Assembly (NCBI GenBank): GCA_030725745.1
Contig: JANRFH010000045.1
Span: 1 to 64,000, forward strand
DNA length: 64,000 nucleotides
Source of the DNA: Akkermansiaceae bacterium
GTDB lineage: Bacteria; Verrucomicrobiota; Verrucomicrobiia; Verrucomicrobiales; Akkermansiaceae
Reading direction: 5' to 3'
The notes beneath the pieces were generated by a model. The model was not told where the DNA came from. It ran no database searches and was given only the letters and a program-made list of their open reading frames with translations. The first letter of the stretch is position 1. Each line of letters starts with the position of its first letter. This document shows, in pieces, positions 1 to 64,000 of this stretch. The translations under genes were made by a program, and so were the position numbers.

Positions 1-169
1 GCGAGGTTCGCTGTCTGAAGGCTTTGCGGGAGTTCCATCCAAGGAACCATGGAGGGATTGCCTTCGGCTGTGCGGTGTGCGCTTCGCGGGAGGAATGATT
101 TTCTCGCCAGTGCTCGATAGGCAGTCAAGCCCGTTGCTTCACAAAGGGATTTCCTGCCCCCCCCTGAAA
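1..169. other. left-edge stretch, no gene recognised
   Basis: No convincing coding or RNA signature is visible before the hairpin that follows the tRNA gene. A short open frame from 77 runs through into the antisense of the tRNA and has no recognisable protein features, so it is not called. Confidence 0.4.
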
Positions 170-212
170 CGCCATCACCCCAATCCGGAAATACCGAATT
201 GGGGTGATGGCG
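170..212 (-). terminator. strong hairpin abutting the 3' end of tRNA-Ser
   Basis: The arms 170-184 and 198-212 are perfect reverse complements over 15 bp. One mismatch and a further C-G-G/C-C-G stem surround a loop of about five bases. Read on the minus strand it lies directly at the tRNA 3' end and shares its last two bases (211-212). No run of T follows, so it is either a hairpin-only terminator or a processing or stability element for the tRNA 3' end. Confidence 0.6.
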
Positions 213-298
213 GAACGGGAGGGATTCGAACCCTCGGTAGAGTCACCCCTACGCACCCTTAGCAAGGGTGTGCTTTAGACCACTCAGCCACCGTTCCG
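211..298 (-). tRNA. tRNA-Ser(GCT)
   Basis: Read on the minus strand, the 88-nt sequence folds as a class II tRNA. The seven-base acceptor stem starts CGGAACG and pairs with the 3' end. The D-arm carries the usual serine GTGGCTGAGTGG start. The anticodon stem CACCC/GGGTG encloses the loop TTGCTAA, giving anticodon GCT (Ser, AGC/AGU codons). A long variable arm follows, and the T-arm contains GGTTCGAATCC. The 3' CCA is not encoded. No protein gene lies between it and the downstream hairpin. Confidence 0.95.
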
Positions 299-362
299 TG
301 AAATCAAGCAGGTCGAGGTGTTTTGAACCATAGTGCGGGGGTGTCGTCAAGAATGGCGTGTC

Positions 363-845
363 CTATTTTTGCTTCGGCTCGAAAGGGTTGCCGCGAAGAT
401 AGCGCTTCACGGTGAAGTTTTCATGGCCTTCGAGCTCTTCGGCTCTAGAGAAATCGATCTCAAAAGGGGCGAGGTAGGTGTCGCCGTCGTAGGAGTGGTG
501 GACGTGGCTGACGAGCCATTCATTGATGAGCGGAGAGAGGGCTGTGTAAATTTCTGCACCGCCGATAATGAAGATCTGGCCTTCCATTTCGGCAATGGCC
601 TCTGGACTGTGGATGACCTCGACGCCTTCGTGCGACCATGATTTGTCGCGGGTGAGGACGATGTTTTTTCGATTCGGCAGGGGTCTGCCGATGGATTCGA
701 AGGTTTTGCGCCCCATGAGGATGGGGTGGCCTGTGGTGGTTCTTTTGAAAAACGCGAGGTCTTCGGGCAGGTGCCATGGGAGTTTTCCGTCGCGTCCGAT
801 GACGCGGTTCGGATCCATGGCGACGATGGCGGTGAGGTGGGGCAT
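363..845 (-). CDS. folA: dihydrofolate reductase
   Basis: The product reduces dihydrofolate to tetrahydrofolate with NADPH, regenerating the folate oxidised by thymidylate synthase. The 160-residue protein has the usual FolA length and starts MPHLTAIVAM. Visible motifs are the Met20-loop region with P23-W24 and the acidic active-site residue D29 (equivalent to E. coli D27), the GRKTFESIG segment near 46-53 and the NADPH-binding IIGGAEIY near 93-100. The ATG at 845 is chosen because the upstream extension of the frame overlaps thyA and has no FolA similarity. It is the last gene of a hisK-like/thyA/folA operon, only 5 nt after the thyA stop. Confidence 0.96.
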   Translation of the reverse strand: MPHLTAIVAMDPNRVIGRDGKLPWHLPEDLAFFKRTTTGHPILMGRKTFESIGRPLPNRKNIVLTRDKSWSHEGVEVIHSPEAIAEMEGQIFIIGGAEIYTALSPLINEWLVSHVHHSYDGDTYLAPFEIDFSRAEELEGHENFTVKRYLRGNPFEPKQK

Positions 846-850
846 ATTTT

Positions 851-1663
851 TTAAACGGCGATGGGTGCTTTGATCGTCGGGTGGGGATCGTAGTTTTCCA
901 GGGAAATATCCTCGAAGGTGAAGGCGTCGATGGCTTTCACCTCGGGATTGATGCGGATGGTGGGTAGCGGGCGGTGCTCGCGGGTGAGCTGGAGGCGCGC
1001 TTGGTCGAGGTGGTTGCTGTAGAGGTGAAGATCTCCGAAGGTGTGGACGAAATCCCGCACTTCGTAGTCGCAGATCTGGGCGACGAGGTGGGTGAGGAGG
1101 GCGTAGGAGGCGATGTTGAAAGGCACGCCGAGAAAAAGGTCTGCGCTGCGTTGGTAGAGCTGGCAGGAGAGGCCGGGTTTGCCGTCGCCGATGGGCTCGT
1201 GGACGTAGAATTGGAAGAGCAGGTGGCAGGGAGGGAGTGCCATGTCCGGCACGTCGCCGACGTTCCATGCAGAGACGATGTGACGGCGTGAGTGAGGGTT
1301 GTTTTTCAGGCTATCGATGAGCTGTGAGACTTGGTCGATGACTTTGCCGTCCTTCGTTTCCCATGCACGCCACTGCTTTCCGTAAACGGGGCCGAGGTTG
1401 CCTTCATCGTCCGCCCACTCGTCCCAGATGGTGACTTTGTTTTCCTTGAGGTAGGCGATGTTTGTCTCGCCTTTGAGAAACCATAACAGCTCGTGGATGA
1501 TGGAGCGGAGGTGGAGCTTTTTCGTGGTAACGCAGGGAAATCCCTCGCGCAGATCGTAGCGAGCTTGCCTACCGAAGACCGAGAGCGTGCCGGTGCCGGT
1601 GCGGTCGCCACGCTCCTCGCCGTTTTCGAGGACGTCGGTGAGGAGGTCGTGGTAGGCTTTCAT
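851..1663 (-). CDS. thyA: thymidylate synthase
   Basis: Converts dUMP to dTMP using methylene-tetrahydrofolate as both carbon donor and reductant. The 270-residue length is typical of ThyA. The nucleophile C146 sits in [13 protein letters not shown], the phosphate-binding arginines are in NPHSRRHIV (R126, R127), and the N-terminal GDRTGTGT loop and the [10 protein letters not shown] segment are intact. The C-terminus ends in the expected A-P-I-A-V. It is followed closely by folA, a common functional coupling because ThyA produces dihydrofolate. A heptamer repeat (1669-1696) separates it from the upstream gene. Confidence 0.98.
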
Positions 1664-1668
1664 AGGGG

Positions 1669-1696
1669 AAACTTTAAATTTTAAACTTTAAACCTC
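1669..1696. repeat. 7-mer repeat array (AAACTTT type)
   Basis: Four consecutive 7-mers in exact register: AAACTTT, AAATTTT, AAACTTT, AAACCTC. The array fills the gap between thyA and the PHP phosphatase and overlaps that gene's stop codon (1695-1697). It is single, without an inverted partner, unlike the arrays in the ATP synthase operon. Confidence 0.7.
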
Positions 1697-2492
1697 AAGG
1701 AAGAGGTTCGGCGGTGCGCTTTCTTTTGTTGAAGAGCTGGGTTTCTTGGTAGCCGGCGGCTTTGGCGATGGCGTGGGCTTTGGTGAAATCTCGGGCGACT
1801 TCGTTTGGGGCGTGGGCGTCTGAGGAAATGACAAGGCCGATGCCTGCGGAGCGGGCGAGCTCTAGGAAACGCGGGGCGGGGTAGGCTTCGGCACAGGGCT
1901 TGTGGAGGCCGGCGGTGTTGATCTCGATGACGGAGCCGTTAGCGGCGATGGCCTCTATGGCTGGCTCGTAGAAGCGGTCGAGATCGCCTTTCGGTGCGTA
2001 GGAGAATTTTTTCACCAGGTCTGGGTGGGCTAGGATGTCGAAGAGGCCGCTCTCGGCCATCTGCGCGTAGGTTTTCCAATATTCCGTCCACACGGCATCG
2101 ACATCGGTTTCAGCCCATTTTCCGAGCCACTTCGGGTTATCGAAATCCCAGCCGCCGAGGTAATGCACGGAGCCGATGAGGTAGTCCCAGTCGTATTGTA
2201 CGGCGAGTTCGGCGATGAAATCTCCGCAGCCCGGCAGCCAATCGCACTCCATGCCTGCGCGGATCTCGAGACGGCCAGCGGCGGCGGTTTTTGCACGTTC
2301 TATCCAATCGAAATACTCGGGAAGCTCGCTCCAAGACATGCGCCAGTCATCAAAAGGCTCTGGACGGCACGGCGCGTGATCCGAAATGCCGTATTCCGTG
2401 AGGCCAGCGGCGACGGCGGCCTCCACGTATTCCTCCGGCTCGCCTGTGGCGTGGCGGCAGAGGGGGGTGTGGGTGTGGTAATCGGCTGGCAT
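1695..2492 (-). CDS. PHP-family histidinol-phosphatase-like
   Basis: Predicted to hydrolyse histidinol phosphate to histidinol (step 8 of histidine synthesis) or a similar phosphate ester, in the cytoplasm with several metal ions. From the chosen start the protein is 265 residues. It opens with the PHP signature DYHTHT, followed by SDHA, GMECDW, GSVHY, LAHPDL and SSDAHAPNE, which supply the metal-binding His/Asp/Glu ligands of HisK/HisJ-type phosphatases. The ATG at 2492 is preferred over a TTG at 2531, because PHP proteins begin at the DYHTHT strand and a GGAG lies just upstream. It heads a minus-strand run with thyA and folA. Other his genes are absent here, so the substrate is inferred from the family. 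Confidence 0.85.
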   Translation of the reverse strand: MPADYHTHTPLCRHATGEPEEYVEAAVAAGLTEYGISDHAPCRPEPFDDWRMSWSELPEYFDWIERAKTAAAGRLEIRAGMECDWLPGCGDFIAELAVQYDWDYLIGSVHYLGGWDFDNPKWLGKWAETDVDAVWTEYWKTYAQMAESGLFDILAHPDLVKKFSYAPKGDLDRFYEPAIEAIAANGSVIEINTAGLHKPCAEAYPAPRFLELARSAGIGLVISSDAHAPNEVARDFTKAHAIAKAAGYQETQLFNKRKRTAEPLP

Positions 2493-2551
2493 TGGCTCCG
2501 GTAGTTTTAGGCTGCTTGAAAGATTCCGCAAGCATCCTCACGTTTTCAATT

Positions 2552-3448
2552 ATGCTCAAAACCCTAGCCGTCTCGTCGTTCATTCTCCTTCAACTGCTGC
2601 ATGCGGAGGAAATTTCCCCCATTCTCACCCTCCCTGAAATGCAGGAGCCGAAGCTTGGGGTGGACTCCATGGAAAAGGGCGATGTTGCCAAGGGCACGCT
2701 TTCCGAATTCGTTTTCGAGGACTCAAAAGTCTTCCCAGGGACGAAACGGACGATCCACCTCTACCTGCCAGCAAATCACGATCCCGAGAAGGAAACCGCT
2801 ATCATGGTTTTTCAGGATGGGCGTGTGTTTGTGAAAGCAGACGGTCCGTTCCGCATCCCCACGGTGTTTGATAACCTCATCGCCGCCGGTGACATGCCTC
2901 CGGTAATCGGGATCTTCATCGATCCGGGTCAGTTCACCGATGCCGAACGGCAGAAGGCGTCGAACAAAGGAAAAGGTAACCGCAGCTTCGAATACGACAC
3001 ACTTTCTGCCGACTACGCGACATTCCTGATCGATGAAATCCTACCGCTAGTGGCAAAGGATCACAAGCTGACCACGGATCCGGAAATGCGGGCGATATGC
3101 GGTATCAGCTCGGGCGGGATCTGTGCATGGACGGTGGCGTGGGAGAGGCCGGACATGTTCAGGAAGGTCGTTTCCGGGATCGGCTCGTTCACGAACATCC
3201 GGGGCGGCGACGCCTACCCTGGCATGATTCGTAAAACCGAAAACAAGCCGATCCGGGGCTTTTTCCAAGAGGGAATCAACGATCTCGACAACGAACATGG
3301 CAACTGGCCTCTGGGCAATATGTCCATGCAGGCCGCGCTGAAATACAAAGGCTACGACCACAAGTTTGTATGGGGCACCGGAGCACACAGCGGGCAGCAC
3401 CTTGGCGCGATTTTTCCCGATGCGATGCGGTGGCTGTGGCGGGATTGA
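2552..3448 (+). CDS. secreted esterase of the enterochelin-esterase/esterase D family
   Basis: The 298-residue protein begins with a short hydrophobic signal peptide (about residues 1-18, ending LLHAE) and is expected in the periplasm. It has an alpha/beta-hydrolase core of the putative-esterase (PF00756) type. Features are a strand with YLPANHDP, the FQDG segment, the nucleophile elbow GISSGG with Ser186, and a C-terminal GTGAHSGQH that can supply the catalytic His. The ATG at 2552 is chosen because it starts the signal peptide; an upstream TTG would add a non-signal extension. It diverges from the PHP phosphatase. The natural ester substrate cannot be read from the sequence. Confidence 0.82.
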   Translation: MLKTLAVSSFILLQLLHAEEISPILTLPEMQEPKLGVDSMEKGDVAKGTLSEFVFEDSKVFPGTKRTIHLYLPANHDPEKETAIMVFQDGRVFVKADGPFRIPTVFDNLIAAGDMPPVIGIFIDPGQFTDAERQKASNKGKGNRSFEYDTLSADYATFLIDEILPLVAKDHKLTTDPEMRAICGISSGGICAWTVAWERPDMFRKVVSGIGSFTNIRGGDAYPGMIRKTENKPIRGFFQEGINDLDNEHGNWPLGNMSMQAALKYKGYDHKFVWGTGAHSGQHLGAIFPDAMRWLWRD

Positions 3449-3521
3449 ACCCCATGAGCTGACTTCCGCCCTTTACTTCCGGCGCTCGTTCGGCCTCCTT
3501 TGGGCGACAGCGAAACGCGCC

Positions 3522-5201
3522 ATGAATCCGAATTCCCTCACGAAATACCGCCCTTTTCCGGCGACTCCCCTGCCCGACCGCACATGGCCGGACAAGGAGA
3601 TCACCCACGCCCCTATCTGGTGCTCGGTGGATCTACGTGATGGAAACCAGGCACTGCCACAGCCCATGTCGATCGAGGAGAAGCTGGAATTCTTCGATCT
3701 CCTCGTGCGCATCGGTTTCAAGGAAATCGAGATTGGTTTCCCCTCCGCTGCGGATACGGAATTCAATTTCTGCCGCCGCCTGATCGAGGAAAACCGCATC
3801 CCGGAGGACGTCACGATTCAGATCCTGGTGCAGACACGCGAGCAGCTCATCCGACGCAGCTTCGAGGCCATCGCTGGGGCGAAGCGTGCCATCGTGCACA
3901 TCTACAACTCCACCTCGCCGCTGCAGCGTCGGGTGACCTTCGGTGATGCCACTCGCGAGTCGATTAAGCAGATCGCCGTGGACGGTGCGAAGCTGGTGAA
4001 AGAACTGGTGCCGAGCATTCCTACTACGGAAGTCGTACTTCAGTATTCTCCCGAGTCCTTTTCCGATACCGAGCTGGATTACTCGCTGGAGGTCTGCAAC
4101 GCCGTGATCGGCGTCTGGGAGCCTACGCCCGGGAGGAAAATGATCATCAACCTACCGGACACCGTCCAGTGGGCGACTCCGAATGTGCACGCAGACATGA
4201 TCGAATGGATGAGCCGGAAACTTGATCGCCGGGATTCTGTGATCGTCTCCCTGCACACACACAACGACCGCGGCACCGGCGTCGCAGCCACCGAGCTCGG
4301 CCTTATGGCGGGCGCGGATCGTGTGGAAGGCACCCTTTTCGGAAACGGCGAACGCACGGGAAATCTCGATATCGTCACCGTCGCGCTGAACATGAACAGC
4401 CACGGCATTGCCACCGGGCTGGATTTTTCCGACCTCACCGACATCCGCCTGAAGTATGAAAAATTCACACGCCTCGCCGTTCCTGAGCGTCAGCCCTACG
4501 GCGGCGAGCTGGTGTTTACGGCGTTTTCCGGCTCGCACCAAGATGCGATCAAGAAAGGCCTCGACCGCCGCGCGAAGGAAACGGAAGCCGATCCCGGCAT
4601 TGGCTGGGGCGTGCCGTATCTGACCATTGATCCGCAGGATATCGGCCGCTCCTACGAGGCAATCATCCGCATCAATTCCCAATCAGGTAAAGGTGGCGTC
4701 GCCTACGTGCTGGATCGCGAGCATGGCTTTGATCTGCCGAAATCGATGCATCCCATCGTAGGGAAATATATTTATGATCTTGCGGATCAACAGGGTCGCG
4801 AACTCACACCAGATGAAATTCGCGATGCGTTTTTCGAGCATTTCGTTAACGTTCCCGAGCCGCTTGGAGTGGTGGAGTATGAGCTGGTGCACAAGGCCGG
4901 CGGCGGTCAGGTGCACTGCAAGGCGGTGGTTTCCATCGAGGGGCATCTGCACCAGATCGAGGGTGACGGGAACGGCCCGATCAATTCCTTCGTGCACGCG
5001 TTGGAGACTGTGGGAATGAAGGATTTCAAGCTCACCGACTACCGCTCTCATGCGGTGCAGGGCGGCTCAGATGCGAGCGCAGCGGCCTACGTGCAGCTGC
5101 AGCACGAAGATGGCCGCTTGGTCTGGGGCACGGGCGTGGATTCCTCCATTGAAATGGCGGGCCTCAAGGCGCTCGTGACCGCGTGGAATTTGATGCGGTG
5201 A
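3522..5201 (+). CDS. leuA: 2-isopropylmalate synthase
   Basis: Condenses acetyl-CoA with 2-ketoisovalerate, the first committed step of leucine synthesis. At 559 residues it has the length of the LeuA type 2 branch, whose N-terminus typically reads KYRPFP. The catalytic TIM barrel carries DLRDGNQ (37-43) and the metal-binding HTHND near 245. The C-terminal third (about 430-559) is the LeuA dimer/regulatory domain that normally gives leucine feedback inhibition. The ATG at 3522 fits the family N-terminus; the longer frame would run back into the esterase gene. No other leu genes are in the window. Confidence 0.96.
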   Translation: MNPNSLTKYRPFPATPLPDRTWPDKEITHAPIWCSVDLRDGNQALPQPMSIEEKLEFFDLLVRIGFKEIEIGFPSAADTEFNFCRRLIEENRIPEDVTIQILVQTREQLIRRSFEAIAGAKRAIVHIYNSTSPLQRRVTFGDATRESIKQIAVDGAKLVKELVPSIPTTEVVLQYSPESFSDTELDYSLEVCNAVIGVWEPTPGRKMIINLPDTVQWATPNVHADMIEWMSRKLDRRDSVIVSLHTHNDRGTGVAATELGLMAGADRVEGTLFGNGERTGNLDIVTVALNMNSHGIATGLDFSDLTDIRLKYEKFTRLAVPERQPYGGELVFTAFSGSHQDAIKKGLDRRAKETEADPGIGWGVPYLTIDPQDIGRSYEAIIRINSQSGKGGVAYVLDREHGFDLPKSMHPIVGKYIYDLADQQGRELTPDEIRDAFFEHFVNVPEPLGVVEYELVHKAGGGQVHCKAVVSIEGHLHQIEGDGNGPINSFVHALETVGMKDFKLTDYRSHAVQGGSDASAAAYVQLQHEDGRLVWGTGVDSSIEMAGLKALVTAWNLMR

Positions 5202-5204
5202 TTC

Positions 5205-5310
5205 TATGGAGCGCGGCTTTGCAAGCCGCATTCTAGCGCCCCGCCAGCATCATTCGACGTCGAATAAGGAAACGCACGCAAGACAGCGGGTTGCAAACCC
5301 GCGCTCCATA
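5205..5310. repeat. paired-arm inverted repeat between convergent genes
   Basis: The left arm 5205-5229 and right arm 5286-5310 are inverted copies matching at 23 of 25 positions, both starting TATGGAGCGCGG. Each arm also folds by itself into a 7-bp stem with a TGC loop. The two mismatches (C..G against G..C) are compensatory within that stem. The element fills the gap between leuA (+) and the adaptor gene (-), so it could end transcription from both sides. Confidence 0.8.
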
Positions 5311-5311
5311 T

Positions 5312-6703
5312 TCAGGGCACGATGACCACTTGCCCGGCTTCGAGGCCTGCGGCGATCTCCGTGTTTTCGCCGTAGTCCTTGCCGCGAGTCACGGCACGGG
5401 CTTCGGTTTTGCCATCGGCGAGCTTCACCTCGACTGTCCAGCCTTGTGGGCCGAATTTTAGTGCCTTGGTGGGCACAGTGAGGGTTTTCCCTGCTGAGTA
5501 TGATACGGCGCGGATAACGAGTGCCTGACCAGCGGCCGGGCTGGCTTCCTTTGGCCAAGTGGCGGTGAAGGTGGCCGGATAGCTACCATCGGTGCCTGGA
5601 GAGCCGGAAAGTCCTGTGAGCTTTACGGGTATGGTGATGTCCTCGCGGCCGTTCAGGGTGGCGATGCCTTCTGCTCCTGCGGTTAGAGCGGCGGCGCTCT
5701 CCTGTTTCAGAAAAGCAATCACGGACATCTCCGAGCCGGCCGGGATGAAGGTGGCGAAGGTTTTCTCGGTTGGTGCTAGACCGCCCGGCTGCAAGGTCTT
5801 GATCAGGTCTCCGGTGATCCATTTTCCGTCCTCGATGGCTCCGTGGTAGAAAACGCCATCGGAGGGAGCTTTTACTTCGAAGAGGGCGCGGTCTTTTTCG
5901 ATGTCAGCGAGGGAATCGCGTAGATCTGAGAGGGCGATTTTCATTCCGGCGACCTCGAGTTTCTTCAGGGCAAGTGAGCGTGGCAGTTCCTTCTGCCCTT
6001 CGGCGAGGCTCAAGGCGGTGTCATCGCGCTTTTCCGTCTGGGAAATCTCTTCGCGTGGCAGCGAGACCTCGATGGTGCGTTTGGTATTGAGGATCTCCAT
6101 GCGTAGGGCGAATTCCTGGTAGGCTACCTGGTCGCGCTGGTTTTTGAGGATGATTTCCTCTGTATCCTCTGTGATATCGTCCGCCTCATACATCTGGAGA
6201 AGCTGCTTCAACTCCTCCTTCACGGAGGCGAGATTTTGCTCCTGCCGCTTGAGTGACTGGGTGGCGGATTCCTCCATCGCCTTGCGTCGTGTGCCGAGGA
6301 AATAGGCCAAGTCCGCCGCCGCTGTATCCGCGCTACGCTTCAGGCGTTCGAGTTTTTCCGGGAGGGTCTTTTCCATGGTTTCCAGATCGAGTTCCGCTTG
6401 TGCGAGCTCCAGTGCCTTCACCTCCACGGAGCGTTTCATCTCCGTGATTTTTTCATCGATGTCTTCGGATTCAAAAACGACGAGAGCATCGCCCTTTTTC
6501 ACAGCGGCGGCATGCTCGGCGATGCTGGCGATCTTGAAGCTGCTCCATGCCTCAGGATCGAGGCGTATCGGTGTGTTTTTCACTGGCAGAGCCGTTGCGG
6601 AAAATTCTTGGACGATGTGGAAGGGCTTTTCCTCAAGGGTGATTTCCCCTGCTTGGGCGGCGGTCGCGAGGAGAGCGGGGATAAGATGATGGATGCGTGT
6701 CAT
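5312..6703 (-). CDS. HlyD/RND-type periplasmic adaptor-like protein
   Basis: The 463-residue protein has a cleavable signal peptide (about 1-20, ending AAQAG), then a split biotinyl-lipoyl-like region (around LVVFESEDID and KAPSDGVFYHG). Between these lies a long charged helical hairpin of about 180 residues rich in Glu, Lys and Leu, which should form the adaptor coiled coil. Beta-barrel and membrane-proximal domains follow (VPTKALKFG ... GLEAGQVVIVP end). The architecture is that of periplasmic adaptors for efflux pumps or type I exporters. No pump or outer-membrane gene adjoins it, so its partner is unknown. The ATG at 6703 is chosen because it opens the signal peptide. Confidence 0.75.
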   Translation of the reverse strand: MTRIHHLIPALLATAAQAGEITLEEKPFHIVQEFSATALPVKNTPIRLDPEAWSSFKIASIAEHAAAVKKGDALVVFESEDIDEKITEMKRSVEVKALELAQAELDLETMEKTLPEKLERLKRSADTAAADLAYFLGTRRKAMEESATQSLKRQEQNLASVKEELKQLLQMYEADDITEDTEEIILKNQRDQVAYQEFALRMEILNTKRTIEVSLPREEISQTEKRDDTALSLAEGQKELPRSLALKKLEVAGMKIALSDLRDSLADIEKDRALFEVKAPSDGVFYHGAIEDGKWITGDLIKTLQPGGLAPTEKTFATFIPAGSEMSVIAFLKQESAAALTAGAEGIATLNGREDITIPVKLTGLSGSPGTDGSYPATFTATWPKEASPAAGQALVIRAVSYSAGKTLTVPTKALKFGPQGWTVEVKLADGKTEARAVTRGKDYGENTEIAAGLEAGQVVIVP

Positions 6704-6743
6704 AAGTGATGCGGGCAAAGGAAAGCACATAGAATGCCGCCAC

Positions 6744-7418
6744 TCAAGCGACACCTCGCGACTTGCGGGCGAGCCAGATCGGCAGCAGGCGGGGTTTTCT
6801 AGCCATCGGCGAGGAGGGCACGAGATGCTCGACGACTTCATAGCCCTCGCGCTCAAGGTTGCGTGTCAGGGTCGGCATTTTCCGAGTGGAGGCAATGGCA
6901 AGTAAGCCGCCAGGCTGGAGCGCTTCGAAAGTCGCGGCCATCCAGCGTTTGTCGTTGATCAAGAGGCGTCCCTTCGACCCTAGTGGTGCGGAATCTAGGT
7001 GGATCATGATCGCGTGGAGGCAGCCGGATTGTTTGTTGAGAGTGTTCGCACCGGGATCGGTTTCAATGACCACTCGTGAATCTTCCAGAGGCGTTTCGGG
7101 AAAAAACTTGCGGTTCCAATCGATCAGGAAATCGCGGTTGTCAGCCACGGTGTAGACGGCTCGCTTCTGAGGCAGCTCCTTGATGATCGCGCCAAGCATG
7201 TGGCCAAGCCCAAGACCAATCATCCAGATGCGCGGCTGGCGCGCCGGGCGGAAGGGTGCTGCCGCCAGCTTCGCCAGCTCCTCCTCGGCGGTACGTGTCG
7301 CCGGGCCGCAGATCTGCTGCCCCTGTACGAGCAGGTATCTCCTTCCGTCGTGTTCCTGGAGTTCGAGGGGGCTGCCGTCATCAAGTGTGGTTTCAGCTAG
7401 AGTGATGCGTGGTTTCAT
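6744..7418 (-). CDS. spermidine-synthase-like / class I methyltransferase-fold protein
   Basis: The 224-residue protein has a glycine-rich nucleotide-binding loop IWMIGLGLGHMLG (about 64-76), an acidic strand end VADNRDF, and a later strand HAIMIHLDSAP, matching the Rossmann-like fold shared by spermidine synthases and methyltransferases. It lacks the full polyamine-synthase tetramerisation and catalytic signature, so the activity is unassigned. Many such proteins in bacteria are called spermidine synthase-like. It diverges from the TM2 gene across about 50 bp. Confidence 0.6.
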   Translation of the reverse strand: MKPRITLAETTLDDGSPLELQEHDGRRYLLVQGQQICGPATRTAEEELAKLAAAPFRPARQPRIWMIGLGLGHMLGAIIKELPQKRAVYTVADNRDFLIDWNRKFFPETPLEDSRVVIETDPGANTLNKQSGCLHAIMIHLDSAPLGSKGRLLINDKRWMAATFEALQPGGLLAIASTRKMPTLTRNLEREGYEVVEHLVPSSPMARKPRLLPIWLARKSRGVA

Positions 7419-7469
7419 ATTGGCTTGATGCTTGCTTGCTATCGGGAAATTTCATAATCCACAACTACC

Positions 7470-7876
7470 ATGTCAGAAGAAACACCTACACCAGATCCAT
7501 CCGAACCGATTACACCAGAGACGTCCGAACCGCAGACACCACACCCGCAGAAGCTGCGGCTCCAGTGGCACCCCAGCCCGCCCCAGCGGTAGATCCGTCA
7601 GAATTTACAAAAGAGCAGAAGGAAAAGAAGCTAGTCTCAGGGTTGCTCGGAATTTTATTGGGTGCACTTGGCATACATAAATTTTACCTCGGATATCAGA
7701 AAGAGGGGATTATCATGCTCGTAGTCAGTGTCGTAGGTACTGTTGCTCTGTGCGGAGTTCCCTTTGCAGCTTTTGGCATGGGAGTCGTCGGTCTGATCGA
7801 GGGCATCCTATACCTCACGAAGACAGACGATGAATTCGTTTCCACCTACGTGGTAGGTCGCAAACCCTGGTTCTGA
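7470..7876 (+). pseudogene. TM2-domain membrane protein, apparently frameshifted
   Basis: Two frames together make one sensible protein. The ATG at 7470 opens an acidic, Pro/Thr-rich tail (starts MSEETPTPDPSEP) that ends at a stop near 7590. The +2 frame, from about 7541, reads TPAEAAAPVAPQPAP and continues into a TM2 domain with two membrane helices, GIHKFYLGYQ and a polar C-terminus ending GRKPWF. One missing base between about 7536 and 7550 would join them into a 135-residue protein. It may be a real mutation or a sequencing or assembly error. The alternative upstream GTG of the second frame gives an implausible N-terminus overlapping the opposite gene. TM2 proteins are small inner-membrane proteins of unclear function. 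Confidence 0.7.
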
Positions 7877-7902
7877 TCCTTAATAATCCTCATCATTCAA
7901 AT

Positions 7903-7937
7903 GAAAAACCCCGGCCAGTTACGGCCGGGGTTTTTTG
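7903..7937 (+). terminator. rho-independent terminator after the TM2 gene
   Basis: CCCCGGCC and GGCCGGGG pair around AGTTAC, with A-tract on the left and six T on the right. It lies 27 nt past the TM2 stop and can also serve the converging HU gene. Confidence 0.9.
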
Positions 7938-7980
7938 GGTTTGAAGTTAGTTGATTAACGGGATGTTTCCCGTCATCCCA

Positions 7981-8256
7981 TTAGAGGCTGCCCTTGAGGA
8001 CGGAGGATGCTTTGAAACCGACCGACTTGGAGGCGGCGATTTTGAGTGCTTCTCCGGTCTTCGGGTTGCGGCCCATACGAGCTGCACGCTTCTTCACTTC
8101 GAATGTGCCGAATCCGATGATCTGGACTTTATTGTCTTTCTTCACGCCTTTGGCGATGGAAGAGAGGACTGCGTCGAGGGATTCTTCAGCAGCACGCTTG
8201 GTGGCGTCTGCTCCGAGGGCTTTCTGGATGGATTCTACAAGTTCTGCTTTGTTCAT
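7981..8256 (-). CDS. HU-family DNA-binding protein
   Basis: A 91-residue histone-like protein that binds and bends DNA as a dimer. It starts MNKAELVESIQKAL, has the conserved helical base, the GFGTFEVKKRAARMGRNPKTGE segment that forms the DNA-grasping beta arm (RNPKTGE is the diagnostic part), and ends in a short helix. The ATG at 8256 is the family start; a longer frame upstream has no similarity. It may bind some of the structured repeats in this window, but that is only a possibility. Confidence 0.95.
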   Translation of the reverse strand: MNKAELVESIQKALGADATKRAAEESLDAVLSSIAKGVKKDNKVQIIGFGTFEVKKRAARMGRNPKTGEALKIAASKSVGFKASSVLKGSL

Positions 8257-8659
8257 GGCGGGAGCCTTTGTGCGAACCGAGGACGACCTTTGCAAGATAA
8301 AAGTAAATCTTCACAGAACGATTTTTTCCATGCAGTTGCTTGACTTCATCACGTTTTCCCGCTTGCGCGATTCCTCTGCTAAGCGGAAGAAATCATCAGC
8401 CATCACTTTTCTAACAGAAAACAGCGCAGCCTCCTCCTCTTGAGCTTTTGTGCAAAAAATGCAGATCCACACCTGAAATAAGCTCAAGGAAGTCTCTCGT
8501 CTGGCAAAACAGCGAAATAATTTGCGATCAGCAAATCCAATAAAATCAAAGAATTTAGCAGAAAAAGCCAACCATGCCGAAGTTTTCTGTGAAATAGCTC
8601 TTGCGGTGCATAGGCGACATCGGTATCACCCGTGCCCCGATCCTCCACTGATCCCACCC
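8257..8659. promoter_or_regulatory. intergenic region between HU and the ATP synthase operon
   Basis: About 400 bp separate the divergent HU and atpB genes. The stretch is richer in A and T than its neighbours and should hold both promoters, but I cannot fix a convincing -35/-10 pair. A minus-strand open frame (8311-8571) has no recognisable domain and an unusual composition, so it is not called. No atpI-like gene is present, although atpI often precedes atpB. Confidence 0.5.
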
Positions 8660-9502
8660 ATGACGCGTTTCCTCGGTTCGACCCTCACTATCTGGCTCCT
8701 TTGCCTCGCATCTGCTTTCGGTGCAGAAGGAGGGCATCATGCGCTCCCGCTTGATGCGCAGAAATTCCACGACTGGCTCCCAGTCACCAACTCGATGATC
8801 ATGGTTTGGATCGCGGTGGGTCTGATCGTCCTCTTCTGCCGCATGGCAACTGGGAAAATGTCACTGGTGCCTGTTGGTCTCCAGAACTTCGCCGAGTGGG
8901 CTGTCGAGTCTCTCTACGGCTTCCTTGAAAATCTCATGGGGGCACACCTTACCAAACGCACCTTCTGGTTCTTCGGCTCCATCTTCTTCTTCATCCTCGT
9001 CAGTAACTACCTCGGTCTCATTCCAGGAGTCGGAACGGTGCTTTACAACGGCACCCCGATTTTGCGCGGTGGCAACGCCGATATCAACATGACTGCCGCC
9101 ATGGCATTCACGTTTGCCCTCCTCTGGATTTACTGGGCAATCTCGGAAAACGGTCTAAAAGGTTTCCTCGCCCACATTTTCGCCCCCAAAGGCGTGAAAG
9201 GCTTCCTCTTCTGGGCTCTCATGCCGCTGTTCCTCTTTGTAGGTGTCCTAGAAGTCATTTCCATCGCCATCCGTCCGGTTGCGCTTTCCTTCCGTCTCTT
9301 CGGCAACATCTACGGTGGCGAGCAAACGCTCGAAAAACTGATGGATCTCGTGCCCGACTACCTCGCGTTCCTCCCTTCTCTCCCATTCTACTTCATGGAG
9401 CTTCTCGTCGGCTTCGTCCAGGCGCTGGTCTTCACGTTGCTCTGCGCGATCTTCCTCAAACTCATCTGTGACCACGGCGACGAACACGACGAGCATCACT
9501 GA
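8660..9502 (+). CDS. atpB: ATP synthase F0 subunit a
   Basis: Membrane subunit that forms the proton half-channels of F-type ATP synthase against the c-ring. The 280-residue protein has an N-terminal cleavable-looking hydrophobic segment (ends ASAFGAE) and then about five membrane helices. The essential Arg lies in the helix with SFRLFGNIYGGE, and the last helix (VQALVFTLLCAIF) is well conserved. The C-terminus is His/Asp-rich. The ATG at 8660 starts the signal-like segment; the longer upstream frame is not protein-like. First gene of the operon atpB-E-F-H-A-G-D-C. Confidence 0.96.
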   Translation: MTRFLGSTLTIWLLCLASAFGAEGGHHALPLDAQKFHDWLPVTNSMIMVWIAVGLIVLFCRMATGKMSLVPVGLQNFAEWAVESLYGFLENLMGAHLTKRTFWFFGSIFFFILVSNYLGLIPGVGTVLYNGTPILRGGNADINMTAAMAFTFALLWIYWAISENGLKGFLAHIFAPKGVKGFLFWALMPLFLFVGVLEVISIAIRPVALSFRLFGNIYGGEQTLEKLMDLVPDYLAFLPSLPFYFMELLVGFVQALVFTLLCAIFLKLICDHGDEHDEHH

Positions 9503-9574
9503 TAAAAAATCTCCGCACCCTGACCATGGCAAAGACAGTGGGGGGTGCAGAACAACACAACACACACAAATACA

Positions 9575-9769
9575 ATGGCAACTAAAGCATTAGCAGTAGC
9601 ACTCGCCGCCCTCGGTGGTGGCATCGGTATCGGTATCCTTGGTTCGAAGGCAGCAGAAGCAACGGGTCGTAACCCCGGCGCAGCTACCCCAGTCCTCGTG
9701 ATCTCCATCATTCTTGCGGCACTTATCGAGGGTATCTTCATCCTCACCGCATTCGCAGTGCCGTTCTAA
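9575..9769 (+). CDS. atpE: ATP synthase F0 subunit c
   Basis: Proteolipid of the rotating c-ring. The 64-residue hairpin is short for the family. Helix 1 has the GGGIGIGILG packing motif, the loop is GRNPG (R32, N33, P34), and helix 2 has the ion-carrying carboxylate E52 in AALIEGIF. There is no Gln in helix 1 and no Ser/Thr after the Glu, the residues typical of sodium-binding rings, so proton coupling is expected. The ATG at 9575 has no Shine-Dalgarno; the leader is an A/C-rich CACACACAAATACA stretch. Confidence 0.95.
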   Translation: MATKALAVALAALGGGIGIGILGSKAAEATGRNPGAATPVLVISIILAALIEGIFILTAFAVPF

Positions 9770-9845
9770 GCATTGAGCTGCGTGCGTCTCCGGGCGCACG
9801 TGGCAACCCCCTTTTCCAAACCTCTTCCCAAACGACTTTCTTGCC

Positions 9846-10388
9846 ATGATGACCTTCCTTGCCGCCGTTGCCGAACAGCCGGGCGAATCCAAATCACTCT
9901 TCGAGACCTTCGGAGTGCACTGGGCATTCCTCGTCGCCCAGGTCATCAACTTCTTCCTGGTCATCCTTGTCCTGAAGAAATTCGCCTTCGGCCCGATCCA
10001 GGCAATCCTCGAGCAACGCCGCGAGCGCATTGTCGCCGGTGAAGAAAAACTCAAGCGTATCGAGAAACAACTCGCCGAGTCCGAGGCAACCACCGCCGCC
10101 GCTATTGCGAAGGCGAACGAAGACGCCCAGCGTCTCATCAAAGAAGCCAAGGAAGGCGCCGCCTCATACACCGAGCAGAAGTCCCAAGAGGCCATCGCTC
10201 AAGCACAGCAAATCCTCGTCAAAGCGGAAGCTGCTGCAAACGCCGACCGCGAGCGCATCTCCGCAGAACTCAAGCGTGAGTTCGGCCGTCTTGTTTCTGA
10301 CACCACTGCTCAAGTCACTGGCAAGGTGCTCACCCTCGACGACCAAGCGCGCATCAACGAAGAAGCGATCTCCAAAGTTGGCAACTGA
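9846..10388 (+). CDS. atpF: ATP synthase F0 subunit b
   Basis: Peripheral stalk subunit. The 180-residue protein has one N-terminal membrane helix (about 25-45, WAFLVAQVINFFLVILVL), the conserved KKFAFGPI turn, and then a long Ala/Glu/Lys-rich helix that dimerises as the stator stalk and binds delta at its C-terminal end. Two tandem ATGs (9846, 9849) are possible starts and neither has a Shine-Dalgarno. Only one b-type gene is present, as in heterotrophic bacteria with a b2 stalk. Confidence 0.96.
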   Translation: MMTFLAAVAEQPGESKSLFETFGVHWAFLVAQVINFFLVILVLKKFAFGPIQAILEQRRERIVAGEEKLKRIEKQLAESEATTAAAIAKANEDAQRLIKEAKEGAASYTEQKSQEAIAQAQQILVKAEAAANADRERISAELKREFGRLVSDTTAQVTGKVLTLDDQARINEEAISKVGN

Positions 10389-10420
10389 TTGCTCTCCCTT
10401 CCCATTTACTTTCCTCACCG

Positions 10421-10813
10421 ATGAAAATTTCCAAAGTCGCCGCCGCCACCGCCCGCCGTTTGTTCGGCTTCTGCCAGGTGAACGGACAGCTTGATGATAA
10501 CAAGCTCCGCGACCTCGTTTCGAAACTCATCGCCTCCCAGCCGCGCGACTACCGTGCTATCCTCGCCGCTATCCAGCGCCTCGCCCGCCTTGAAATGGCG
10601 CGCCGCGAAGTGCTTGTCGAGAGCGCCACGGAACTCGATGCTGGCTCCAGACAACGCGTCGAGTCCGGCCTCACCGCCGAGCACGGCTCTAAGCTGAACA
10701 TCCAATACAAAGTCAACCCGACACTCCTCGGAGGCCTCCGCATCCGCGTCGGCGATGACGTCCTCGATGGCTCCGTCCAAGGTCGCCTCGACCGCCTCTC
10801 CAAAGCATTCTAA
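10421..10813 (+). CDS. atpH: ATP synthase F1 subunit delta, short form
   Basis: Links the b stalk to the top of F1. The 130-residue protein is clearly shorter than the usual 170-180. The C-terminal domain is complete (YKVNPTLLGGLRIRVGDDVLDGS, then a final helix), and position between atpF and atpA supports the call. The N-terminal helical domain that binds alpha has lost roughly 45 residues. There is no frameshift or earlier start in the 32-nt gap after atpF, so the shortening is real at this locus. Confidence 0.88.
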   Translation: MKISKVAAATARRLFGFCQVNGQLDDNKLRDLVSKLIASQPRDYRAILAAIQRLARLEMARREVLVESATELDAGSRQRVESGLTAEHGSKLNIQYKVNPTLLGGLRIRVGDDVLDGSVQGRLDRLSKAF

Positions 10814-10876
10814 CAAAACCTGTTTCCAACACTGTTTCCCTAATCGAAACCGACCCTCTCCAACCAGCACACTGAA

Positions 10877-12418
<1,542 letters not shown>

Positions 12419-12472
12419 GTTTCCCTCTTCTCGTTCCCTTCTTCGCTCTAAGCAACCCAGCTCCCTGCTCAA

Positions 12473-13336
12473 ATGGCTAACCTCCGAGACATCCGCCGCC
12501 GAATCAAATCGGTAAAGAACACCGCCCAGATCACCCGGGCGATGCAGCTGGTTGCGGCCGCGAAGATGAAGAAAGCACAGGATCAGGCGATGGCAGGTCG
12601 GGATTATTCCAGCCAGCTCAACGCTGTCCTTAGCGACATCGCCGCAAACTTCTCGGACGAAGAGGTTTCCCACCCGCTTCTCGAAGTGCGCGAGGGTAAC
12701 CGCGAGCTGGTGCTCGTCGTTTCTACCGATAAAGGACTTTGCGGCCCGCTCAATACGAACGTCGCCAAGAAACTCCGCGCCGAAACCTCAGCAGATGCGA
12801 AATACGTCACCGTCGGGCGCAAGCTACGCGTGATGCTTGAGAAAACTCAGAAGGATATCCTCGCCGATTACTCCGTGCACGATCCAGTTCCCTTCGCGGA
12901 CGCCCGTGCCATCGCTGCTTTCCTCACCAAGCAGTTCGTTGATGGGAAATTCGACAAGGTATCCATTGCTTACACGCGCTTCGTGAACACGCTCTCGCAG
13001 GTTCCCGAGGTCATCCAACTCCTGCCAGTCAAGCCGCCGGAGCAATCCGAAGATTCCGGATCCATCGAAGGTGATAGCTCGGACTCGCTCTTCGAGCCTT
13101 CCGCTAGTGAAGTCCTCGCTTCGATCCTTCCGCTTTACGTCAATTTCCAAGTCTATCAGGCGCTGCTTGAGTCACGCGCCACTGAGCACTCCGCACGTAT
13201 GGTCGCGATGAAAGCCGCTACCGACAACGCCAAGAAATTCATCAAGGAACTCACACTCGAATACAACAAGGTGCGCCAGGCAGCGATCACCGCCGAGCTT
13301 CTCGAAATCACCACCGCCATGAAGGCAATGGAATAA
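12473..13336 (+). CDS. atpG: ATP synthase F1 subunit gamma
   Basis: Central rotor shaft. The 287 residues have the N-terminal helix with RDIRRRIKSVKNTAQITRAM and the C-terminal helix (RQAAITAELLEITTAMKAME) that together form the coiled coil. The Rossmann-like middle contains STDKGLCGPLN. The pyrimidine-rich leader before ATG 12473 has no Shine-Dalgarno. The gene is followed by a heptamer inverted repeat rather than directly by atpD. Confidence 0.97.
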   Translation: MANLRDIRRRIKSVKNTAQITRAMQLVAAAKMKKAQDQAMAGRDYSSQLNAVLSDIAANFSDEEVSHPLLEVREGNRELVLVVSTDKGLCGPLNTNVAKKLRAETSADAKYVTVGRKLRVMLEKTQKDILADYSVHDPVPFADARAIAAFLTKQFVDGKFDKVSIAYTRFVNTLSQVPEVIQLLPVKPPEQSEDSGSIEGDSSDSLFEPSASEVLASILPLYVNFQVYQALLESRATEHSARMVAMKAATDNAKKFIKELTLEYNKVRQAAITAELLEITTAMKAME

Positions 13337-13338
13337 TT

Positions 13339-14921
<1,583 letters not shown>

Positions 14922-14931
14922 CTTAGAGTTT

Positions 14932-15008
14932 GTTAGTTTTCAGTGTTCAGTTTTCAGGGGAAGCCCGGAACAGAACCTGAAAACTGGAAACTTGAACCTC
15001 ACAAACTT
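14932..15008. repeat. inverted pair of 7-mer arrays between atpD and atpC
   Basis: The left array 14932-14959 reads GTTAGTT, TTCAGTG, TTCAGTT, TTCAGGG. The right array from 14977 reads CTGAAAA, CTGGAAA, CTTGAAC, CTCACAA, ACTT. The reverse complement of the right side aligns with the left, including TTTGT..AGTTTTCAGG. The right array runs up to the ATG of atpC at 15009. The 7-bp period matches the atpG-atpD element, but the unit sequence is different. Confidence 0.8.
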
Positions 15009-15422
15009 ATGGCTCTTCACCTCGAAATCGTCACTCCTGAGAAGAAAATCTTCTCAGACACCGTCGAAAACGTCTATCTGCCTGGTGCGGATGGCGAAAT
15101 GGGCATCTTGCCAAGCCACGCTGGCTTGGTGACTGCGCTCCAGCCGGGTGAGTTGCGCTACCTGCGCGAGGGTCAGGTCAATACATTGGCTATCGGCTCC
15201 GGCTTTGCCGAAGTCGGAAAAGACAAGATTGTCGTCTTAACGGATATGGCGCTTGGAGAGTCCGAGATCGATGAAAAGGCGACCGAGGACGCGATTCAAC
15301 GTGCCGAAGAGAAACTCCTAGGTGTCGAGCACAGCATGGACGCCGAGGAAGTGGCTTACCTGCAAGGCATCATTGCCAAGCAGTCCGCCGCCCTCCGCTT
15401 CAAGCGCAAGCACATGCACTGA
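15009..15422 (+). CDS. atpC: ATP synthase F1 subunit epsilon
   Basis: Couples gamma to the c-ring and can inhibit ATP hydrolysis. The 137 residues show the N-terminal beta sandwich (LHLEIVTPEKKIF, VYLPGADGEMGILPSHAGLVTAL) and a C-terminal helical hairpin from about 90. The ATG at 15009 is the family start; earlier in-frame codons lie in the heptamer repeat. Last gene of the ATP synthase operon. Confidence 0.96.
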   Translation: MALHLEIVTPEKKIFSDTVENVYLPGADGEMGILPSHAGLVTALQPGELRYLREGQVNTLAIGSGFAEVGKDKIVVLTDMALGESEIDEKATEDAIQRAEEKLLGVEHSMDAEEVAYLQGIIAKQSAALRFKRKHMH

Positions 15423-15464
15423 GGCGCTTGCCTCGATTCAGTATTTAGGGGTTTGGGAAACAGA

Positions 15465-15537
15465 GATGGAGCGCTGCCTTTAGGCGGCGAGTCTTCATGC
15501 GAAGGATCTCACACGCCGGCTAAAGCCAGCGCTCCTC
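15465..15537. repeat. paired-arm inverted repeat between atpC and the HupE-like gene
   Basis: The left arm 15465-15488 and right arm 15515-15537 are inverted copies sharing GGAGCGCTG at the outer end. Within each arm a stem closes over TTTA (GCTGCC/GGCGGC on the left; GCTGGC/GCCGGC in the inverted right arm). The inner difference C..G against G..C is compensatory. The GGAGCGC start is shared with the element at 5205-5310, so the two belong to one family. It can act between the convergent transcripts. Confidence 0.8.
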
Positions 15538-15548
15538 AACCCGCCAGT

Positions 15549-16688
15549 CTAGAACCAGATCCGTTCCACCGTCCAATAGAGGCCGGTCGTGCCGATCAAC
15601 AATGAGGCGGCTTTTCGGACGATTCCAAAGGCCGGTTTTTTCAAGATCATAAAGGTCGCTGCAAATGCGGATGCAAGCACGGTGATCTGGCCTATCTCGA
15701 CACCGAGATTGAAACCGATGAGGGGTTTGAGAACGGCACCTTCGGGTATTTCCATCTCTTTCATCACGGAGGCGAAGCCCATGCCATGCAGCAGGCCGAG
15801 GCCGAAAACTAGGCCGATGCGCCACGGCTTCAGCTCCTTTACCCAGAGGTTTTCCAGACCCACATAGGCGATGCTGAGCGCGATCATCGGCTCCACGATG
15901 TGAGACGGAACTGTAAAAAGCCCTAAGACAACCAGCGCAAGCGTGATGGAGTGGGCGAGGGTAAAGGATGTTGTCTGCCAGAGAAGCGGCTTGGCTTTTG
16001 GCTGTAGGAAAAACAGACCTAGTATGAAAAGGATATGATCGAGACCCTTCGGCAGAATGTGCTCGAACCCATGGATAATCCACCCGAACAGCGAGGTGCC
16101 TTCTGTCTCAGTACTACTGCCGTCCGCCGCGATCATGAAAAGCTCCACTGCAGGTGTCCGTGGCTCGATGCGTAGCAACCTCGGCTCCGGTTTGACGATG
16201 CTCAGAACCATCGGCTCGTCCTCGGGATCAGTCCACTCCAGCATGAAAGCGCCGACGGTTCCCTGAGAGATTTCACCTTTCAGATCGATGCGCATCAATA
16301 CGTTGCCGTCTTCGTTTTCGGGAAGCTCGGGCAACGGCACTGTGTAGTCAGGAAAGGAATATTCCGCCTCAAGTCGTTTCCCATCGAGAGTCAGCCGATA
16401 CGTATAATCAAGAAACATGAGCGCAGTGTCGCGCATGACCTTGTGATCAGCTTCGTCGAGAGTTTTCAGCCATTCCCTCCCGGCGGTGTTCGGATCTCCG
16501 GGGGTGCCGGGTGGAATTTTTGCACCGTCCTCGGGGTAGAGCGCCCAGCCTTCGAGCCAGACAGAAGCTTCCCATTTCCCTTCTACTAAGGAAATTTCGC
16601 TGCGCACCTGCTTCATGGAGTGCGCTTGCACCATTCCGGGAAGCATCCAATAGAGGATAAAGAAAAGGAGAGGAATGGGAGTTTTCAC
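15549..16688 (-). CDS. HupE/UreJ-type membrane protein
   Basis: The 379-residue protein has a signal peptide (ends GMVQAH), a periplasmic beta-rich domain of about 180 residues, and a C-terminal block of about six membrane helices. The latter carries histidines in GFEHILPKGLDHILFILGLFF, FTLAHSITLAL and GLGLLHGMGFASVM. These are hallmarks of the HupE/UreJ_2 family, proposed to move nickel or other divalent metals, though function is rarely tested. No hydrogenase or urease gene is near. The start codon is GTG. The nearest minus-strand neighbour upstream is the superoxide dismutase gene, with its own terminator between. Confidence 0.82.
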   Translation of the reverse strand: MKTPIPLLFFILYWMLPGMVQAHSMKQVRSEISLVEGKWEASVWLEGWALYPEDGAKIPPGTPGDPNTAGREWLKTLDEADHKVMRDTALMFLDYTYRLTLDGKRLEAEYSFPDYTVPLPELPENEDGNVLMRIDLKGEISQGTVGAFMLEWTDPEDEPMVLSIVKPEPRLLRIEPRTPAVELFMIAADGSSTETEGTSLFGWIIHGFEHILPKGLDHILFILGLFFLQPKAKPLLWQTTSFTLAHSITLALVVLGLFTVPSHIVEPMIALSIAYVGLENLWVKELKPWRIGLVFGLGLLHGMGFASVMKEMEIPEGAVLKPLIGFNLGVEIGQITVLASAFAATFMILKKPAFGIVRKAASLLIGTTGLYWTVERIWF

Positions 16689-16754
16689 GACAGTAGAATT
16701 ACGCGCATCTTATAAGAAAGCTATTCGGATATTATTGGAGTGTTGTTACGCAAA

Positions 16755-16790
16755 AAGAAAGGCCGCCGGATTTCTCCGACGGCCTTCATT
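16755..16790 (-). terminator. terminator of the superoxide dismutase gene
   Basis: On the minus strand GGCCGTCGGA pairs with TCCGGCGGCC (one mismatch) around AAAT, followed by TTTCTTTTT. It lies just past the sod stop codon at 16805. Confidence 0.85.
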
Positions 16791-16804
16791 TCAAAAAATG
16801 AGTC

Positions 16805-17431
16805 TTACGCTGCTGCGAAGTTCGCTGCGACCACGTCCCAGTTAACAACGCTCCAGAAGGCGTCGATGTAAGCCGGGCGCTTGTTCTGGTAGTTGAGGTA
16901 GTAGGCGTGCTCCCAGACGTCGAGGCCGAGGATAGGAGTGCTGCCGCAGGTTCCGGCAGCTTCACCCATGATCGGGTTGTCTTGGTTAGGAGTGGAGCAG
17001 ACAGCAACGGTGCCGTCGGGCTTCTTGCAAAGCCATGCCCAGCCGGAGCCGAAGCGTGTCATGCCTGCCTTGGCGAAGGCTTCCTTGAACGCATCGAATG
17101 AGCCGAAGGCCGCGTCGATAGCTGCCGCGAGATCACCGGATGGTGCGGATGCGCCGCCCGGAGCGATGACTTTCCAGAAAAAGGAATGGTTCACGTGACC
17201 GCCGCCGTTGTTGCGCACGGCACCGCGGATGTCTTCCGGGATCGAGTTGAGATCGGAGATGAGCTCTTCCGGGGATTTCGCTTCGAGATCCGCTTTGCCG
17301 GCGATCGCTGCGTTCACGTTCGTGATGTAGGCTTGGTGGTGCCTGTCGTGGTGGATTTCCATCGTTGCTGCGTCGATGTGGGGTTCGAGCGCGTCGAAGG
17401 AGTAGCCGAGGTCTGGTAGTGTATATGCCAT
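16805..17431 (-). CDS. Mn/Fe superoxide dismutase
   Basis: Disproportionates superoxide. The 208-residue protein starts [20 protein letters not shown]. Metal ligands are the His in [10 protein letters not shown], the His in [11 protein letters not shown], the Asp of [13 protein letters not shown] and its following His. GSGWAWL is present. The Gly-rich GGGHVNH and the Gln in TPNQDNP are features usually associated with the manganese form, but cambialism cannot be excluded. The ATG at 17431 is the family start. Cytoplasmic, since no signal peptide is seen. Confidence 0.96.
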
Positions 17432-17550
17432 GATGTTAAAATTGGTTGGTTGTCTGGTTTGATTTGCCGTAGGAGCTTTAGGAAAGCAAAGTCCTGCCGA
17501 CACATAAGATCAACGCCAGCAATCCCGCTGCCGCAAGAAGAAATCCTGCC

Positions 17551-19032
17551 ATGCCTCCAGAACTCGAGCCCTACATCCCTTTCGTCATCACCGCCGTCAT
17601 CGCCCTTTTCTTCGGCTGGCTGTTCACTTGGCTTGCCGCCGGAGCCACGAAATCCGCACTGAATGAGCGCCTAAAATCCGAGGAAAGGCGCGTGACCGAC
17701 TCCGAAGCCCGCCTTGCCGCCGCCACCGCCGAAAGCGAGCGCAACGAAGCCGAAGCCCAATCCTACCGCAATCAGCTCTCGGAAACAAAAAGCCGACTCG
17801 AAGCCGAGCGAAAAGCTGCCGAGGAAAAACAAGCCCTGCTCGAGCGTGCTGAGGCAAAACTCTCCGACACCTTCAAAGCCCTCTCAGCCGATGCTCTCAA
17901 AGGCGCCTCCGAGCAATTCCTCCACCTCGCGAAATCCACCCTCGCTTCCCAGACAGAAGAAGCCAAAGGCGAGATCGAGAAACGCAAGACCGCCATCGAG
18001 ACCTTGGTGAAACCCGTCGCCGACTCCCTCGGGAAATTCGAGCTACGCATCGGTGAGATCGAAAAAATCCGCGAAGGGGCGTATTCGGAGCTTAAAGAAC
18101 AAGTCCGCGCCCTCGGCGAAGGCCAGCTCGGCCTCCAGAAGGAAACCGCGTCATTGGTGAAAGCCCTGCGCCAACCGACCGGTCGCGGCCAATGGGGGGA
18201 AATGCAGCTCCGCCGTGTCGTCGAGCTAGCAGGCATGCAGGAGCATTGTGATTTCACCCTCCAGACAAACACCACCACCGACGAAGGCAAGCGCCTGCGC
18301 CCCGATCTCGTCGTGAAACTCCCCGGCGGTAAAACCATCGTCGTCGATTCCAAGACACCGATGGACGCCTACCTCAACGCCCTCGAAGCCACCGACGATG
18401 CCGAACGCGAGCGTTTCCTCACCCAACACGCCGCGCAAGTACGCACCCACATCCAGCAGCTTTCCTCGAAAAAATACACGGATCAGTTCGAAGACAGCCC
18501 GGAGTTCACCGTGCTCTTCCTGCCCAGCGAATCCTTCTTCTCCGCCGCCCTCCATTCCGATCCCGGCCTGATCGAGCGCGGCGTGGATCACGGCGTCATC
18601 CTCGCCACCCCCACCACCCTCATCGCTCTCCTCAAAGCCGTCGCCTACGGCTGGAGACAGGAAGCCCTCGCCCTCAACGCCAAGGAAATTTCCGCCCTCG
18701 GCCGCACCATGCACGAGCGCTTAGGGAAACTCGCCGACCACTTCTCCAAACTCGGCAACTCCCTCAACAGCGCCGTCGATCACTACAACCGCGCCATAGG
18801 CTCCTACGAAACGCGTGTGATGTCCACCGCCCGGAAATTCGAGGATCTCAAAGCTGCCCCGGAAGGCACCACCCTGCCGGACATCGCCGGCATCGACAAA
18901 ACCACCCGGCCCCTCATCGCCAATCCGGATGTGGACATCGAAGCCAGCGACGACTTCTCTTTCATCCCCGAGCAAAACACCGCCTCGAAAAACGCCGCGA
19001 GCGACCTGCGGAGCGCGTTTGAGGATTTTTGA
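17551..19032 (+). CDS. rmuC: DNA recombination protein RmuC
   Basis: The 493-residue protein has an N-terminal membrane helix (about 9-31, FVITAVIALFFGWLFTWLA), a coiled coil of about 100 residues rich in Ala, Glu and Lys, then the RmuC nuclease-like domain. The latter shows GRGQWGEMQLRRVVELAGM, RLRPDLVVKLPGGKTIVVDSK and the VLFLPSESFFSAAL and ILATPTTLIALLKAVAYGW segments. RmuC limits inversion at short inverted repeats in E. coli. That link is noteworthy in a window so rich in inverted repeats, but it is only a suggestion. It diverges from sod and is followed closely by the FG-GAP gene. Confidence 0.93.
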   Translation: MPPELEPYIPFVITAVIALFFGWLFTWLAAGATKSALNERLKSEERRVTDSEARLAAATAESERNEAEAQSYRNQLSETKSRLEAERKAAEEKQALLERAEAKLSDTFKALSADALKGASEQFLHLAKSTLASQTEEAKGEIEKRKTAIETLVKPVADSLGKFELRIGEIEKIREGAYSELKEQVRALGEGQLGLQKETASLVKALRQPTGRGQWGEMQLRRVVELAGMQEHCDFTLQTNTTTDEGKRLRPDLVVKLPGGKTIVVDSKTPMDAYLNALEATDDAERERFLTQHAAQVRTHIQQLSSKKYTDQFEDSPEFTVLFLPSESFFSAALHSDPGLIERGVDHGVILATPTTLIALLKAVAYGWRQEALALNAKEISALGRTMHERLGKLADHFSKLGNSLNSAVDHYNRAIGSYETRVMSTARKFEDLKAAPEGTTLPDIAGIDKTTRPLIANPDVDIEASDDFSFIPEQNTASKNAASDLRSAFEDF

Positions 19033-19067
19033 TAAGTGAATTATCGATTCAATACTCAAACCAATTC

Positions 19068-20189
19068 ATGAAAAGCGTACTCGTTTATCCTTTGCTCCTG
19101 ACAGAACTGCTTTCCGGGGAGGTTTGGGAAAAGCATGTGGTGGCGGAGGGAGGAAGGGTTCTCACGGCGGTGGCGGCGGACTATGATGGGGATGGGAAAA
19201 TGGATGTGATTTCGAGCCTTGGCGGGAAGGTGAGTCTGTTCCTTGCGCCTGAATGGGAAGAGATGGTGTTGCACAAGCTGCCGACGCGGGCAGCGGTTTG
19301 CATTCACAGCGAGACCTTCGATATCGATGGCGATGGGGACATGGATTGGGTGGGCGGTGAGCCTCACGGAGATCCGTTTTGGCTGGAGAATCCGGGTGAT
19401 GAGGGTGAGTGGAAGGCGAGGGTGATCGATACGGAGATCAGCGGGATTCACTGCTTTCTCAAGGCGGATGTGGACGGGGATGGGAAGCAGGATGTGATCG
19501 TGAACAATTTCAAGCCCGAGGGCGTTTTGGGAGATTCCATCGTGTGGTTTTCGACTCCAGAAAATGTTCATGCGGCGGATGTGTGGGAGCGGAATGTTTT
19601 TGCGAAAGGTGACGCTCAAGGTGGGAGTCACTACTTCGGGTTCGGAGACATTGATGGAGATGGTTGGGGGGAAATTGCGGTAGCGGCGAAGGGTGCTCCG
19701 TTTGAAGAAGGCAACTGGTTTGCCTTTTGGAAAAACCCCGGTGCCGAAGCGGTGAAAGAGCCATGGCAGAAAACAGAGATCGCAAGTGGCGAAGAGGGGG
19801 CGACGAACATTTTACCGGCCGATGTGAACGGGGATGGGAAGATGGATTTTGTGGCTTCTAACGGGCATGGGATCGGGGTGTTTTGGTTTGAGGCACCAGA
19901 GTGGGAGAAGCGGATGATCGATGCGGAGATGAAGTGTGGGCACTCACTTGCTGTGGCGGATTTTGATGGTGACGGGGATATGGATGCGGCCTGTTGTGGA
20001 TTTGAGAGCGAGCGAGTTTCGGTATATTTGAATAACGGGGAAGGGGTTTTCACGAGATTAGATCTGGATGAGGAACAACAGTCTTATGATCTCCGTGCGG
20101 TGGACATGGATGGCGATGGCGATGTGGATTTGCTCAATGCGGGGCGTGGCACGGGAAATGTGGTTTGGTATGAAAATCCCTCGAAGTGA
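19068..20189 (+). CDS. secreted FG-GAP/VCBS repeat protein
   Basis: The 373-residue protein begins with a short hydrophobic segment (VLVYPLLLTELLSGE) consistent with a signal peptide. It then carries about seven calcium-binding loops: DYDGDGKMD, DIDGDGDMD, DVDGDGKQD, DIDGDGWGE, DVNGDGKMD, DFDGDGDMD and DMDGDGDVD. Spaced about 50 residues apart, these form a beta-propeller of the integrin-alpha type. Such proteins are extracytoplasmic and bind sugars or proteins; no catalytic domain is attached. The ATG at 19068 opens the signal. It lies 35 nt after rmuC. Confidence 0.85.
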   Translation: MKSVLVYPLLLTELLSGEVWEKHVVAEGGRVLTAVAADYDGDGKMDVISSLGGKVSLFLAPEWEEMVLHKLPTRAAVCIHSETFDIDGDGDMDWVGGEPHGDPFWLENPGDEGEWKARVIDTEISGIHCFLKADVDGDGKQDVIVNNFKPEGVLGDSIVWFSTPENVHAADVWERNVFAKGDAQGGSHYFGFGDIDGDGWGEIAVAAKGAPFEEGNWFAFWKNPGAEAVKEPWQKTEIASGEEGATNILPADVNGDGKMDFVASNGHGIGVFWFEAPEWEKRMIDAEMKCGHSLAVADFDGDGDMDAACCGFESERVSVYLNNGEGVFTRLDLDEEQQSYDLRAVDMDGDGDVDLLNAGRGTGNVVWYENPSK

Positions 20190-20255
20190 TGTTCCGCAGA
20201 TGATTCAGCGCGTTCCTTTTTCCTGCGAGATTTTACGCCGATGAGATGGGTCGAA
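20190..20255. other. gap before the MITE-like element
   Basis: Between the FG-GAP stop and the terminal inverted repeat, nothing gene-like or clearly structured is seen. Confidence 0.4.
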
Positions 20256-20463
20256 TTAATACCACTTCGCAAAACAAACGAGCCGAATAGAGATTTTCAG
20301 ATGTAGGAAAATAGCGCTTCTCGTTTCTACTAAGAGCCGAGCGCTTTTCCAAAATGACTGCGTTACTCCTCGGTCATGGTGCTGGCACCACTCCTTCGTC
20401 GCGCCTTGTCCTTTCAGAAAATCACTTCGGTATTCGGCCCGTTTGTTTTACGAACTGGTATAA
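20256..20463. mobile_element. MITE-like element with 33-34 bp terminal inverted repeats
   Basis: The left end 20256-20289 and right end 20431-20463 are inverted copies: TTAATACC...GCCGAATA against its reverse complement ending GGTATAA, about 30 of 33 matching with one indel. Inside are further hairpins: GGAAAATAGCGCT with AGCGCTTTTCC, and the palindrome TGGTGCTGGCACCA. The 208-bp element has no transposase and no convincing ORF; a 62-codon frame at 20376-20564 runs out of it and is rejected. No clear target-site duplication is seen. It could be a miniature transposable element or a structured RNA. Confidence 0.6.
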
Positions 20464-20535
20464 GGTGTGACCTGGAGAGGTATTTGCGCTGCCGGAGATT
20501 ATCCCCATGCGTGAAGGTTGAATTTCTGGCGGAAC

Positions 20536-20574
20536 AAAAAAACGGCCGAAACCCGGATGGGTGACGACCGTTTA
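20536..20574 (-). terminator. terminator of the PEP-CTERM gene
   Basis: On the minus strand AAACGGTCG pairs with CGGCCGTTT (one G-T pair), with an inner ACCC/GGGT extension, followed by a run of T. It sits about 35 nt after the stop of the gene ending at 20609. Confidence 0.75.
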
Positions 20575-20608
20575 GAGTGTTAGGATTGTTTTTAAGGATA
20601 CGGGTCGC

Positions 20609-21667
20609 TTACCTGCGGCGGCGGAGGGCCAGCAGACCACCGGCAGCGAGCAGGGCGATGGAGGAAGGCTCAGGAACGTAAGTCACAGTGAGCAAGCCGT
20701 TGGCTCCGGAGTTGTCGACGTTGAAAGACCAGTTTGGGTCTGCCAGTGTTGCTGCCGACAGCACAAGGCCTTGGTCATCGATATCTTGACCCTCCAATTC
20801 AAGGAGCGTCCAGGTGCCGGACATAGCTGAACCGGTAAAGCCCAAGTTGAGCGTGGATCCGGCCAGAATCGTTACAAATGGGTTTAGAGTGGAGGTGTTT
20901 GTTTGTGCTTCGACGAACATTTTGGTGATGCCACCGCCATCAATCGTTGCATTCCAAAGGCTGGTGGAACCGGCCATTGCGAACCAGCCTGCGTCGGCAG
21001 CGGCGCCGCCAAGAGAAATTTCGGTAATGGCCGAACCGATTTGGGAAAATGTTCCGTTGTGTGCGACCGCAATGCCAGTACGAGTTTTCAGCGCACCACC
21101 TGAGATGGTAAACTGACCAGTTACGTTGTTTTGGCCTGAGTTACTACCGATGGAAATCGAATGTCCAAGGGCGAAATTCCCACCAAATCCACCCACAAGT
21201 GAGTTACTGCCGCGGCCAATATTCAAAAGGCCACCCGTAACGTTGACGCTACCGTCACTGTTTGTTGAGTGAGAGATCGCAAGCAAGTGGCCGATATCGT
21301 AGGAACCGCCCGAAACGTTGAGAGTCCCGGCAGAGCCGTTGCCAACAAAGTTACGAACCGTATTGCCTGCAGTGCCATCACTATGCGTGCCTGCTGAAAC
21401 ATTGAGGATGGAACCGCCCTGAATATTGGTTCTTCCTCCGGCGGAGTTTACGGTACGAGATACCGTGCTTCCATTGAGGATGTTTAGAGTATCGACGTTG
21501 GCGGGAACTGCATCGAGACCGGTAACCGAGTCTGCCCAGTTCGCAGCAGTGCTGAACTCATTGTCAACACCCCCTCCACCGTCCCAGTTAAGAGTAGCAG
21601 CGTTGGAAGTGCCAGAGAATGCCAAGGCAATAGCCGAGGCGAACATCATTTGTTGTTTTGTTTTCAT
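20609..21667 (-). CDS. PEP-CTERM sorting-domain surface protein
   Basis: The 352-residue protein starts with a signal peptide (cleavage near GTSNAAT), then a Gly/Asn/Ser/Thr-rich beta-helix-like region of the autotransporter-associated type (repeats such as GGSYDIG, GGLLNIG, GGALKT). It ends in VPEPSSIALLAAGGLLALRRRR, the PEP-CTERM signal: P-E-P, membrane helix, Arg cluster. It should be exported and processed by an exosortase (EpsH/XrtX type). No exosortase gene is in the window. Its 5' leader carries a small hairpin (21700-21720). Confidence 0.92.
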   Translation of the reverse strand: MKTKQQMMFASAIALAFSGTSNAATLNWDGGGGVDNEFSTAANWADSVTGLDAVPANVDTLNILNGSTVSRTVNSAGGRTNIQGGSILNVSAGTHSDGTAGNTVRNFVGNGSAGTLNVSGGSYDIGHLLAISHSTNSDGSVNVTGGLLNIGRGSNSLVGGFGGNFALGHSISIGSNSGQNNVTGQFTISGGALKTRTGIAVAHNGTFSQIGSAITEISLGGAAADAGWFAMAGSTSLWNATIDGGGITKMFVEAQTNTSTLNPFVTILAGSTLNLGFTGSAMSGTWTLLELEGQDIDDQGLVLSAATLADPNWSFNVDNSGANGLLTVTYVPEPSSIALLAAGGLLALRRRR

Positions 21668-21699
21668 GGTTTTTGTTTCGGATACGAGAGTCCAAAACG

Positions 21700-21720
21700 A
21701 CTTTCATTTTTAATGAAAGT
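21700..21720 (-). promoter_or_regulatory. hairpin in the PEP-CTERM gene leader
   Basis: A perfect 9-bp stem (ACTTTCATT/AATGAAAGT) with a three-base loop, 33 nt upstream of the start codon at 21667. It could influence translation or mRNA stability. No promoter could be assigned firmly in the remaining 200 bp up to the next gene. Confidence 0.45.
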
Positions 21721-21923
21721 TGGGTTTTGAGGACATCTACTCTGCTAGCTAGTTTTCATCAGATTGCAGGCATCGTCAATGTCTTTGAAGTTGTATTTAC
21801 GGTTTCAGGCTTTGTCTTTTCATGATGTTGCGAGTCATCAAAAAGGGGTCTAATTTCGGGAAATGTTGCTGAAAGAGTCATCTGAAAAATTCCTGTCTGG
21901 CGTAATTTTGAGGTATTTGCCAA

Positions 21924-22577
21924 ATGCGGGATGTGCGAGCGGTAGTATCGGGTATGAAGGAGTTCTTGGAGGTTGAATATTCCTATATGATCCAGCGACT
22001 TCCATTTTCCTACGCAGGCATCGATGGCGACATGGGTCGGCTCGGGGTGCTGCTGGGGGAGGTGTTCGCGTTGGCGGGTGTGGGGTTTTCCGGGAAGTTG
22101 GCGGTGCTAAATCTTGCCTGTGGGCGAGCGGATGAGACCGGAGTGCTGGCGGAGGCGGTTGCACCTGCGCAGGTTGGGTTTTATCTGGGGATGGATCTGC
22201 GGGCGGATGCGATTGCCGAGGCGAAGAAACGCTGGGAGCTGCCGGGTGGGGAAATTGAATTCCGCGAGGGGAATGCGGCGATGATTGGGAGGATGGAGGG
22301 GCTGCCGGAGTTCGATCTCGTTTTCATCCGGCATCAAAATTACTGGCATGAGCCGATGGTGTGGGAGGGTATTCTCGATGAGGCGCTGGCGGCGCTCAAA
22401 GACGGGGGGAAACTTGTATGCACGTCATACTTCGATCTGGAGCACGAGCTTTTCACGGCGAGCATGCGGGCGCGGGGAGCGAGGCAGCTGGCGAATGTGA
22501 GGAATGCATCCTCGCGCGCTCTCCCGGATGCGGAGGGGAAAAGCGTGGATCGGTGGGTGGGTGTGTGGGGAAAATGA
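21924..22577 (+). CDS. class I SAM-dependent methyltransferase-like protein
   Basis: The 217-residue protein has motif I as LNLACGRADETG, an acidic motif II end in YLGMDLRADAIAEAK, and a motif IV/V-like FDLVFIRHQNYWHEP followed by ALKDGGKLVCTSYFD. This is the class I methyltransferase order. The target is unknown. The start could be 21924 (GAGG ten bases upstream) or the later ATG at 21954. It converges on the nitroreductase with only 4 bp between stops, so no terminator fits there. Confidence 0.7.
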   Translation: MRDVRAVVSGMKEFLEVEYSYMIQRLPFSYAGIDGDMGRLGVLLGEVFALAGVGFSGKLAVLNLACGRADETGVLAEAVAPAQVGFYLGMDLRADAIAEAKKRWELPGGEIEFREGNAAMIGRMEGLPEFDLVFIRHQNYWHEPMVWEGILDEALAALKDGGKLVCTSYFDLEHELFTASMRARGARQLANVRNASSRALPDAEGKSVDRWVGVWGK

Positions 22578-22581
22578 TCGC

Positions 22582-23226
22582 TCAGATATGAGCGATGACG
22601 TTTTCCTCGGGGAAACGAGCTTTGGGGGCGGTGGCGTATTTGTCGTCTGCGGAGCGGTAGCCTAGGGCGCAGGCGACGGCGGTGGCGTAGCCGGAGTCTT
22701 TAAGCCCGAGGATTTCGTCGTAATCAGCTGGGGAGATGCCTTCGAGCGGGCAGGTATCGATGCCCATGAAGGCGGCGGAGGTCATGAGCTGGCCTAGGGC
22801 GATGTAGACCTGCCTCGTGTTCCACGCCTGTTTGGTAGGAGTGTCCATGGCGCTGGAGAAAGAGGAAATCATACCGGAAAGGCCAGCAAGGTTTTCGACG
22901 GGCGTGCCCTGCACTTCGGATAGGCGGGCGACCCATGTGTCGATATGCTCTTGGGTCAGATCCGTGCGGGCGGTGAGGACGACGAGGTGCGAGGCGTCGG
23001 TGACTTGTCCCTGGCCCCATGAGGCGGCCTTGAGTTTTTCGCGGAGTTCTGTGGAGTCGATGACTAGGAATTTCCAGGGCTGGAGGCCGAAGGAAGATGG
23101 GGTGAGCGCGAGTGAGGATTCAAGGGCGGCCCAGTCTTCGGTAGAAATTTTCCGGGAGGAATCGAAGGCCTTGGTGGCGTAGCGGAAATTGAGTGCGGAG
23201 AGGAGATCTTGTGGTGAAACGGCCAT
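22582..23226 (-). CDS. NAD(P)H nitroreductase family protein
   Basis: FMN-dependent oxidoreductase of 214 residues. Family features are RYATKAFD near 17-24 (FMN phosphate contacts), LTPSSFGLQPWKFLVI, the GQLMTSAAFMGIDTCPLEG segment, and the C-terminal ATAVACALGYRSADD. It is closest in style to NfsB/YdgI-type enzymes that reduce nitro compounds or quinones. The ATG at 23226 is preferred over an upstream in-frame codon. It lies 10 nt downstream of lptD and may be co-transcribed with it. Confidence 0.9.
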   Translation of the reverse strand: MAVSPQDLLSALNFRYATKAFDSSRKISTEDWAALESSLALTPSSFGLQPWKFLVIDSTELREKLKAASWGQGQVTDASHLVVLTARTDLTQEHIDTWVARLSEVQGTPVENLAGLSGMISSFSSAMDTPTKQAWNTRQVYIALGQLMTSAAFMGIDTCPLEGISPADYDEILGLKDSGYATAVACALGYRSADDKYATAPKARFPEENVIAHI

Positions 23227-23236
23227 GATAGGCGGA

Positions 23237-25708
23237 CTATTCCGCATCGAGCGTGAATGGCAAGGAAGCGGATGGGAAATTTTTCAGAGTGAGGCTGAAG
23301 ATGATGCCGAATTCGTCTTCAAAGCGGTTGTCGCGGTGGCTGATGCCAACTCCGGCGACGAAATTACCAAAATCTCGGTGAACGGTGTATTGCTGGATCT
23401 CGAGGGTGCCGTCGTCCATTTCAAAGACATGGCTGGTGCCTATGCCCCAGTTTTCAGAGAGGCGGAGGTAGGTGGCGAGCTCGATGCGGTCGGAATCAAG
23501 CAGGACGGGGTGGTTGTTGAGGTGGCGATAGGCGAGGGAGATTTCCATGTCGCTATAGGGCTGATAGCGGACGCGGGTGCTTAGCTCTGAGAATCCGGAG
23601 CCGCCACCCAAGATCGGGATTTGGGTCTCAAGGTCGAGGCCAAGCCATGGCAGCGGCTGCCAGCGGAAGTCGTTGTAGAGGTTTGACCACTCGCGCTCGC
23701 CCTCGGGATCGTCGAAGTATTTGTCCACGTAGGTATCGACGAAGAGCCAATCGTGAGACTGACCGTCGCGGCGCGTGATGAGCTGGTTGCGGACTCCGAG
23801 GCGGAGGATGTTCCAGCTGTCCAGCTCATCGATGGCAGTGTAGCGGGAGGGATCGAGCGGGCGTGGGCGAGTGGTGAAGGTGAGGCGGTCGATGCGCGGG
23901 TAGTCCTGATTGAGCTCGTCTGCGGCGACGACCGACCAGTTCGCGTAGGGCTGGATGACGTGCATGAGCCCGTCTAGGCCAAGGTCGTGGTTCTGAGTTC
24001 CGTATCGTTTGGAAAATTTCACAGCAGCTTCGGCTCCACCGTGGAGGATGAAGCGTGCATCGTTGTTCTCCGGCCCCTGGACGGAGGAGTAGTGTGTGTA
24101 GGCGGCACCGATACGGGGAGTGAAGGTGAACCAATCGTCGTGGGTGAGGGGGAGGGAGAAGTTTTGATTCGTGTGGAATCGGTTGTAGCCCGTTTCGAGG
24201 AGCTGGGCGCGGATTGAGGCGATGCGCGGGTCAGCGGGATTGATGGCGCGTAGTGCATTGATTCGTTGGACGAGTGTGCGTTCGTAGCCATTGAGCTGGG
24301 AGAGTAGGCCTGGAATCAAAGGGTCGTTGACCGGGAGGGTGAGCAGGGGATTGATGATGTTTCGGCGGGTAAGATCCGCTACCTCTACTCCACGGAAAGA
24401 GAAGGATGTCTGCCCTTCGTGGAGGAAGGGCGAGCCAAAGAGCGGCCTGCGCACCTGATCAAAGGCGATCTCCGGGCTCTGTGTATCGGCGCGGTAGAAA
24501 TCGTTCAGCCGGAAGCGCCCGTAAATCGAAAGGAGTGAGTCGCCGTCGTTGCGGAACAGGCCGATGGTGTTGTCGGGAGAGGGGTCGGTGCGGTAGTTAC
24601 GCGGGTCGAAATCCTCAAGGTAGTATTCGTCGGAAAGGAGCGTGAGGTTCGTATCGAGCCTCCAGTCTGCGTCGTTTTCGATGTCGAATTCCACGCGGTT
24701 TTTGAGTTGTACCTTGTAGCGGTTCGGATCGATGCTGTTGCGGGGGAACCCATCGCGGCTTTCGCTGGGGTCGGCATCGTTGAGGTAATAGAGGCTGAGC
24801 CCTGTAATTTCCTTGCTGTTTTCTTCGCGAGTATCAACGAGATCGAGTCCAACGGCGACGCCACGGCTAGCGCGGATATCAAAGCGCCAGCGAGAGAGCA
24901 GCCATGCGCCTTCTTTTTCCCCTGTAACGGGATTGGGTGTGCCTCCGAGCATGATGCCATAGGTGTTGAGGAGGTATGGGCCCCAGTGGGAGCGTGCTCC
25001 GGGGACAAAATGATAGCCGAGTTCGGAATCAAGTGGCTGGCTGAGATATGGGAGCCAAAAAATGGGAGTGTCTCCGGCGTAGAGCTTGAGGTTGTGGAAG
25101 GTGACCCTATCGCCGGGATAGACGGTTGTTCGATCAGAGCGCACCCAGTAGTTAGGGTTTTCCACATCGTGAGTGGTGACTCCGGCATTCTCCCCGACGA
25201 ATACGGTCTGCCCTCCGTTAGATTGGGCGGTGAACTTGCCAGCTTCAAGGATGATTGGATCGAGCGACACCCTCAGCGCGGATGCATCGAGCACCCTTTT
25301 CTCGTAGTAGTAAACGGCGCTGTCTCCGCGCTGGAGATTGTTTCCCTGATAGATGGACACGTTGCCGTTGAAGGTCACCGTCTTCTCTTTCAGATCGAGA
25401 CGGGCGCGGTCGGAGAAAATTTCGAGGCCGTTGTCGCCTGAGACTTTGATGGGGCCTCCAAGTGTGATGCCTTCTTCAGGGTTGCCTTCGATGACGCCGC
25501 CGCCGTTTTCGATCTTGAGGTTTTCCGGGATGACGGGTGCGTCTTGAACACCTCCGAACGGAATTTCCGGAGCCGGGACAGGCTGGATGAGTTCGACAGG
25601 GACAGGAATCGGTTCGATAGGGGATAGCATGCCCTCGTCCTGAGCCATGATGGTGATCGGAAGAAGCGGCAGGAGCCGAAACGTGGAGATAAAACGGGCG
25701 GTCAACAT
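23237..25708 (-). CDS. lptD: LPS-assembly outer-membrane protein LptD/OstA
   Basis: Forms the outer-membrane translocon that inserts LPS with LptE. The 823-residue protein has a signal peptide (ends ITIMAQDE), an N-terminal OstA/LptA-like beta-jellyroll with GLEIFSDRARLDLKEKTVTFNGNVSIYQ, then the barrel region with DTPIFWLPYLSQP and many alternating strands, ending with aromatic residues near the C-terminus. A Pro/Glu-rich linker precedes the jellyroll. Its presence supports an LPS-bearing outer membrane. The ATG at 25708 is chosen for the signal peptide. Confidence 0.9.
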   Translation of the reverse strand: MLTARFISTFRLLPLLPITIMAQDEGMLSPIEPIPVPVELIQPVPAPEIPFGGVQDAPVIPENLKIENGGGVIEGNPEEGITLGGPIKVSGDNGLEIFSDRARLDLKEKTVTFNGNVSIYQGNNLQRGDSAVYYYEKRVLDASALRVSLDPIILEAGKFTAQSNGGQTVFVGENAGVTTHDVENPNYWVRSDRTTVYPGDRVTFHNLKLYAGDTPIFWLPYLSQPLDSELGYHFVPGARSHWGPYLLNTYGIMLGGTPNPVTGEKEGAWLLSRWRFDIRASRGVAVGLDLVDTREENSKEITGLSLYYLNDADPSESRDGFPRNSIDPNRYKVQLKNRVEFDIENDADWRLDTNLTLLSDEYYLEDFDPRNYRTDPSPDNTIGLFRNDGDSLLSIYGRFRLNDFYRADTQSPEIAFDQVRRPLFGSPFLHEGQTSFSFRGVEVADLTRRNIINPLLTLPVNDPLIPGLLSQLNGYERTLVQRINALRAINPADPRIASIRAQLLETGYNRFHTNQNFSLPLTHDDWFTFTPRIGAAYTHYSSVQGPENNDARFILHGGAEAAVKFSKRYGTQNHDLGLDGLMHVIQPYANWSVVAADELNQDYPRIDRLTFTTRPRPLDPSRYTAIDELDSWNILRLGVRNQLITRRDGQSHDWLFVDTYVDKYFDDPEGEREWSNLYNDFRWQPLPWLGLDLETQIPILGGGSGFSELSTRVRYQPYSDMEISLAYRHLNNHPVLLDSDRIELATYLRLSENWGIGTSHVFEMDDGTLEIQQYTVHRDFGNFVAGVGISHRDNRFEDEFGIIFSLTLKNFPSASLPFTLDAE

Positions 25709-25846
25709 CGCTGCAAAGTCAACAGGATGTGGCGGGGTGGAGTAAAGAAGCAAGATGCCGCATGGTATCATGAAATAATTGCGATCTCCGGTGGAGTCCA
25801 TGATTTGACTTTTTACTAGGCTCGAGCGAGTGCAGCATCCTCGCAG

Positions 25847-27268
25847 ATGAAGGTGGGGATAAGGTCTGTTGCTGTGGTAGCCCTAGCGGCTTTGATGGCG
25901 GGATGTGCGGCGTTTTCTCCAGAGAGCCGGATGGGAGATATGGGTGCGCCCGGTGGCTGGGCGGCGAGCAAAGAAGCGAAGGCGGGTATTGATAGGAACT
26001 GGGTGGGGAAGATCGGCGGCTCCGAGCTGCGCGGGCTGGTGGATGAGGCGATCGGCAACAACCCGGACATGCGTGCAGCGGCAGCGCGTGTGGAGAAAGC
26101 CGGGGCGGAGGCGAAAATAGCGGGCGCAGGGCGTTTGCCGAGTCTGGGGCTTGGCGGCAATGGGCAGCGGGCGAAGCAGAATTTCATCGGATTTCCCTTC
26201 GGCGGAGCTGGTGGCGGGGTGCCATCGAATATTTCCCAGCAGTTCGGGGTGAATCTGAATGCGGCGTGGGAAATTGACGTGTGGGGGCGTGCTAAGGCTG
26301 GGCAGGAGGCAGCCATCGCCGATGCGGAAGCTCGTAAATACGAATACGAGGCGGCGCGTGTTTCGCTAGCTGGGCAGGTGGCGAAGGCATGGCTTGCCCT
26401 GGGTGAGTCGAACGAGCAGGTGGCTCTCGCTGAGCAGGCAGTGACGGCTAGCAAGGTGCTGGCGGATGCGGTGAGGGAGCGCTTCGAGCGCGCAATCCTT
26501 GATGACGGTGGCTCGCCCGCACAGGTGCGGCTCACGGAGGCAGAGGTGGCATCTCGGCAGGGGGCGCTGGCGGAGAGGAAACAGGAGCGCGAGCGGGTGC
26601 TGCGGCAGTTGGAGATATTGTTGGGGAAATATCCCTCGGGCAGCTTGGCGGCTGGGGCGCGTTTGCCGGAATTTCCCGGCTCGACACCTTCGGGGCTGCC
26701 TTCCGAGCTGTTGCAAAGGAGGCCGGATATCCTTGCGGCGGAGCGCAGCCTTGCCTCAGCGGGCAGGAAGCTGAAGCAGAGCAAGCTCGCACGTTTCCCT
26801 AGCCTGAGCCTCACGGGATCCGCCGGGACGACGACTGAATCCTTGCGCGATGTGCTCCGCAGCGACTTCGGCGTATGGTCTCTCGGCGGGAGCCTGAGCC
26901 AGCCGATTTTCCAAGGTGGCGAGATCCAAGGCGGGATCGAGAAAGCCAGTGCGACTGAGCGCGAGGAAGCCGCGAAACTTCAGAAAACGGTTCTCGAAGC
27001 CTTTGGCGAGGTCGAGCAGGCCTTGGTGGCGGAGACTTTCCTCTCACAGCGCGAGGCTGCGGGAAAAAAATCAGCGCAGCTCTCCGAGGATGCCGCGGAG
27101 CGTGCGGGGGAGGAGTTCGCCGCAGGCACGGGCGAGGTGCTGACCCTTATCGATGCGACCCAGCGCCAGATTGATTCCGCAAGCCAGTATGCCGCGATCC
27201 GGCGTTTGCGTTTGGAGAACCGAGTCGATCTTCATCTCGCCCTCGGCGGGGATTTTAAAGCCAGATAA
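25847..27268 (+). CDS. outer-membrane efflux lipoprotein (NodT/OprM type)
   Basis: The 473-residue protein has a lipoprotein signal with lipobox LMAGC (lipidated C20) and two internally repeated TolC/OEP domains made of long helices (NPDMRAAAARVEKAGAEAKIAGAG; AAWEIDVWGRAKAGQEAAIADAEARK). LLQRRPDILAAERSL is the classic mid-protein signature of the NodT family. It should form the trimeric outer-membrane channel of the adjoining RND pump. First gene of a three-gene operon; 7 nt separate it from the adaptor gene. Confidence 0.93.
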   Translation: MKVGIRSVAVVALAALMAGCAAFSPESRMGDMGAPGGWAASKEAKAGIDRNWVGKIGGSELRGLVDEAIGNNPDMRAAAARVEKAGAEAKIAGAGRLPSLGLGGNGQRAKQNFIGFPFGGAGGGVPSNISQQFGVNLNAAWEIDVWGRAKAGQEAAIADAEARKYEYEAARVSLAGQVAKAWLALGESNEQVALAEQAVTASKVLADAVRERFERAILDDGGSPAQVRLTEAEVASRQGALAERKQERERVLRQLEILLGKYPSGSLAAGARLPEFPGSTPSGLPSELLQRRPDILAAERSLASAGRKLKQSKLARFPSLSLTGSAGTTTESLRDVLRSDFGVWSLGGSLSQPIFQGGEIQGGIEKASATEREEAAKLQKTVLEAFGEVEQALVAETFLSQREAAGKKSAQLSEDAAERAGEEFAAGTGEVLTLIDATQRQIDSASQYAAIRRLRLENRVDLHLALGGDFKAR

Positions 27269-27275
27269 TGACACC

Positions 27276-28463
27276 ATGAGCGAAGGAAAATGCGAAGCTG
27301 AGCGGAAGACGGAAGTGAGGGCGGTGGTGTCGTTTCTTGTGATTCTTGGTATTATCGGAGTCACTGTGCTGGGCTTGTTTTTGCTCATTATCAATCGCCG
27401 CGTGGCCAAGGAGGATGAGAAGCAGCGCATTGTCCCTGCTGTGGAGGTGATGGAAGTTTTCATAGAGGATCATCCGGTGAAAATTAATACGCAGGGCGTG
27501 GTGGAGAGCGTGCGGGAGACCATGCTCGCGGCGGAAGTCGGCGGGCGCGTGATGATGATTTCGGATTCGCTGCGCCGTGGCGGGAAGGTGGAGAAAGATG
27601 ATCTATTGGTGCAGATTGATCCGGCGGATTATCGCTCGGCGCTTGCGGCGTCGGAGGTGAGGTTGGCGGAGGCGGAGCTGGCGCTCCAGCAGGAGATGGC
27701 AAAGGTTGAGCAAGCTCAGCTGGATTGGTCAAAGCTGGGGAATGGCAAGCCGCTGAACCCTTTAGTACTACGAGAGCCGTATTTGGCAGCAGCGAAGGCC
27801 AAGGTGGAATCCGCGCAACAAGATGCCCTGAAAGCACGCCGCGATCTGGATCGCACGGAGATACACGCCCCCTTCGATGCGGGAGTGCGTGCGGTAAACG
27901 TGGAGGTCGGCTCTGTAGCGAGCCCTAGCATGATGGTTGCGGAGCTGTATTCCAACGATGAGCTGGAAGTCAGACTGCCGTTGAGCCTAGAGGACTTCGG
28001 CTTCGTGGCGAGGGATGAAAAAGGCAACGTGAGAGGCGAGGTGAAGCTCACGGGCAAGATCGGCACACAGAGCTACGTGTGGCTGGCCGAGCCGGTGCGT
28101 GTGGATCCGGAAATCGATAGGAAAACGCTTTCGGCAAGTGTGGTCGTGAAAGTTCTGGTGGCGGATCGCACGGAGTTTCCGCTGCCACCGGTAGGGCTTT
28201 TCGTAAAGGTGGAGATGGAGGGAGAAATGCTCGAGGATATCGCAGAGATCCCTCGCCGCGCTCTGATGGAAGGCGGGCGTGTCATCGTCATGGGAGATGA
28301 TGGGAAAATAGATTTCCGAGAAGTAGAGCTGGTGAGAATGACTGAGAAAACAGCAGTGGTTCACGGCGGGCTTGAGGGCGGTGAAAAGATCGTGCTAACA
28401 CGTCTATCAGCGCCTGTCGTAGGCATGGAGGTTGCGCCTGAACCTGCGGAGGAAGAAAAATGA
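27276..28463 (+). CDS. RND efflux periplasmic adaptor
   Basis: The 395-residue membrane-fusion protein has an N-terminal membrane anchor (about 16-38, VVSFLVILGIIGVTVLGLFLL), the lipoyl half with GRVMMISDSLRRGGKVEKDDLLVQIDP, a helical hairpin, and the second half ending TEIHAPFDAGVRAVNVEVGS. Beta-barrel and membrane-proximal domains follow, and the tail is acidic. It bridges the pump and the outer-membrane channel. Its stop overlaps the pump start (ATGA), so the two are translationally coupled. Confidence 0.93.
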   Translation: MSEGKCEAERKTEVRAVVSFLVILGIIGVTVLGLFLLIINRRVAKEDEKQRIVPAVEVMEVFIEDHPVKINTQGVVESVRETMLAAEVGGRVMMISDSLRRGGKVEKDDLLVQIDPADYRSALAASEVRLAEAELALQQEMAKVEQAQLDWSKLGNGKPLNPLVLREPYLAAAKAKVESAQQDALKARRDLDRTEIHAPFDAGVRAVNVEVGSVASPSMMVAELYSNDELEVRLPLSLEDFGFVARDEKGNVRGEVKLTGKIGTQSYVWLAEPVRVDPEIDRKTLSASVVVKVLVADRTEFPLPPVGLFVKVEMEGEMLEDIAEIPRRALMEGGRVIVMGDDGKIDFREVELVRMTEKTAVVHGGLEGGEKIVLTRLSAPVVGMEVAPEPAEEEK

Positions 28464-31400
28464 ACGCGGTAAAATGGTTCACCCGCAACCATGTGGCGGG
28501 AAATTTCATGATGCTCGTGGTGTTGCTCGCGGGCTTCACAACGTGGTTTAAGCTGAAGAAAGAAATTTTCCCAGAGATCGCTATCGATGCGGTCTCGGTG
28601 AGCATCCCGTATCCGAACGCTACGCCAGAGGAGAGTGAGCGCGGCGTTGTGATACCGGTGGAGGAAGCGATTGCTGACTTGCAGGGCATCAAAAAAATAC
28701 GTGGAACAGCCTCGCAAAACATAGGATCGGTACTGGTAGAGGTGGAGACTGGCTACAATGTGCGGGATGTGATGAGCGATGTAAAATCCCGCGTCGATGC
28801 CATCGAGAACTTCCCCGAAGAGGCGGAGACTCCAGTGCTACAGGAGATTCTGATCAAGGCACCAGTCATGAGCGTGACCCTCACCGCAGATACGGATGAG
28901 ACGACGATGCGTAAACTGGCGGAACGTGTTCGCGATGATCTACTGACCTACGAGGCTCCTCCGGCAGCGGGCTTGGGCACGTTTTTTGCGAGAATTTTTG
29001 GAGGAGTGCCGAAGATCAGCCAAGTGGAGATCGCGGGGACAAGGCCGTATGAAATTTCCATCGAGGTATCCGAGGACAAGTTGCGCGAGCTGGGGCTGAA
29101 ACTCTCCGACATCGCTCAGGCAGTGCGCGGCACAACGCTCGATCTACCAGGTGGCTCTGTGCGGACGGAGCGGGGTGAAGTCATCCTACGCGCCCTAGGG
29201 AAACGCTATGAAGCGCAAGAGATGGCGAGCGTGCCGGTGAAGACAAACCCGGATGGAAGCGTGGTTCTGTTAGGTGATGTGGCTGAGCTGATCGATGGCT
29301 TTGAAGATGTGGATATCAGCAGCCGTTTCGATGGAAAAGACGCGGTGGTGATCAATGTCTATCGGGTTGGAAATGAGGACACGCTCGCTCTTTCAGAACT
29401 CGTCAGGAAATACGTCGCAGATTCTAATAATACATTTCCCGAAGGGGTGAAGCTCGCAATCTGGAACGACCAGTCGGTGTATCTGTTAGGCAGGCTGGAT
29501 CTACTGAAACGGAATGCCATCACCGGGCTGCTGCTGGTGTTATTGGTGCTAACACTTTTCCTGAGACCTTCTTTGGCGCTGTTGGTGGCAGTGGGTATTC
29601 CCGTTTCTTTCGCAGGAGGGATCTGGATGATGCCTTACTTCGGGATTTCGATTAACATGATCTCGCTCTTCGCCTTCATTCTGGTGCTAGGCATCGTGGT
29701 GGATGATGCGATCGTGACCGGGGAAAACGTCTATCACCGCATTCAGAAAGGCGAGCACCCGAGCGTCGCGGCGTGGAAGGGCACAAGCGAAGTGGGCACG
29801 ATTGTGGTCTTCGGCGTTTTGACGACCATGGTTGCCTTCACGCCAATGCTTGGCCTGAGCGGAGTGAGTGGAAAAATTTGGCCGAATATTCCACTCGTGG
29901 TGATCCCTACGCTGATGTTTTCCCTTCTGCAATCGAAGTTTGTGCTGCCCGCGCACCTTGCGTTGCTAGCTCCGACAAATCGCGAGAAAAAGATCAACGC
30001 GTTGCTCCGTTTCCAGCGCAGGATCGCGGATGGCTTGGAGAGGTTTGTTGAAAAAGTTTACCAACCGGCACTCGGAAGCGCGTTGAAGTGGCGCTACATA
30101 ACTGTGGCGGCTTTCGCATCTTTGCTGATCCTTTCGTTGGCGGTGGTGGGAACGGGTTTCATACAGTTTCGATTTTTTCCAGATGTTGAGGGGGATATCC
30201 TGAGTGCGAAAGTGGAGTTGGCGCAGGGAGTTCCTTTTGTGGAGACGCAGAAGGTCGTGGAGCGCATGGAGGCGGCGGCGAGAGAGCTATCCGCGAAGTA
30301 CGAGACACGTAGTGGAAAGCCAATCATCAAGCACATGCTCTCCAGTTCCGGGACTCAGCCATTCATTACCGGCGTGCCCAGTGGCGGCCCGCCGAAGCAG
30401 ACACACCTCGGTGAAGTGACGATCGAGCTAGCTCCCGCAGATGAGAGAACGATCACTTCCGAGGAACTCGTGACGGAATGGCGGAGGCTTGTCGGCACGC
30501 TTCCGGGTGTGGTGGAGCTGAGTATCCAGGCGGAGACGGCGAACTCCGGGAACGCCATCGACGTTACGCTCACGGGGCCCGATCTTGGGCGGCTTGAGGC
30601 GGCAACAGTATTTGCAAAGAAGGGCTTGGAGGACTACGCGGGAGTGATCGATATTTCTGATTCGAACCGCGCGGGCAAAGACGAGTTACGCTTCGGCGAG
30701 CTCACTGCGGCGGGTCGTGCGATGGGCTTCCGGTTGGAGGATGTGGCCTCGCAGGTGCGGGATGCGTTTTATGGAAATGAGGTGCAGCGCCTCCAGCGCG
30801 GACGCGATGAGGTTAAAGTGATGGTGCGTTTCCCCAAGGATGCACGTCGCACGCTGGAGAGCCTAGAGACGATGAAGATTCGTACCCCGCAGGGCGATGA
30901 AGTGCCGCTTCTCCAGATCATAAGCCTAGAGCCGGGGCGCGGGCCAGCGGTCATTGAGCGGACGGATCGCCAGCGCTCGATCAAGGTGCAGGCGGATGTG
31001 GAAACCGGCGTGAACGCGAATGAAGTAGTATCAGGTTTCACGGAAAAGACCTTGGAAGAAATACCTCAGCGTTTCCCTGGAGTTCGGTATTCTTTCGAGG
31101 GTGAGCAGAAAGATCAGGCGGATTCGGTGCGTGAAATCGGCATCGGTTTCCTTGCCTCGCTGGTGGGGATGTATGTCCTTATCGCCATCCCTCTGCGCTC
31201 CTATCTCCAGCCGCTCATCATCATGTCAGTCATCCCCTTCGGCCTCGTCGGTGCAATCTGGGGGCATGCCTTGCTAGGGATGGATTTGAGCATCATGTCA
31301 ATGTGTGGCCTCGTGGCGCTGGCCGGGGTGGTGGTGAATGACTCGCTGGTGATGGTGGACTACGTGAACCGCCATCGCGATGAGTCCGCGACATTGCGAG

Positions 31401-31651
31401 ATGCCGCTATCGCAGCGGGTGGTAGGCGGTTCCGCGCAATCATGCTGACCTCACTTACTACGTTTGTAGGAATTATGCCGATGATTCTCGAAACGGATGT
31501 GCAGGCAAAATTCCTCGTCCCGATGGCCGTTTCGCTCGCATTCGGTATCCTGTTTGCGACGGTGATCACGTTGTTCCTCGTTCCGGGGATTTACCTGATC
31601 CTAGAGGATCTGAAAAATCTCGGTGGGAGACTTGGTAAGAATAAACCATGA
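28460..31651 (+). CDS. RND efflux pump, AcrB/HAE1 type permease
   Basis: The 1063-residue inner-membrane pump has helix 1 after KWFTRNHVAGNFMMLVVLLAG, two large periplasmic loops, and twelve expected membrane helices. Helix 4 includes GIVVDDAIVTGENVYHR with the two Asp of the proton relay. Helix 10/11 carries LAGVVVNDSLVMVDYVNR, and helix 12 ends VPGIYLILED. It uses proton flow to export hydrophobic or amphiphilic compounds through the two preceding gene products. Substrate range cannot be told from sequence, and no regulator gene adjoins the operon. Confidence 0.95.
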   Translation: MNAVKWFTRNHVAGNFMMLVVLLAGFTTWFKLKKEIFPEIAIDAVSVSIPYPNATPEESERGVVIPVEEAIADLQGIKKIRGTASQNIGSVLVEVETGYNVRDVMSDVKSRVDAIENFPEEAETPVLQEILIKAPVMSVTLTADTDETTMRKLAERVRDDLLTYEAPPAAGLGTFFARIFGGVPKISQVEIAGTRPYEISIEVSEDKLRELGLKLSDIAQAVRGTTLDLPGGSVRTERGEVILRALGKRYEAQEMASVPVKTNPDGSVVLLGDVAELIDGFEDVDISSRFDGKDAVVINVYRVGNEDTLALSELVRKYVADSNNTFPEGVKLAIWNDQSVYLLGRLDLLKRNAITGLLLVLLVLTLFLRPSLALLVAVGIPVSFAGGIWMMPYFGISINMISLFAFILVLGIVVDDAIVTGENVYHRIQKGEHPSVAAWKGTSEVGTIVVFGVLTTMVAFTPMLGLSGVSGKIWPNIPLVVIPTLMFSLLQSKFVLPAHLALLAPTNREKKINALLRFQRRIADGLERFVEKVYQPALGSALKWRYITVAAFASLLILSLAVVGTGFIQFRFFPDVEGDILSAKVELAQGVPFVETQKVVERMEAAARELSAKYETRSGKPIIKHMLSSSGTQPFITGVPSGGPPKQTHLGEVTIELAPADERTITSEELVTEWRRLVGTLPGVVELSIQAETANSGNAIDVTLTGPDLGRLEAATVFAKKGLEDYAGVIDISDSNRAGKDELRFGELTAAGRAMGFRLEDVASQVRDAFYGNEVQRLQRGRDEVKVMVRFPKDARRTLESLETMKIRTPQGDEVPLLQIISLEPGRGPAVIERTDRQRSIKVQADVETGVNANEVVSGFTEKTLEEIPQRFPGVRYSFEGEQKDQADSVREIGIGFLASLVGMYVLIAIPLRSYLQPLIIMSVIPFGLVGAIWGHALLGMDLSIMSMCGLVALAGVVVNDSLVMVDYVNRHRDESATLRDAAIAAGGRRFRAIMLTSLTTFVGIMPMILETDVQAKFLVPMAVSLAFGILFATVITLFLVPGIYLILEDLKNLGGRLGKNKP

Positions 31652-31998
31652 ACTGGACGCTGATTATCTGTGTCCCATTGATATCGGGAATGCGGATAGG
31701 GAGCGGGTATTGAAACACATTTCCCGCTACAACCGGGGAATTTTGTCACGGTGTATTTCGAGAAAGATCATCCGGAAAAATCTTAACTCATACATCCACG
31801 AAAAAATGGTGGGTAGGCTCTTCAGTCTTTCCTTAATATTTCTTGTGATTGGCTCGGGATTGGTTTGGTTTTTCTGGTTCTTCCTTAGCTGGTGGAATTG
31901 CGCTTTAACCGCTGTGCACCGCGTAATTGGTCGGCACGCTTTGAAGTAATTTAACCCATCAGCTGTTGCTGCTCGCAAATATCGTGTTAGCTCATTGC
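31652..31998. other. gap between RND operon and PLD gene
   Basis: About 350 bp. A short frame at 31806-31949 would give a 47-residue protein with one strongly hydrophobic helix (LFSLSLIFLVIGSGLVWFFWFF). It begins ATGGTGG without a clear ribosome-binding site and could be a small membrane protein, but there is no supporting evidence. No RNA gene or terminator is evident. Confidence 0.3.
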
Positions 31999-33462
31999 AT
32001 GTCTCGAACTCACTCAAAAATACTCAACCAGTATGCTGGGTCGGTTTTGCCAATCGTTGCCGCCGCGTCCCTTTCCTCATGCGGAAGCATGATTAGCCCA
32101 TCGTCGCAGAATTCAGCTCCGAAGACGGTGACGCTGGATTCGATGATGGCGGGGAAAGCTCTGGCGAGAACGACACTGCGCGGTCTTGTGGTTGCCGGGA
32201 TTAAACAACCCATCACTTCCACAAGGCGTGGGCTTGCGGTGATGTGGCACAGGCCGAGTGTAGTAGTTACGGGAAATTTGCCGCAGCAAATGGTGAATGA
32301 GCCACATTTGCCGGATGCTCCTGGCACACCTGCCTTCGAGCGGATGCTGGATTCGAAGGGTTTCCCCAGTGCGAAGGAAGGCTCTCTGAAATGGCTGGTA
32401 GATGGCGATGAGTTTTTCGGTGAACTCGATAGGCAGCTTGCGGGAGCGCAGAAATCGCTGCGGATGCAGCTCTATATCTTCGACAACGACGACATCGCGG
32501 TGCGCTATGCTGACAAGCTCAAGGCGCGTTCACGTGAGATCGATATCGATGTGCTTTATGATGATCTAGGATCGGCCACCGCTTGGCTTTCCGCGCCGAA
32601 AACTTCTCCCCCGGCGGGTTACGAGCCACCAGGGGACATGAAGAAATACCTTGAGGATGGATCGGAGATAGAGGTCAGGAGGAGCTTGAATCCTTGGGTG
32701 GTTGCGGATCACACGAAGCTGATCGTGATCGACGGGCGGACGGCGATACTCGGGGGGATGAACATGGGGCGTGAGTATTATGATGAATGGCACGACTTGA
32801 TGGTGCGCGTGGAGGGGCCGGTGGTCGGGGATCTGGCTGATATTTCTCGGAGAAAATGGAGGCTTGCAGGGCCGCTGGGAGACCTAGGCCTTTTCACGAA
32901 AGTGGGGAAGAGCCAAAGTCCGAGCGCATCGGGGGAAAGTGTGCCGATCCGCGTTCTGCGCACGGAGTCTGGCGATGCGGTACAGGAGATTTTTGATGCC
33001 AGCCTGCTGGCGATTCGCGGCGCGAAGCAGCGCATCTACATCGAGAATCCTTATTTCGCCAGCGATGAGATTGTGATCGCTGTCTGCGCTGCCGCCATGC
33101 GCGGAGTGGACGTGCGGGTGGTAATGCCAGCAGAAGGCGACTCGGTGATCATGGATGCGGGAAACTTGGAGACGGCGCGTGTGCTGATCGAATCGGGCGC
33201 GAAGGTTTACCGTTTTCCTGAAATGGCACACATGAAGGTTATGGTCTGCGACGATTGGGCGACCATGGGGTCAGCGAATCTGGACACGCTGAGCATGCGC
33301 ATCAACAGCGAGCTGAACATCGCGTTTTCGGATAAAGGTGAGGTGGAAAGGTTGATGGATGTGGTGTTCCGCCCCGACATCGCGAAATCCCGCCGCATAC
33401 GTTTGAAGGAAACCGACAAGCGAGAGGGAGGCTTCATGGAGGCGGTGGCGGATCAGCTCTAG
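31999..33462 (+). CDS. phospholipase D family lipoprotein, cardiolipin-synthase-like
   Basis: The 487-residue protein has a lipoprotein signal with lipobox LSSC near 28-31, so it is probably lipid-anchored in the periplasm. Two HKD motifs are intact: DHTKLIVIDGRTAILGG and AHMKVMVCDDWATMGSANLD. These mark cardiolipin synthases and other phosphatidyl transferases. Cardiolipin synthases are usually inner-membrane proteins without a lipobox, so a periplasmic phospholipase or transferase is an alternative. The ATG at 31999 gives the signal peptide. It stands alone in its orientation block. Confidence 0.85.
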   Translation: MSRTHSKILNQYAGSVLPIVAAASLSSCGSMISPSSQNSAPKTVTLDSMMAGKALARTTLRGLVVAGIKQPITSTRRGLAVMWHRPSVVVTGNLPQQMVNEPHLPDAPGTPAFERMLDSKGFPSAKEGSLKWLVDGDEFFGELDRQLAGAQKSLRMQLYIFDNDDIAVRYADKLKARSREIDIDVLYDDLGSATAWLSAPKTSPPAGYEPPGDMKKYLEDGSEIEVRRSLNPWVVADHTKLIVIDGRTAILGGMNMGREYYDEWHDLMVRVEGPVVGDLADISRRKWRLAGPLGDLGLFTKVGKSQSPSASGESVPIRVLRTESGDAVQEIFDASLLAIRGAKQRIYIENPYFASDEIVIAVCAAAMRGVDVRVVMPAEGDSVIMDAGNLETARVLIESGAKVYRFPEMAHMKVMVCDDWATMGSANLDTLSMRINSELNIAFSDKGEVERLMDVVFRPDIAKSRRIRLKETDKREGGFMEAVADQL

Positions 33463-33509
33463 TTTCTTCGCGGTTGAATTTTTCCCGGAAAACGTTTCCC
33501 TTCGCGTAA

Positions 33510-34133
33510 ATGAAGCGAAGGACGACGGGCGGGAGAAGCCATGGAGACAAGACCCGGCAGGCGAGGGAGAACCGCCATGTGAAGCCGGTGGAGGAAAATG
33601 CTCCACCGACGCCATCACTCGATGAGCACGATCTGGAACGCATTATCGTGAAGCTCAAAGAAGACGGGGAGGTGCCATTCGTGCTGATTCTGGATTGTGT
33701 CCAAGATCCGCACAATCTGGGCGCGATTTTACGCACGGCGGATGGAGCGGGGATTCATGCCGTAGTTGCCCCGAAGGATAAGGCGGTGGGTATTACCGAG
33801 ACGGTGCGGCGCATTTCTGTAGGTGCGGCGGATTATGTGCCATTCGTGCAGGTGACCAATCTCGCGAGGACGATGCAGCATCTGAAAGAGGCGGGCCTGT
33901 GGTTTGTAGGCACATCTGACCGGGCTGAGAAAACTCTCTACGAGCTGGATCTTCGTGGCCCGCTGGCGCTTGTGCTGGGTGCCGAGGAGAAAGGCATGCG
34001 CCGCCTGACCGAGGAAAACTGCGACTTCCTCGCGAAGCTGCCGATGGCCGGGAAGGTGGAGTGCCTCAATGTCTCGGTGGCGACGGGTGTCTGCTTGTTC
34101 GAGGCAGTGCGGCAACGCGGAGCTGAGGCATGA
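33510..34133 (+). CDS. TrmH/RlmB-type rRNA or tRNA 2'-O-methyltransferase
   Basis: The 207-residue SpoU-family enzyme has the three SPOUT motifs: motif 1 [20 protein letters not shown], motif 2 [15 protein letters not shown], and motif 3 [19 protein letters not shown], which build the knotted SAM site. Its N-terminal extension is short and basic, not a full RNA-binding domain as in E. coli RlmB (about 245 residues). The target, 23S G2251 or a tRNA position, is therefore open. The stop overlaps the start of the next gene (ATGATG), indicating translational coupling. Confidence 0.88.
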
Positions 34134-34927
34134 TGCGCCTGCCGGTCAGAATTTTTTCGGATCTCCATCTGGGGCACAAGGCCTCACGCATCGAAGATGT
34201 GCAGTCGCTGATGCCGCTATTTGAGGGTGCGGGCACGGTAGTTTTTAATGGAGATACTTGGGAGGAGCTTTCGCCGAGCTGGCGGGAAAAATCCGGAGAG
34301 ATGCTGGATCAATTGCGCGAGATGCTTGCCAGTGCGGGGATTGATGCGGTTTTTCTGTCGGGAAACCATGATCCCGGCTGGGCTGGTCTTGGTTTCATTG
34401 AGTTGGCTGAGGGAAAAGTGCTGGTGACACATGGTGATGCCTTGCTGCGCGACGGTGCGCCTTGGAAGCGGGAGATGCTCGCTGGCAAAGCGATCCTGGA
34501 TGGTCTGTGGAGAGATTTCCCGGAAGCGGAAACTGATCCCGCAGCCCGCCACGAGCTCGCGCGCGCTATCGCTAGGAGCCTGCCCACGCTTCATCCGCCC
34601 GGGGGCAGGAGCCTGTTTTCTCGTGTGCTCGATGCCGCGTTTCCGCCGAAACGCCCATGGAACATGCTGAAAACATGGATAGGTTATGGCGGACTGGGTG
34701 CCACCTTCTGCGCCACCTATTTCCCAGACGCAGAAATCCTCGTGACCGGCCATTTTCACTGCCGGGGTATCAGAAAATCGGCAGGAAAGACGGTCATCAA
34801 CACCGGCTCATTCGTCGTGCCGGGGCCGGCGGGTTGTGTGGAATGGAACGGAGAAAGACTCTCAATGGTCGCTATCGTGGAGTCGAAAAGTGGATTCGGA
34901 TTGGGCGTAACGAAACTGATTCGGTAA
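34130..34927 (+). CDS. calcineurin-like metallophosphoesterase
   Basis: The 265-residue protein shows all five metal-binding blocks in order: SDLHLGH (D11, H13), [26 protein letters not shown] and VTGHFHCRG. The style (SDLHLG start, GHFH end) resembles UDP-2,3-diacylglucosamine hydrolase LpxH and its relatives, but the intervening region differs and the substrate is uncertain. The gene overlaps the methylase gene by 4 bp and they are likely co-transcribed. Confidence 0.8.
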
Positions 34928-35039
34928 TTTGTTTGAGAAATTGAAAATAAACGCTTGCATAACATTTTTTGTAATTTTTAATCGTTAACCCGAGATTTGG
35001 GTCGCTTTTGTCACATGTGTGTGTTAGGATCACAGCGCT

Positions 35040-35360
35040 ATGGCAACAACCACTAAAAGAACCCGGTTCTCCCGGCGCCTTCCAGACCACGTGACCGATG
35101 AACTCTGCAATGTCCTTACTGAAAAGAAGGTGTTCGGATTCAACGATCTCTTCGAGCGAGTCTTTGAAAACCTGAAACAACGCAACGCCGTCAGCGGTGG
35201 CGAAGAAATGCTTCGTTTGCGTTCTTACGAAAAACTCCAGAACCTTGTTAACAGGGGTCTCGTCGAGAAACTCGGCAAGGAATACAAGGGCACAGCCCGG
35301 GTTCATGAAGCATCCAGTGCTTACGCAGCTGCCCAAGAGGCCGCCGCTGCGGAAGAATAA
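35040..35360 (+). CDS. small conserved-looking hypothetical protein
   Basis: The 106-residue protein begins with a basic stretch (TTTKRTRFSRRLP), has a predicted helical middle (VTDELCNVLTEKKVFGFNDLFERVFENLKQRN) and a short winged-helix-like segment (YEKLQNLVNRGLVEKLGKEYKG), then an Ala/Glu tail. The composition suggests a nucleic-acid-binding or regulatory protein, but I do not recognise the family. It is monocistronic: its own A/T-rich upstream region and a strong terminator at 35410-35444 flank it. Confidence 0.75.
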   Translation: MATTTKRTRFSRRLPDHVTDELCNVLTEKKVFGFNDLFERVFENLKQRNAVSGGEEMLRLRSYEKLQNLVNRGLVEKLGKEYKGTARVHEASSAYAAAQEAAAAEE

Positions 35361-35409
35361 GGATATTGCCGGCCGTTTACTGGCCGGTAGCTAAAATACA
35401 TTTCCTGAC

Positions 35410-35444
35410 AAAACCCGCATCCGAACAGGATGCGGGTTTTTTTT
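35410..35444 (+). terminator. rho-independent terminator
   Basis: AAAACCCGCATCC pairs perfectly with GGATGCGGGTTTT around a GAACA loop and is followed by further T. A weaker hairpin (GCCGGCC/GGCCGGT) lies just before it, at about 35367-35390. Confidence 0.92.
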
Positions 35445-35508
35445 CTACCCAAGGCACGCGCTAGGCACTAATCAGTGGCAGCGAGTTTTTCAAAATTTCC
35501 TCCGCATC

Positions 35509-35880
35509 ATGCCCGAAAACTACCTTCCCGTTCTCTTCCAAGTGCTCATCGCCCTTGGCTTCGCGGTCACCACGCTCATCCTCAGCGTGGTGTTCGGACG
35601 CTCCGCGCGCACCAACAAGATCAAGGACACCGCATACGAGTGCGGTATGCTCCCTATTGGCGAAGGCGCGCCGCGTTTCTCGGTGAAATTTTACCTCATC
35701 GCGATGCTCTTCGTCATTTTCGACATTGAGGTCGTCTTCATGTATCCGTGGGCAGTTCAGTTCCGCGATCTGGTCGCAGAGGGGCCGACGGCTCTGGCCA
35801 GCATGGCGGGTTTTGCCGGCATTCTGGCGATTGCTTACATTTATGCGCTCAAGAAGGGCGCGCTCAACTGGAAGAGCTGA
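35509..35880 (+). CDS. nuoA: NADH-quinone oxidoreductase subunit A, orphan
   Basis: The 123-residue membrane protein of complex I has three helices and the conserved YECG (43-46) with the downstream RFSVKFYLIAMLFVIFDIEVVFMYPWA segment, the signature of NuoA/NdhC. NuoA normally heads the nuo operon, but nuoB does not follow; the next gene is a Dabb protein. The rest of complex I must be elsewhere, or this is an extra copy. The ATG at 35509 is the family start. Confidence 0.93.
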   Translation: MPENYLPVLFQVLIALGFAVTTLILSVVFGRSARTNKIKDTAYECGMLPIGEGAPRFSVKFYLIAMLFVIFDIEVVFMYPWAVQFRDLVAEGPTALASMAGFAGILAIAYIYALKKGALNWKS

Positions 35881-35898
35881 TCTCCGCTTCGCACACCC

Positions 35899-36216
35899 AT
35901 GGTTCAGCACGTCATTTATCTTCAGCTCAACGAGCCCCTTGAGAAGGGCAAGCTGGAGGAAATGGTTCGCGCGAGCAAAAGCTGGCTGCTCAAAATACCA
36001 GAAGTCTTATCTGTGCGCTCGGGCAGAAACCTGGTTCCCGATTCTCAGTGGCAGTTTTTCTATTCCATCGAGGTGGAATCGCGCGAAAAGCTCCGCATGG
36101 CCGAGAGCGATCCGAATCACCTCAAATTTGTCCGCGATTTCATACAACCTTATACAAGCAATAGCTTCGCACTTGATTTTGAGTTAGATCCATCCCGTGA
36201 GTTGAAATACTCGTAA
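35899..36216 (+). CDS. Dabb (stress-responsive alpha/beta barrel) domain protein
   Basis: The 105-residue protein opens VQHVIYLQLNEP and has the alternating strand/helix pattern of the Dabb dimeric ferredoxin-like barrel. The DPNHLKFVRDFIQPY segment matches the usual HP.H..F...P motif in position. Dabb proteins include stress proteins and small cyclases; no catalytic role can be assigned. It lies 18 nt after nuoA and is likely co-transcribed, though a functional link is not obvious. Confidence 0.72.
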   Translation: MVQHVIYLQLNEPLEKGKLEEMVRASKSWLLKIPEVLSVRSGRNLVPDSQWQFFYSIEVESREKLRMAESDPNHLKFVRDFIQPYTSNSFALDFELDPSRELKYS

Positions 36217-36325
36217 GGATGAGAGTTACTCAGAAGGGGTGTTGAAATTTGGTACGATCCGCGCTTGAAAACCACCCGAACGGAGGACACCTTCCGCTGC
36301 CCTTACCGAAAGTCACCACAGAGAA

Positions 36326-38068
36326 ATGGTCTCCCCGATAAAGATTCCCGACAACGCCCCCTTTTCACCCGAGCAACGCCAGTGGCTCAGTGAATTCCTT
36401 GGAACGATGCTTGCCTCCGCTTCAGGCGGAGCAGCGCCACAAGCAGGGCCTTCCGTACCTGTCACCGTGCTTTTCGCCTCGCAGACAGGCACTGCCGAAG
36501 GGCTCGCTAAGAAACTGGTGAAGACACTCAAGAAAGGTAATTTCGAGCCAAGTCTCAATGACATGGCGACATACGACAGGGAGCGCCTGCCAAAGGAAGA
36601 GAACCTTCTGATCATCACCTCCACTTACGGCGATGGCGAACCTCCAGATACCGCCCTTGAGCTGCACACCTGGCTCATGGCCGATGGCGCACCCAGCCTC
36701 GAAGGAGTGAGCTACTCCGTGCTTTCCCTGGGTGATAGCTCCTACCCGGATTTCTGTCAGTGCGGCACCGAGTTCGACACACGCTTGGCGGAGCTCGGAG
36801 CGAAACGCATTTACGATCGTGTCGATGTGGACGTCGACCCTGATGAGCCATACGCCGTCTGGTCGAAGGCTGTCATCGCACTCCTCTCCCCGGCTGCCGG
36901 AGCGGTGGTAACGAGTGGTGCTGCAGACGAAGAAGAGCACGAGGAGACAGGATTTTCTAAGAAAAAGCCGTTCCCGTCTTCCGTTCTCAAGAACCACAAT
37001 CTTAACGGCCCGGGGCCTAAGGAAACACACCACATCGAGATCTCACTCGAAGGCTCGGAGCTTTCCTATGAAGTGGGCGATGCGCTGGGTCTCTACCCTG
37101 AAAACCCAGAGGATGTGGTGGATGAAATCATTGCCGGACTCCCTTTTAAAGCGGGTGAAGTCCCTACATCGACAGGCGAGGAAGTCAGCCTTCGCGAGGC
37201 GCTGATCCGTCACTACGACATTGGAAACATCAACAAATCCCTCATCGAAAAATGGCAAAAGCGCAGCGGCTCGCCGTATCTTCGTTCGCTCGTCGAGGCA
37301 GATGACCGCAAGCAATGGGACGACTTCTGCTGGGGTCGCGACCTCATCGATCTTGTTTTGAACTACCCTGCTGATTTCACGGATGGAGAGGAATTCGTCT
37401 CCGTGCTGAAAAAGCTTCAGCCGCGCCTGTATTCGATCGCCTCCAGCCCGAAGGCGCACCCCGGCGAGGTTCATCTCTGCGTCGGCATCGTGCGCTATGA
37501 TAGCCATGGCAGGAAACGTGGCGGCATCTGCTCCACCTACCTCTCGGATCGCCTCAAGGACGATACGAAGCCCGGCGTTTACCTTCACCACAACCTTGCC
37601 TTCCGCCTCCCTGCGGATGGCAATGTGCCAGTCATCATGGTTGGCCCCGGAACTGGAATCGCTCCTTTCCGCGCCTTCCTCGAAGAGCGCAAAGTGACCG
37701 AATCCAAGGGCGCGAACTGGCTGTTCTTCGGCAACCCTCACTCGGCCACCGATTATCTCTACAAGGATGAGCTGGAAGGCTTTGTGGCGGATGGCACCCT
37801 CGGTCGTCTCGATCTCGCATGGTCCCGCGACCAGAAGGAAAAAGTCTACGTCCAGAACCTCATGGTCAAGGAAGGTGCGGAGATTTGGAAATGGTTCCAA
37901 GAAGGTGCCGCCTTCTACGTCTGCGGCGATGCCTCACGCATGGCCAAGGATGTCGATGCCGCCCTCCTCACCATCGCCAAGGAACACGGCAAACTCTCCG
38001 ATGACGATGCTGCGGCTTACATTGCCCAGCTCAAGAAGGACAAGCGCTACCTCCGCGACGTTTACTGA
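36326..38068 (+). CDS. CysJ-like diflavin reductase (sulfite reductase flavoprotein)
   Basis: The 580-residue protein has a flavodoxin domain (about 45-190; FASQTGTAEGLAKKL, STYGDGEPPDTA, LGDSSYPDFCQCG), then the FAD-binding domain with the connecting helical insert (RLYSIASSP near 370 and GGICSTYLSD near 394), and a NADPH domain (GPGTGIAPFRAFLEER, WLFFGNPHSATDYLYKDE). It ends KRYLRDVY like CysJ. It should pass electrons from NADPH via FAD and FMN to a partner. A cysI hemoprotein gene is not adjacent, so another acceptor is possible. Confidence 0.88.
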   Translation: MVSPIKIPDNAPFSPEQRQWLSEFLGTMLASASGGAAPQAGPSVPVTVLFASQTGTAEGLAKKLVKTLKKGNFEPSLNDMATYDRERLPKEENLLIITSTYGDGEPPDTALELHTWLMADGAPSLEGVSYSVLSLGDSSYPDFCQCGTEFDTRLAELGAKRIYDRVDVDVDPDEPYAVWSKAVIALLSPAAGAVVTSGAADEEEHEETGFSKKKPFPSSVLKNHNLNGPGPKETHHIEISLEGSELSYEVGDALGLYPENPEDVVDEIIAGLPFKAGEVPTSTGEEVSLREALIRHYDIGNINKSLIEKWQKRSGSPYLRSLVEADDRKQWDDFCWGRDLIDLVLNYPADFTDGEEFVSVLKKLQPRLYSIASSPKAHPGEVHLCVGIVRYDSHGRKRGGICSTYLSDRLKDDTKPGVYLHHNLAFRLPADGNVPVIMVGPGTGIAPFRAFLEERKVTESKGANWLFFGNPHSATDYLYKDELEGFVADGTLGRLDLAWSRDQKEKVYVQNLMVKEGAEIWKWFQEGAAFYVCGDASRMAKDVDAALLTIAKEHGKLSDDDAAAYIAQLKKDKRYLRDVY

Positions 38069-38096
38069 TCTGGAGCGAGGCTGCCGGAAGAAGGAT

Positions 38097-38177
38097 AAGG
38101 AGAAGAGTCCGTCCCGGCTCTAGCGAAGCAATGAGAAGACTTGGGTTTTGCCAGGGCCGGGACGGCCCCTTCTCCCC
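38097..38177. repeat. paired-arm inverted repeat between the cysJ-like gene and gcvH
   Basis: The arms 38097-38123 and 38151-38177 are inverted copies matching at 21 of 27 positions and sharing GGAGAAG and CCGTCCCGGC. Each arm folds into its own hairpin with a TCC loop. An A-T pair in the left arm is a G-C pair in the right, a compensatory change. It fills the gap between convergent genes, like the elements at 5205 and 15465, but the unit sequence differs. Confidence 0.75.
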
Positions 38178-38178
38178 A

Positions 38179-38565
38179 TTACCCGATCAGCTCACCGTAA
38201 GCCTCTGGAGTGAGCAGGCTTGAGACCTGATCTGGCTTGGAGAGCTTGAGTTTGAAAATCCAGCCATCGCCATAAGGCGCAGTGTTGACGAGGGATGGGT
38301 CGCCCTCGACAGCAGGGTTCACTTCGATGACTTCGCCGGAAAGTGGAGCGTAAATATCGGAGGCGGCTTTGACGGATTCGACAACGGCAGCGGGGTCACC
38401 GGCATCTACAGTTTTGCCAAGTGCAGGTAGCTCGACGAAGACGACATCGGTGAGCTCGGCCTGAGCATGATCGGAGATGCCGACGGTGACGGTGTCACCA
38501 TCGATGCGTGCCCATTCGTGGGAGTTTTGGAAAAGGAGATCGGAAGGTATTTCGGAGGCGCTCAT
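38179..38565 (-). CDS. gcvH: glycine cleavage system H protein
   Basis: Carries the aminomethyl group between the P, T and L proteins of the glycine cleavage system on a lipoylated lysine. The 128 residues match the family. The lipoyl lysine is K66 in VVESVKAASDIYAP, and the HEWAR start and GDGWIFKLKL end are conserved. Downstream partner of gcvT with a 16-nt gap. gcvP is not in the window. Confidence 0.97.
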   Translation of the reverse strand: MSASEIPSDLLFQNSHEWARIDGDTVTVGISDHAQAELTDVVFVELPALGKTVDAGDPAAVVESVKAASDIYAPLSGEVIEVNPAVEGDPSLVNTAPYGDGWIFKLKLSKPDQVSSLLTPEAYGELIG

Positions 38566-38581
38566 GACAGTGTTTTGTCTG

Positions 38582-39661
38582 CTATTTCGGTTTCTTTAGG
38601 AAGGGCTTTTTGACGGTGACAGCCTTGAATTGTCGTCCCCGCACATCGATGAGAAGGGTGGTGCCTATTTTTGAGTAGGCAGAGGGTAGGTAGGCCATAG
38701 CGATGCCGTGGCCGAGGGTCGGTGAAAGGACACCGCTGGAGAGCTCTCCAAGCGTTTCGCCATTCTCGCTGAGGACGGTGTAGTGCGGACGCGGTGGAGG
38801 GCCTTTCTCGGTGAGCTGGATGGCGGTGAGTTTTAGCTTCGGGCCGTTGCTTTTTTGGGAGACGAGTGTGTTGCGACCGATGAAATCCGGTTTTTCGAGA
38901 TCGCAGAAGAAACCTAGGCCTGCCTCGATGGGTGAGCGCTCGGGAGAGAGGTCGTTGCCGTTAAGCGGGTAGCACATCTCAAGGCGGAGGGTGTCGCGAG
39001 CGCCGAGGCCGCAGGGAGTTGCGCCAGCGGAGATAAAGGATTCGAAGATGACGGGGCCGAGGGCGGCGGGGCAGAAGAATTCGTAGCCGTCCTCGCCAGT
39101 GTAGCCGGTGCGGCAGACAATTTCGCCGTTCGCCGTTTTCAGGATGCCGTTGCGAGGCGGTAGGGTTTCGTTCGGGTAGAGTTTCTTGAAAATATCCGCT
39201 GCGTTCGGCCCTTGTATGGCGAGGCCGGCCCATTCATCGGATTCGTTCCGGAGGGTGACTCCTGGATCGAGGTTTTTCTCCATCCATGCGACATCCTCGG
39301 GGATCATTGAGGCATTGACGACGAGGAGGGTCTCCTCTCCTGAAATGCGGTAGGCGATGAGGTCATCGATCACGCCGCCGTTTTCATTGAGCATGATGGT
39401 GTATTGACCTTGGCCGGGGGAGAGTTTGGAGAGGTTGTTGGTGAGCAGGCGGTCGAGCCATGCGATGTGGTTTTCGCCGGTGACGAAGACCTGGCCCATG
39501 TGGGAAATGTCGAAAACCCCGGCGGTATTTCGAACGGCGGCGTGCTCGCTAAGGATGGAGGTGTATTGGACGGGCATGGCCCAGCCGCCGAAGGGAATCA
39601 ATCGCGCGCCGAGTGCGAGGTGTGCGGCTTCGAGTGGAGAGTGGAGGACGTTTTCTGACAC
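38582..39661 (-). CDS. gcvT: glycine cleavage system T protein (aminomethyltransferase)
   Basis: Transfers the methylene group from the H-protein to tetrahydrofolate and releases ammonia. The 359-residue protein begins SPLEAAHLALGARLIPFGGWAMPVQY. It has VFDISHMGQ, the folate-site Asp region YTIMLNENGGVIDDLIAYR, the TGYTGEDGYEFF segment, and RDTLRLEMCYPLNGNDL. The start codon is GTG at 39661, since the conserved N-terminus begins upstream of the first internal ATG. No glycine riboswitch is recognised upstream. Confidence 0.96.
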   Translation of the reverse strand: MSENVLHSPLEAAHLALGARLIPFGGWAMPVQYTSILSEHAAVRNTAGVFDISHMGQVFVTGENHIAWLDRLLTNNLSKLSPGQGQYTIMLNENGGVIDDLIAYRISGEETLLVVNASMIPEDVAWMEKNLDPGVTLRNESDEWAGLAIQGPNAADIFKKLYPNETLPPRNGILKTANGEIVCRTGYTGEDGYEFFCPAALGPVIFESFISAGATPCGLGARDTLRLEMCYPLNGNDLSPERSPIEAGLGFFCDLEKPDFIGRNTLVSQKSNGPKLKLTAIQLTEKGPPPRPHYTVLSENGETLGELSSGVLSPTLGHGIAMAYLPSAYSKIGTTLLIDVRGRQFKAVTVKKPFLKKPK

Positions 39662-39725
39662 GGGGAGAAAGTGTCGCTGTGGGACGGGCTTGTCAATCGG
39701 GTGGCGCTAGGCGAGGCTCCCGCCG

Positions 39726-40556
39726 ATGGAATTTTTGGACAAATGGGAGAGGAAGCTTGGATGGATGTCATTTCCTGGGCTCTTCCGGTACTACGCGCTG
39801 TTTCATGTGATGGTTTTCCTGTTGCAGTTCTTAAATCCGGCAATCGGGTTGGCATTGGACTTTGATCTGGAGAAGATACTCAACGGCGAGGTCTGGCGAG
39901 TTGTTACGTTCCTGTTTTCCACAAGTGGGCTGTCGGGACTAGGGGGGCTCTCGGTTTTGTTCCTATACTTCATGGTGATTATCGCCTTCATGGTGAGCGA
40001 TGGGCTTGAGGGTGCATGGGGCGTTTTTCGCACATCCATGTTTTTCTATGTGGGTATCGCGGGGCTACTGGTAGCTAATGTGCTGTTCTCACTCATATTT
40101 TGGGTCACGTTTGGTATCCCGCTCTCAATACCGATAACGGGTCTTATCTTTTACCAATCTGCCTTTTTCGCTTTTGCCACCCTCTTTCCGAAAGTGGAGC
40201 TACTTCTCTTCTTTGTGCTGCCGGTGCAGGTGCGGTGGTTTGCTATTTTTTCGGCGGCAATGCTTGTCGCCGCGGTTTTAAAAATGCCTTTTGTGATCGC
40301 CCTTGTTGCTATCTGCTTCATTGCCTTCGGCTCCGTGAATTACCTGCTTTGGGCGGGGATTCCTGCGCTGCGTGGGAAGGCGAGGGTGGTTTCGTCTGCA
40401 AAACGAAAGCGGAATTTCAATAAGACAAAGAGCAGCCCAGAATCCGCATTTCACTGCTGTAGCACATGCAGCAAGACGGAAGTTTCTGACCCTGAATTGG
40501 AATTTCGAATGGCTGAGGATGGCAAAGAATACTGTTTAGAGCATCTTCCGGATTGA
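39726..40556 (+). CDS. rhomboid-like membrane protein with C-terminal zinc-binding tail, probably non-proteolytic
   Basis: The 276-residue protein has about five to six membrane helices. The first loop NGEVWRVVTFLF is the rhomboid-type entry motif. The helix where an active rhomboid has GxSG reads GIPLSIPITGLIFYQS, and no paired His is visible, so it looks like a pseudo-rhomboid (Derlin/iRhom-like). The cytosolic tail carries CCSTCSKTE and YCLEHL, forming a possible C-x2-C...C-x2-H zinc site. Function unknown. It diverges from gcvT. Confidence 0.65.
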   Translation: MEFLDKWERKLGWMSFPGLFRYYALFHVMVFLLQFLNPAIGLALDFDLEKILNGEVWRVVTFLFSTSGLSGLGGLSVLFLYFMVIIAFMVSDGLEGAWGVFRTSMFFYVGIAGLLVANVLFSLIFWVTFGIPLSIPITGLIFYQSAFFAFATLFPKVELLLFFVLPVQVRWFAIFSAAMLVAAVLKMPFVIALVAICFIAFGSVNYLLWAGIPALRGKARVVSSAKRKRNFNKTKSSPESAFHCCSTCSKTEVSDPELEFRMAEDGKEYCLEHLPD

Positions 40557-40601
40557 AAATTTTCCTTCCCTGCCGCTTCCATATGTTCAGATTTAAGCCT
40601 C

Positions 40602-41288
40602 ATGGTTAAATACATCGGCATCGCGGTATTGGTATTACTTGTGGCGGGAAGTTGGTTCAAATTCCAACAATCCGGCAAGCGTCTTGCCGATCTCGATGAA
40701 AAGATCGAAACACTGTTTAATAAAGGCGACGTTGATGAGGAGGTGCCCAAGCTGAAAGTCGAGAGGCAGGGCATGGAAGGTGAAATGACGTTCAACGGCA
40801 TCCTACTTACGATCCTGACTGCTGGACTGGCGGGTATCGTTTTCGCGACGTGGTTGCTGCCTGCTTTTGCCCAGAAACTTACGCATGTGGTCTATGATAG
40901 CGGTGAGGAAGTGGAGCCGGATCCCTTCCATCAGGCACGTGTCCTGATGGCGCAGGGTGAGTGGGATGGAGCCATCGAGTCGTTCCGCGAGGGAGCCGAG
41001 GGAGATCCGCTCAACCGCATGCCCTATGTGGAGATTGCGAAGATTCAGAGGGTCAATATGGAGGATCCAGCTGCGGCTGTAGAGACTCTGCGCGGTGCTA
41101 TCGAAGGTCAGGAATGGGAGGAAAACGATGCCGCTTTCCTGATGTTCCGTCTTGCTGAGATCTACGACGAGGACATGGAAGATCGTGCAGATGCGGTGAC
41201 GATCCTCGAGCAGGTGATGGAGCAATTTCCTGATACCCGCCACTCGGCGAATGCACGGACGAAGCTCCATGATTGGGGCATGGCCTGA
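40602..41288 (+). CDS. membrane protein with TPR-like repeats
   Basis: The 228-residue protein has an N-terminal hydrophobic segment (about 4-19), a coiled stretch, a second membrane helix (about 67-89, ILLTILTAGLAGIVFATWLLP), and then three TPR-like helical hairpins (HQARVLMAQGEWDGAIESFREGAEGDP; the DPAAAVETLRGAI region; ADAVTILEQVMEQFPDT). The TPR part should be a protein-binding platform. It is followed 5 nt later by comEC and may be co-transcribed. No specific family name can be given. Confidence 0.75.
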   Translation: MVKYIGIAVLVLLVAGSWFKFQQSGKRLADLDEKIETLFNKGDVDEEVPKLKVERQGMEGEMTFNGILLTILTAGLAGIVFATWLLPAFAQKLTHVVYDSGEEVEPDPFHQARVLMAQGEWDGAIESFREGAEGDPLNRMPYVEIAKIQRVNMEDPAAAVETLRGAIEGQEWEENDAAFLMFRLAEIYDEDMEDRADAVTILEQVMEQFPDTRHSANARTKLHDWGMA

Positions 41289-41293
41289 CCCAA

Positions 41294-43540
41294 ATGAGGG
41301 CGGCGCTTAGGCGATTCTGGGCGAAACGCCCGCTGTTTGTTCTGGCCTGCGGATTGGTGGCGTTGCTGGCGGTATGGTCGGTTGCGACTCAGCTCATATT
41401 TGCTGCCGTTTTGGCATTTGCATGGGCGCTTAGCTGGATGGCAGAGAAGGGCTTTAAGTTTCTTATAGGTGTCTCACTTCTGGGTATTTTCGTAGTGTTG
41501 GGCGCGCGGTGGAGGGACAAGGTGCAGGCGGACGACGAGGCGCGCTTTGCTATATTGGGTCTTGTAGAGGTCGAGGGCAGGCTGATCGAGGATGCTGGGG
41601 GTTATGATGGCAGTTGGAGTGGGATCGTGCGCCTTCATGGTGGTGAGTTTTCTGGAAAAAAGGTGAGCTGGATGGGCGTGGGCGATCCCCCTCCCGCTGG
41701 CACCGAACTCAAGTCACCAGGCGTTTTCGTAGGATTGCAAGGAGCGAGAAATCCTGGGGGGAGGGATCGTGCCGGGATGCTCCGCCAAGAAGGTGTGGTT
41801 GCTGTTTTTCGGGCAGACGAAATGATGTCCAAGAGTTGGATAGGGTCGTATTCTTCGGCTGCCGCTGTGGTGAAAAGGGGATTTCACGATGCGATCGTGG
41901 CAGGCTTGGAAGAAAATGGCCGGGCGGCGAAAGTCATTCGTGCGGTGGTGATTGGTGAGCGCTCGGACGATTCGTTGGGTCTTGTTCGTGGCTTCCGTGA
42001 GAGCGGGACGCTACATGTTTTTACCGTCAGTGGCATGCACGTGATGATGCTCGGATCCATGGTCTGGTTTGCGCTGAAATGGACGGGCTTACCGAGGCGG
42101 TTCGCAATCCCGGTGATCATCGCCGCGATGTTCGGGTATGTGTGGCTCACAGGCAACGGTCCAGCGGCGATGCGTGCAGCATGGATGGGAGCCGTGTTCC
42201 TCGGAGCCTACGCCCTGCGCCGGAGGACGGATCTGCTTAATGCCCTCGGCGCAGTATTGATCGTCTCACTAATCTGGGATCCGCGAATGATCCGCATGCC
42301 GGGAGTACAGCTTTCCTACGGGGTGGTCGCGGCCATCGGGCTGGGGACATCGGCGATGCGTTGGTGTTTCAGTTGGTTGGCGAAAGAAGAGGAATTCCTT
42401 CCCACTAGCGAGATGAGTCCGGCGCAGCGGCTGTGGCTGGGACTGCGCAGGAAAACGGCGGAAGCTCTCTCAGTTTCCGCTGCGGCATCCGTCGGTTCAG
42501 CTCCGCTGGCGGCATATCACTTCGGCGTCGTGGCTCCAGTCTCGGTGGTGGCTACGGTGGTGCTCGTGCCTATCGTGTATGTGCTACTTGGGCTCGCCTT
42601 GATCTCAGCATTGCTGAACCCGTTTTGGGAAAACGGATCGCATGCACTCAATCGCATCAACTCATATGCAGCGAACGCGTGTGCTGAGACCTCCCTGTTT
42701 TTCGCTGGGCTCCCGGGTTCGTCGTTGCCTGCGGCGATTCCACAAGGAGATAAGCTCATCATCTACGATCTCGAATACGGCGCGTCTGCAGCTTGTTTCG
42801 CTCCATCTACTGGAAATGCAGTATTGATTGATGTTGGAGGTTCGTTTTCGCTGGAGGGTGAGATCGGCCCCTCGCTCATGCAGTTAGGTATCAGACCAGA
42901 TTCCGCCATTTTCACGCACTCCGATGCTGGGCATATCGTCACTCCTGAGCTGCTCACGGAAATGTTTGGCATGCGGCAGGTGGCAAGCGGCATGGTGCCT
43001 ACACCCGGCTCCACTGCGAAGGAATGGGAGCAGGATGCATTGGGAATCAGGTTATCAAATCCGAAGAAAGGAGAACGCCTCAATCTTGGAAACGGAGCCT
43101 ATGCGGAGATCCTGCTTTCCCCGCACGAGGAGGCTGTGGGTTCGCTGGCTGATGACCGGGCGATGGTTTTCATGATGCACTGGCGCGGTTGGAAAATCCT
43201 CTGGCTCGGCGATGCCGGGAGGCTCAGTGAACAGGCGATGCTGGAGTCCGGAGTGGATCTCAAGGCGGATGTGATCGTCGCGGGACTCCACGAAAGCGAC
43301 ATCAGCCTGACTGAGAATTTAGTGCGGAAAGTCGATCCTCAAGCTATCGTGATCCCCCGCCGTGCAGGAATTGAGATGGATGGTTTCCGAGGTAGGCAGC
43401 GGAGGTTGTGGGAGAAGGCTGGTGTGAAAACCATTGATCAAGCGCTGACCGGAGGACTTACCGTGACAACCGATCTATGGGGAAATCTTGTCTTCGACGG
43501 CTTTGTCGATGGCTCGGAGATGAAGCTAAGCGGGGACTGA
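41294..43540 (+). CDS. comEC: ComEC/Rec2 family DNA-uptake channel
   Basis: The 748-residue protein has an N-terminal helical segment and a soluble domain (about 55-190), the Competence domain with RESGTLHVFTVSGMHVMML and VWLTGNGPAAMRAAWMGA, many membrane helices, and a C-terminal metallo-beta-lactamase-like domain. In the latter the usual HxHxDH reads THSDAGH, so the metal site looks degenerate. ComEC forms the inner-membrane channel that admits single-stranded DNA during transformation. Other competence genes are not nearby. The ATG at 41294 is chosen over an earlier TTG that lies in the previous gene. Its 3' end overlaps lspA by 15 bp. Confidence 0.88.
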   Translation: MRAALRRFWAKRPLFVLACGLVALLAVWSVATQLIFAAVLAFAWALSWMAEKGFKFLIGVSLLGIFVVLGARWRDKVQADDEARFAILGLVEVEGRLIEDAGGYDGSWSGIVRLHGGEFSGKKVSWMGVGDPPPAGTELKSPGVFVGLQGARNPGGRDRAGMLRQEGVVAVFRADEMMSKSWIGSYSSAAAVVKRGFHDAIVAGLEENGRAAKVIRAVVIGERSDDSLGLVRGFRESGTLHVFTVSGMHVMMLGSMVWFALKWTGLPRRFAIPVIIAAMFGYVWLTGNGPAAMRAAWMGAVFLGAYALRRRTDLLNALGAVLIVSLIWDPRMIRMPGVQLSYGVVAAIGLGTSAMRWCFSWLAKEEEFLPTSEMSPAQRLWLGLRRKTAEALSVSAAASVGSAPLAAYHFGVVAPVSVVATVVLVPIVYVLLGLALISALLNPFWENGSHALNRINSYAANACAETSLFFAGLPGSSLPAAIPQGDKLIIYDLEYGASAACFAPSTGNAVLIDVGGSFSLEGEIGPSLMQLGIRPDSAIFTHSDAGHIVTPELLTEMFGMRQVASGMVPTPGSTAKEWEQDALGIRLSNPKKGERLNLGNGAYAEILLSPHEEAVGSLADDRAMVFMMHWRGWKILWLGDAGRLSEQAMLESGVDLKADVIVAGLHESDISLTENLVRKVDPQAIVIPRRAGIEMDGFRGRQRRLWEKAGVKTIDQALTGGLTVTTDLWGNLVFDGFVDGSEMKLSGD

Positions 43541-44137
43541 TTTCTTCTCTTTGGCCTTCATTTTCTCATCGATCATACCACCGATGAAAAGCAGGACAGC
43601 AGCGATGCAGATGCAGGAATCGGCGACATTGAATGTTGGCCACCAGCCACCACTTGCGGGCACGATTTTGTCGTAGAGGGGAAGCTTGATTGCGATGAAA
43701 TCAACGACGTAGCCATTAGAGAGTCTTTCCCAAAAGCTGCCGTCCTTGCCGTATTCTAGAAGGAATCCTTGCACTAACCGGTCGGTGAGGTTGCCGATGA
43801 TGCCACAGAGGAGTAGAGCAATGGCGACCTTGGAGGTGGGTTGTTCAAACACGCCTTTTTTCCAAAAGATCCGGATCATCACCATGGCAATGATGGGGAC
43901 GATCAGGAAGACGACGGGCGCCCATGAAGTGCCGTTCCCAAGGCCGAAGGCGACGCCTTGGTTGTGGACGCGGATCCAATGGAAGAAGCCTGGGATGATT
44001 TCCCAAGCAGGATCACTGCTACCGAAATAACCGGGGTAGGGCTCAGAGAAATTCTTCACCGTCCATGCCTTCGTGATCTGATCGAGGATGTAGAGTGGGA
44101 GGCAGAGAAATAGCAGGAGTTTCTGGAAGAATGTCAT
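43526..44137 (-). CDS. lspA: lipoprotein signal peptidase
   Basis: Aspartic protease that removes the signal peptide from prolipoproteins in the inner membrane. The 203-residue protein has four membrane helices and both catalytic Asp motifs: IIGNLTDRLVQGF and FNVADSCI, with VHNQGVAFGL before them. It is longer than the usual 160-170 residues because of an extra loop (KDGSFWERLSNG and LPLYDKIVPASGGW). The ATG at 44137 is chosen for the membrane start. It follows ileS by 5 nt, the classic ileS-lspA pairing. Confidence 0.94.
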   Translation of the reverse strand: MTFFQKLLLFLCLPLYILDQITKAWTVKNFSEPYPGYFGSSDPAWEIIPGFFHWIRVHNQGVAFGLGNGTSWAPVVFLIVPIIAMVMIRIFWKKGVFEQPTSKVAIALLLCGIIGNLTDRLVQGFLLEYGKDGSFWERLSNGYVVDFIAIKLPLYDKIVPASGGWWPTFNVADSCICIAAVLLFIGGMIDEKMKAKEKKSVPA

Positions 44138-44142
44138 CAGCC

Positions 44143-46887
44143 TTACTTCGTTGATGAGATCACATCTTCGCAACGTTGGCAGATGCCGGATGCGGTGATG
44201 GGTTCGTGTTTGCGGCAGCGTGGGCAAAGTGGGAGCTCAGTTTTCCTCGCTGTAGCGGTGAGTTCTGTGCCTTCTGTGGCGGTGAGGCCGGCGATGATGA
44301 AGAACTCGGTGGCGAAGTCGCGGTCGTTGAGTTTCTCCAGCAGATGGGAATCAGAGGCGGGCACGGTGAGGGTGATTTCCGCCTCGTTGTTGCGCGTGAA
44401 TTCCTTGGCCTGCACTTTCGCTTCGATCGCGGTTTGCATCGCGGCTTTGATTTGGAAAAGGCGCTCGACGTCCTTGCTGACCTGGCCGGGTGCGTGGTCG
44501 GGGTTTGGTGCCGGGAAATTCTGTTCGTGGATGCTGCCCTCAGAGAAAGACGCGTGCTCCCATGCTTCGTCAGCGGTGAAGGCGAGGACGGGGGCGAGGA
44601 GTTTGGTGATCGTTGTGAAAACCTCGTGCATCGCTGCTTGTGCGCCAAGGCGTTTGGAGCACTCGACGTGGTTGCAATACATCCGGTCTTTCAGGGCGTC
44701 GATGTAGACGGCGGAGAGATCGGTGGTGCAGAACTGGTTGATGGAGTTGAAGACTTTTCGGAACTCAAAGGATTCGTAGGCGGCAAGGCATTCTTTGGTG
44801 ACGGCGTGGAGGCGTTCGAGGATCCAGGTGTCTAGAATTGTATATTGAGGATTGGTGAATGTTGATTTGGGGTCGTAGCCATCCAAGTTGCCCAAGAGGA
44901 TGCGGAGGGTGTTGCGGAGGCGGCGGTATGGCTCGGCGACTTGTTTGAAAAGGTCTTCGCCGAAGGGGACTTCGTTTTGCCAATCGACGCTGGAGACCCA
45001 GAGGCGGACGATGTCGGCGCCGTATTGGTTGTAGAAATGCGCGGCATCGGTGGGCTTGCCCTTCTTTTTGTCGTCGGACTTGGAGGTCTTTTTGCCGGTG
45101 TCTTTATCGACGACGAAGCCGTGGGTCATGACCGTCTTGTATGGCGCGTGGCCACGGTAGGCGGTGGAAAGCATGAGCGAGCTTTGGAACCAACCGCGAT
45201 GTTGGTCGGTGGCTTCGAGGTAGAGATCGGCGGGGCAGTGGAGCTCTGGGTGGGCGTCCATGACGGCGGCGTGCGAGCAGCCGGAATCGATCCAGACATC
45301 GAGCGTGTCCTTGCCTTTTTTCAAACCAGCGGGGAGACCGAGCTTGGCGGCGAGGTCTTCGTCGGAGGTCTCGAACCAAACATTGGTGCCTTCTTTTTCG
45401 ACGAGATCGGCGACTTTCAGTGCGAGATCAGATGAGATGACGGCCTTTCCATTTTCATCGAAGAAAACGGGAAGCGGCACGCCCCAGGTGCGTTGGCGCG
45501 AGATGCACCAGTCGGGACGGGATTCGACCGTTCCGTAGATGCGGTTGCGACCCCATGCGGGCATCCATTTCGCTTTGTCGATTTCTTTGAGTGCCTGGTC
45601 GCGAAGGTCGTTTCCATCGAGCGAGATGAAGAACTGTTCGACGGCGCGGAAGATGATCGGTGTTTTTGAGCGCCAGCAATGCGGGTAGGAGTGCTTGTAT
45701 TCTTCCTGGCCGAGCAGGTGGCCGCTTTCCGCAAGGATCTCGATAATGCGGTTGTTCGATTTGAAAACGTGTTTGCCGACGAGCTCGGCGAGGCCAACTT
45801 CTTCGGTGAAATTCCCTTCGTCGTCGACCGGGGAAAGCACTGCGAGGCCGTTCTGCTGGCCGGCGACGTAGTCGTCCGCACCGTGGCCGGGGGCGATGTG
45901 AACCGCTCCGGTGCCGGTTTCCGTGGTGACGAAATTCGCGAGGATGACTTTCGAGGTGCGGGGGAGGAAGGGGTGTTTTGCTTCGAGCCCTTCGAGTTCT
46001 TTGCCTTTGAGTTCGGACAGGGTTTCGTTGAGGGCGAAGCCGGTTTTTTCGGCGAATTGCTCGATGAGCTCGCGGACGATGACGAAGGTTTCTTCGTTTT
46101 CGCCGTTCGAGAATTTTCCGACGATGTAGGTGAACTCCGGATGGAGGGCGATGCCGAGGTTTGCGGGGAGAGTCCACGGGGTGGTCGTCCAGATGACGAG
46201 ACTCGCCGCCTGAAGGCAGCGCTCCGTGGCGTTTTCCAATGGGAATTTCACGAAGATCGCCGGGGAAACCTTGTCGGCGTATTCGACTTCGGCTTCCGCG
46301 AGGGCGGTTTGTGCGCCGTATGACCATTGCACCGGCTTCTGGGATTGGTAGATCGAGCCGTTTTCGACGAGCTTGGCGAAGACGCGCAGGATGCTCGCCT
46401 CATAGGCGGGATCCATGGTGAGGTAAGGGTTTTCCCAGTCACCGAAGACGCCGAGGCGTTTGAAGGAGGCGCGCTGGATGTCGATGAAGCCTTTGGCGAA
46501 TTCGGTGCAGCGGCGGCGGATTTCCGCAGGCTCGAGACCGGCGGCTTGTTTGACGACTTTAAACTCGATGGGCAGGCCGTGGCAGTCCCAGCCGGGGACG
46601 AAAGGCGTGTGGAAGCCCGCCATGGTCTTGGATTTCACGACCATGTCCTTGAGCAGCTTGTTCAGCGCGGTGCCCATGTGGACGTCGCCGTTGGCGAAAG
46701 GAGGGCCATCGTGGAGGATGAAATCGGGCGCACCGGAGGCTTTGCGGGCGGAGGTGATTTTCTCGTAGAGACCGGCTTTTTCCCAAATGGCGAGGCGCTG
46801 AGGCTCGTTTTTCACGAGATCCCCGCGCATGGGGAAGCTCGTCTGAGGCAGGGTCAGCGTGTCTTTGTAATTCGGGGCGGTGCTCAT
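44143..46887 (-). CDS. ileS: isoleucyl-tRNA synthetase
   Basis: Charges tRNA-Ile. The 914-residue enzyme is of the eubacterial type. HIGH-like motif: DGPPFANGDVHMGTALNK. The editing domain (CP1) includes WTTTPWTLPANLGI and GTGAVHIAPGHGADDY. The KMSKS-like loop reads KKTSKSDDKKKGK, with a lysine-rich insertion after it. A C-terminal zinc finger (CPRCRKHEP...CQRC) is present. The ATG at 46887 fits the family start. No T-box or other leader motif is recognised. Confidence 0.97.
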   Translation of the reverse strand: MSTAPNYKDTLTLPQTSFPMRGDLVKNEPQRLAIWEKAGLYEKITSARKASGAPDFILHDGPPFANGDVHMGTALNKLLKDMVVKSKTMAGFHTPFVPGWDCHGLPIEFKVVKQAAGLEPAEIRRRCTEFAKGFIDIQRASFKRLGVFGDWENPYLTMDPAYEASILRVFAKLVENGSIYQSQKPVQWSYGAQTALAEAEVEYADKVSPAIFVKFPLENATERCLQAASLVIWTTTPWTLPANLGIALHPEFTYIVGKFSNGENEETFVIVRELIEQFAEKTGFALNETLSELKGKELEGLEAKHPFLPRTSKVILANFVTTETGTGAVHIAPGHGADDYVAGQQNGLAVLSPVDDEGNFTEEVGLAELVGKHVFKSNNRIIEILAESGHLLGQEEYKHSYPHCWRSKTPIIFRAVEQFFISLDGNDLRDQALKEIDKAKWMPAWGRNRIYGTVESRPDWCISRQRTWGVPLPVFFDENGKAVISSDLALKVADLVEKEGTNVWFETSDEDLAAKLGLPAGLKKGKDTLDVWIDSGCSHAAVMDAHPELHCPADLYLEATDQHRGWFQSSLMLSTAYRGHAPYKTVMTHGFVVDKDTGKKTSKSDDKKKGKPTDAAHFYNQYGADIVRLWVSSVDWQNEVPFGEDLFKQVAEPYRRLRNTLRILLGNLDGYDPKSTFTNPQYTILDTWILERLHAVTKECLAAYESFEFRKVFNSINQFCTTDLSAVYIDALKDRMYCNHVECSKRLGAQAAMHEVFTTITKLLAPVLAFTADEAWEHASFSEGSIHEQNFPAPNPDHAPGQVSKDVERLFQIKAAMQTAIEAKVQAKEFTRNNEAEITLTVPASDSHLLEKLNDRDFATEFFIIAGLTATEGTELTATARKTELPLCPRCRKHEPITASGICQRCEDVISSTK

Positions 46888-47031
46888 GGCGGGCGCGGAC
46901 GCTAGCAACCGCTTTCCCCGGGGTCAACCCCGTGGGAGGGGGTGAAATCAGTGTTGTCTGAGGCTGTTGGAGTGCCTAGGATTGTCGAAGTCGGATTTCA
47001 AAAAACCGATTCCACCCTCACCACCGATCTC

Positions 47032-47862
47032 ATGGGAATTTTCAGCAAACCACTCCTCAGAAGCAACCAGCAGAAACGCGACGACATGCCGGAAGGCTTG
47101 TGGTCGAAATGTCCGGAGTGCGGCGCGATGATCCACACCCTGGAGCTTAAACAGAATCACCAGGTCTGTCCGCCCTGCGGCCACCACTTCCTGCTGGATT
47201 CCCTCGATAGGGTGAGCCTCATCGCCGATCCCGGCACCTTCGAGGAAACGGAAGCCGGGCTTTTTTCCGCCAACCCGCTCTCCTTCAACGGTTACGAAGA
47301 CAAGATCGACGGCCTGCGCAAGCGCACCGGTATGAATGACGCAGCGATCACTGGTCGGCTCGTAATCCACGGGAAGCCAGCGATGATCGCGGTGATGGAT
47401 TTCAAGTTTTTCGCGGGCTCCATGGGCTCGGTGGTGGGTGAAAAGCTCACCCGCGCGATCGAGACAGCCATCGCGGAGAAGCGTGGCGTGATCATCGTTT
47501 CTGCCTCCTCCGGCGCGCGTATGCAGGAGGGAATGCTCTCGCTCATGCAAATGGCGAAAACCTGTGGGGCGCTGGCGCGTCTCGGCGAGGCGAAACTGCC
47601 TTACATTTCAGTTTTAACCCACCCGACAACGGGCGGCGTCACTGCCTCTTTTGCAACCATCGGCGACATCAACCTCGCCGAGCCGAAGTGCATGATCGGT
47701 TTTGCTGGCCCACGCGTTGTGAAGGAAACAACTCACCAGAACCTCCCTCCCGGCTTCCAAACGGCGGAGTTCATGCTCGAGCACGGCTTGATTGATGCAA
47801 TCGTCCCAAGGCACCAGATGCGGGATAGGCTCGGAAAGCTGCTGAACTTCATGATGAAGTGA
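47032..47862 (+). CDS. accD: acetyl-CoA carboxylase carboxyltransferase subunit beta
   Basis: Makes malonyl-CoA together with AccA in fatty acid synthesis. The 276-residue protein has an N-terminal zinc ribbon with C27, C30, C46 and C49 (CPECG...CPPCG), then the crotonase-like carboxyltransferase fold: GSVVGEKLTRAIETAI, SSGARMQEGMLSLMQMAK, LTHPTTGGVTASFA. The ATG at 47032 gives the usual MGIFSKP start. It diverges from ileS over about 140 bp with no Shine-Dalgarno. Confidence 0.96.
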   Translation: MGIFSKPLLRSNQQKRDDMPEGLWSKCPECGAMIHTLELKQNHQVCPPCGHHFLLDSLDRVSLIADPGTFEETEAGLFSANPLSFNGYEDKIDGLRKRTGMNDAAITGRLVIHGKPAMIAVMDFKFFAGSMGSVVGEKLTRAIETAIAEKRGVIIVSASSGARMQEGMLSLMQMAKTCGALARLGEAKLPYISVLTHPTTGGVTASFATIGDINLAEPKCMIGFAGPRVVKETTHQNLPPGFQTAEFMLEHGLIDAIVPRHQMRDRLGKLLNFMMK

Positions 47863-47868
47863 GGTGAG

Positions 47869-47939
47869 TGGCGGCGGATTGCATCCGCCATGCCGGGCTA
47901 TTATTGAAATTTGGCAGGGCGGATTCAATCCGCCGCCAC
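47869..47939. repeat. paired-arm inverted repeat overlapping the 3' end of the helicase gene
   Basis: The left arm 47869-47896 and right arm 47912-47939 are inverted copies (GTGGCGGCGGATTG.ATCCGCC). The right arm encodes the last residues (VVAAD) and the stop codon of the helicase-nuclease gene. The left arm lies just after the accD stop. Each arm folds on itself (GGCGGAT/ATCCGCC). A further copy is found inside the same gene at 48286-48317. Confidence 0.85.
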
Positions 47940-50900
47940 GACTTCACCGAGTGCCGTGGAAACGAGGATGCAGGAGATTTTCGCATCGGGATGGATGGTT
48001 TCCATGACTTTGCGGTAGGAGTCCATTTGGCCAACGTAGCGTTCGCGGAGGTCGGCTGGGGTTTCGACGCGGTCGGTTTTGAAATCGATAATCTCGACCT
48101 TGGTAGCTTTGCCAGTGGGATCACGATGGATGTGGAGGCGGTCGATGACACCGCTCATCCATTTTCCGTCGAGCACGGCCTCGATGCGTTGCTCGCGGCG
48201 GAGGGTGATGTCGCGACCGCTTTTCGAGAAGAGGGCAGCGACTTCCGGGACGGCGAGGATTTCTGAAATGGTCGTGGCGATGGAGTTGGCAGGGCGGATG
48301 CAATCCGCCGCCACGGGCTCATCGATCCAGCCGATATTTTCAAAAGCGGCATGGACGGCGGTGCCGAATCTGCGGCCACCGCCTGAGTCGATGGCGGCAG
48401 TTGTTGGTTTCGCTTTTGTGCCGCTGGGGGTGCTGCGCGGGCGTTTTTGAATGGGTTTACCTAGGGAGCCGGTTGCTTTTTCCACGGGCTTTTCTGGTTT
48501 GCCGACTGAACCCGCCCATGCGGGATCACCGGATTCGAAAAGAGCTTCCTCCCCGGTATCGAGGCCGAGCGAGGCCATGATCCAGTTGGAGAGGCTGGGC
48601 TTGGTGAAATCGTGTTTCTTGGCGGGTGTGTCGAGGAGGAGGTAGAGGCCGCGTTTGGCGCGGGTCATGGCTACGTAGAGCTTGCAGAAGGATTCGTAGA
48701 TCTGGCGGTCGCCCCAGCGTTGCTCTGCCTCGTGCAGCTCGGGGATCATGGCGCGCGCCCATGAGGTCGGGGCGGCGGTGATCCAGCCATCGCCGCTGAG
48801 CGCGTGGAGGTGGGTGAAATCGGGGATTTTCGTGGTTTGGATGTCCGGGAGGATGACGACATCGAATCCGAGGCCTTTGGACTTGTGGATGGTCATCACC
48901 TGCACCGCTGCGACGCCGGGGCTTTGGGAGATCTTCATGCGGCCTATCCAATCCGCCGCCTCGCGTGCTGAGATCGTGCCCTGCGTGTCGAGTTCCGTGA
49001 GTGCGGCAATGAGATCCAAGCTACGGTTTTTCCCGTAGCCAGACCAATCCTCGGTGAGCGGGGAAACGATTTCCGCGAGCATGCCGCCGAAGCCTTTTTC
49101 CGAAACCATGGTTCCCAGCCCCTCCCAAGCCGCCTGCCATGCTGCCCCGAAACGCTCTTCCAGCACCGGTTTCAGCGGCGACATCATGACCGTCTGTTTT
49201 GCGAAATCATCCGCCGGGTTCGCCAACCAGCGCAGGAGCTGCCAGATCATCACGCCTACCGGGTGATCCTTGCCGGGCTCGCGTGCGCCTTCCTCGACGA
49301 CTTGGAAGCCCTCCGCCCGCAGCACGTCCGCCCATTCGGTGACTTGTTTGTTGGTGGAAACGAGCACCCCGCAGGTCAGCGCCTTTTGGCCGATGCCGTT
49401 TTCGTGCAGCAGCTCGACGACACGCTCCGCCTTGTCGTCTTTTTCCAGCACCTCCACGCGGGAATAACCTGCTTTTTCCGGGGCTTTGAGTTTCTCTGCG
49501 GAAACATGATCCTCCCATTGCCACTCCGCCGCCGCTTGTTCTCCGAAAAGGGCGGCCATGGTTTTTAGGTCACCGCAGACACGGTTCACCGCATCGAGCA
49601 CTTGAGGGCAGGAGCGCCATGATTCTGCCATGGTAGCGGTTTCGAGGCCACCACCGTAGTTTTCCATCAGTTCATCGAAGAGGCCGACCTCGCCGCCGCG
49701 CCACGCGTAGATGGCCTGTTTCCGGTCACCTACTACGAATACGGTAGATTCATCGTTGGTCACGCCTTCATCGATGAGGGGGAGGAGGGCATTCCACTCG
49801 TCGCGGCTGGTGTCTTGGAATTCATCGAGCAGCCAGTGGCCGTAGCGTGCATCAAGGCGGAAATCGACGGCCTCGCGGCGGAGGCGGGCGTCCTCGCCCT
49901 GCATCCATGCGCCCATGAGGCGTTTCACATCGTCGAAGCCGAGCCTGCCACGCCCGCGCAACTCAGTATCAACCATGCCATCGTAGGGGGCGATGACTCC
50001 GCGTATGCCGCGTGTGCGGGCGAGGGCTGCGGCCAGTTCGCAGCGTGCGGCTAGCTCGATGAGATCACGCAGGCCTTCTGCCGCTGCGCCTGTGATGGTG
50101 AGAGGTTTGTAGAAAGATACATCGAGCGCGCCGCTGCCCTCGGCGGAGGCCGCCATCACGCTTTTTAGGAGGCTGGAGGCATCTTCCAAGGAGCCGCTGG
50201 CGACGGTGTGTTCCTGCAGTGAGTTCATCATCGCATGGAAAGCCTTTTCCTGGCGCTTATCAGTCTGAGCAACATTCGGCCAATCGCGTTTCACTTGATC
50301 GATGAGACCTGCTTTCTGCTTTTCCCAATCGCCAATATCCACACCCGCAAGCGCCGCCGGGCCCCACTCCACGGCTGTGGGTGAAACATAGCTCCGGTGC
50401 CAGCTATCGATGAACCTGCGTAGATCAGAGAGCACACCGACGCCTTCCTTGCCTGCGGTGGCGCGGCGGAAAACGTTCACGAACTCTTCCTCAGCTGTGG
50501 CGTCAACACCTCGGTCGAGCAGACCTTCCATCAGCCCATCGCGCAGGGTTTCGGCCACTTCGCCCTCCAACAGTTCGAATTTCCCGCCGGTCACCCCAAG
50601 TTCGTATTGAAAGCCCCGGACGATCTTCGCGAAAAAGGCGTCCATCGTCGTGAGCGTCAGCTTCGGCAGGCTTCGAACGGTGTTTTCCAAGATCTCTCCG
50701 AAATCGACATCAGACATCGCGAACTTGACCTGTAACTCGGCAGCTCTTTTCGGATACTCTGCAGCCTCCGCCAGTTTCTCCAAAATGGCATCTGCAAACT
50801 CGCCCGCAGCCTTGCGGGTGAAGGTAAGCGCAACGATTTCCTCATGTTGCACCCCCTTCGCCATGAGCCCGATTACTCGGTCACTCAGGCAGAAAGTCTT

Positions 50901-50951
50901 ACCAGAGCCGGCCGAAGCGAGGACGAGGAGGTTTTTTTGTAAGATGTTCAT
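47925..50951 (-). CDS. UvrD-type helicase with C-terminal nuclease domain (AddA/RecB-like)
   Basis: The 1008-residue protein starts NILQKNLLVLASAGSGKT (Walker A 12-19). It has helicase motifs VALTFTRKAAGEF, LLDEFQDTSRDEW, VVGDRKQAIYAWRGG and MTIHKSKGLGFDVV, and LYVAMTRAKRGLYL. The C-terminus has a PD-(D/E)XK nuclease with FGTAVHAAFE, a conserved VEIIDFKTDR, and YVGQMDSYRKVM. It should unwind and degrade double-strand ends in recombination repair. A partner AddB-like gene is not adjacent. An in-frame palindromic repeat (48286-48317) lies inside the nuclease region, and another forms the stop. Confidence 0.9.
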   Translation of the reverse strand: MNILQKNLLVLASAGSGKTFCLSDRVIGLMAKGVQHEEIVALTFTRKAAGEFADAILEKLAEAAEYPKRAAELQVKFAMSDVDFGEILENTVRSLPKLTLTTMDAFFAKIVRGFQYELGVTGGKFELLEGEVAETLRDGLMEGLLDRGVDATAEEEFVNVFRRATAGKEGVGVLSDLRRFIDSWHRSYVSPTAVEWGPAALAGVDIGDWEKQKAGLIDQVKRDWPNVAQTDKRQEKAFHAMMNSLQEHTVASGSLEDASSLLKSVMAASAEGSGALDVSFYKPLTITGAAAEGLRDLIELAARCELAAALARTRGIRGVIAPYDGMVDTELRGRGRLGFDDVKRLMGAWMQGEDARLRREAVDFRLDARYGHWLLDEFQDTSRDEWNALLPLIDEGVTNDESTVFVVGDRKQAIYAWRGGEVGLFDELMENYGGGLETATMAESWRSCPQVLDAVNRVCGDLKTMAALFGEQAAAEWQWEDHVSAEKLKAPEKAGYSRVEVLEKDDKAERVVELLHENGIGQKALTCGVLVSTNKQVTEWADVLRAEGFQVVEEGAREPGKDHPVGVMIWQLLRWLANPADDFAKQTVMMSPLKPVLEERFGAAWQAAWEGLGTMVSEKGFGGMLAEIVSPLTEDWSGYGKNRSLDLIAALTELDTQGTISAREAADWIGRMKISQSPGVAAVQVMTIHKSKGLGFDVVILPDIQTTKIPDFTHLHALSGDGWITAAPTSWARAMIPELHEAEQRWGDRQIYESFCKLYVAMTRAKRGLYLLLDTPAKKHDFTKPSLSNWIMASLGLDTGEEALFESGDPAWAGSVGKPEKPVEKATGSLGKPIQKRPRSTPSGTKAKPTTAAIDSGGGRRFGTAVHAAFENIGWIDEPVAADCIRPANSIATTISEILAVPEVAALFSKSGRDITLRREQRIEAVLDGKWMSGVIDRLHIHRDPTGKATKVEIIDFKTDRVETPADLRERYVGQMDSYRKVMETIHPDAKISCILVSTALGEVVAAD
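48286..48317. repeat. palindromic repeat unit inside the helicase-nuclease coding sequence
   Basis: This is the same unit as the arms at 47869-47939 (GGCAGGGCGGAT.CAATCCGCC), lying in frame within the gene and encoding P-V-A-A-D-C-I-R-P-A-N on the minus strand. It falls between the conserved GTAVHAAFE of the nuclease domain and the next core segment, so it probably forms a surface loop. Confidence 0.8.
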
Positions 50952-51099
50952 TATTAAAGGCCTGCAAATGTTGCGAAAAGGACGGCTATTTTTGCGGATT
51001 TGCAAGCTGAGAGGCTCCTGCAACGCTTGCCTTATAAGGCTTTTAACTTATTATCAACGAGTTACGACGAGAATGTGACAGTTATGCCTCCCTTTTCAA

Positions 51100-51128
51100 T
51101 TGGCATCTTTGCTGCTTTTTCCTATTTT
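51100..51128 (+). promoter_or_regulatory. possible sigma70-type promoter of the PEP-CTERM gene
   Basis: TTGGCA at 51100-51105 and TATTTT at 51123-51128 are separated by 17 bp, about 60 bp before the start codon. The -35 element fits loosely and the -10 is weak. It also resembles a sigma54 box but the GG-GC spacing is wrong. Confidence 0.3.
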
Positions 51129-51186
51129 TGGGTTGTTTGGGCGCGATGAGGCGTTCCAGCTGACGATTCATACACACAATCAAATC

Positions 51187-51921
51187 ATGAAAATTAAAAC
51201 ATTACTACTAACATCGGCCGTAGCGTTATCTGCGGTTTCTGCTTCCCGTGGAGCACTAACAATTGGCGACATCGCGTTGATTGGTTTGAGTGGCGACACT
51301 AAAGAGCTCACTTTCGCTGTCCTCAACACGATCTCTGCTGGTGAGATCATAACGTTCACCGACTCCGGCTGGAATAGCGGAGCTTTCCGAGGTGGGGAAG
51401 GGGGCGCGATCTACACCTTCGCAGCAGACACCGCTGCAGGAACGGTCATTACTGCATCGGGAACTAGCGGAACAGAATGAGCCGCTAACGCAGGATTCTC
51501 AAGCGGGGACGATGCAACTTTAGGAAACAACGGTATGAACTTCTCTACTTCCGGTGACAACCTATTGGTTTTCTCCGGAACAAGTGCCTCTCCTTCCTTC
51601 CTACATGCAATCGCAAACACTCCGTTCACAACAACATCCAGTTCCAACAATACGGAAGTGCCCACGGGATTGACGGCAGGAACTTCGGCAGTTGCAGTTT
51701 CTGCCGGTCCGGGCGATGGGGATGAGTTTGATAATATTTACTATTCAGGATCCACGAGTTTTACTAACGCTGCGGATGCATTTGCCGCTATCAATGACTC
51801 GGCGAATTGGACTGGTAGCAACACGGCCTTTTCGCCTGTCTCGTCGTTCACCATCCCAGAGCCCACCACAGCTCTCCTCGGCGCAATCGGAACCCTCCTT
51901 CTCCTCCGCCGCCGCCGTTAG
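51187..51921 (+). pseudogene. PEP-CTERM surface protein interrupted by an in-frame TGA
   Basis: A signal peptide (MKIKTLLLTSAVALSAVSA) is followed by a beta-rich domain. The frame then meets TGA at 51478-51480, in the context GTSGTE-stop-AANAGFSSGDD. The same frame continues without shift for another 147 codons to a normal PEP-CTERM end (IPEPTTALLGAIGTLLLLRRRR). TGA replacing TGG (Trp) is the simplest explanation. Joined, the product would be about 244 residues. It may be a recent nonsense mutation, a sequencing error, or readthrough; the rest of the gene shows no decay. A terminator follows at 51951. Confidence 0.8.
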
Positions 51922-51950
51922 GCTGCGATCTGGAATCATTTGATTCACCT

Positions 51951-51986
51951 AAGACCGGCGATCTTGCTGAGATCGTCGGTCTTTTT
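51951..51986 (+). terminator. rho-independent terminator after the PEP-CTERM gene
   Basis: AAGACCGGCGATCT pairs with AGATCGTCGGTCTT (one G-T pair) around TGCTG, followed by a T run. It is intact although the gene it serves carries an internal stop. Confidence 0.9.
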
Positions 51987-51993
51987 GCGTTTG

Positions 51994-52106
51994 AGCAGGG
52001 ACGTTTGTCCCCAAACGTTTGTATTTGACGGCCTTTGCGATCCCATCGTTTCCTTTCCGTGGAAAGCGCCGCGAGATATGGACGGCTCGGAGATACCGTC
52101 CCTGCC
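51994..52106. repeat. paired-arm inverted repeat between PEP-CTERM and GH25 genes
   Basis: The arms 51994-52024 and 52076-52106 are inverted relatives (19 of 31 positions), sharing GCAGGGACG at the outer end and CGT at the inner. Each arm closes its own hairpin (ACGTTTG/CAAACGT on the left, ACGG/CCGT on the right), with a T-A against G-C exchange at the same stem position. It lies just past the terminator and before the converging GH25 gene end (52112). Confidence 0.65.
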
Positions 52107-52111
52107 TAGGC

Positions 52112-52981
52112 CTACAGCGTGATGCTGTGGCGCATCCAGAAGTTGCGCAGGTCGCTGTCGCTGCCTTTGAAGACGTTGCGCTCCATGGGGTGAGCCATGT
52201 TGCCGAAGAATCGGGGGCTGCGCCATGAAGAGGTGTTGTAGTGTTTTGCGCGGGAGGCTCCGCCTTCCCAGATGACGCCGCCGTATTGCCACATGGCCCA
52301 GCTGCTCCAGACGCCGTAGAGCTCGGTGAGGCTGTCTGGGGTGAGGGCGCCGCCGGCGATGGTGCGCTCGGTGCCGCCGGGGTCGTAGAGGGCGAGCCAA
52401 TAGGGGGAGCGGCGGATGATGCTTTTCTGCTCGGGTGTGGCATTACGCAGGCTGGAGCGGAGTTTGTCGCTGTTTTCTAGGTAGGTGACGGGGTAGATGC
52501 CGGTGCGCTGGTGGACGCGGGTGATGAATTTCACGAGGCGGTCGGGGGTGGAGTTCGTATCGAAATCGCCGACGAGGAGAAGACGTTTCCCGGAAAGGCC
52601 TTTTGCACTGCCGATGGATTGCACGCGGTTGACGAAGTTATCCGCTTGGAGGACGGGATCTTGGTTCATGGTGACGTAGTGGTAGGCTCCGATCATCATG
52701 CCTGCGCGGTCAGCAGATTTGATAAAATCACCGAACTTGGTATCGAGTTCTGGCCCCTTAGCGGAGCGAGCGATGAGTGCTTGTGAGCCGTTTTTGCGCA
52801 TGGCGGAGACATCGTGCTGGGAGAATCGATCGCCGCCGCGCTGGACTTCCTTGGGATCCCAGCCGGAGACATTGAGGACGGCGGGTGAGCCAGAGACACT
52901 GGTGCCGCCGAAGCCGCCGCTGCATTGGGTCAGGAGTGGGATGAGAAGCGAGATGATAGGCAGGAAAAAAAGTTTTTTCAT
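52112..52981 (-). CDS. GH25 lysozyme-like lipoprotein with altered catalytic residues
   Basis: The 289-residue protein has a lipoprotein signal ending LLTQC (lipidated Cys near 19). The rest follows the GH25 muramidase barrel: LNVSGWDPKEV, MMIGAYHYVTMNQDPVLQADNFV, LLLVGDFDTNS, GIYPVTYLENSD and SPYWLALYDPGG. The family start DVS reads NVS and the DxE pair reads DFD, so both expected catalytic positions seem changed (D to N, E to D). It may be inactive or bind peptidoglycan only. It diverges from rimK. Confidence 0.72.
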   Translation of the reverse strand: MKKLFFLPIISLLIPLLTQCSGGFGGTSVSGSPAVLNVSGWDPKEVQRGGDRFSQHDVSAMRKNGSQALIARSAKGPELDTKFGDFIKSADRAGMMIGAYHYVTMNQDPVLQADNFVNRVQSIGSAKGLSGKRLLLVGDFDTNSTPDRLVKFITRVHQRTGIYPVTYLENSDKLRSSLRNATPEQKSIIRRSPYWLALYDPGGTERTIAGGALTPDSLTELYGVWSSWAMWQYGGVIWEGGASRAKHYNTSSWRSPRFFGNMAHPMERNVFKGSDSDLRNFWMRHSITL

Positions 52982-53140
52982 TGGAGCAAGGGAAGCAGCG
53001 GAGCAAGTGGTGGGCAAGTTTTGAATGGAAATTCAGCGGTGCATTTGGACATGGGGGGCGACTTTCCTTTGACGCTCAAAGCGCGCCCGGCTATCAATGG
53101 TCGCCGCGGTGAAAGTCATTTCCGGCGGGAAAACATATCC

Positions 53141-54328
53141 ATGAAATTATCGATCCTCTCCTGTTCGCCCAAATGCTACTCCTCCCGACGCCTCATTGAG
53201 GCTGCACAAAAACGGGGGCACAAGGTGGAGGTACTCAATACTCTGCGTCTCGCCATCGGCCTAGATCAGGGTGATCCAGATCTTTTTTACTACGGAAAGC
53301 CGCTGAAGGAAACGGATGCGATCCTGCCGCGTATCGGCACGTCGATCACACGCTACGGCACTGCGGTGGTGCGGCAGTTTGAGCAAATGGATGTCTACAC
53401 GCCGAACACGGCGGCGGGCATTAGCAACTCACGCGACAAGCTGCGCTCGCTACAGATTCTTTCTCGTCACGATGTTGGCATCCCGACAACGGCCTACGTG
53501 GATGACAAGCGCGATGTGGAAAGCGCGCTGGAGCGTGTGGGTGGTGCGCCGGTGATCATCAAGCTGCTTGAGGGCACGCAGGGAGTCGGAGTCATTTTGG
53601 CGGACAAGATCGAGATCGCGAAAGCCATCGTCGAGACGCTTCAGAGTAGTAAACAGCAGGTTCTCCTCCAAAAATTCGTGGCGGAGAGTAAAGGCAAAGA
53701 TGTGCGAGCGTTCGTGATCGGCGACCGTGTGGTGGCAGCGATACGTCGTGTGGCGCAAGGGCAGGAATTCCGCTCAAACGTGCACCGCGGAGGCAAGGCG
53801 GAGGCGATCACGCTGGATCCCGCCTACGAAGAGGCGGCGGTGCGTGCGGCTCAGATCATGGGTCTGCGAGTCTGCGGTGTGGACATGCTGGAGGGCAAGG
53901 ACGGCCCGCAGATCATGGAGGTGAATTCATCCCCCGGCTTCGAAGGTATCGAGGGAGCGACCAAGCTCGACATCGCCGGTGAGGTTATCGACTATATTGA
54001 GGATCAGGTGAAATTCCCCGAAATCGACATCCGCCAGCGTCTCACGATCTCGCGCGGCTATTCGGTTGCAGACATCCACATCCCGGAGGGCAGCATCTAT
54101 CAGGGGCAGACGATTGAGGCGACAGGTCTCCGCGATCAGGATGTGGTGGTACTGACTTTGAAACGAAAGAGCTCAGTGATTTCCAATCCGAAAGGCTCCC
54201 GTGTGCTGGAGGCGGATGACACGCTTCTCTGCTACGGGAAATCCGAGCACATGAAGAGTCTGATACCATCCGAGAAGAAGCCGAGGAAGATGAAGAAGCT
54301 TCCGAAACCTATGGCTCCAGAGGCATGA
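53141..54328 (+). CDS. rimK: RimK-type ATP-grasp ligase fused to a TrkA_C-like domain
   Basis: The 395-residue protein begins KLSILSCSPKCYSSRRL, has the ATP-grasp core with GGAPVIIKLLEGTQGVGVILA, RAFVIGDRVVAAIRR and DGPQIMEVNSSPGFEGIEG, and an extra C-terminal domain (about 300-380: VADIHIPEGSIYQGQTIEATGLR, VVVLTLKRKSSVIS, DTLLCYG). That extra domain resembles a TrkA_C/RCK_C ligand-binding module. RimK adds glutamates to the C-terminus of ribosomal protein S6 or other acceptors. The ATG at 53141 is the family start. Its stop overlaps the start of the next gene (ATGA). Confidence 0.88.
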   Translation: MKLSILSCSPKCYSSRRLIEAAQKRGHKVEVLNTLRLAIGLDQGDPDLFYYGKPLKETDAILPRIGTSITRYGTAVVRQFEQMDVYTPNTAAGISNSRDKLRSLQILSRHDVGIPTTAYVDDKRDVESALERVGGAPVIIKLLEGTQGVGVILADKIEIAKAIVETLQSSKQQVLLQKFVAESKGKDVRAFVIGDRVVAAIRRVAQGQEFRSNVHRGGKAEAITLDPAYEEAAVRAAQIMGLRVCGVDMLEGKDGPQIMEVNSSPGFEGIEGATKLDIAGEVIDYIEDQVKFPEIDIRQRLTISRGYSVADIHIPEGSIYQGQTIEATGLRDQDVVVLTLKRKSSVISNPKGSRVLEADDTLLCYGKSEHMKSLIPSEKKPRKMKKLPKPMAPEA

Positions 54329-54744
54329 GTATGATCATCGGCTGGCGCGAGTGGGTGGAGTTTCCGGAATGGTCTTTCCGCATGCGTGCGAAGGCCGATA
54401 CCGGGGCGAAAAGTAGCGCCATTGATTGCGCGGAAATCACTGAGCTTCCTGGTAATCGTGTCCGTTTCACCATCCGGCTCGACCGCAAGGAGAAGGAACT
54501 CCTAACCCTAGAACAGGATATCAAGGCGCGCCGTCGTGTACGCTCCTCAACAGGTCATCCTACGGATCGGATTTTTGTGGAGACGACTCTGAAGCTGGGA
54601 GAGATTGAAAAAAAGATCGTCGTTTCACTGGTGTGCCGGAAGCGCATGCTGCACCGATTGCTGCTAGGGCGTGAGGCGCTGGGCGAAGATTTTCTGGTGA
54701 ACTCATCGGTTGACCACTGGGCGACGCCCAAGCGGATACCGTAG
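54325..54744 (+). CDS. RimB-like ATP-dependent zinc/retropepsin-like protease
   Basis: The 139-residue protein is of the PF05618 family. It has IGWREWVEFPEW, the retropepsin-like active-site motif KADTGAKSSAID and the later RKRMLHRLLLGREAL segment. In Pseudomonas the related RimB removes the poly-glutamate tail that RimK adds, so pairing with rimK (4-bp overlap) suggests an add/remove module. The name ATP-dependent zinc protease is historical. The gene converges on the secreted unknown gene with about 40 bp between. Confidence 0.85.
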   Translation: MSMIIGWREWVEFPEWSFRMRAKADTGAKSSAIDCAEITELPGNRVRFTIRLDRKEKELLTLEQDIKARRRVRSSTGHPTDRIFVETTLKLGEIEKKIVVSLVCRKRMLHRLLLGREALGEDFLVNSSVDHWATPKRIP

Positions 54745-54785
54745 AAACGGAAAAAGCCGGAAGCTACCTGAGCAGTTCGGGAATT

Positions 54786-56585
54786 CTATTTTTCAGAAAT
54801 TGGTATTTTGGAGATTTGGGACAGACCGGTGCGTAGAGCGCTAATCCGGGCATTTAGATCGATTTTCGACTTCTCGATGGCGTTGTTTTTATCCCAGTAA
54901 TCCCCGCTCTTTCCAAGCTCGCGGATAAGTGCACGCAGGCTCGTGGTCATGTCTCTGCTGGCATCGAGGAGATCCCGATCGCGTATGTCCGTGATTCGGT
55001 CGAGCTCTTCGATGGCCTCGCGGCATTCCTTTTGGATTTGATCCATCTTCGCAAGAGTGTCTTTTTTGACTTCCGGCATGTTGTAATTGGCGATGGGCTT
55101 GATCGGAGTGGTGATGCGCAATAGCTCCGCTGCGAGGAATTCCCTTGGCAGTGCCCGGGGTCTTTTGCCGGCGCCCTGCATGGCGAGGAATTTTGCAGAA
55201 AGGTGATAGGGCGCTTCTGCTGAAAGCTCTTGCAAGCGTTGCAGGACAAAGCGGTTGGCGACGTAAACGCCGGTGCTCTGACCCTCGGATTTTTTGCGAA
55301 TCTCATCGAATCTGGCAAAGGCTGCGGAGTGTTCCGGTGAGGGCTTTGAGGAGCTGAGAGCGATCATTTCCGCAGGGGTGGAGGCGATGAGGACTTCATA
55401 CCTGAGGAAGAAACTTTTCTCCTCCATGGTGAGTAGGCCGAGCATATATTTTTCTGCGGAGGCAGGGATGATGAGCCTCCCAGTTTCCTCGCCAGTCATG
55501 TCACGCAGGATGTTCCAGAACTCTGCCGGGGGCGCCGGATTACCATTTTCATCTAGCCTTGCGATGATGGTGCCGACCGGGGCGATTCCGGAAAGGGCGG
55601 AGGTGGCGAGGACGAATCCGGGGCCGGTGAGGTTGTCCGCGTTTTTGTTGAAGCGGTATGATTTTTCTCCGGCTTTCAGCGAGATCCTGCCTGGTGCTGG
55701 CTTTGTCTCGAGGGCTGCGATGAGTGCTTGGTAGATCGGTTGGGCGACTTGGTCGCGGATTTTGTCGTGGTCTTCGTTGGCCTCGATTTGCACGAAAAAC
55801 CCCTGCTCGCCTTCATTGGCCTTGCGCGCATTCATCGTGATGTTGACCGGTTTCAGCTCATATCTCTCGGATTCCTCGGCTTTCTCATAGAGGAAAGTCC
55901 TGATAGATGCCTCGGTGAGGAGGATTTGGGAGCCAGTCGGAATGGGCTTCTCCTCTACCTTTTCTTCCGGCATGTTCTCCTTGATGTCTTCGAAAGGATC
56001 AACGTCCGACTTCTCGGGTTTTTCGGGGGTGTTGTTGCCCGGGATTTGCTTGAAGGCATCGAGACCAGCAACCCAGCCTTCCCAATTTCCAGACTCCGGC
56101 GAGTCCTTGAGCGCAATGGCTGAAGGGTGCTCAGGATCAAGGAAGCGGAGGGAGTCGCCCATGAGTCCGGCGAGTTGCCTGCCTTCTTCCCCGGCCTCCG
56201 GCGTGGAGAGCCAGCTGTGCAACTGCCAGGCAACAGCTTTTGCTTGAATCAGTTCTTCCGCTGCGGGGGGATCCTGCTGCTCGCCGGCGGTGAAGTTGGA
56301 GAGAGTTTTGTGCGCTGTTTCGCTCGCGGGATCGAGGGCGAGTGCCAGCGCAAGAGCTTGGGCGGATGAGCGGCGGACGCGCGCAGGGAACCCATCGACC
56401 GGAGATTGGGCGATCACTGCCAGCCCATCGGAGAGCTCAGACATGGTGTCCACGTCTAGGGGGACACGATCAATGCGCAGGGTACATCCACCTTCTTCCG
56501 GAGCGACAAATAAAGCCGCCGGTGCCTGCAGGGTGAGGAAAAGGGAGAGAATTCCGCCTGCGATGGAGTTAAGATTTTTTTTCAT
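54786..56585 (-). CDS. secreted protein with degenerate Lon (S16)-like domain
   Basis: The 599-residue protein has a signal peptide (ends QAPAALF), an N-terminal helical part, an acidic linker (PEKPEKSDVDPFEDIKENM), and a domain about 240-410 that follows the Lon proteolytic fold: PIYQALIAALETKPAPG, then TGPGFVLATSALSGIAPVG, ARLDENGN, GRLIIPASAEKYM and YEVLIASTPAEMIAL. Lon's catalytic Ser (GPSAG) is Gly here and the catalytic Lys is not seen. A helical C-terminal part follows. Probably a non-proteolytic periplasmic relative; no family name is known to me. Confidence 0.6.
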   Translation of the reverse strand: MKKNLNSIAGGILSLFLTLQAPAALFVAPEEGGCTLRIDRVPLDVDTMSELSDGLAVIAQSPVDGFPARVRRSSAQALALALALDPASETAHKTLSNFTAGEQQDPPAAEELIQAKAVAWQLHSWLSTPEAGEEGRQLAGLMGDSLRFLDPEHPSAIALKDSPESGNWEGWVAGLDAFKQIPGNNTPEKPEKSDVDPFEDIKENMPEEKVEEKPIPTGSQILLTEASIRTFLYEKAEESERYELKPVNITMNARKANEGEQGFFVQIEANEDHDKIRDQVAQPIYQALIAALETKPAPGRISLKAGEKSYRFNKNADNLTGPGFVLATSALSGIAPVGTIIARLDENGNPAPPAEFWNILRDMTGEETGRLIIPASAEKYMLGLLTMEEKSFFLRYEVLIASTPAEMIALSSSKPSPEHSAAFARFDEIRKKSEGQSTGVYVANRFVLQRLQELSAEAPYHLSAKFLAMQGAGKRPRALPREFLAAELLRITTPIKPIANYNMPEVKKDTLAKMDQIQKECREAIEELDRITDIRDRDLLDASRDMTTSLRALIRELGKSGDYWDKNNAIEKSKIDLNARISALRTGLSQISKIPISEK

Positions 56586-56667
56586 CGGGACATGTCAGCG
56601 TCTCATTTTTACGCTGCCGGACAAGAGAACATTGCAGGCCGGCTCCGCTTTCTGCGAAACTCCGGGC

Positions 56668-57069
56668 ATGGCCGAAGATGTGCATACGATCGTAACGAGG
56701 GAAGAGGTGATGTTTTTCGACACGGATTGTGGCGGAGTGGTTCACAATTTGGCCTACCTGCGAATGATCGAGACCTGCCGCACGAGGCTTGCCGCGAAGC
56801 TCGGGATGAATCTCAGGGAAATGTCCGAGTCATTGATTTTCCCAGTGCTGACGAGGACGGAAGTCGATTACCGCAGACCGGGGAAAATAGGCGACTGGTT
56901 TGAGATCCGGGGGAAGCTCGGAAAGGTGAGCAGCGCGAGGTTTTGGTGCGAGTTTGAGGTGATACGCGAGGAAGACGGCGAGCTGCTGGTGACGGCGAAG
57001 CAGGCACTGGCGCTGGTGCAGATGCCTCAGGGCAAGCCGCTCAGGCTGCCGGAGGGATTCGGGAAATGA
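56668..57069 (+). CDS. YbgC-type acyl-CoA thioesterase (hotdog fold)
   Basis: The 133-residue hotdog-fold protein carries the 4-hydroxybenzoyl-CoA/YbgC active-site pattern FFDTDCGGVVHNLAYLRMIE (Asp18 and Asp20). The RPGKIGDWFEIRGKL and AKQALALVQM segments are also family-like. Expected to hydrolyse short acyl-CoA esters. The ATG at 56668 is chosen because upstream in-frame codons run into the opposite gene. It diverges from the secreted unknown gene and converges on the kinase with 12 bp between stops. No tol-pal genes, its common partners, are nearby. Confidence 0.85.
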   Translation: MAEDVHTIVTREEVMFFDTDCGGVVHNLAYLRMIETCRTRLAAKLGMNLREMSESLIFPVLTRTEVDYRRPGKIGDWFEIRGKLGKVSSARFWCEFEVIREEDGELLVTAKQALALVQMPQGKPLRLPEGFGK

Positions 57070-57081
57070 GTGTGGAGGCTC

Positions 57082-58656
57082 TCACTCCATGATGTTTTTT
57101 TTGAAATAGGCGTCGTTTTCGTTCACGCGATCCAGCTCATCCTGAAGAATGGCAAGATCGCTGGGCGAGGCCTTACCCTTGTTTTTAGTGATCTCATGTT
57201 CCAGCTCCAGCAAGTAGTAGCTCTTGCACTCGCGCATTTTCTGCGCGATCGACAGATTGGCCTTACGCTGGCTCTCACGGCAGCTTGCAAGAATCTCTTC
57301 GATTCCGGGGATATCACTGAGTTCGCTGGGTAATTTTTCCGGCACCCAGTGGCCTTTGTTGGCGATCCTTGAAAGATATTTGGAAATGGAATCCTCTGCC
57401 GCCGCTTGATCTCCGGCGTCGAGAGATTTGGCAAGAGCTGTGAGCTTTTGCCCGTATTCCTCGGCATTGCGGCGGCGCTCCTCCTCGAAGGCCTTCTGCT
57501 CAGCTGCGAAGTTTCGATTGACCTCCCGCCTGATCCTTTCGATGGCCGCTTGAGCATCGAACGTTCTTTCGGATGGCTCACGATCAGCGGTGCTTTCGGC
57601 GACAGGAGGTGGGGTGGGGGTGACTGCCGCGTTTTCCTCGGATGGTGTTTCTTCCGGTGTTTCATTGTCGCCGGTATCCCTGTTCAACACGAAGAAAGCG
57701 ATGGCAGCCGCGATAACGAGGATGAAGACCACAACGCCGAGTCCTGAGGAGCTTTTCACCGGCTTTGGGGGGACATATTTCCCAGGGCGCGGGAGAGCGG
57801 AGGAACCTGTAGTCGCGGCCGAAACAAGGCCACCGGTCGCCTTGATGGCGGCGACTCTCGCGAGAGCATCGGCCATTTCTTGGCATGAAGCGAAGCGCAT
57901 CCGAGGATCCTTTTGGGTTGCCTTGAGGATGATCGCATCAAGGCGGAAGCTGCATCCGCAGATCTTGGAGGCTGGTCGAGGGTCAGCATCCGGCAGCTGG
58001 CCGGTGAGGAGTTCGTGGAGCATGACGCCCACGGAAAAAATATCGGCGCGTTGGTCGATGGTGAAAGGGGGCTTCAGCACCTCGGGGGCGGTGTAGCCTG
58101 GCGTGCCGAAGATCTGTTCGCCCTCTTGAATTTCCCGCTCAAGCGCACGCGCAAGGCCGAAGTCTCCGATCTTCGGGGTTACGCTTTGATCCAGCAGGAT
58201 GTTGCTCGGCTTGATGTCACGATGGAGGATGCCGTGAGCGTGGGCATCGTTGAGACCGTGGCAAACTCTCTCGATGACAGAGATGGCGACCGATGGCTCG
58301 ATACGTTTGCCGTAGGAAGATGCGTAGAGTGAATTTCCCGCCACATATTCCATCACGATGTAAAGCATGCCGCCCGCTTCACCAAAATCATAGACGCCGA
58401 TGAGGTTTGGGTGATTGAGCTTTGCCATGGCCTTGGCCTCAGACTCGAAGCCCTCGCGGAAGGCTTGGTCTGAGGAAAACTCACGCGGAAGGATCTTGAT
58501 GGCCACCTGCCGATCCAGCGAAGTCTGGGTTGCCTCGTAGACGGCGCCCATGCCGCCACAGGCGATCAGCCGGATGATGCTGTAGTTTGGGAACAGGAGT
58601 GCTACCTCTTCTAGTTCCGGAGCTTCAAAGGCTGCTGGGTGGCTGTGGTCGCTCAT
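57082..58656 (-). CDS. membrane-anchored Ser/Thr protein kinase (PknB type)
   Basis: The 524-residue protein has an N-terminal kinase domain with G-loop IACGGMGAVYEAT, catalytic K54 (VAIKILP), HRDIKPSN (D147) and DFGLAR (165-170), and the activation segment TPGYTAPEV. A Pro-rich link leads to one membrane helix (about 306-325). A C-terminal extracytoplasmic domain contains an acidic linker and a coiled-coil-like region (YGQKLTALAKSLDAGDQAAAEDSIS), with no PASTA or NHL repeats. The kinase side faces the cytoplasm. The ATG at 58656 is chosen over an earlier in-frame codon. Substrate unknown. Confidence 0.9.
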   Translation of the reverse strand: MSDHSHPAAFEAPELEEVALLFPNYSIIRLIACGGMGAVYEATQTSLDRQVAIKILPREFSSDQAFREGFESEAKAMAKLNHPNLIGVYDFGEAGGMLYIVMEYVAGNSLYASSYGKRIEPSVAISVIERVCHGLNDAHAHGILHRDIKPSNILLDQSVTPKIGDFGLARALEREIQEGEQIFGTPGYTAPEVLKPPFTIDQRADIFSVGVMLHELLTGQLPDADPRPASKICGCSFRLDAIILKATQKDPRMRFASCQEMADALARVAAIKATGGLVSAATTGSSALPRPGKYVPPKPVKSSSGLGVVVFILVIAAAIAFFVLNRDTGDNETPEETPSEENAAVTPTPPPVAESTADREPSERTFDAQAAIERIRREVNRNFAAEQKAFEEERRRNAEEYGQKLTALAKSLDAGDQAAAEDSISKYLSRIANKGHWVPEKLPSELSDIPGIEEILASCRESQRKANLSIAQKMRECKSYYLLELEHEITKNKGKASPSDLAILQDELDRVNENDAYFKKNIME

Positions 58657-58739
58657 CGGGTTGGGTTTCGGATTTCTCCGGGGCATTCAATCGCATGTTA
58701 CGCCAAGCATGGCAAGCGCGGGTATGCCGGGGTTTATAA

Positions 58740-60071
58740 TCAGAGAGGTGCATGATAGATAGTCCACTCGGGCAATGTGATGGATGTATTATAAAGCATG
58801 TGTAGGGCGATGATATCGATCATAGAGCCCGTCGATTGATATAACAGTGCGCAGACGAAGCCGAAGGTGGCGACGCTGGCGAGGCCGTAGACGTCATAGA
58901 AATGCAGCGATGCGAAGACCACTGAGGAAATGATCGCTGCGGCAAAAACGCCCATGCGATTAGATAGGGAGCGGTGGAGGATGCCACGGTAGAGGATTTC
59001 CTCCGAAATGGGTGCGAAAATGCAGGCGGATACGATGAGGAACGCGAGGCCGAATAGCCCGGCATCGACATGGGAGAGCCCTCCGGTGGGGTCAGCGGCG
59101 GTGTATCGCCCGAGACCCCAGCGAAGCCCCTGATCGAGGATGGTGAGAAGCGCGTAAAGGCCGATGAGGACGGTCGGGTGGATATGGCCATTTAGACCAA
59201 GTGTGCGGGGGATGTGTCGCGGTCTCTTGAAAAGCAGGCCGAGGGCGATGAGGGTTGGAAGGATGCGTGCGGTGGTGTCTAGCAGAATGGCGAGGACAGG
59301 GTGGATTCCCGGCAGGGCGGTGATGCCGAGCTCGATGGCGAGGCTGAAGCCGATCCATGCAAGGGTGGCGAGGAGGAAGATGACAATGCCTAGCGAGGGG
59401 CTCCATGCGGATGAGTAGCCCTTGGGTTTTTCCCGGAAGGCGCGGGCGAGGCAGCGCAGTGCCGTAGGCAGGAATGCAAGACCTACGATGGCGATGATCC
59501 AGATGATAGACCCGACAAATACGGCGCGTGTGCGAAGGGTGGCGGTGGTTCCGTTCTCCGGGAAGGTGAAGTCTGGCGTGGAGAATTTGATGTTCCACCA
59601 ATTTTCGGAAACGGGATCATTTGAGGGAAACGGAAGGCGTTGGAGATACTCTCCGGGCTGAACGTCGTCTCGCGTGGCGAGCAGGGCTGCGTAGGCGTGG
59701 TAGCCCGTCGGACTGAGGTCTTGCGACTCCTCGAGGATAGCTAGAGAGAAAATCCCATTTCCTACTGCGGAATCGAGGGTCTGTGCATGGGCGAGCCAAC
59801 GTAGGATAGCCGGGTCTTCCTTCATCGCCTCGGCGAGCTGGAGATCGCGATCGATCTTCACCAGCGCGATCTCCTCTGTGCCTGGAGCGTAGCCCTCGCT
59901 TTCCCCGAAATAGTGATCCCACATCCAGATGCCGAGGACGAAGCACAGCAGCGCAATGAGCGGCTCCGGAATTTCCCGCCGCAATGTGACGCGGTAAGGG
60001 TTCTGCGGCGTGATGTGTGGTGAGTTTGCGATGAGCTTAAGAATCTCTGGATTCGCGGCAAATGCAAGCAT
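58740..60071 (-). CDS. CPBP-family intramembrane metalloprotease-like protein
   Basis: The 443-residue protein has an N-terminal helix and an extracytoplasmic region (about 60-190), then about seven membrane helices. The C-terminal CPBP (Abi) domain shows PISEEILYRGILHRSL with the paired Glu, FASLHFYDVYGL with a His, and IIALHMLYNTSI with the second His. These are the metal-site motifs of the CAAX-protease/bacteriocin-processing family. Function is undefined in this context. The unusually long N-terminal part is not typical of the family. Confidence 0.82.
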   Translation of the reverse strand: MLAFAANPEILKLIANSPHITPQNPYRVTLRREIPEPLIALLCFVLGIWMWDHYFGESEGYAPGTEEIALVKIDRDLQLAEAMKEDPAILRWLAHAQTLDSAVGNGIFSLAILEESQDLSPTGYHAYAALLATRDDVQPGEYLQRLPFPSNDPVSENWWNIKFSTPDFTFPENGTTATLRTRAVFVGSIIWIIAIVGLAFLPTALRCLARAFREKPKGYSSAWSPSLGIVIFLLATLAWIGFSLAIELGITALPGIHPVLAILLDTTARILPTLIALGLLFKRPRHIPRTLGLNGHIHPTVLIGLYALLTILDQGLRWGLGRYTAADPTGGLSHVDAGLFGLAFLIVSACIFAPISEEILYRGILHRSLSNRMGVFAAAIISSVVFASLHFYDVYGLASVATFGFVCALLYQSTGSMIDIIALHMLYNTSITLPEWTIYHAPL

Positions 60072-60147
60072 GCCTTAATATCAAGATTTCCATATTTCTT
60101 TATCCTGCCCTTGCTTGCTTCGCACGCTTCCTGCTAGCATGTGATGG

Positions 60148-60615
60148 ATGAAAAGCGAATTCATGGCACGTGCCGTAGAGCTGGCAAGGAATGGAATGCG
60201 CGGTGGTGAAGGCGGCCCCTTTGGCGCGGTGGTGGTGAAGGATGGGGAAATTATCGGAGAAGGCTGGAACCGCGTCCTCGCGACGAGCGACCCCACGGCG
60301 CACGGCGAGGTGGTGGCGATCCGAGATGCCTGCGGGAAACGCTCAGATTTCTCCCTAGCTGGATGTGAGATCTACACGACTGGCCAGCCCTGCCCAATGT
60401 GCCTCGGCGCCATTCACTGGGCGCGAATTGGAGCGATCTACTATGGATTTAGTATCGAGGATGCGGCGGAAATAGGCTTCGATGACCGGGAGTTTTTCCG
60501 CCAGTTTTCCCTGCCTCCTAGTGAGCGATCGGTGCCGGAGACTCAGCTTGGGCGCGAACTGGCGCTGGAACTCGCTGCCGAATACAAGGCGATGCCCGGG
60601 CGGCAGAATTACTGA
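60148..60615 (+). CDS. nucleoside/guanine deaminase family protein
   Basis: The 155-residue zinc deaminase has HGEVVAIRDA (H52, catalytic E54) and QPCPMCLGAIHW (C82, C85), the metal ligands of the CDA fold. The C-terminal region (DREFFRQFSLPPSERSVP and following) is of the guanine deaminase GuaD type rather than TadA. It would convert guanine to xanthine. The ATG at 60148 follows a divergent promoter region shared with the CPBP gene. Confidence 0.85.
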   Translation: MKSEFMARAVELARNGMRGGEGGPFGAVVVKDGEIIGEGWNRVLATSDPTAHGEVVAIRDACGKRSDFSLAGCEIYTTGQPCPMCLGAIHWARIGAIYYGFSIEDAAEIGFDDREFFRQFSLPPSERSVPETQLGRELALELAAEYKAMPGRQNY

Positions 60616-60639
60616 GGCTGCTGATCGGATGGATTTCAC

Positions 60640-60820
60640 CGCCAAGGAAGAGAAGCTCGCCAAGGTATGAAAAGAATCAAACCACGGAGGACACGGAGAT
60701 CACAGAGCCGTTTTTTCAGGTCATTAAGCGTCCGAGCCAATACCTCTGTGATCTCTGAGTCCTCTGTGGTAGAAAATTTGATCAACTAATTCCTACTTGG
60801 CGAACCTCTCTTCCTTGGCG
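60640..60820. repeat. nested inverted repeat with 9-mer arrays
   Basis: The outer arms 60640-60663 and 60796-60820 are inverted copies of CGCCAAGGAAGAG followed by TCGCCAAG. The inner arms 60678-60707 and 60744-60780 are inverted and built of 9-mers: ACCACGGAG, GACACGGAG, ATCACAGAG, inverted as CTCTGTGAT, CTCTGAGTC, CTCTGTGGT. The whole forms a nested hairpin of about 180 bp between the deaminase and the following unknown gene. Confidence 0.8.
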
Positions 60821-60898
60821 TTTCGAATTCCTTTTCCCCAATCGCCGGTGAAACAGCCTGCTTGACGAGCGGGGGGGCGGGGGAGGATCATATCTGCC

Positions 60899-62116
60899 AT
60901 GGCATGGCGTTTGGATGAAGCGGTTGAGCACGGGATGATCGACAACACCGTGGAGGGAACCACTACGGGCAAGATCTGGCTCATCGGGCGCGACGAGCCT
61001 CTCATCCTTTCCTTGAACGGCGACTGTTGGCGTGATCTTGCCGGGACGGTACTGGAGTTTGAAAACCCTTCTCCCTGTGAATCATCGGAGCCATTGGAGC
61101 TAGATACGGAGCAGACAGGGATCGCCGGAGACATCACTGCATCCCGCAAGGCACGCGTGCCGGAGCTCAGCGAAGAGGAAATGGACGAGTGCGAGCGGCA
61201 GGGCAGGGAGATCCCTTTCAAATGGAGCAACACTCTCTATATCGAGTGGTTCAGTGAAATCAATGGGCGCGTCCTCATTGAGGCGGCGGGCTATGAGCTC
61301 AGTGTTTCCGAGCGCGAATGGGAGATGGACGAGGATCAGGAGGAGGCGCAGAAGCTCGCAAATCTCAGCGCCATGCGTGATTTCCTCACACAGGTCATAC
61401 GCCGAGCCGAGCCAGGAGATTTGCCGAAGCGCAAGACGGTGGATGGCCGCCCAGGCGAGCTCAATGAATTCGAGTGGGAAGAGCGTCTCAAGGAATCCGA
61501 CCGACTTTCCGAGGCTTATCAGGAAGTCCTCGAGAAATACATGGAGGACGAGGATAGCGAGAGAAAAGAGGCTTTTGTGATGGGCTGGGACGGCCTGCTG
61601 GGCGCGATGGCGGATCGGGAGGATGGCATTGATCCCTTCGGCTACGATGATGAGGACGACGACGATGATGATACCGGCGACGACTGGCAGAATGATGATT
61701 CTGACGAATCGGATTTCGAGGATGAGATGGAGGAAGATGAGCTACGCCTTATCGGCGACCACCCTCTCCAGAAGCGCTCTCAGGAAGTCGCGATGCGCTC
61801 GATGGACATTGTGAACTGCGGGGGCGGTGATGACACCGCCGCCCAGCGCCTCGTTTCCAGCCTCATGCAAGTTAGTGCGAAACTCGCCGCCGTGCTATAC
61901 GACCGCAGCGACGAATATCAACCAGAGGCCGGCTTCATCCTCGCGATACTCAAGCGCTGCCTCGGCTGGGTCAATGAAGCCATCGGCGCTAGTGGCGAAC
62001 TCATCGCTGCGGCCGATGACGAGGATCACAAAGCGGCATTGGAACACCTCCGCACGGATGCCTTTGCCATACGCGATGGTATCCTCGAACTCCGCCGGGA
62101 GCTAAAGCAAAGTTGA
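60899..62116 (+). CDS. acidic protein of unknown function
   Basis: The 405-residue protein starts AWRLDEAVEHGMIDNTVEGTT and contains an early WLIG domain (about 25-60), a helical middle with many Glu/Arg, a long Asp/Glu tract (YDDEDDDDDDTGDD and on to EDEMEEDE, about 248-285), and a C-terminal helical domain ending ELRRELKQS. No signal peptide or membrane helix is seen. Acidic tracts of this kind suggest a chaperone-like or DNA-mimicking role but this is speculation. It lies after the nested repeat and is followed by a small lipoprotein gene. Confidence 0.7.
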   Translation: MAWRLDEAVEHGMIDNTVEGTTTGKIWLIGRDEPLILSLNGDCWRDLAGTVLEFENPSPCESSEPLELDTEQTGIAGDITASRKARVPELSEEEMDECERQGREIPFKWSNTLYIEWFSEINGRVLIEAAGYELSVSEREWEMDEDQEEAQKLANLSAMRDFLTQVIRRAEPGDLPKRKTVDGRPGELNEFEWEERLKESDRLSEAYQEVLEKYMEDEDSERKEAFVMGWDGLLGAMADREDGIDPFGYDDEDDDDDDTGDDWQNDDSDESDFEDEMEEDELRLIGDHPLQKRSQEVAMRSMDIVNCGGGDDTAAQRLVSSLMQVSAKLAAVLYDRSDEYQPEAGFILAILKRCLGWVNEAIGASGELIAAADDEDHKAALEHLRTDAFAIRDGILELRRELKQS

Positions 62117-62148
62117 CATGAGCCTTTTGCTCTACAAAATTCCCGCAC

Positions 62149-62376
62149 ATGAAAATTTCCACAAAACTGATCCTTCTCGGCATCGCGTCGGCTGCATTTT
62201 TCACATCCTGCAATACTACCATCGGCCTTGCGCGTGACATTCGCGTGCTTAGTACGGAGGTGGAGAAAAAAGCAGATGAAATCTATAACGGCAGCTCTGG
62301 CGGAGAATACTCTGAGGACTACTCAGATTCATCGGCAGCAGGAGACGACTATTCAGGAGCGGCTCCAGTTTACTGA
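62149..62376 (+). CDS. small lipoprotein, entericidin-like
   Basis: The 75-residue protein has a signal peptide with lipobox FTSC (lipidated Cys near 21) and a short polar, Ser/Asp/Glu-rich tail (SEDYSDSSAAGDDY). The segment TIGLARDIRVLSTEV after the Cys recalls entericidin-type small lipoproteins, but this is a weak match. It follows the acidic gene by 32 nt, so co-transcription is possible. Its stop meets the opposite gene after 3 bp. Confidence 0.72.
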   Translation: MKISTKLILLGIASAAFFTSCNTTIGLARDIRVLSTEVEKKADEIYNGSSGGEYSEDYSDSSAAGDDYSGAAPVY

Positions 62377-62379
62377 TCC

Positions 62380-62985
62380 TCAGTATCCGCGCCAGAAGGC
62401 GAACGCACAGATTAGTGTAGCGATCCCGTAGGCAAGGCCTGCGAAGGATACTATCATCCAGCGGCCTTTCGTGGCCGTTGCCCATGTCACCGCATCGCGG
62501 AAAAGGTAGGGCATGCCCACCCAGAACATGGATTTCGTGAGAAGGGCATAGGCGAAGATAGGGACGAGCAGGCGGCTTTGAGGGTCTTTCAGGAAAGCGG
62601 CCTCAAGGAGTGGTGCTGCAATCATTAGACCGAGCACACCGAGAGCGCGCACCGCAAGAAAGTCCCTCACGCTGATCACCACCGCGACCAAGGCGGCGGG
62701 CACCAGCAGGCGCAGCAGTGGCTTGATGTTGTTGAAATCACCGAGATCCATCTGCAAGGCACTGAGTTTCCCCATGCCATCTGGGGCGATGAGAAGCCAG
62801 AACCACGCGAGCGCAATGCCGAGGATGATCTGCCCGGCGAGAGGGTTGCGTGGGAATTTTTTCAGCCAACCTTGCACCAAGGCCGGTTTCGCGATCATCA
62901 GGGAATGGGAAGCGATCAGCCACACGGCCAGAAGTATTCCGGCGGTGAAGAGCGGGATCTGCTCATAAGGGTGGCGTGCGTCCAT
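62380..62985 (-). CDS. polytopic membrane protein, unknown
   Basis: The 201-residue protein has about six hydrophobic segments (for example [50 protein letters not shown]) and few charged residues. No signature motif is recognised. It lies head-to-head with the SulP gene (about 120 bp between), which might share a regulatory region. Confidence 0.7.
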
Positions 62986-63104
62986 GCGGGGAAGGGCTTA
63001 GTGCCGTAGCCGGGGACATTCAAGCGGGAACTGACACCCCCTTAGCCCCCCCACTGGGAAAAACTGCTTGCCCATTGCCCGGATCGCCCAAACCCTCCGC
63101 GCCC

Positions 63105-64000
63105 ATGCCTTCCCGCCTTCCATCCGCCTGGTTCTCGAATGTCCGTGGCGACATCCTCTCCGGCCTCGTCGTCGCCCTCGCCCTGATCCCGGAGGCCATC
63201 GCCTTTTCCATCATCGCCGGGGTCGATCCAAAAGTCGGCCTCTACGCCTCTTTCCTCATCGCCATGATCACCGCATTCGTCGGTGGCAGGCCAGCCATGA
63301 TCTCCGCCGCCACCGCCGCGATGGCACTGCTGATGGGCACCTTGGTGAAAAACCACGGCGTGGAATACCTCTTCGCCGCCACTGTCCTCACCGGTGTCAT
63401 TCAGGTCATCCTTGGCTTCATGAAAGTCGGCAGCGTCATGCGTTTCGTCTCGAAATCCGTGATGACCGGCTTCGTCAACGCCCTCGCCATCCTTATCTTT
63501 CTCGCCCAGCTCCCCGAGCTGAACCTGTGGAAAGCCGATGTCACCTGGATCGCATGGGCGCTCACTGCCGGCGGTTTGGCCATCATCTACATCCTCCCGC
63601 GTTTCACGAAAATCATCCCCTCGCCCCTCATCTGCATTATTGTCCTCTCGCTCATCGCGTATTTCACGAACATGGATGTGCGCCGCGTCGGCGATCTCGG
63701 AGCCCTGCCTAGCTCGCTCCCCGCCTTCCTCCTGCCGAAAGTCCCGTTCAGCTTCGAGACCTTCCAGATCATCCTCCCCTACGCTATCAGTCTCGCCATC
63801 GTCGGCCTGCTAGAGTCCCTGCTCACTGCCCAGATCGTCGATCAGCTCACGGACACCTCCAGCGATAAAAACCGCGAAGCCCGCGGCCAGGGCATCGCGA
63901 ACTTCATCACCGGCTTCTTCGGCGGCATGGCCGGTTGCGCCATGATCGGCCAGTCCGTCATCAACGTGAAATCCGGTGGCCGCACCCGCCTCTCCACCTT
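63105..64000 (+). CDS. SulP-family anion transporter (partial, runs off the end)
   Basis: The 5' part of a SulP permease: [35 protein letters not shown] at residues about 15-49 is the family signature. Then [18 protein letters not shown], a series of helices and [18 protein letters not shown], and the [31 protein letters not shown] segment at the window end. About 298 residues are visible; the remaining helices and the C-terminal STAS domain would lie beyond 64000. Sulfate, bicarbonate or chloride could be transported. ATG 63105 is the first start before the signature. Confidence 0.92.

Follow-up and report, generated by a model that had tools for sequence, protein, structure and literature searches.

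An AddA/RecB-like helicase gene in the window - the whole 64,000-nt stretch of Akkermansiaceae DNA analysed here - carries a palindromic repeat in frame within its coding sequence. We hold it to be very probable that this repeat is an intragenic GTGG-type REP, with a REP-bracketed RAYT that itself lies in frame inside metH as its probable mobiliser. Intragenic REPs as such are already known (PMC3733652); less expected is that the presumed transposase lives unspliced within MetH as a guest domain, and that this lifestyle recurs across several essential enzymes and phyla. The in-frame copy had been recorded in a sequence-only reading of the window and is confirmed by our analysis, while the interpretation then placed on it is partly supported.

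The helicase is of the UvrD/RecB type, and its residues 919-986 match PDDEXK_1. NCBIfam models for a RecB-like helicase and for AddA also match the protein, all under their cut-offs, and we therefore name it no further than AddA/RecB-like. The residues PVAADCIRPAN (879-889) stand just N-terminal of the PDDEXK_1 match, so their earlier assignment to the nuclease domain holds for the nuclease region at large but not for the match itself. Read on the minus strand, the internal unit is GTGGCGGCGGATTGCATCCGCCCTGCC. The unit at the 3' end of the gene differs from it by a single base (TGC versus TGA), and its GTG GCG GCG GAT TGA provides the last four residues, with the stop codon at 47925-47927 (Table 1). 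A repeat at 47869-47939 had been described as flanking the gene: an inverted pair does stand at the 3' end, but its minus-strand member overlaps the coding sequence. The pair folds as one long single-stranded DNA hairpin (-32.3 kcal/mol, z -7.4). Rfam gave only miRNA-precursor-like matches at this pair, which, being sub-threshold and falling on a long hairpin, we judge to be due to chance; long REP-pair hairpins can mislead RNA searches.

Table 1. Features of the helicase gene, its REP units and its neighbour (positions in the window)
Feature	Position	Strand	Remarks
AddA/RecB-like helicase with PD-(D/E)XK nuclease domain, 1008 aa from ATG	47925..50951	-	REP host
Intragenic REP unit, 27 nt, in helicase gene	48288..48314	-	encodes VAADCIRPA (residues 880-888)
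REP unit overlapping helicase gene 3' end	47913..47939	-	supplies VAAD codons and TGA stop
Partner REP unit, inverted orientation, intergenic	47868..47894	+	
Inverted REP pair, BIME/REPIN-like, 72 nt	47868..47939	.	single long hairpin
Convergent neighbour gene	46942..47862	+	product presumably accD-like

Comparison with related helicases bears on how the unit came to lie where it does. Every one of the 26 same-genus homologues that cover the site has three residues fewer in the linker that follows the W-x-D motif (29 relatives' loci were fetched, three of which do not reach it; identity 48-68%). The peptide VAADCIRPA is absent from all 26, and in none of these repeat-free homologues are the same residues found at this position. 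The protein is only three residues longer here than its homologues; the REP has therefore replaced about six native codons of this hypervariable linker by nine. The earlier claim that the repeat adds about ten residues does not survive this alignment: no insertion exactly spanning them is seen, and a clean ten-residue insertion is ruled out by the net gain of three against all 26. The loop is variable in length in seven further relatives, six of them from the same order but outside the genus. No undisputed pre-insertion site for the helicase copy was found in close relatives, among which the closest helicase is 68% identical, and the listed matches to solved structures reach the helicase part alone, none spanning the REP site.

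With up to three mismatches, the REP pattern matches the window at the three tabulated units, against 0.00 matches expected from 100 shuffles, and the intergenic query recovers the in-gene copy at 97% identity over 30 nt (E 1.5e-7). The 27-nt consensus, GTGG CGGCGGATTGCATCCGCC (A/C)(T/A)GCC, forms a stable hairpin and has at the foot of the palindrome the GT(A/G)G tetranucleotide by which REPs are recognised. As in other REP families, inverted pairs occur beside single units (47868/47913, and on contigs C47, C52 and C6), and copies are dispersed: with up to two mismatches there are 27 matches in the window's genome (3.42 Mb, 57 contigs), below the more than 100 per genome that are usual according to the part of PMC2817692 considered here. 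Matches are present in 30 of 41 same-genus genomes; the reversed pattern, searched as a control, has none in these 41. We read 26 of the genome's units individually, together with an incomplete one, C6:42997, which lies at a contig gap; its left flank is a repeat of the one at C6:43152, and it may be an assembly duplicate.

Nine of the 26 units lie inside genes recognised by Pfam: one each in the AddA-like helicase, RecG, an M3 peptidase, Fer4-DmsC and a U32 peptidase, two in PurL, and two in MetH, the last being the brackets of its RAYT. Two more are at gene ends (the helicase stop and the C-terminus of an amine oxidase), and the other 15 are intergenic, stand in frames in which no gene is recognised or, as the perhaps untranslated C47 pair does, lie at the 5' end of a frame resembling ribonucleotide reductase. 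In all seven single internal copies of this genome the coding strand carries the GTGG foot, and five are read in frame 1. The common unit, read directly, is open in all six frames and is for this reason a tolerable insert. A weaker unit with three mismatches and a perfect stem (G000:C49:48662, plus strand) is oriented antisense within purL; the gene's second REP copy is 75 nt away. A survey of 20 stretches with 36 units in G015, too small to yield a rule on strand or frame, found four C-terminal in-frame cases, all in frame 1, two units positioned at frame-1 GTG starts of long ORFs, and two antisense units in candidate ORFs, the remaining units lying outside ORFs of at least 200 aa.

RecG (12 relatives) and PurL (11 relatives) repeat the helicase picture of linker replacement, in that their REP peptides occupy hypervariable linkers whose overall length is hardly altered. 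At the RecG site most relatives are without a REP-like peptide. The first PurL linker holds VAADFIRHA in the window's genome, VAADSIRHA in G015 and VAADSIRQA in G026, and REPs of other types elsewhere (VGAIFGRP in G004 and G008, VAAITGRR in G001 and G013); the PurL REPs of G004, G008 and G001 are confirmed at the DNA level by their coordinates. PurL of the relative G008 (L280, G008:C11:20800-26200; frame 357-4838, minus strand) contains a different, non-RAYT in-frame insert of about 220 residues that by eye resembles a polyvalent/kinase-like phage protein domain.

What could have moved these units? The window's genome has ten Y1_Tnp matches. One (C12:64147-64320) lies within a 1137-aa metH frame and is bracketed by REPs; the other nine are more than 10 kb from, or on a different contig than, every unit read. 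The RAYT nested in metH is the probable source or mobiliser of the window's REPs, and the 27 genome matches together with this REP-bracketed RAYT support the earlier suggestion that the family in all likelihood is, or was, mobile. A RAYT is usually a stand-alone gene, a state from which this one departs by lying in frame inside MetH. Across 16 RAYT sequences the HUH histidines are invariant and Y156 nearly so, the hallmarks of a Y1_Tnp transposase. In four RAYTs nested in IspG, CarB or LeuRS (L155, L156, L160 and L163) the Tyr of the ESYDH motif is replaced by F or H, L155 and L156 having a Tyr one place earlier than the motif position; some nested RAYTs may be catalytically dead.

A full-length, stop-free MetH-RAYT frame is present in 10 of the 39 genomes searched, the window's own included (G000, G001, G004, G006, G008, G011, G013, G015, G017 and G044). 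Partial forms are found in G002, G010 and G048, and many of the remaining genomes have a contiguous, empty metH site. At all 13 loci measured, the length of the insert is divisible by three. From the MetH site up to the conserved LPHW start, two of these (L123 and L175) have no in-frame ATG, GTG or TTG; the other 11 have one to three such codons, so a separate RAYT start may exist there. In the window's genome the metH stop is followed directly by a third REP (L077 3475-3501).

Head-out REPs bracket the RAYT in all 14 loci read by eye. In G000, G015, G017 (by peptide), G004, G011 and G013 the brackets belong to whichever of the two counted REP types is more numerous, the search for one pattern having been stricter than for the other; G008 has both types in similar numbers, and G006 and G002 were left unscored. 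G001 has TTTCCAA-type brackets, yet 35 GATC-type copies versus 7 matches of the other pattern: the bracket type is not always the genome's commonest, and this counts against the RAYT as mobiliser. The RAYT of the G001 MetH fusion (L120) seems by eye to be chimeric, its N-terminal half resembling the type of the window's genome and its C-terminal half that of G011. An IStron reading of the metH insert was rejected, since no group I intron was found in it, the one match being sub-threshold and unrelated; likewise, none of the Pfam matches listed for the scanned nested proteins is to an intein family. Scar-like sequences at empty metH sites (TGTAGC in G007, GTGGCGGCGGA in G005) are suggestive of loss by deletion; they were not taken as evidence, as host codons there can look alike.

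The MetH-nested RAYT is under purifying selection. Eight pairs were compared, of which L121/L122 repeats L177/L180, giving seven distinct pairs, three with saturated RAYT dS; the four usable distinct pairs have RAYT-core dN/dS values of 0.04, 0.08, 0.13 and 0.15, and MetH, where usable, has 0.02-0.06. For L118/L119 the RAYT dS is 0.30 and that of MetH 0.96-0.99, which would fit a RAYT that moved or underwent conversion later than the split between its hosts. The AlphaFold2 model made for one named fusion (20 sequences) is modest overall (mean pLDDT 69.7, pTM 0.53), with the RAYT core nearly all at 64-92 in ten-residue blocks and the REP-encoded linkers below 50, as are several stretches of MetH. 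The model matches structures of MetH activation domains (6bdy, 1msk) and of TnpA-REP (4er8, E 3.5e-7); at the sequence level, 4er8 is also matched by the RAYT alone (E 4.5e-4).

A tree of MetH without its insert retained 43 rows (30 filled, 13 empty), nine of 52 loci having been dropped for want of two readable flanks. It implies 10 changes between filled and empty, at least nine of them forced by starred branches, versus a mean of 11.4 when states are shuffled (96 of 500 shuffles are as low). The metH site has been filled or emptied often, in a tree that cannot tell gain from loss. The RAYT tree (103 rows) sorts by host, with 21 changes versus a shuffled mean of 65.7, and because of this sorting we take entry into each host to be rare, followed by inheritance or re-exchange at the site.

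Nesting extends beyond MetH. Twenty further RAYT loci, chosen for long open frames and so not a measure of frequency, are all joined in frame to a host gene (14 by Pfam, six by resemblance judged by eye): IspG in 11, LeuRS and CarB in three each, a DUF5107-TPR protein in two and an adenosine-deaminase-like protein in one. In L147 and L163 the upstream host half alone is visible, the frame leaving the fetched stretch. The IspG site is empty in five of seven genomes (G000, G004, G022, G033 and G009) and filled in the other two, and LeuRS is RAYT-free in all seven genomes searched and contiguous in six. At the place in LeuRS where relatives carry a RAYT, G015 (L312) has an unrelated, non-RAYT insert of about 40-48 residues.

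Named genomes were scanned with a RAYT alignment (A1) made of nested RAYTs only, a query biased towards nested forms; at least 585 loci came up, of which the best 80 were kept. Host sequence stands on both sides in one frame in 49 of these best 80 (MetH 22, ValRS 8, IspG 7, DUF5107 5, LeuRS 3, Type ISP 2, Eco57I-type 1, Sua5 1); ten have a host on one side only, two are C-terminal fusions, and 19 are stand-alone or without a visible host. Genomes of the G-numbered set seem to recur in nine of the 80 (identical rows), and the cultured species Roseibacillus persicicus (KCTC 12988) and Rubritalea profundi (SAORIC-165), each having a MetH-RAYT frame, are included. In an even sample of the phylum, 15 of 79 genomes match at E <= 1e-20, and none of the nine from another genus of the same family does so at this threshold; the element is therefore patchy. 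Eleven of the 43 matches in this sample lie in open frames of at least 600 aa, the window genome's own metH being the sole identified host, and an open frame alone proves nothing. Nested RAYTs from Planctomycetota and others (L189-L244, e.g. L205, L206 and L211) are flanked by GTGFQPV...HGQDAHAT-like peptides that resemble the translation of a different type of REP.

Given the copies, their frame, the replacement, the bracketing and the purifying selection on the RAYT, all of them observed directly, the best reading is that RAYT-mobilised REPs are tolerated as linkers and that the RAYT is an unspliced guest domain. It would be translated as part of MetH, recognise REP hairpins in single-stranded DNA, cut at their GT(G/A)G foot and help to copy REPs to new places. 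Most copies arriving in coding DNA would be purged, and the survivors would be those that keep the frame and sit in flexible linkers, often substituting for native linker codons. More broadly, we lean towards regarding the RAYT-REPs of Verrucomicrobiota, Planctomycetota and neighbouring phyla as a class of intein-like but unspliced guests in loops of essential enzymes (MetH, IspG, LeuRS, ValRS, CarB and others), expressed by the host, protected because imprecise deletion would kill the host gene, repeatedly lost and regained at one site, and seeding REP peptides into further housekeeping linkers. It has long been unclear how REPs and their single-copy transposases persist; a RAYT in the frame of an essential enzyme provides a testable answer: its imprecise removal would not be possible, and expression of the host gene would bring its own expression with it. 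The case also shows hairpin DNA remodelling proteins at their linkers.

Intragenic REPs could instead have spread by REP-REP recombination, and the nested RAYTs without the near-invariant Tyr, the lack of an undisputed pre-insertion site for the helicase copy and the patchy occurrence of the element also weigh against the main reading. Local copying without any transposase, with the 3' unit of the helicase gene carried 375 bp upstream by gene conversion or template switching, is unlikely. The two helicase units do share strand and frame, lie 375 nt apart and are 88% alike over 40 nt, and conversion would leave a replacement, not an addition. However, the internal copy and the 3' copy have no identical stretch longer than 15 nt, compared with 32 nt for C3:114834 and 34 nt for the left bracket of the MetH RAYT, where identity covers AGCCC, the unit and AA, i.e. 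seven bases beyond the 27-nt unit. Moreover, a nearby donor is unneeded elsewhere, since the 7-kb stretches around the RecG and Fer4-DmsC copies contain no second unit. A process of concerted evolution, in which linkers were invaded in an ancestor, REP types were later overwritten by conversion and REP-free linkers are decayed REPs, is conceivable but doubtful: it would fit the differing REP types found at one PurL linker across species at nearly constant linker length, but fits less well with the lack of any recognisable REP peptide in the 26 same-genus helicase homologues or with the variable length of the helicase loop in order-level relatives.

That the inserted peptide or hairpin has been selected for a host function of its own (regulation, mRNA structure or a protein contact) strikes us as very unlikely. 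The PurL and RecG linkers are occupied recurrently and the unit folds stably, but the sequence at the same site varies between species, the hosts are unrelated, and the peptide is missing from all 26 helicase relatives. Chance resemblance, with no match expected in shuffled sequence, or an assembly artefact can be set aside almost entirely: nothing about the helicase copy suggests the latter, the duplicate-like C6:42997 being a different unit, and in-frame inserts of the same classes turn up again in genomes that were assembled separately and in cultured isolates such as the two named above.

Several known systems share some of these features. The part of PMC3733652 considered here (Di Nocera, De Gregorio, Rocco 2013) describes GTAG/CGTC REPs that keep the frame within coding sequences, frequently those for DNA repair, recBCD and UvrD-type helicases among them, with the stop codon often supplied by the REP; O. 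terrae (Verrucomicrobium) is given as the richest case for GTAG repeats, and two Xanthomonas recB genes carry different REPs at about the same site. Our in-frame unit in a repair helicase and the REP-derived stop codon are of this kind, whereas RAYTs in housekeeping frames, linker replacement at near-constant length and the turnover, from species to species, of REP types at one site go beyond that portion of the paper. REP-associated tyrosine transposases (REPtrons), on the sections of PMC6006769 and PMC2817692 (Nunvar 2010) used here, share the REP-bracketed transposase with HUH motif and Tyr, in keeping with the 4ER8 match, but the RAYT frame here is continuous with the host enzyme on both sides. 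IStrons, to judge from the portion of PMC4227781 drawn upon, likewise place an IS200/IS605-related transposase harmlessly in genes, but escape by RNA splicing, for which the metH insert showed no group I intron.

The sequence-only reading had likened the helicase repeat to the tolerated peptide loops of Rickettsia palindromic elements. The likeness extends, in the partial accounts at hand, to palindromic repeats in frame in unrelated protein genes, and the copies in hypervariable housekeeping linkers agree with a tolerated loop. The class itself does not fit: our unit is a REP, an unrelated 27-nt GTGG palindrome whose relatives are Verrucomicrobiota, a distinction drawn from unit and phylum, and its probable mobiliser is identifiable. 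Rickettsia palindromic elements are mostly longer units. Inteins with homing endonucleases are in-frame guests in conserved enzymes and recur at the same site, and by analogy the nested RAYT may be viewed as such a guest; unlike inteins, its linkers are REP-encoded and nothing points to protein splicing.

Searches of the openly accessible literature yielded no report of a RAYT inside MetH, IspG, LeuRS or ValRS frames, and the parts of PMC2817692, PMC3116915 and PMC8266576 considered contain no description of RAYTs in housekeeping frames. According to the corresponding part of PMC6006769 (Quentin 2018), some tnpA-REP genes contain REPs in frame, and a few proteins that were longer than expected, being gene fusions or annotation errors, were discarded from that study. 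Our results suggest that the odd 'transposase' domains in synthetase and MetH records are real and not annotation errors.
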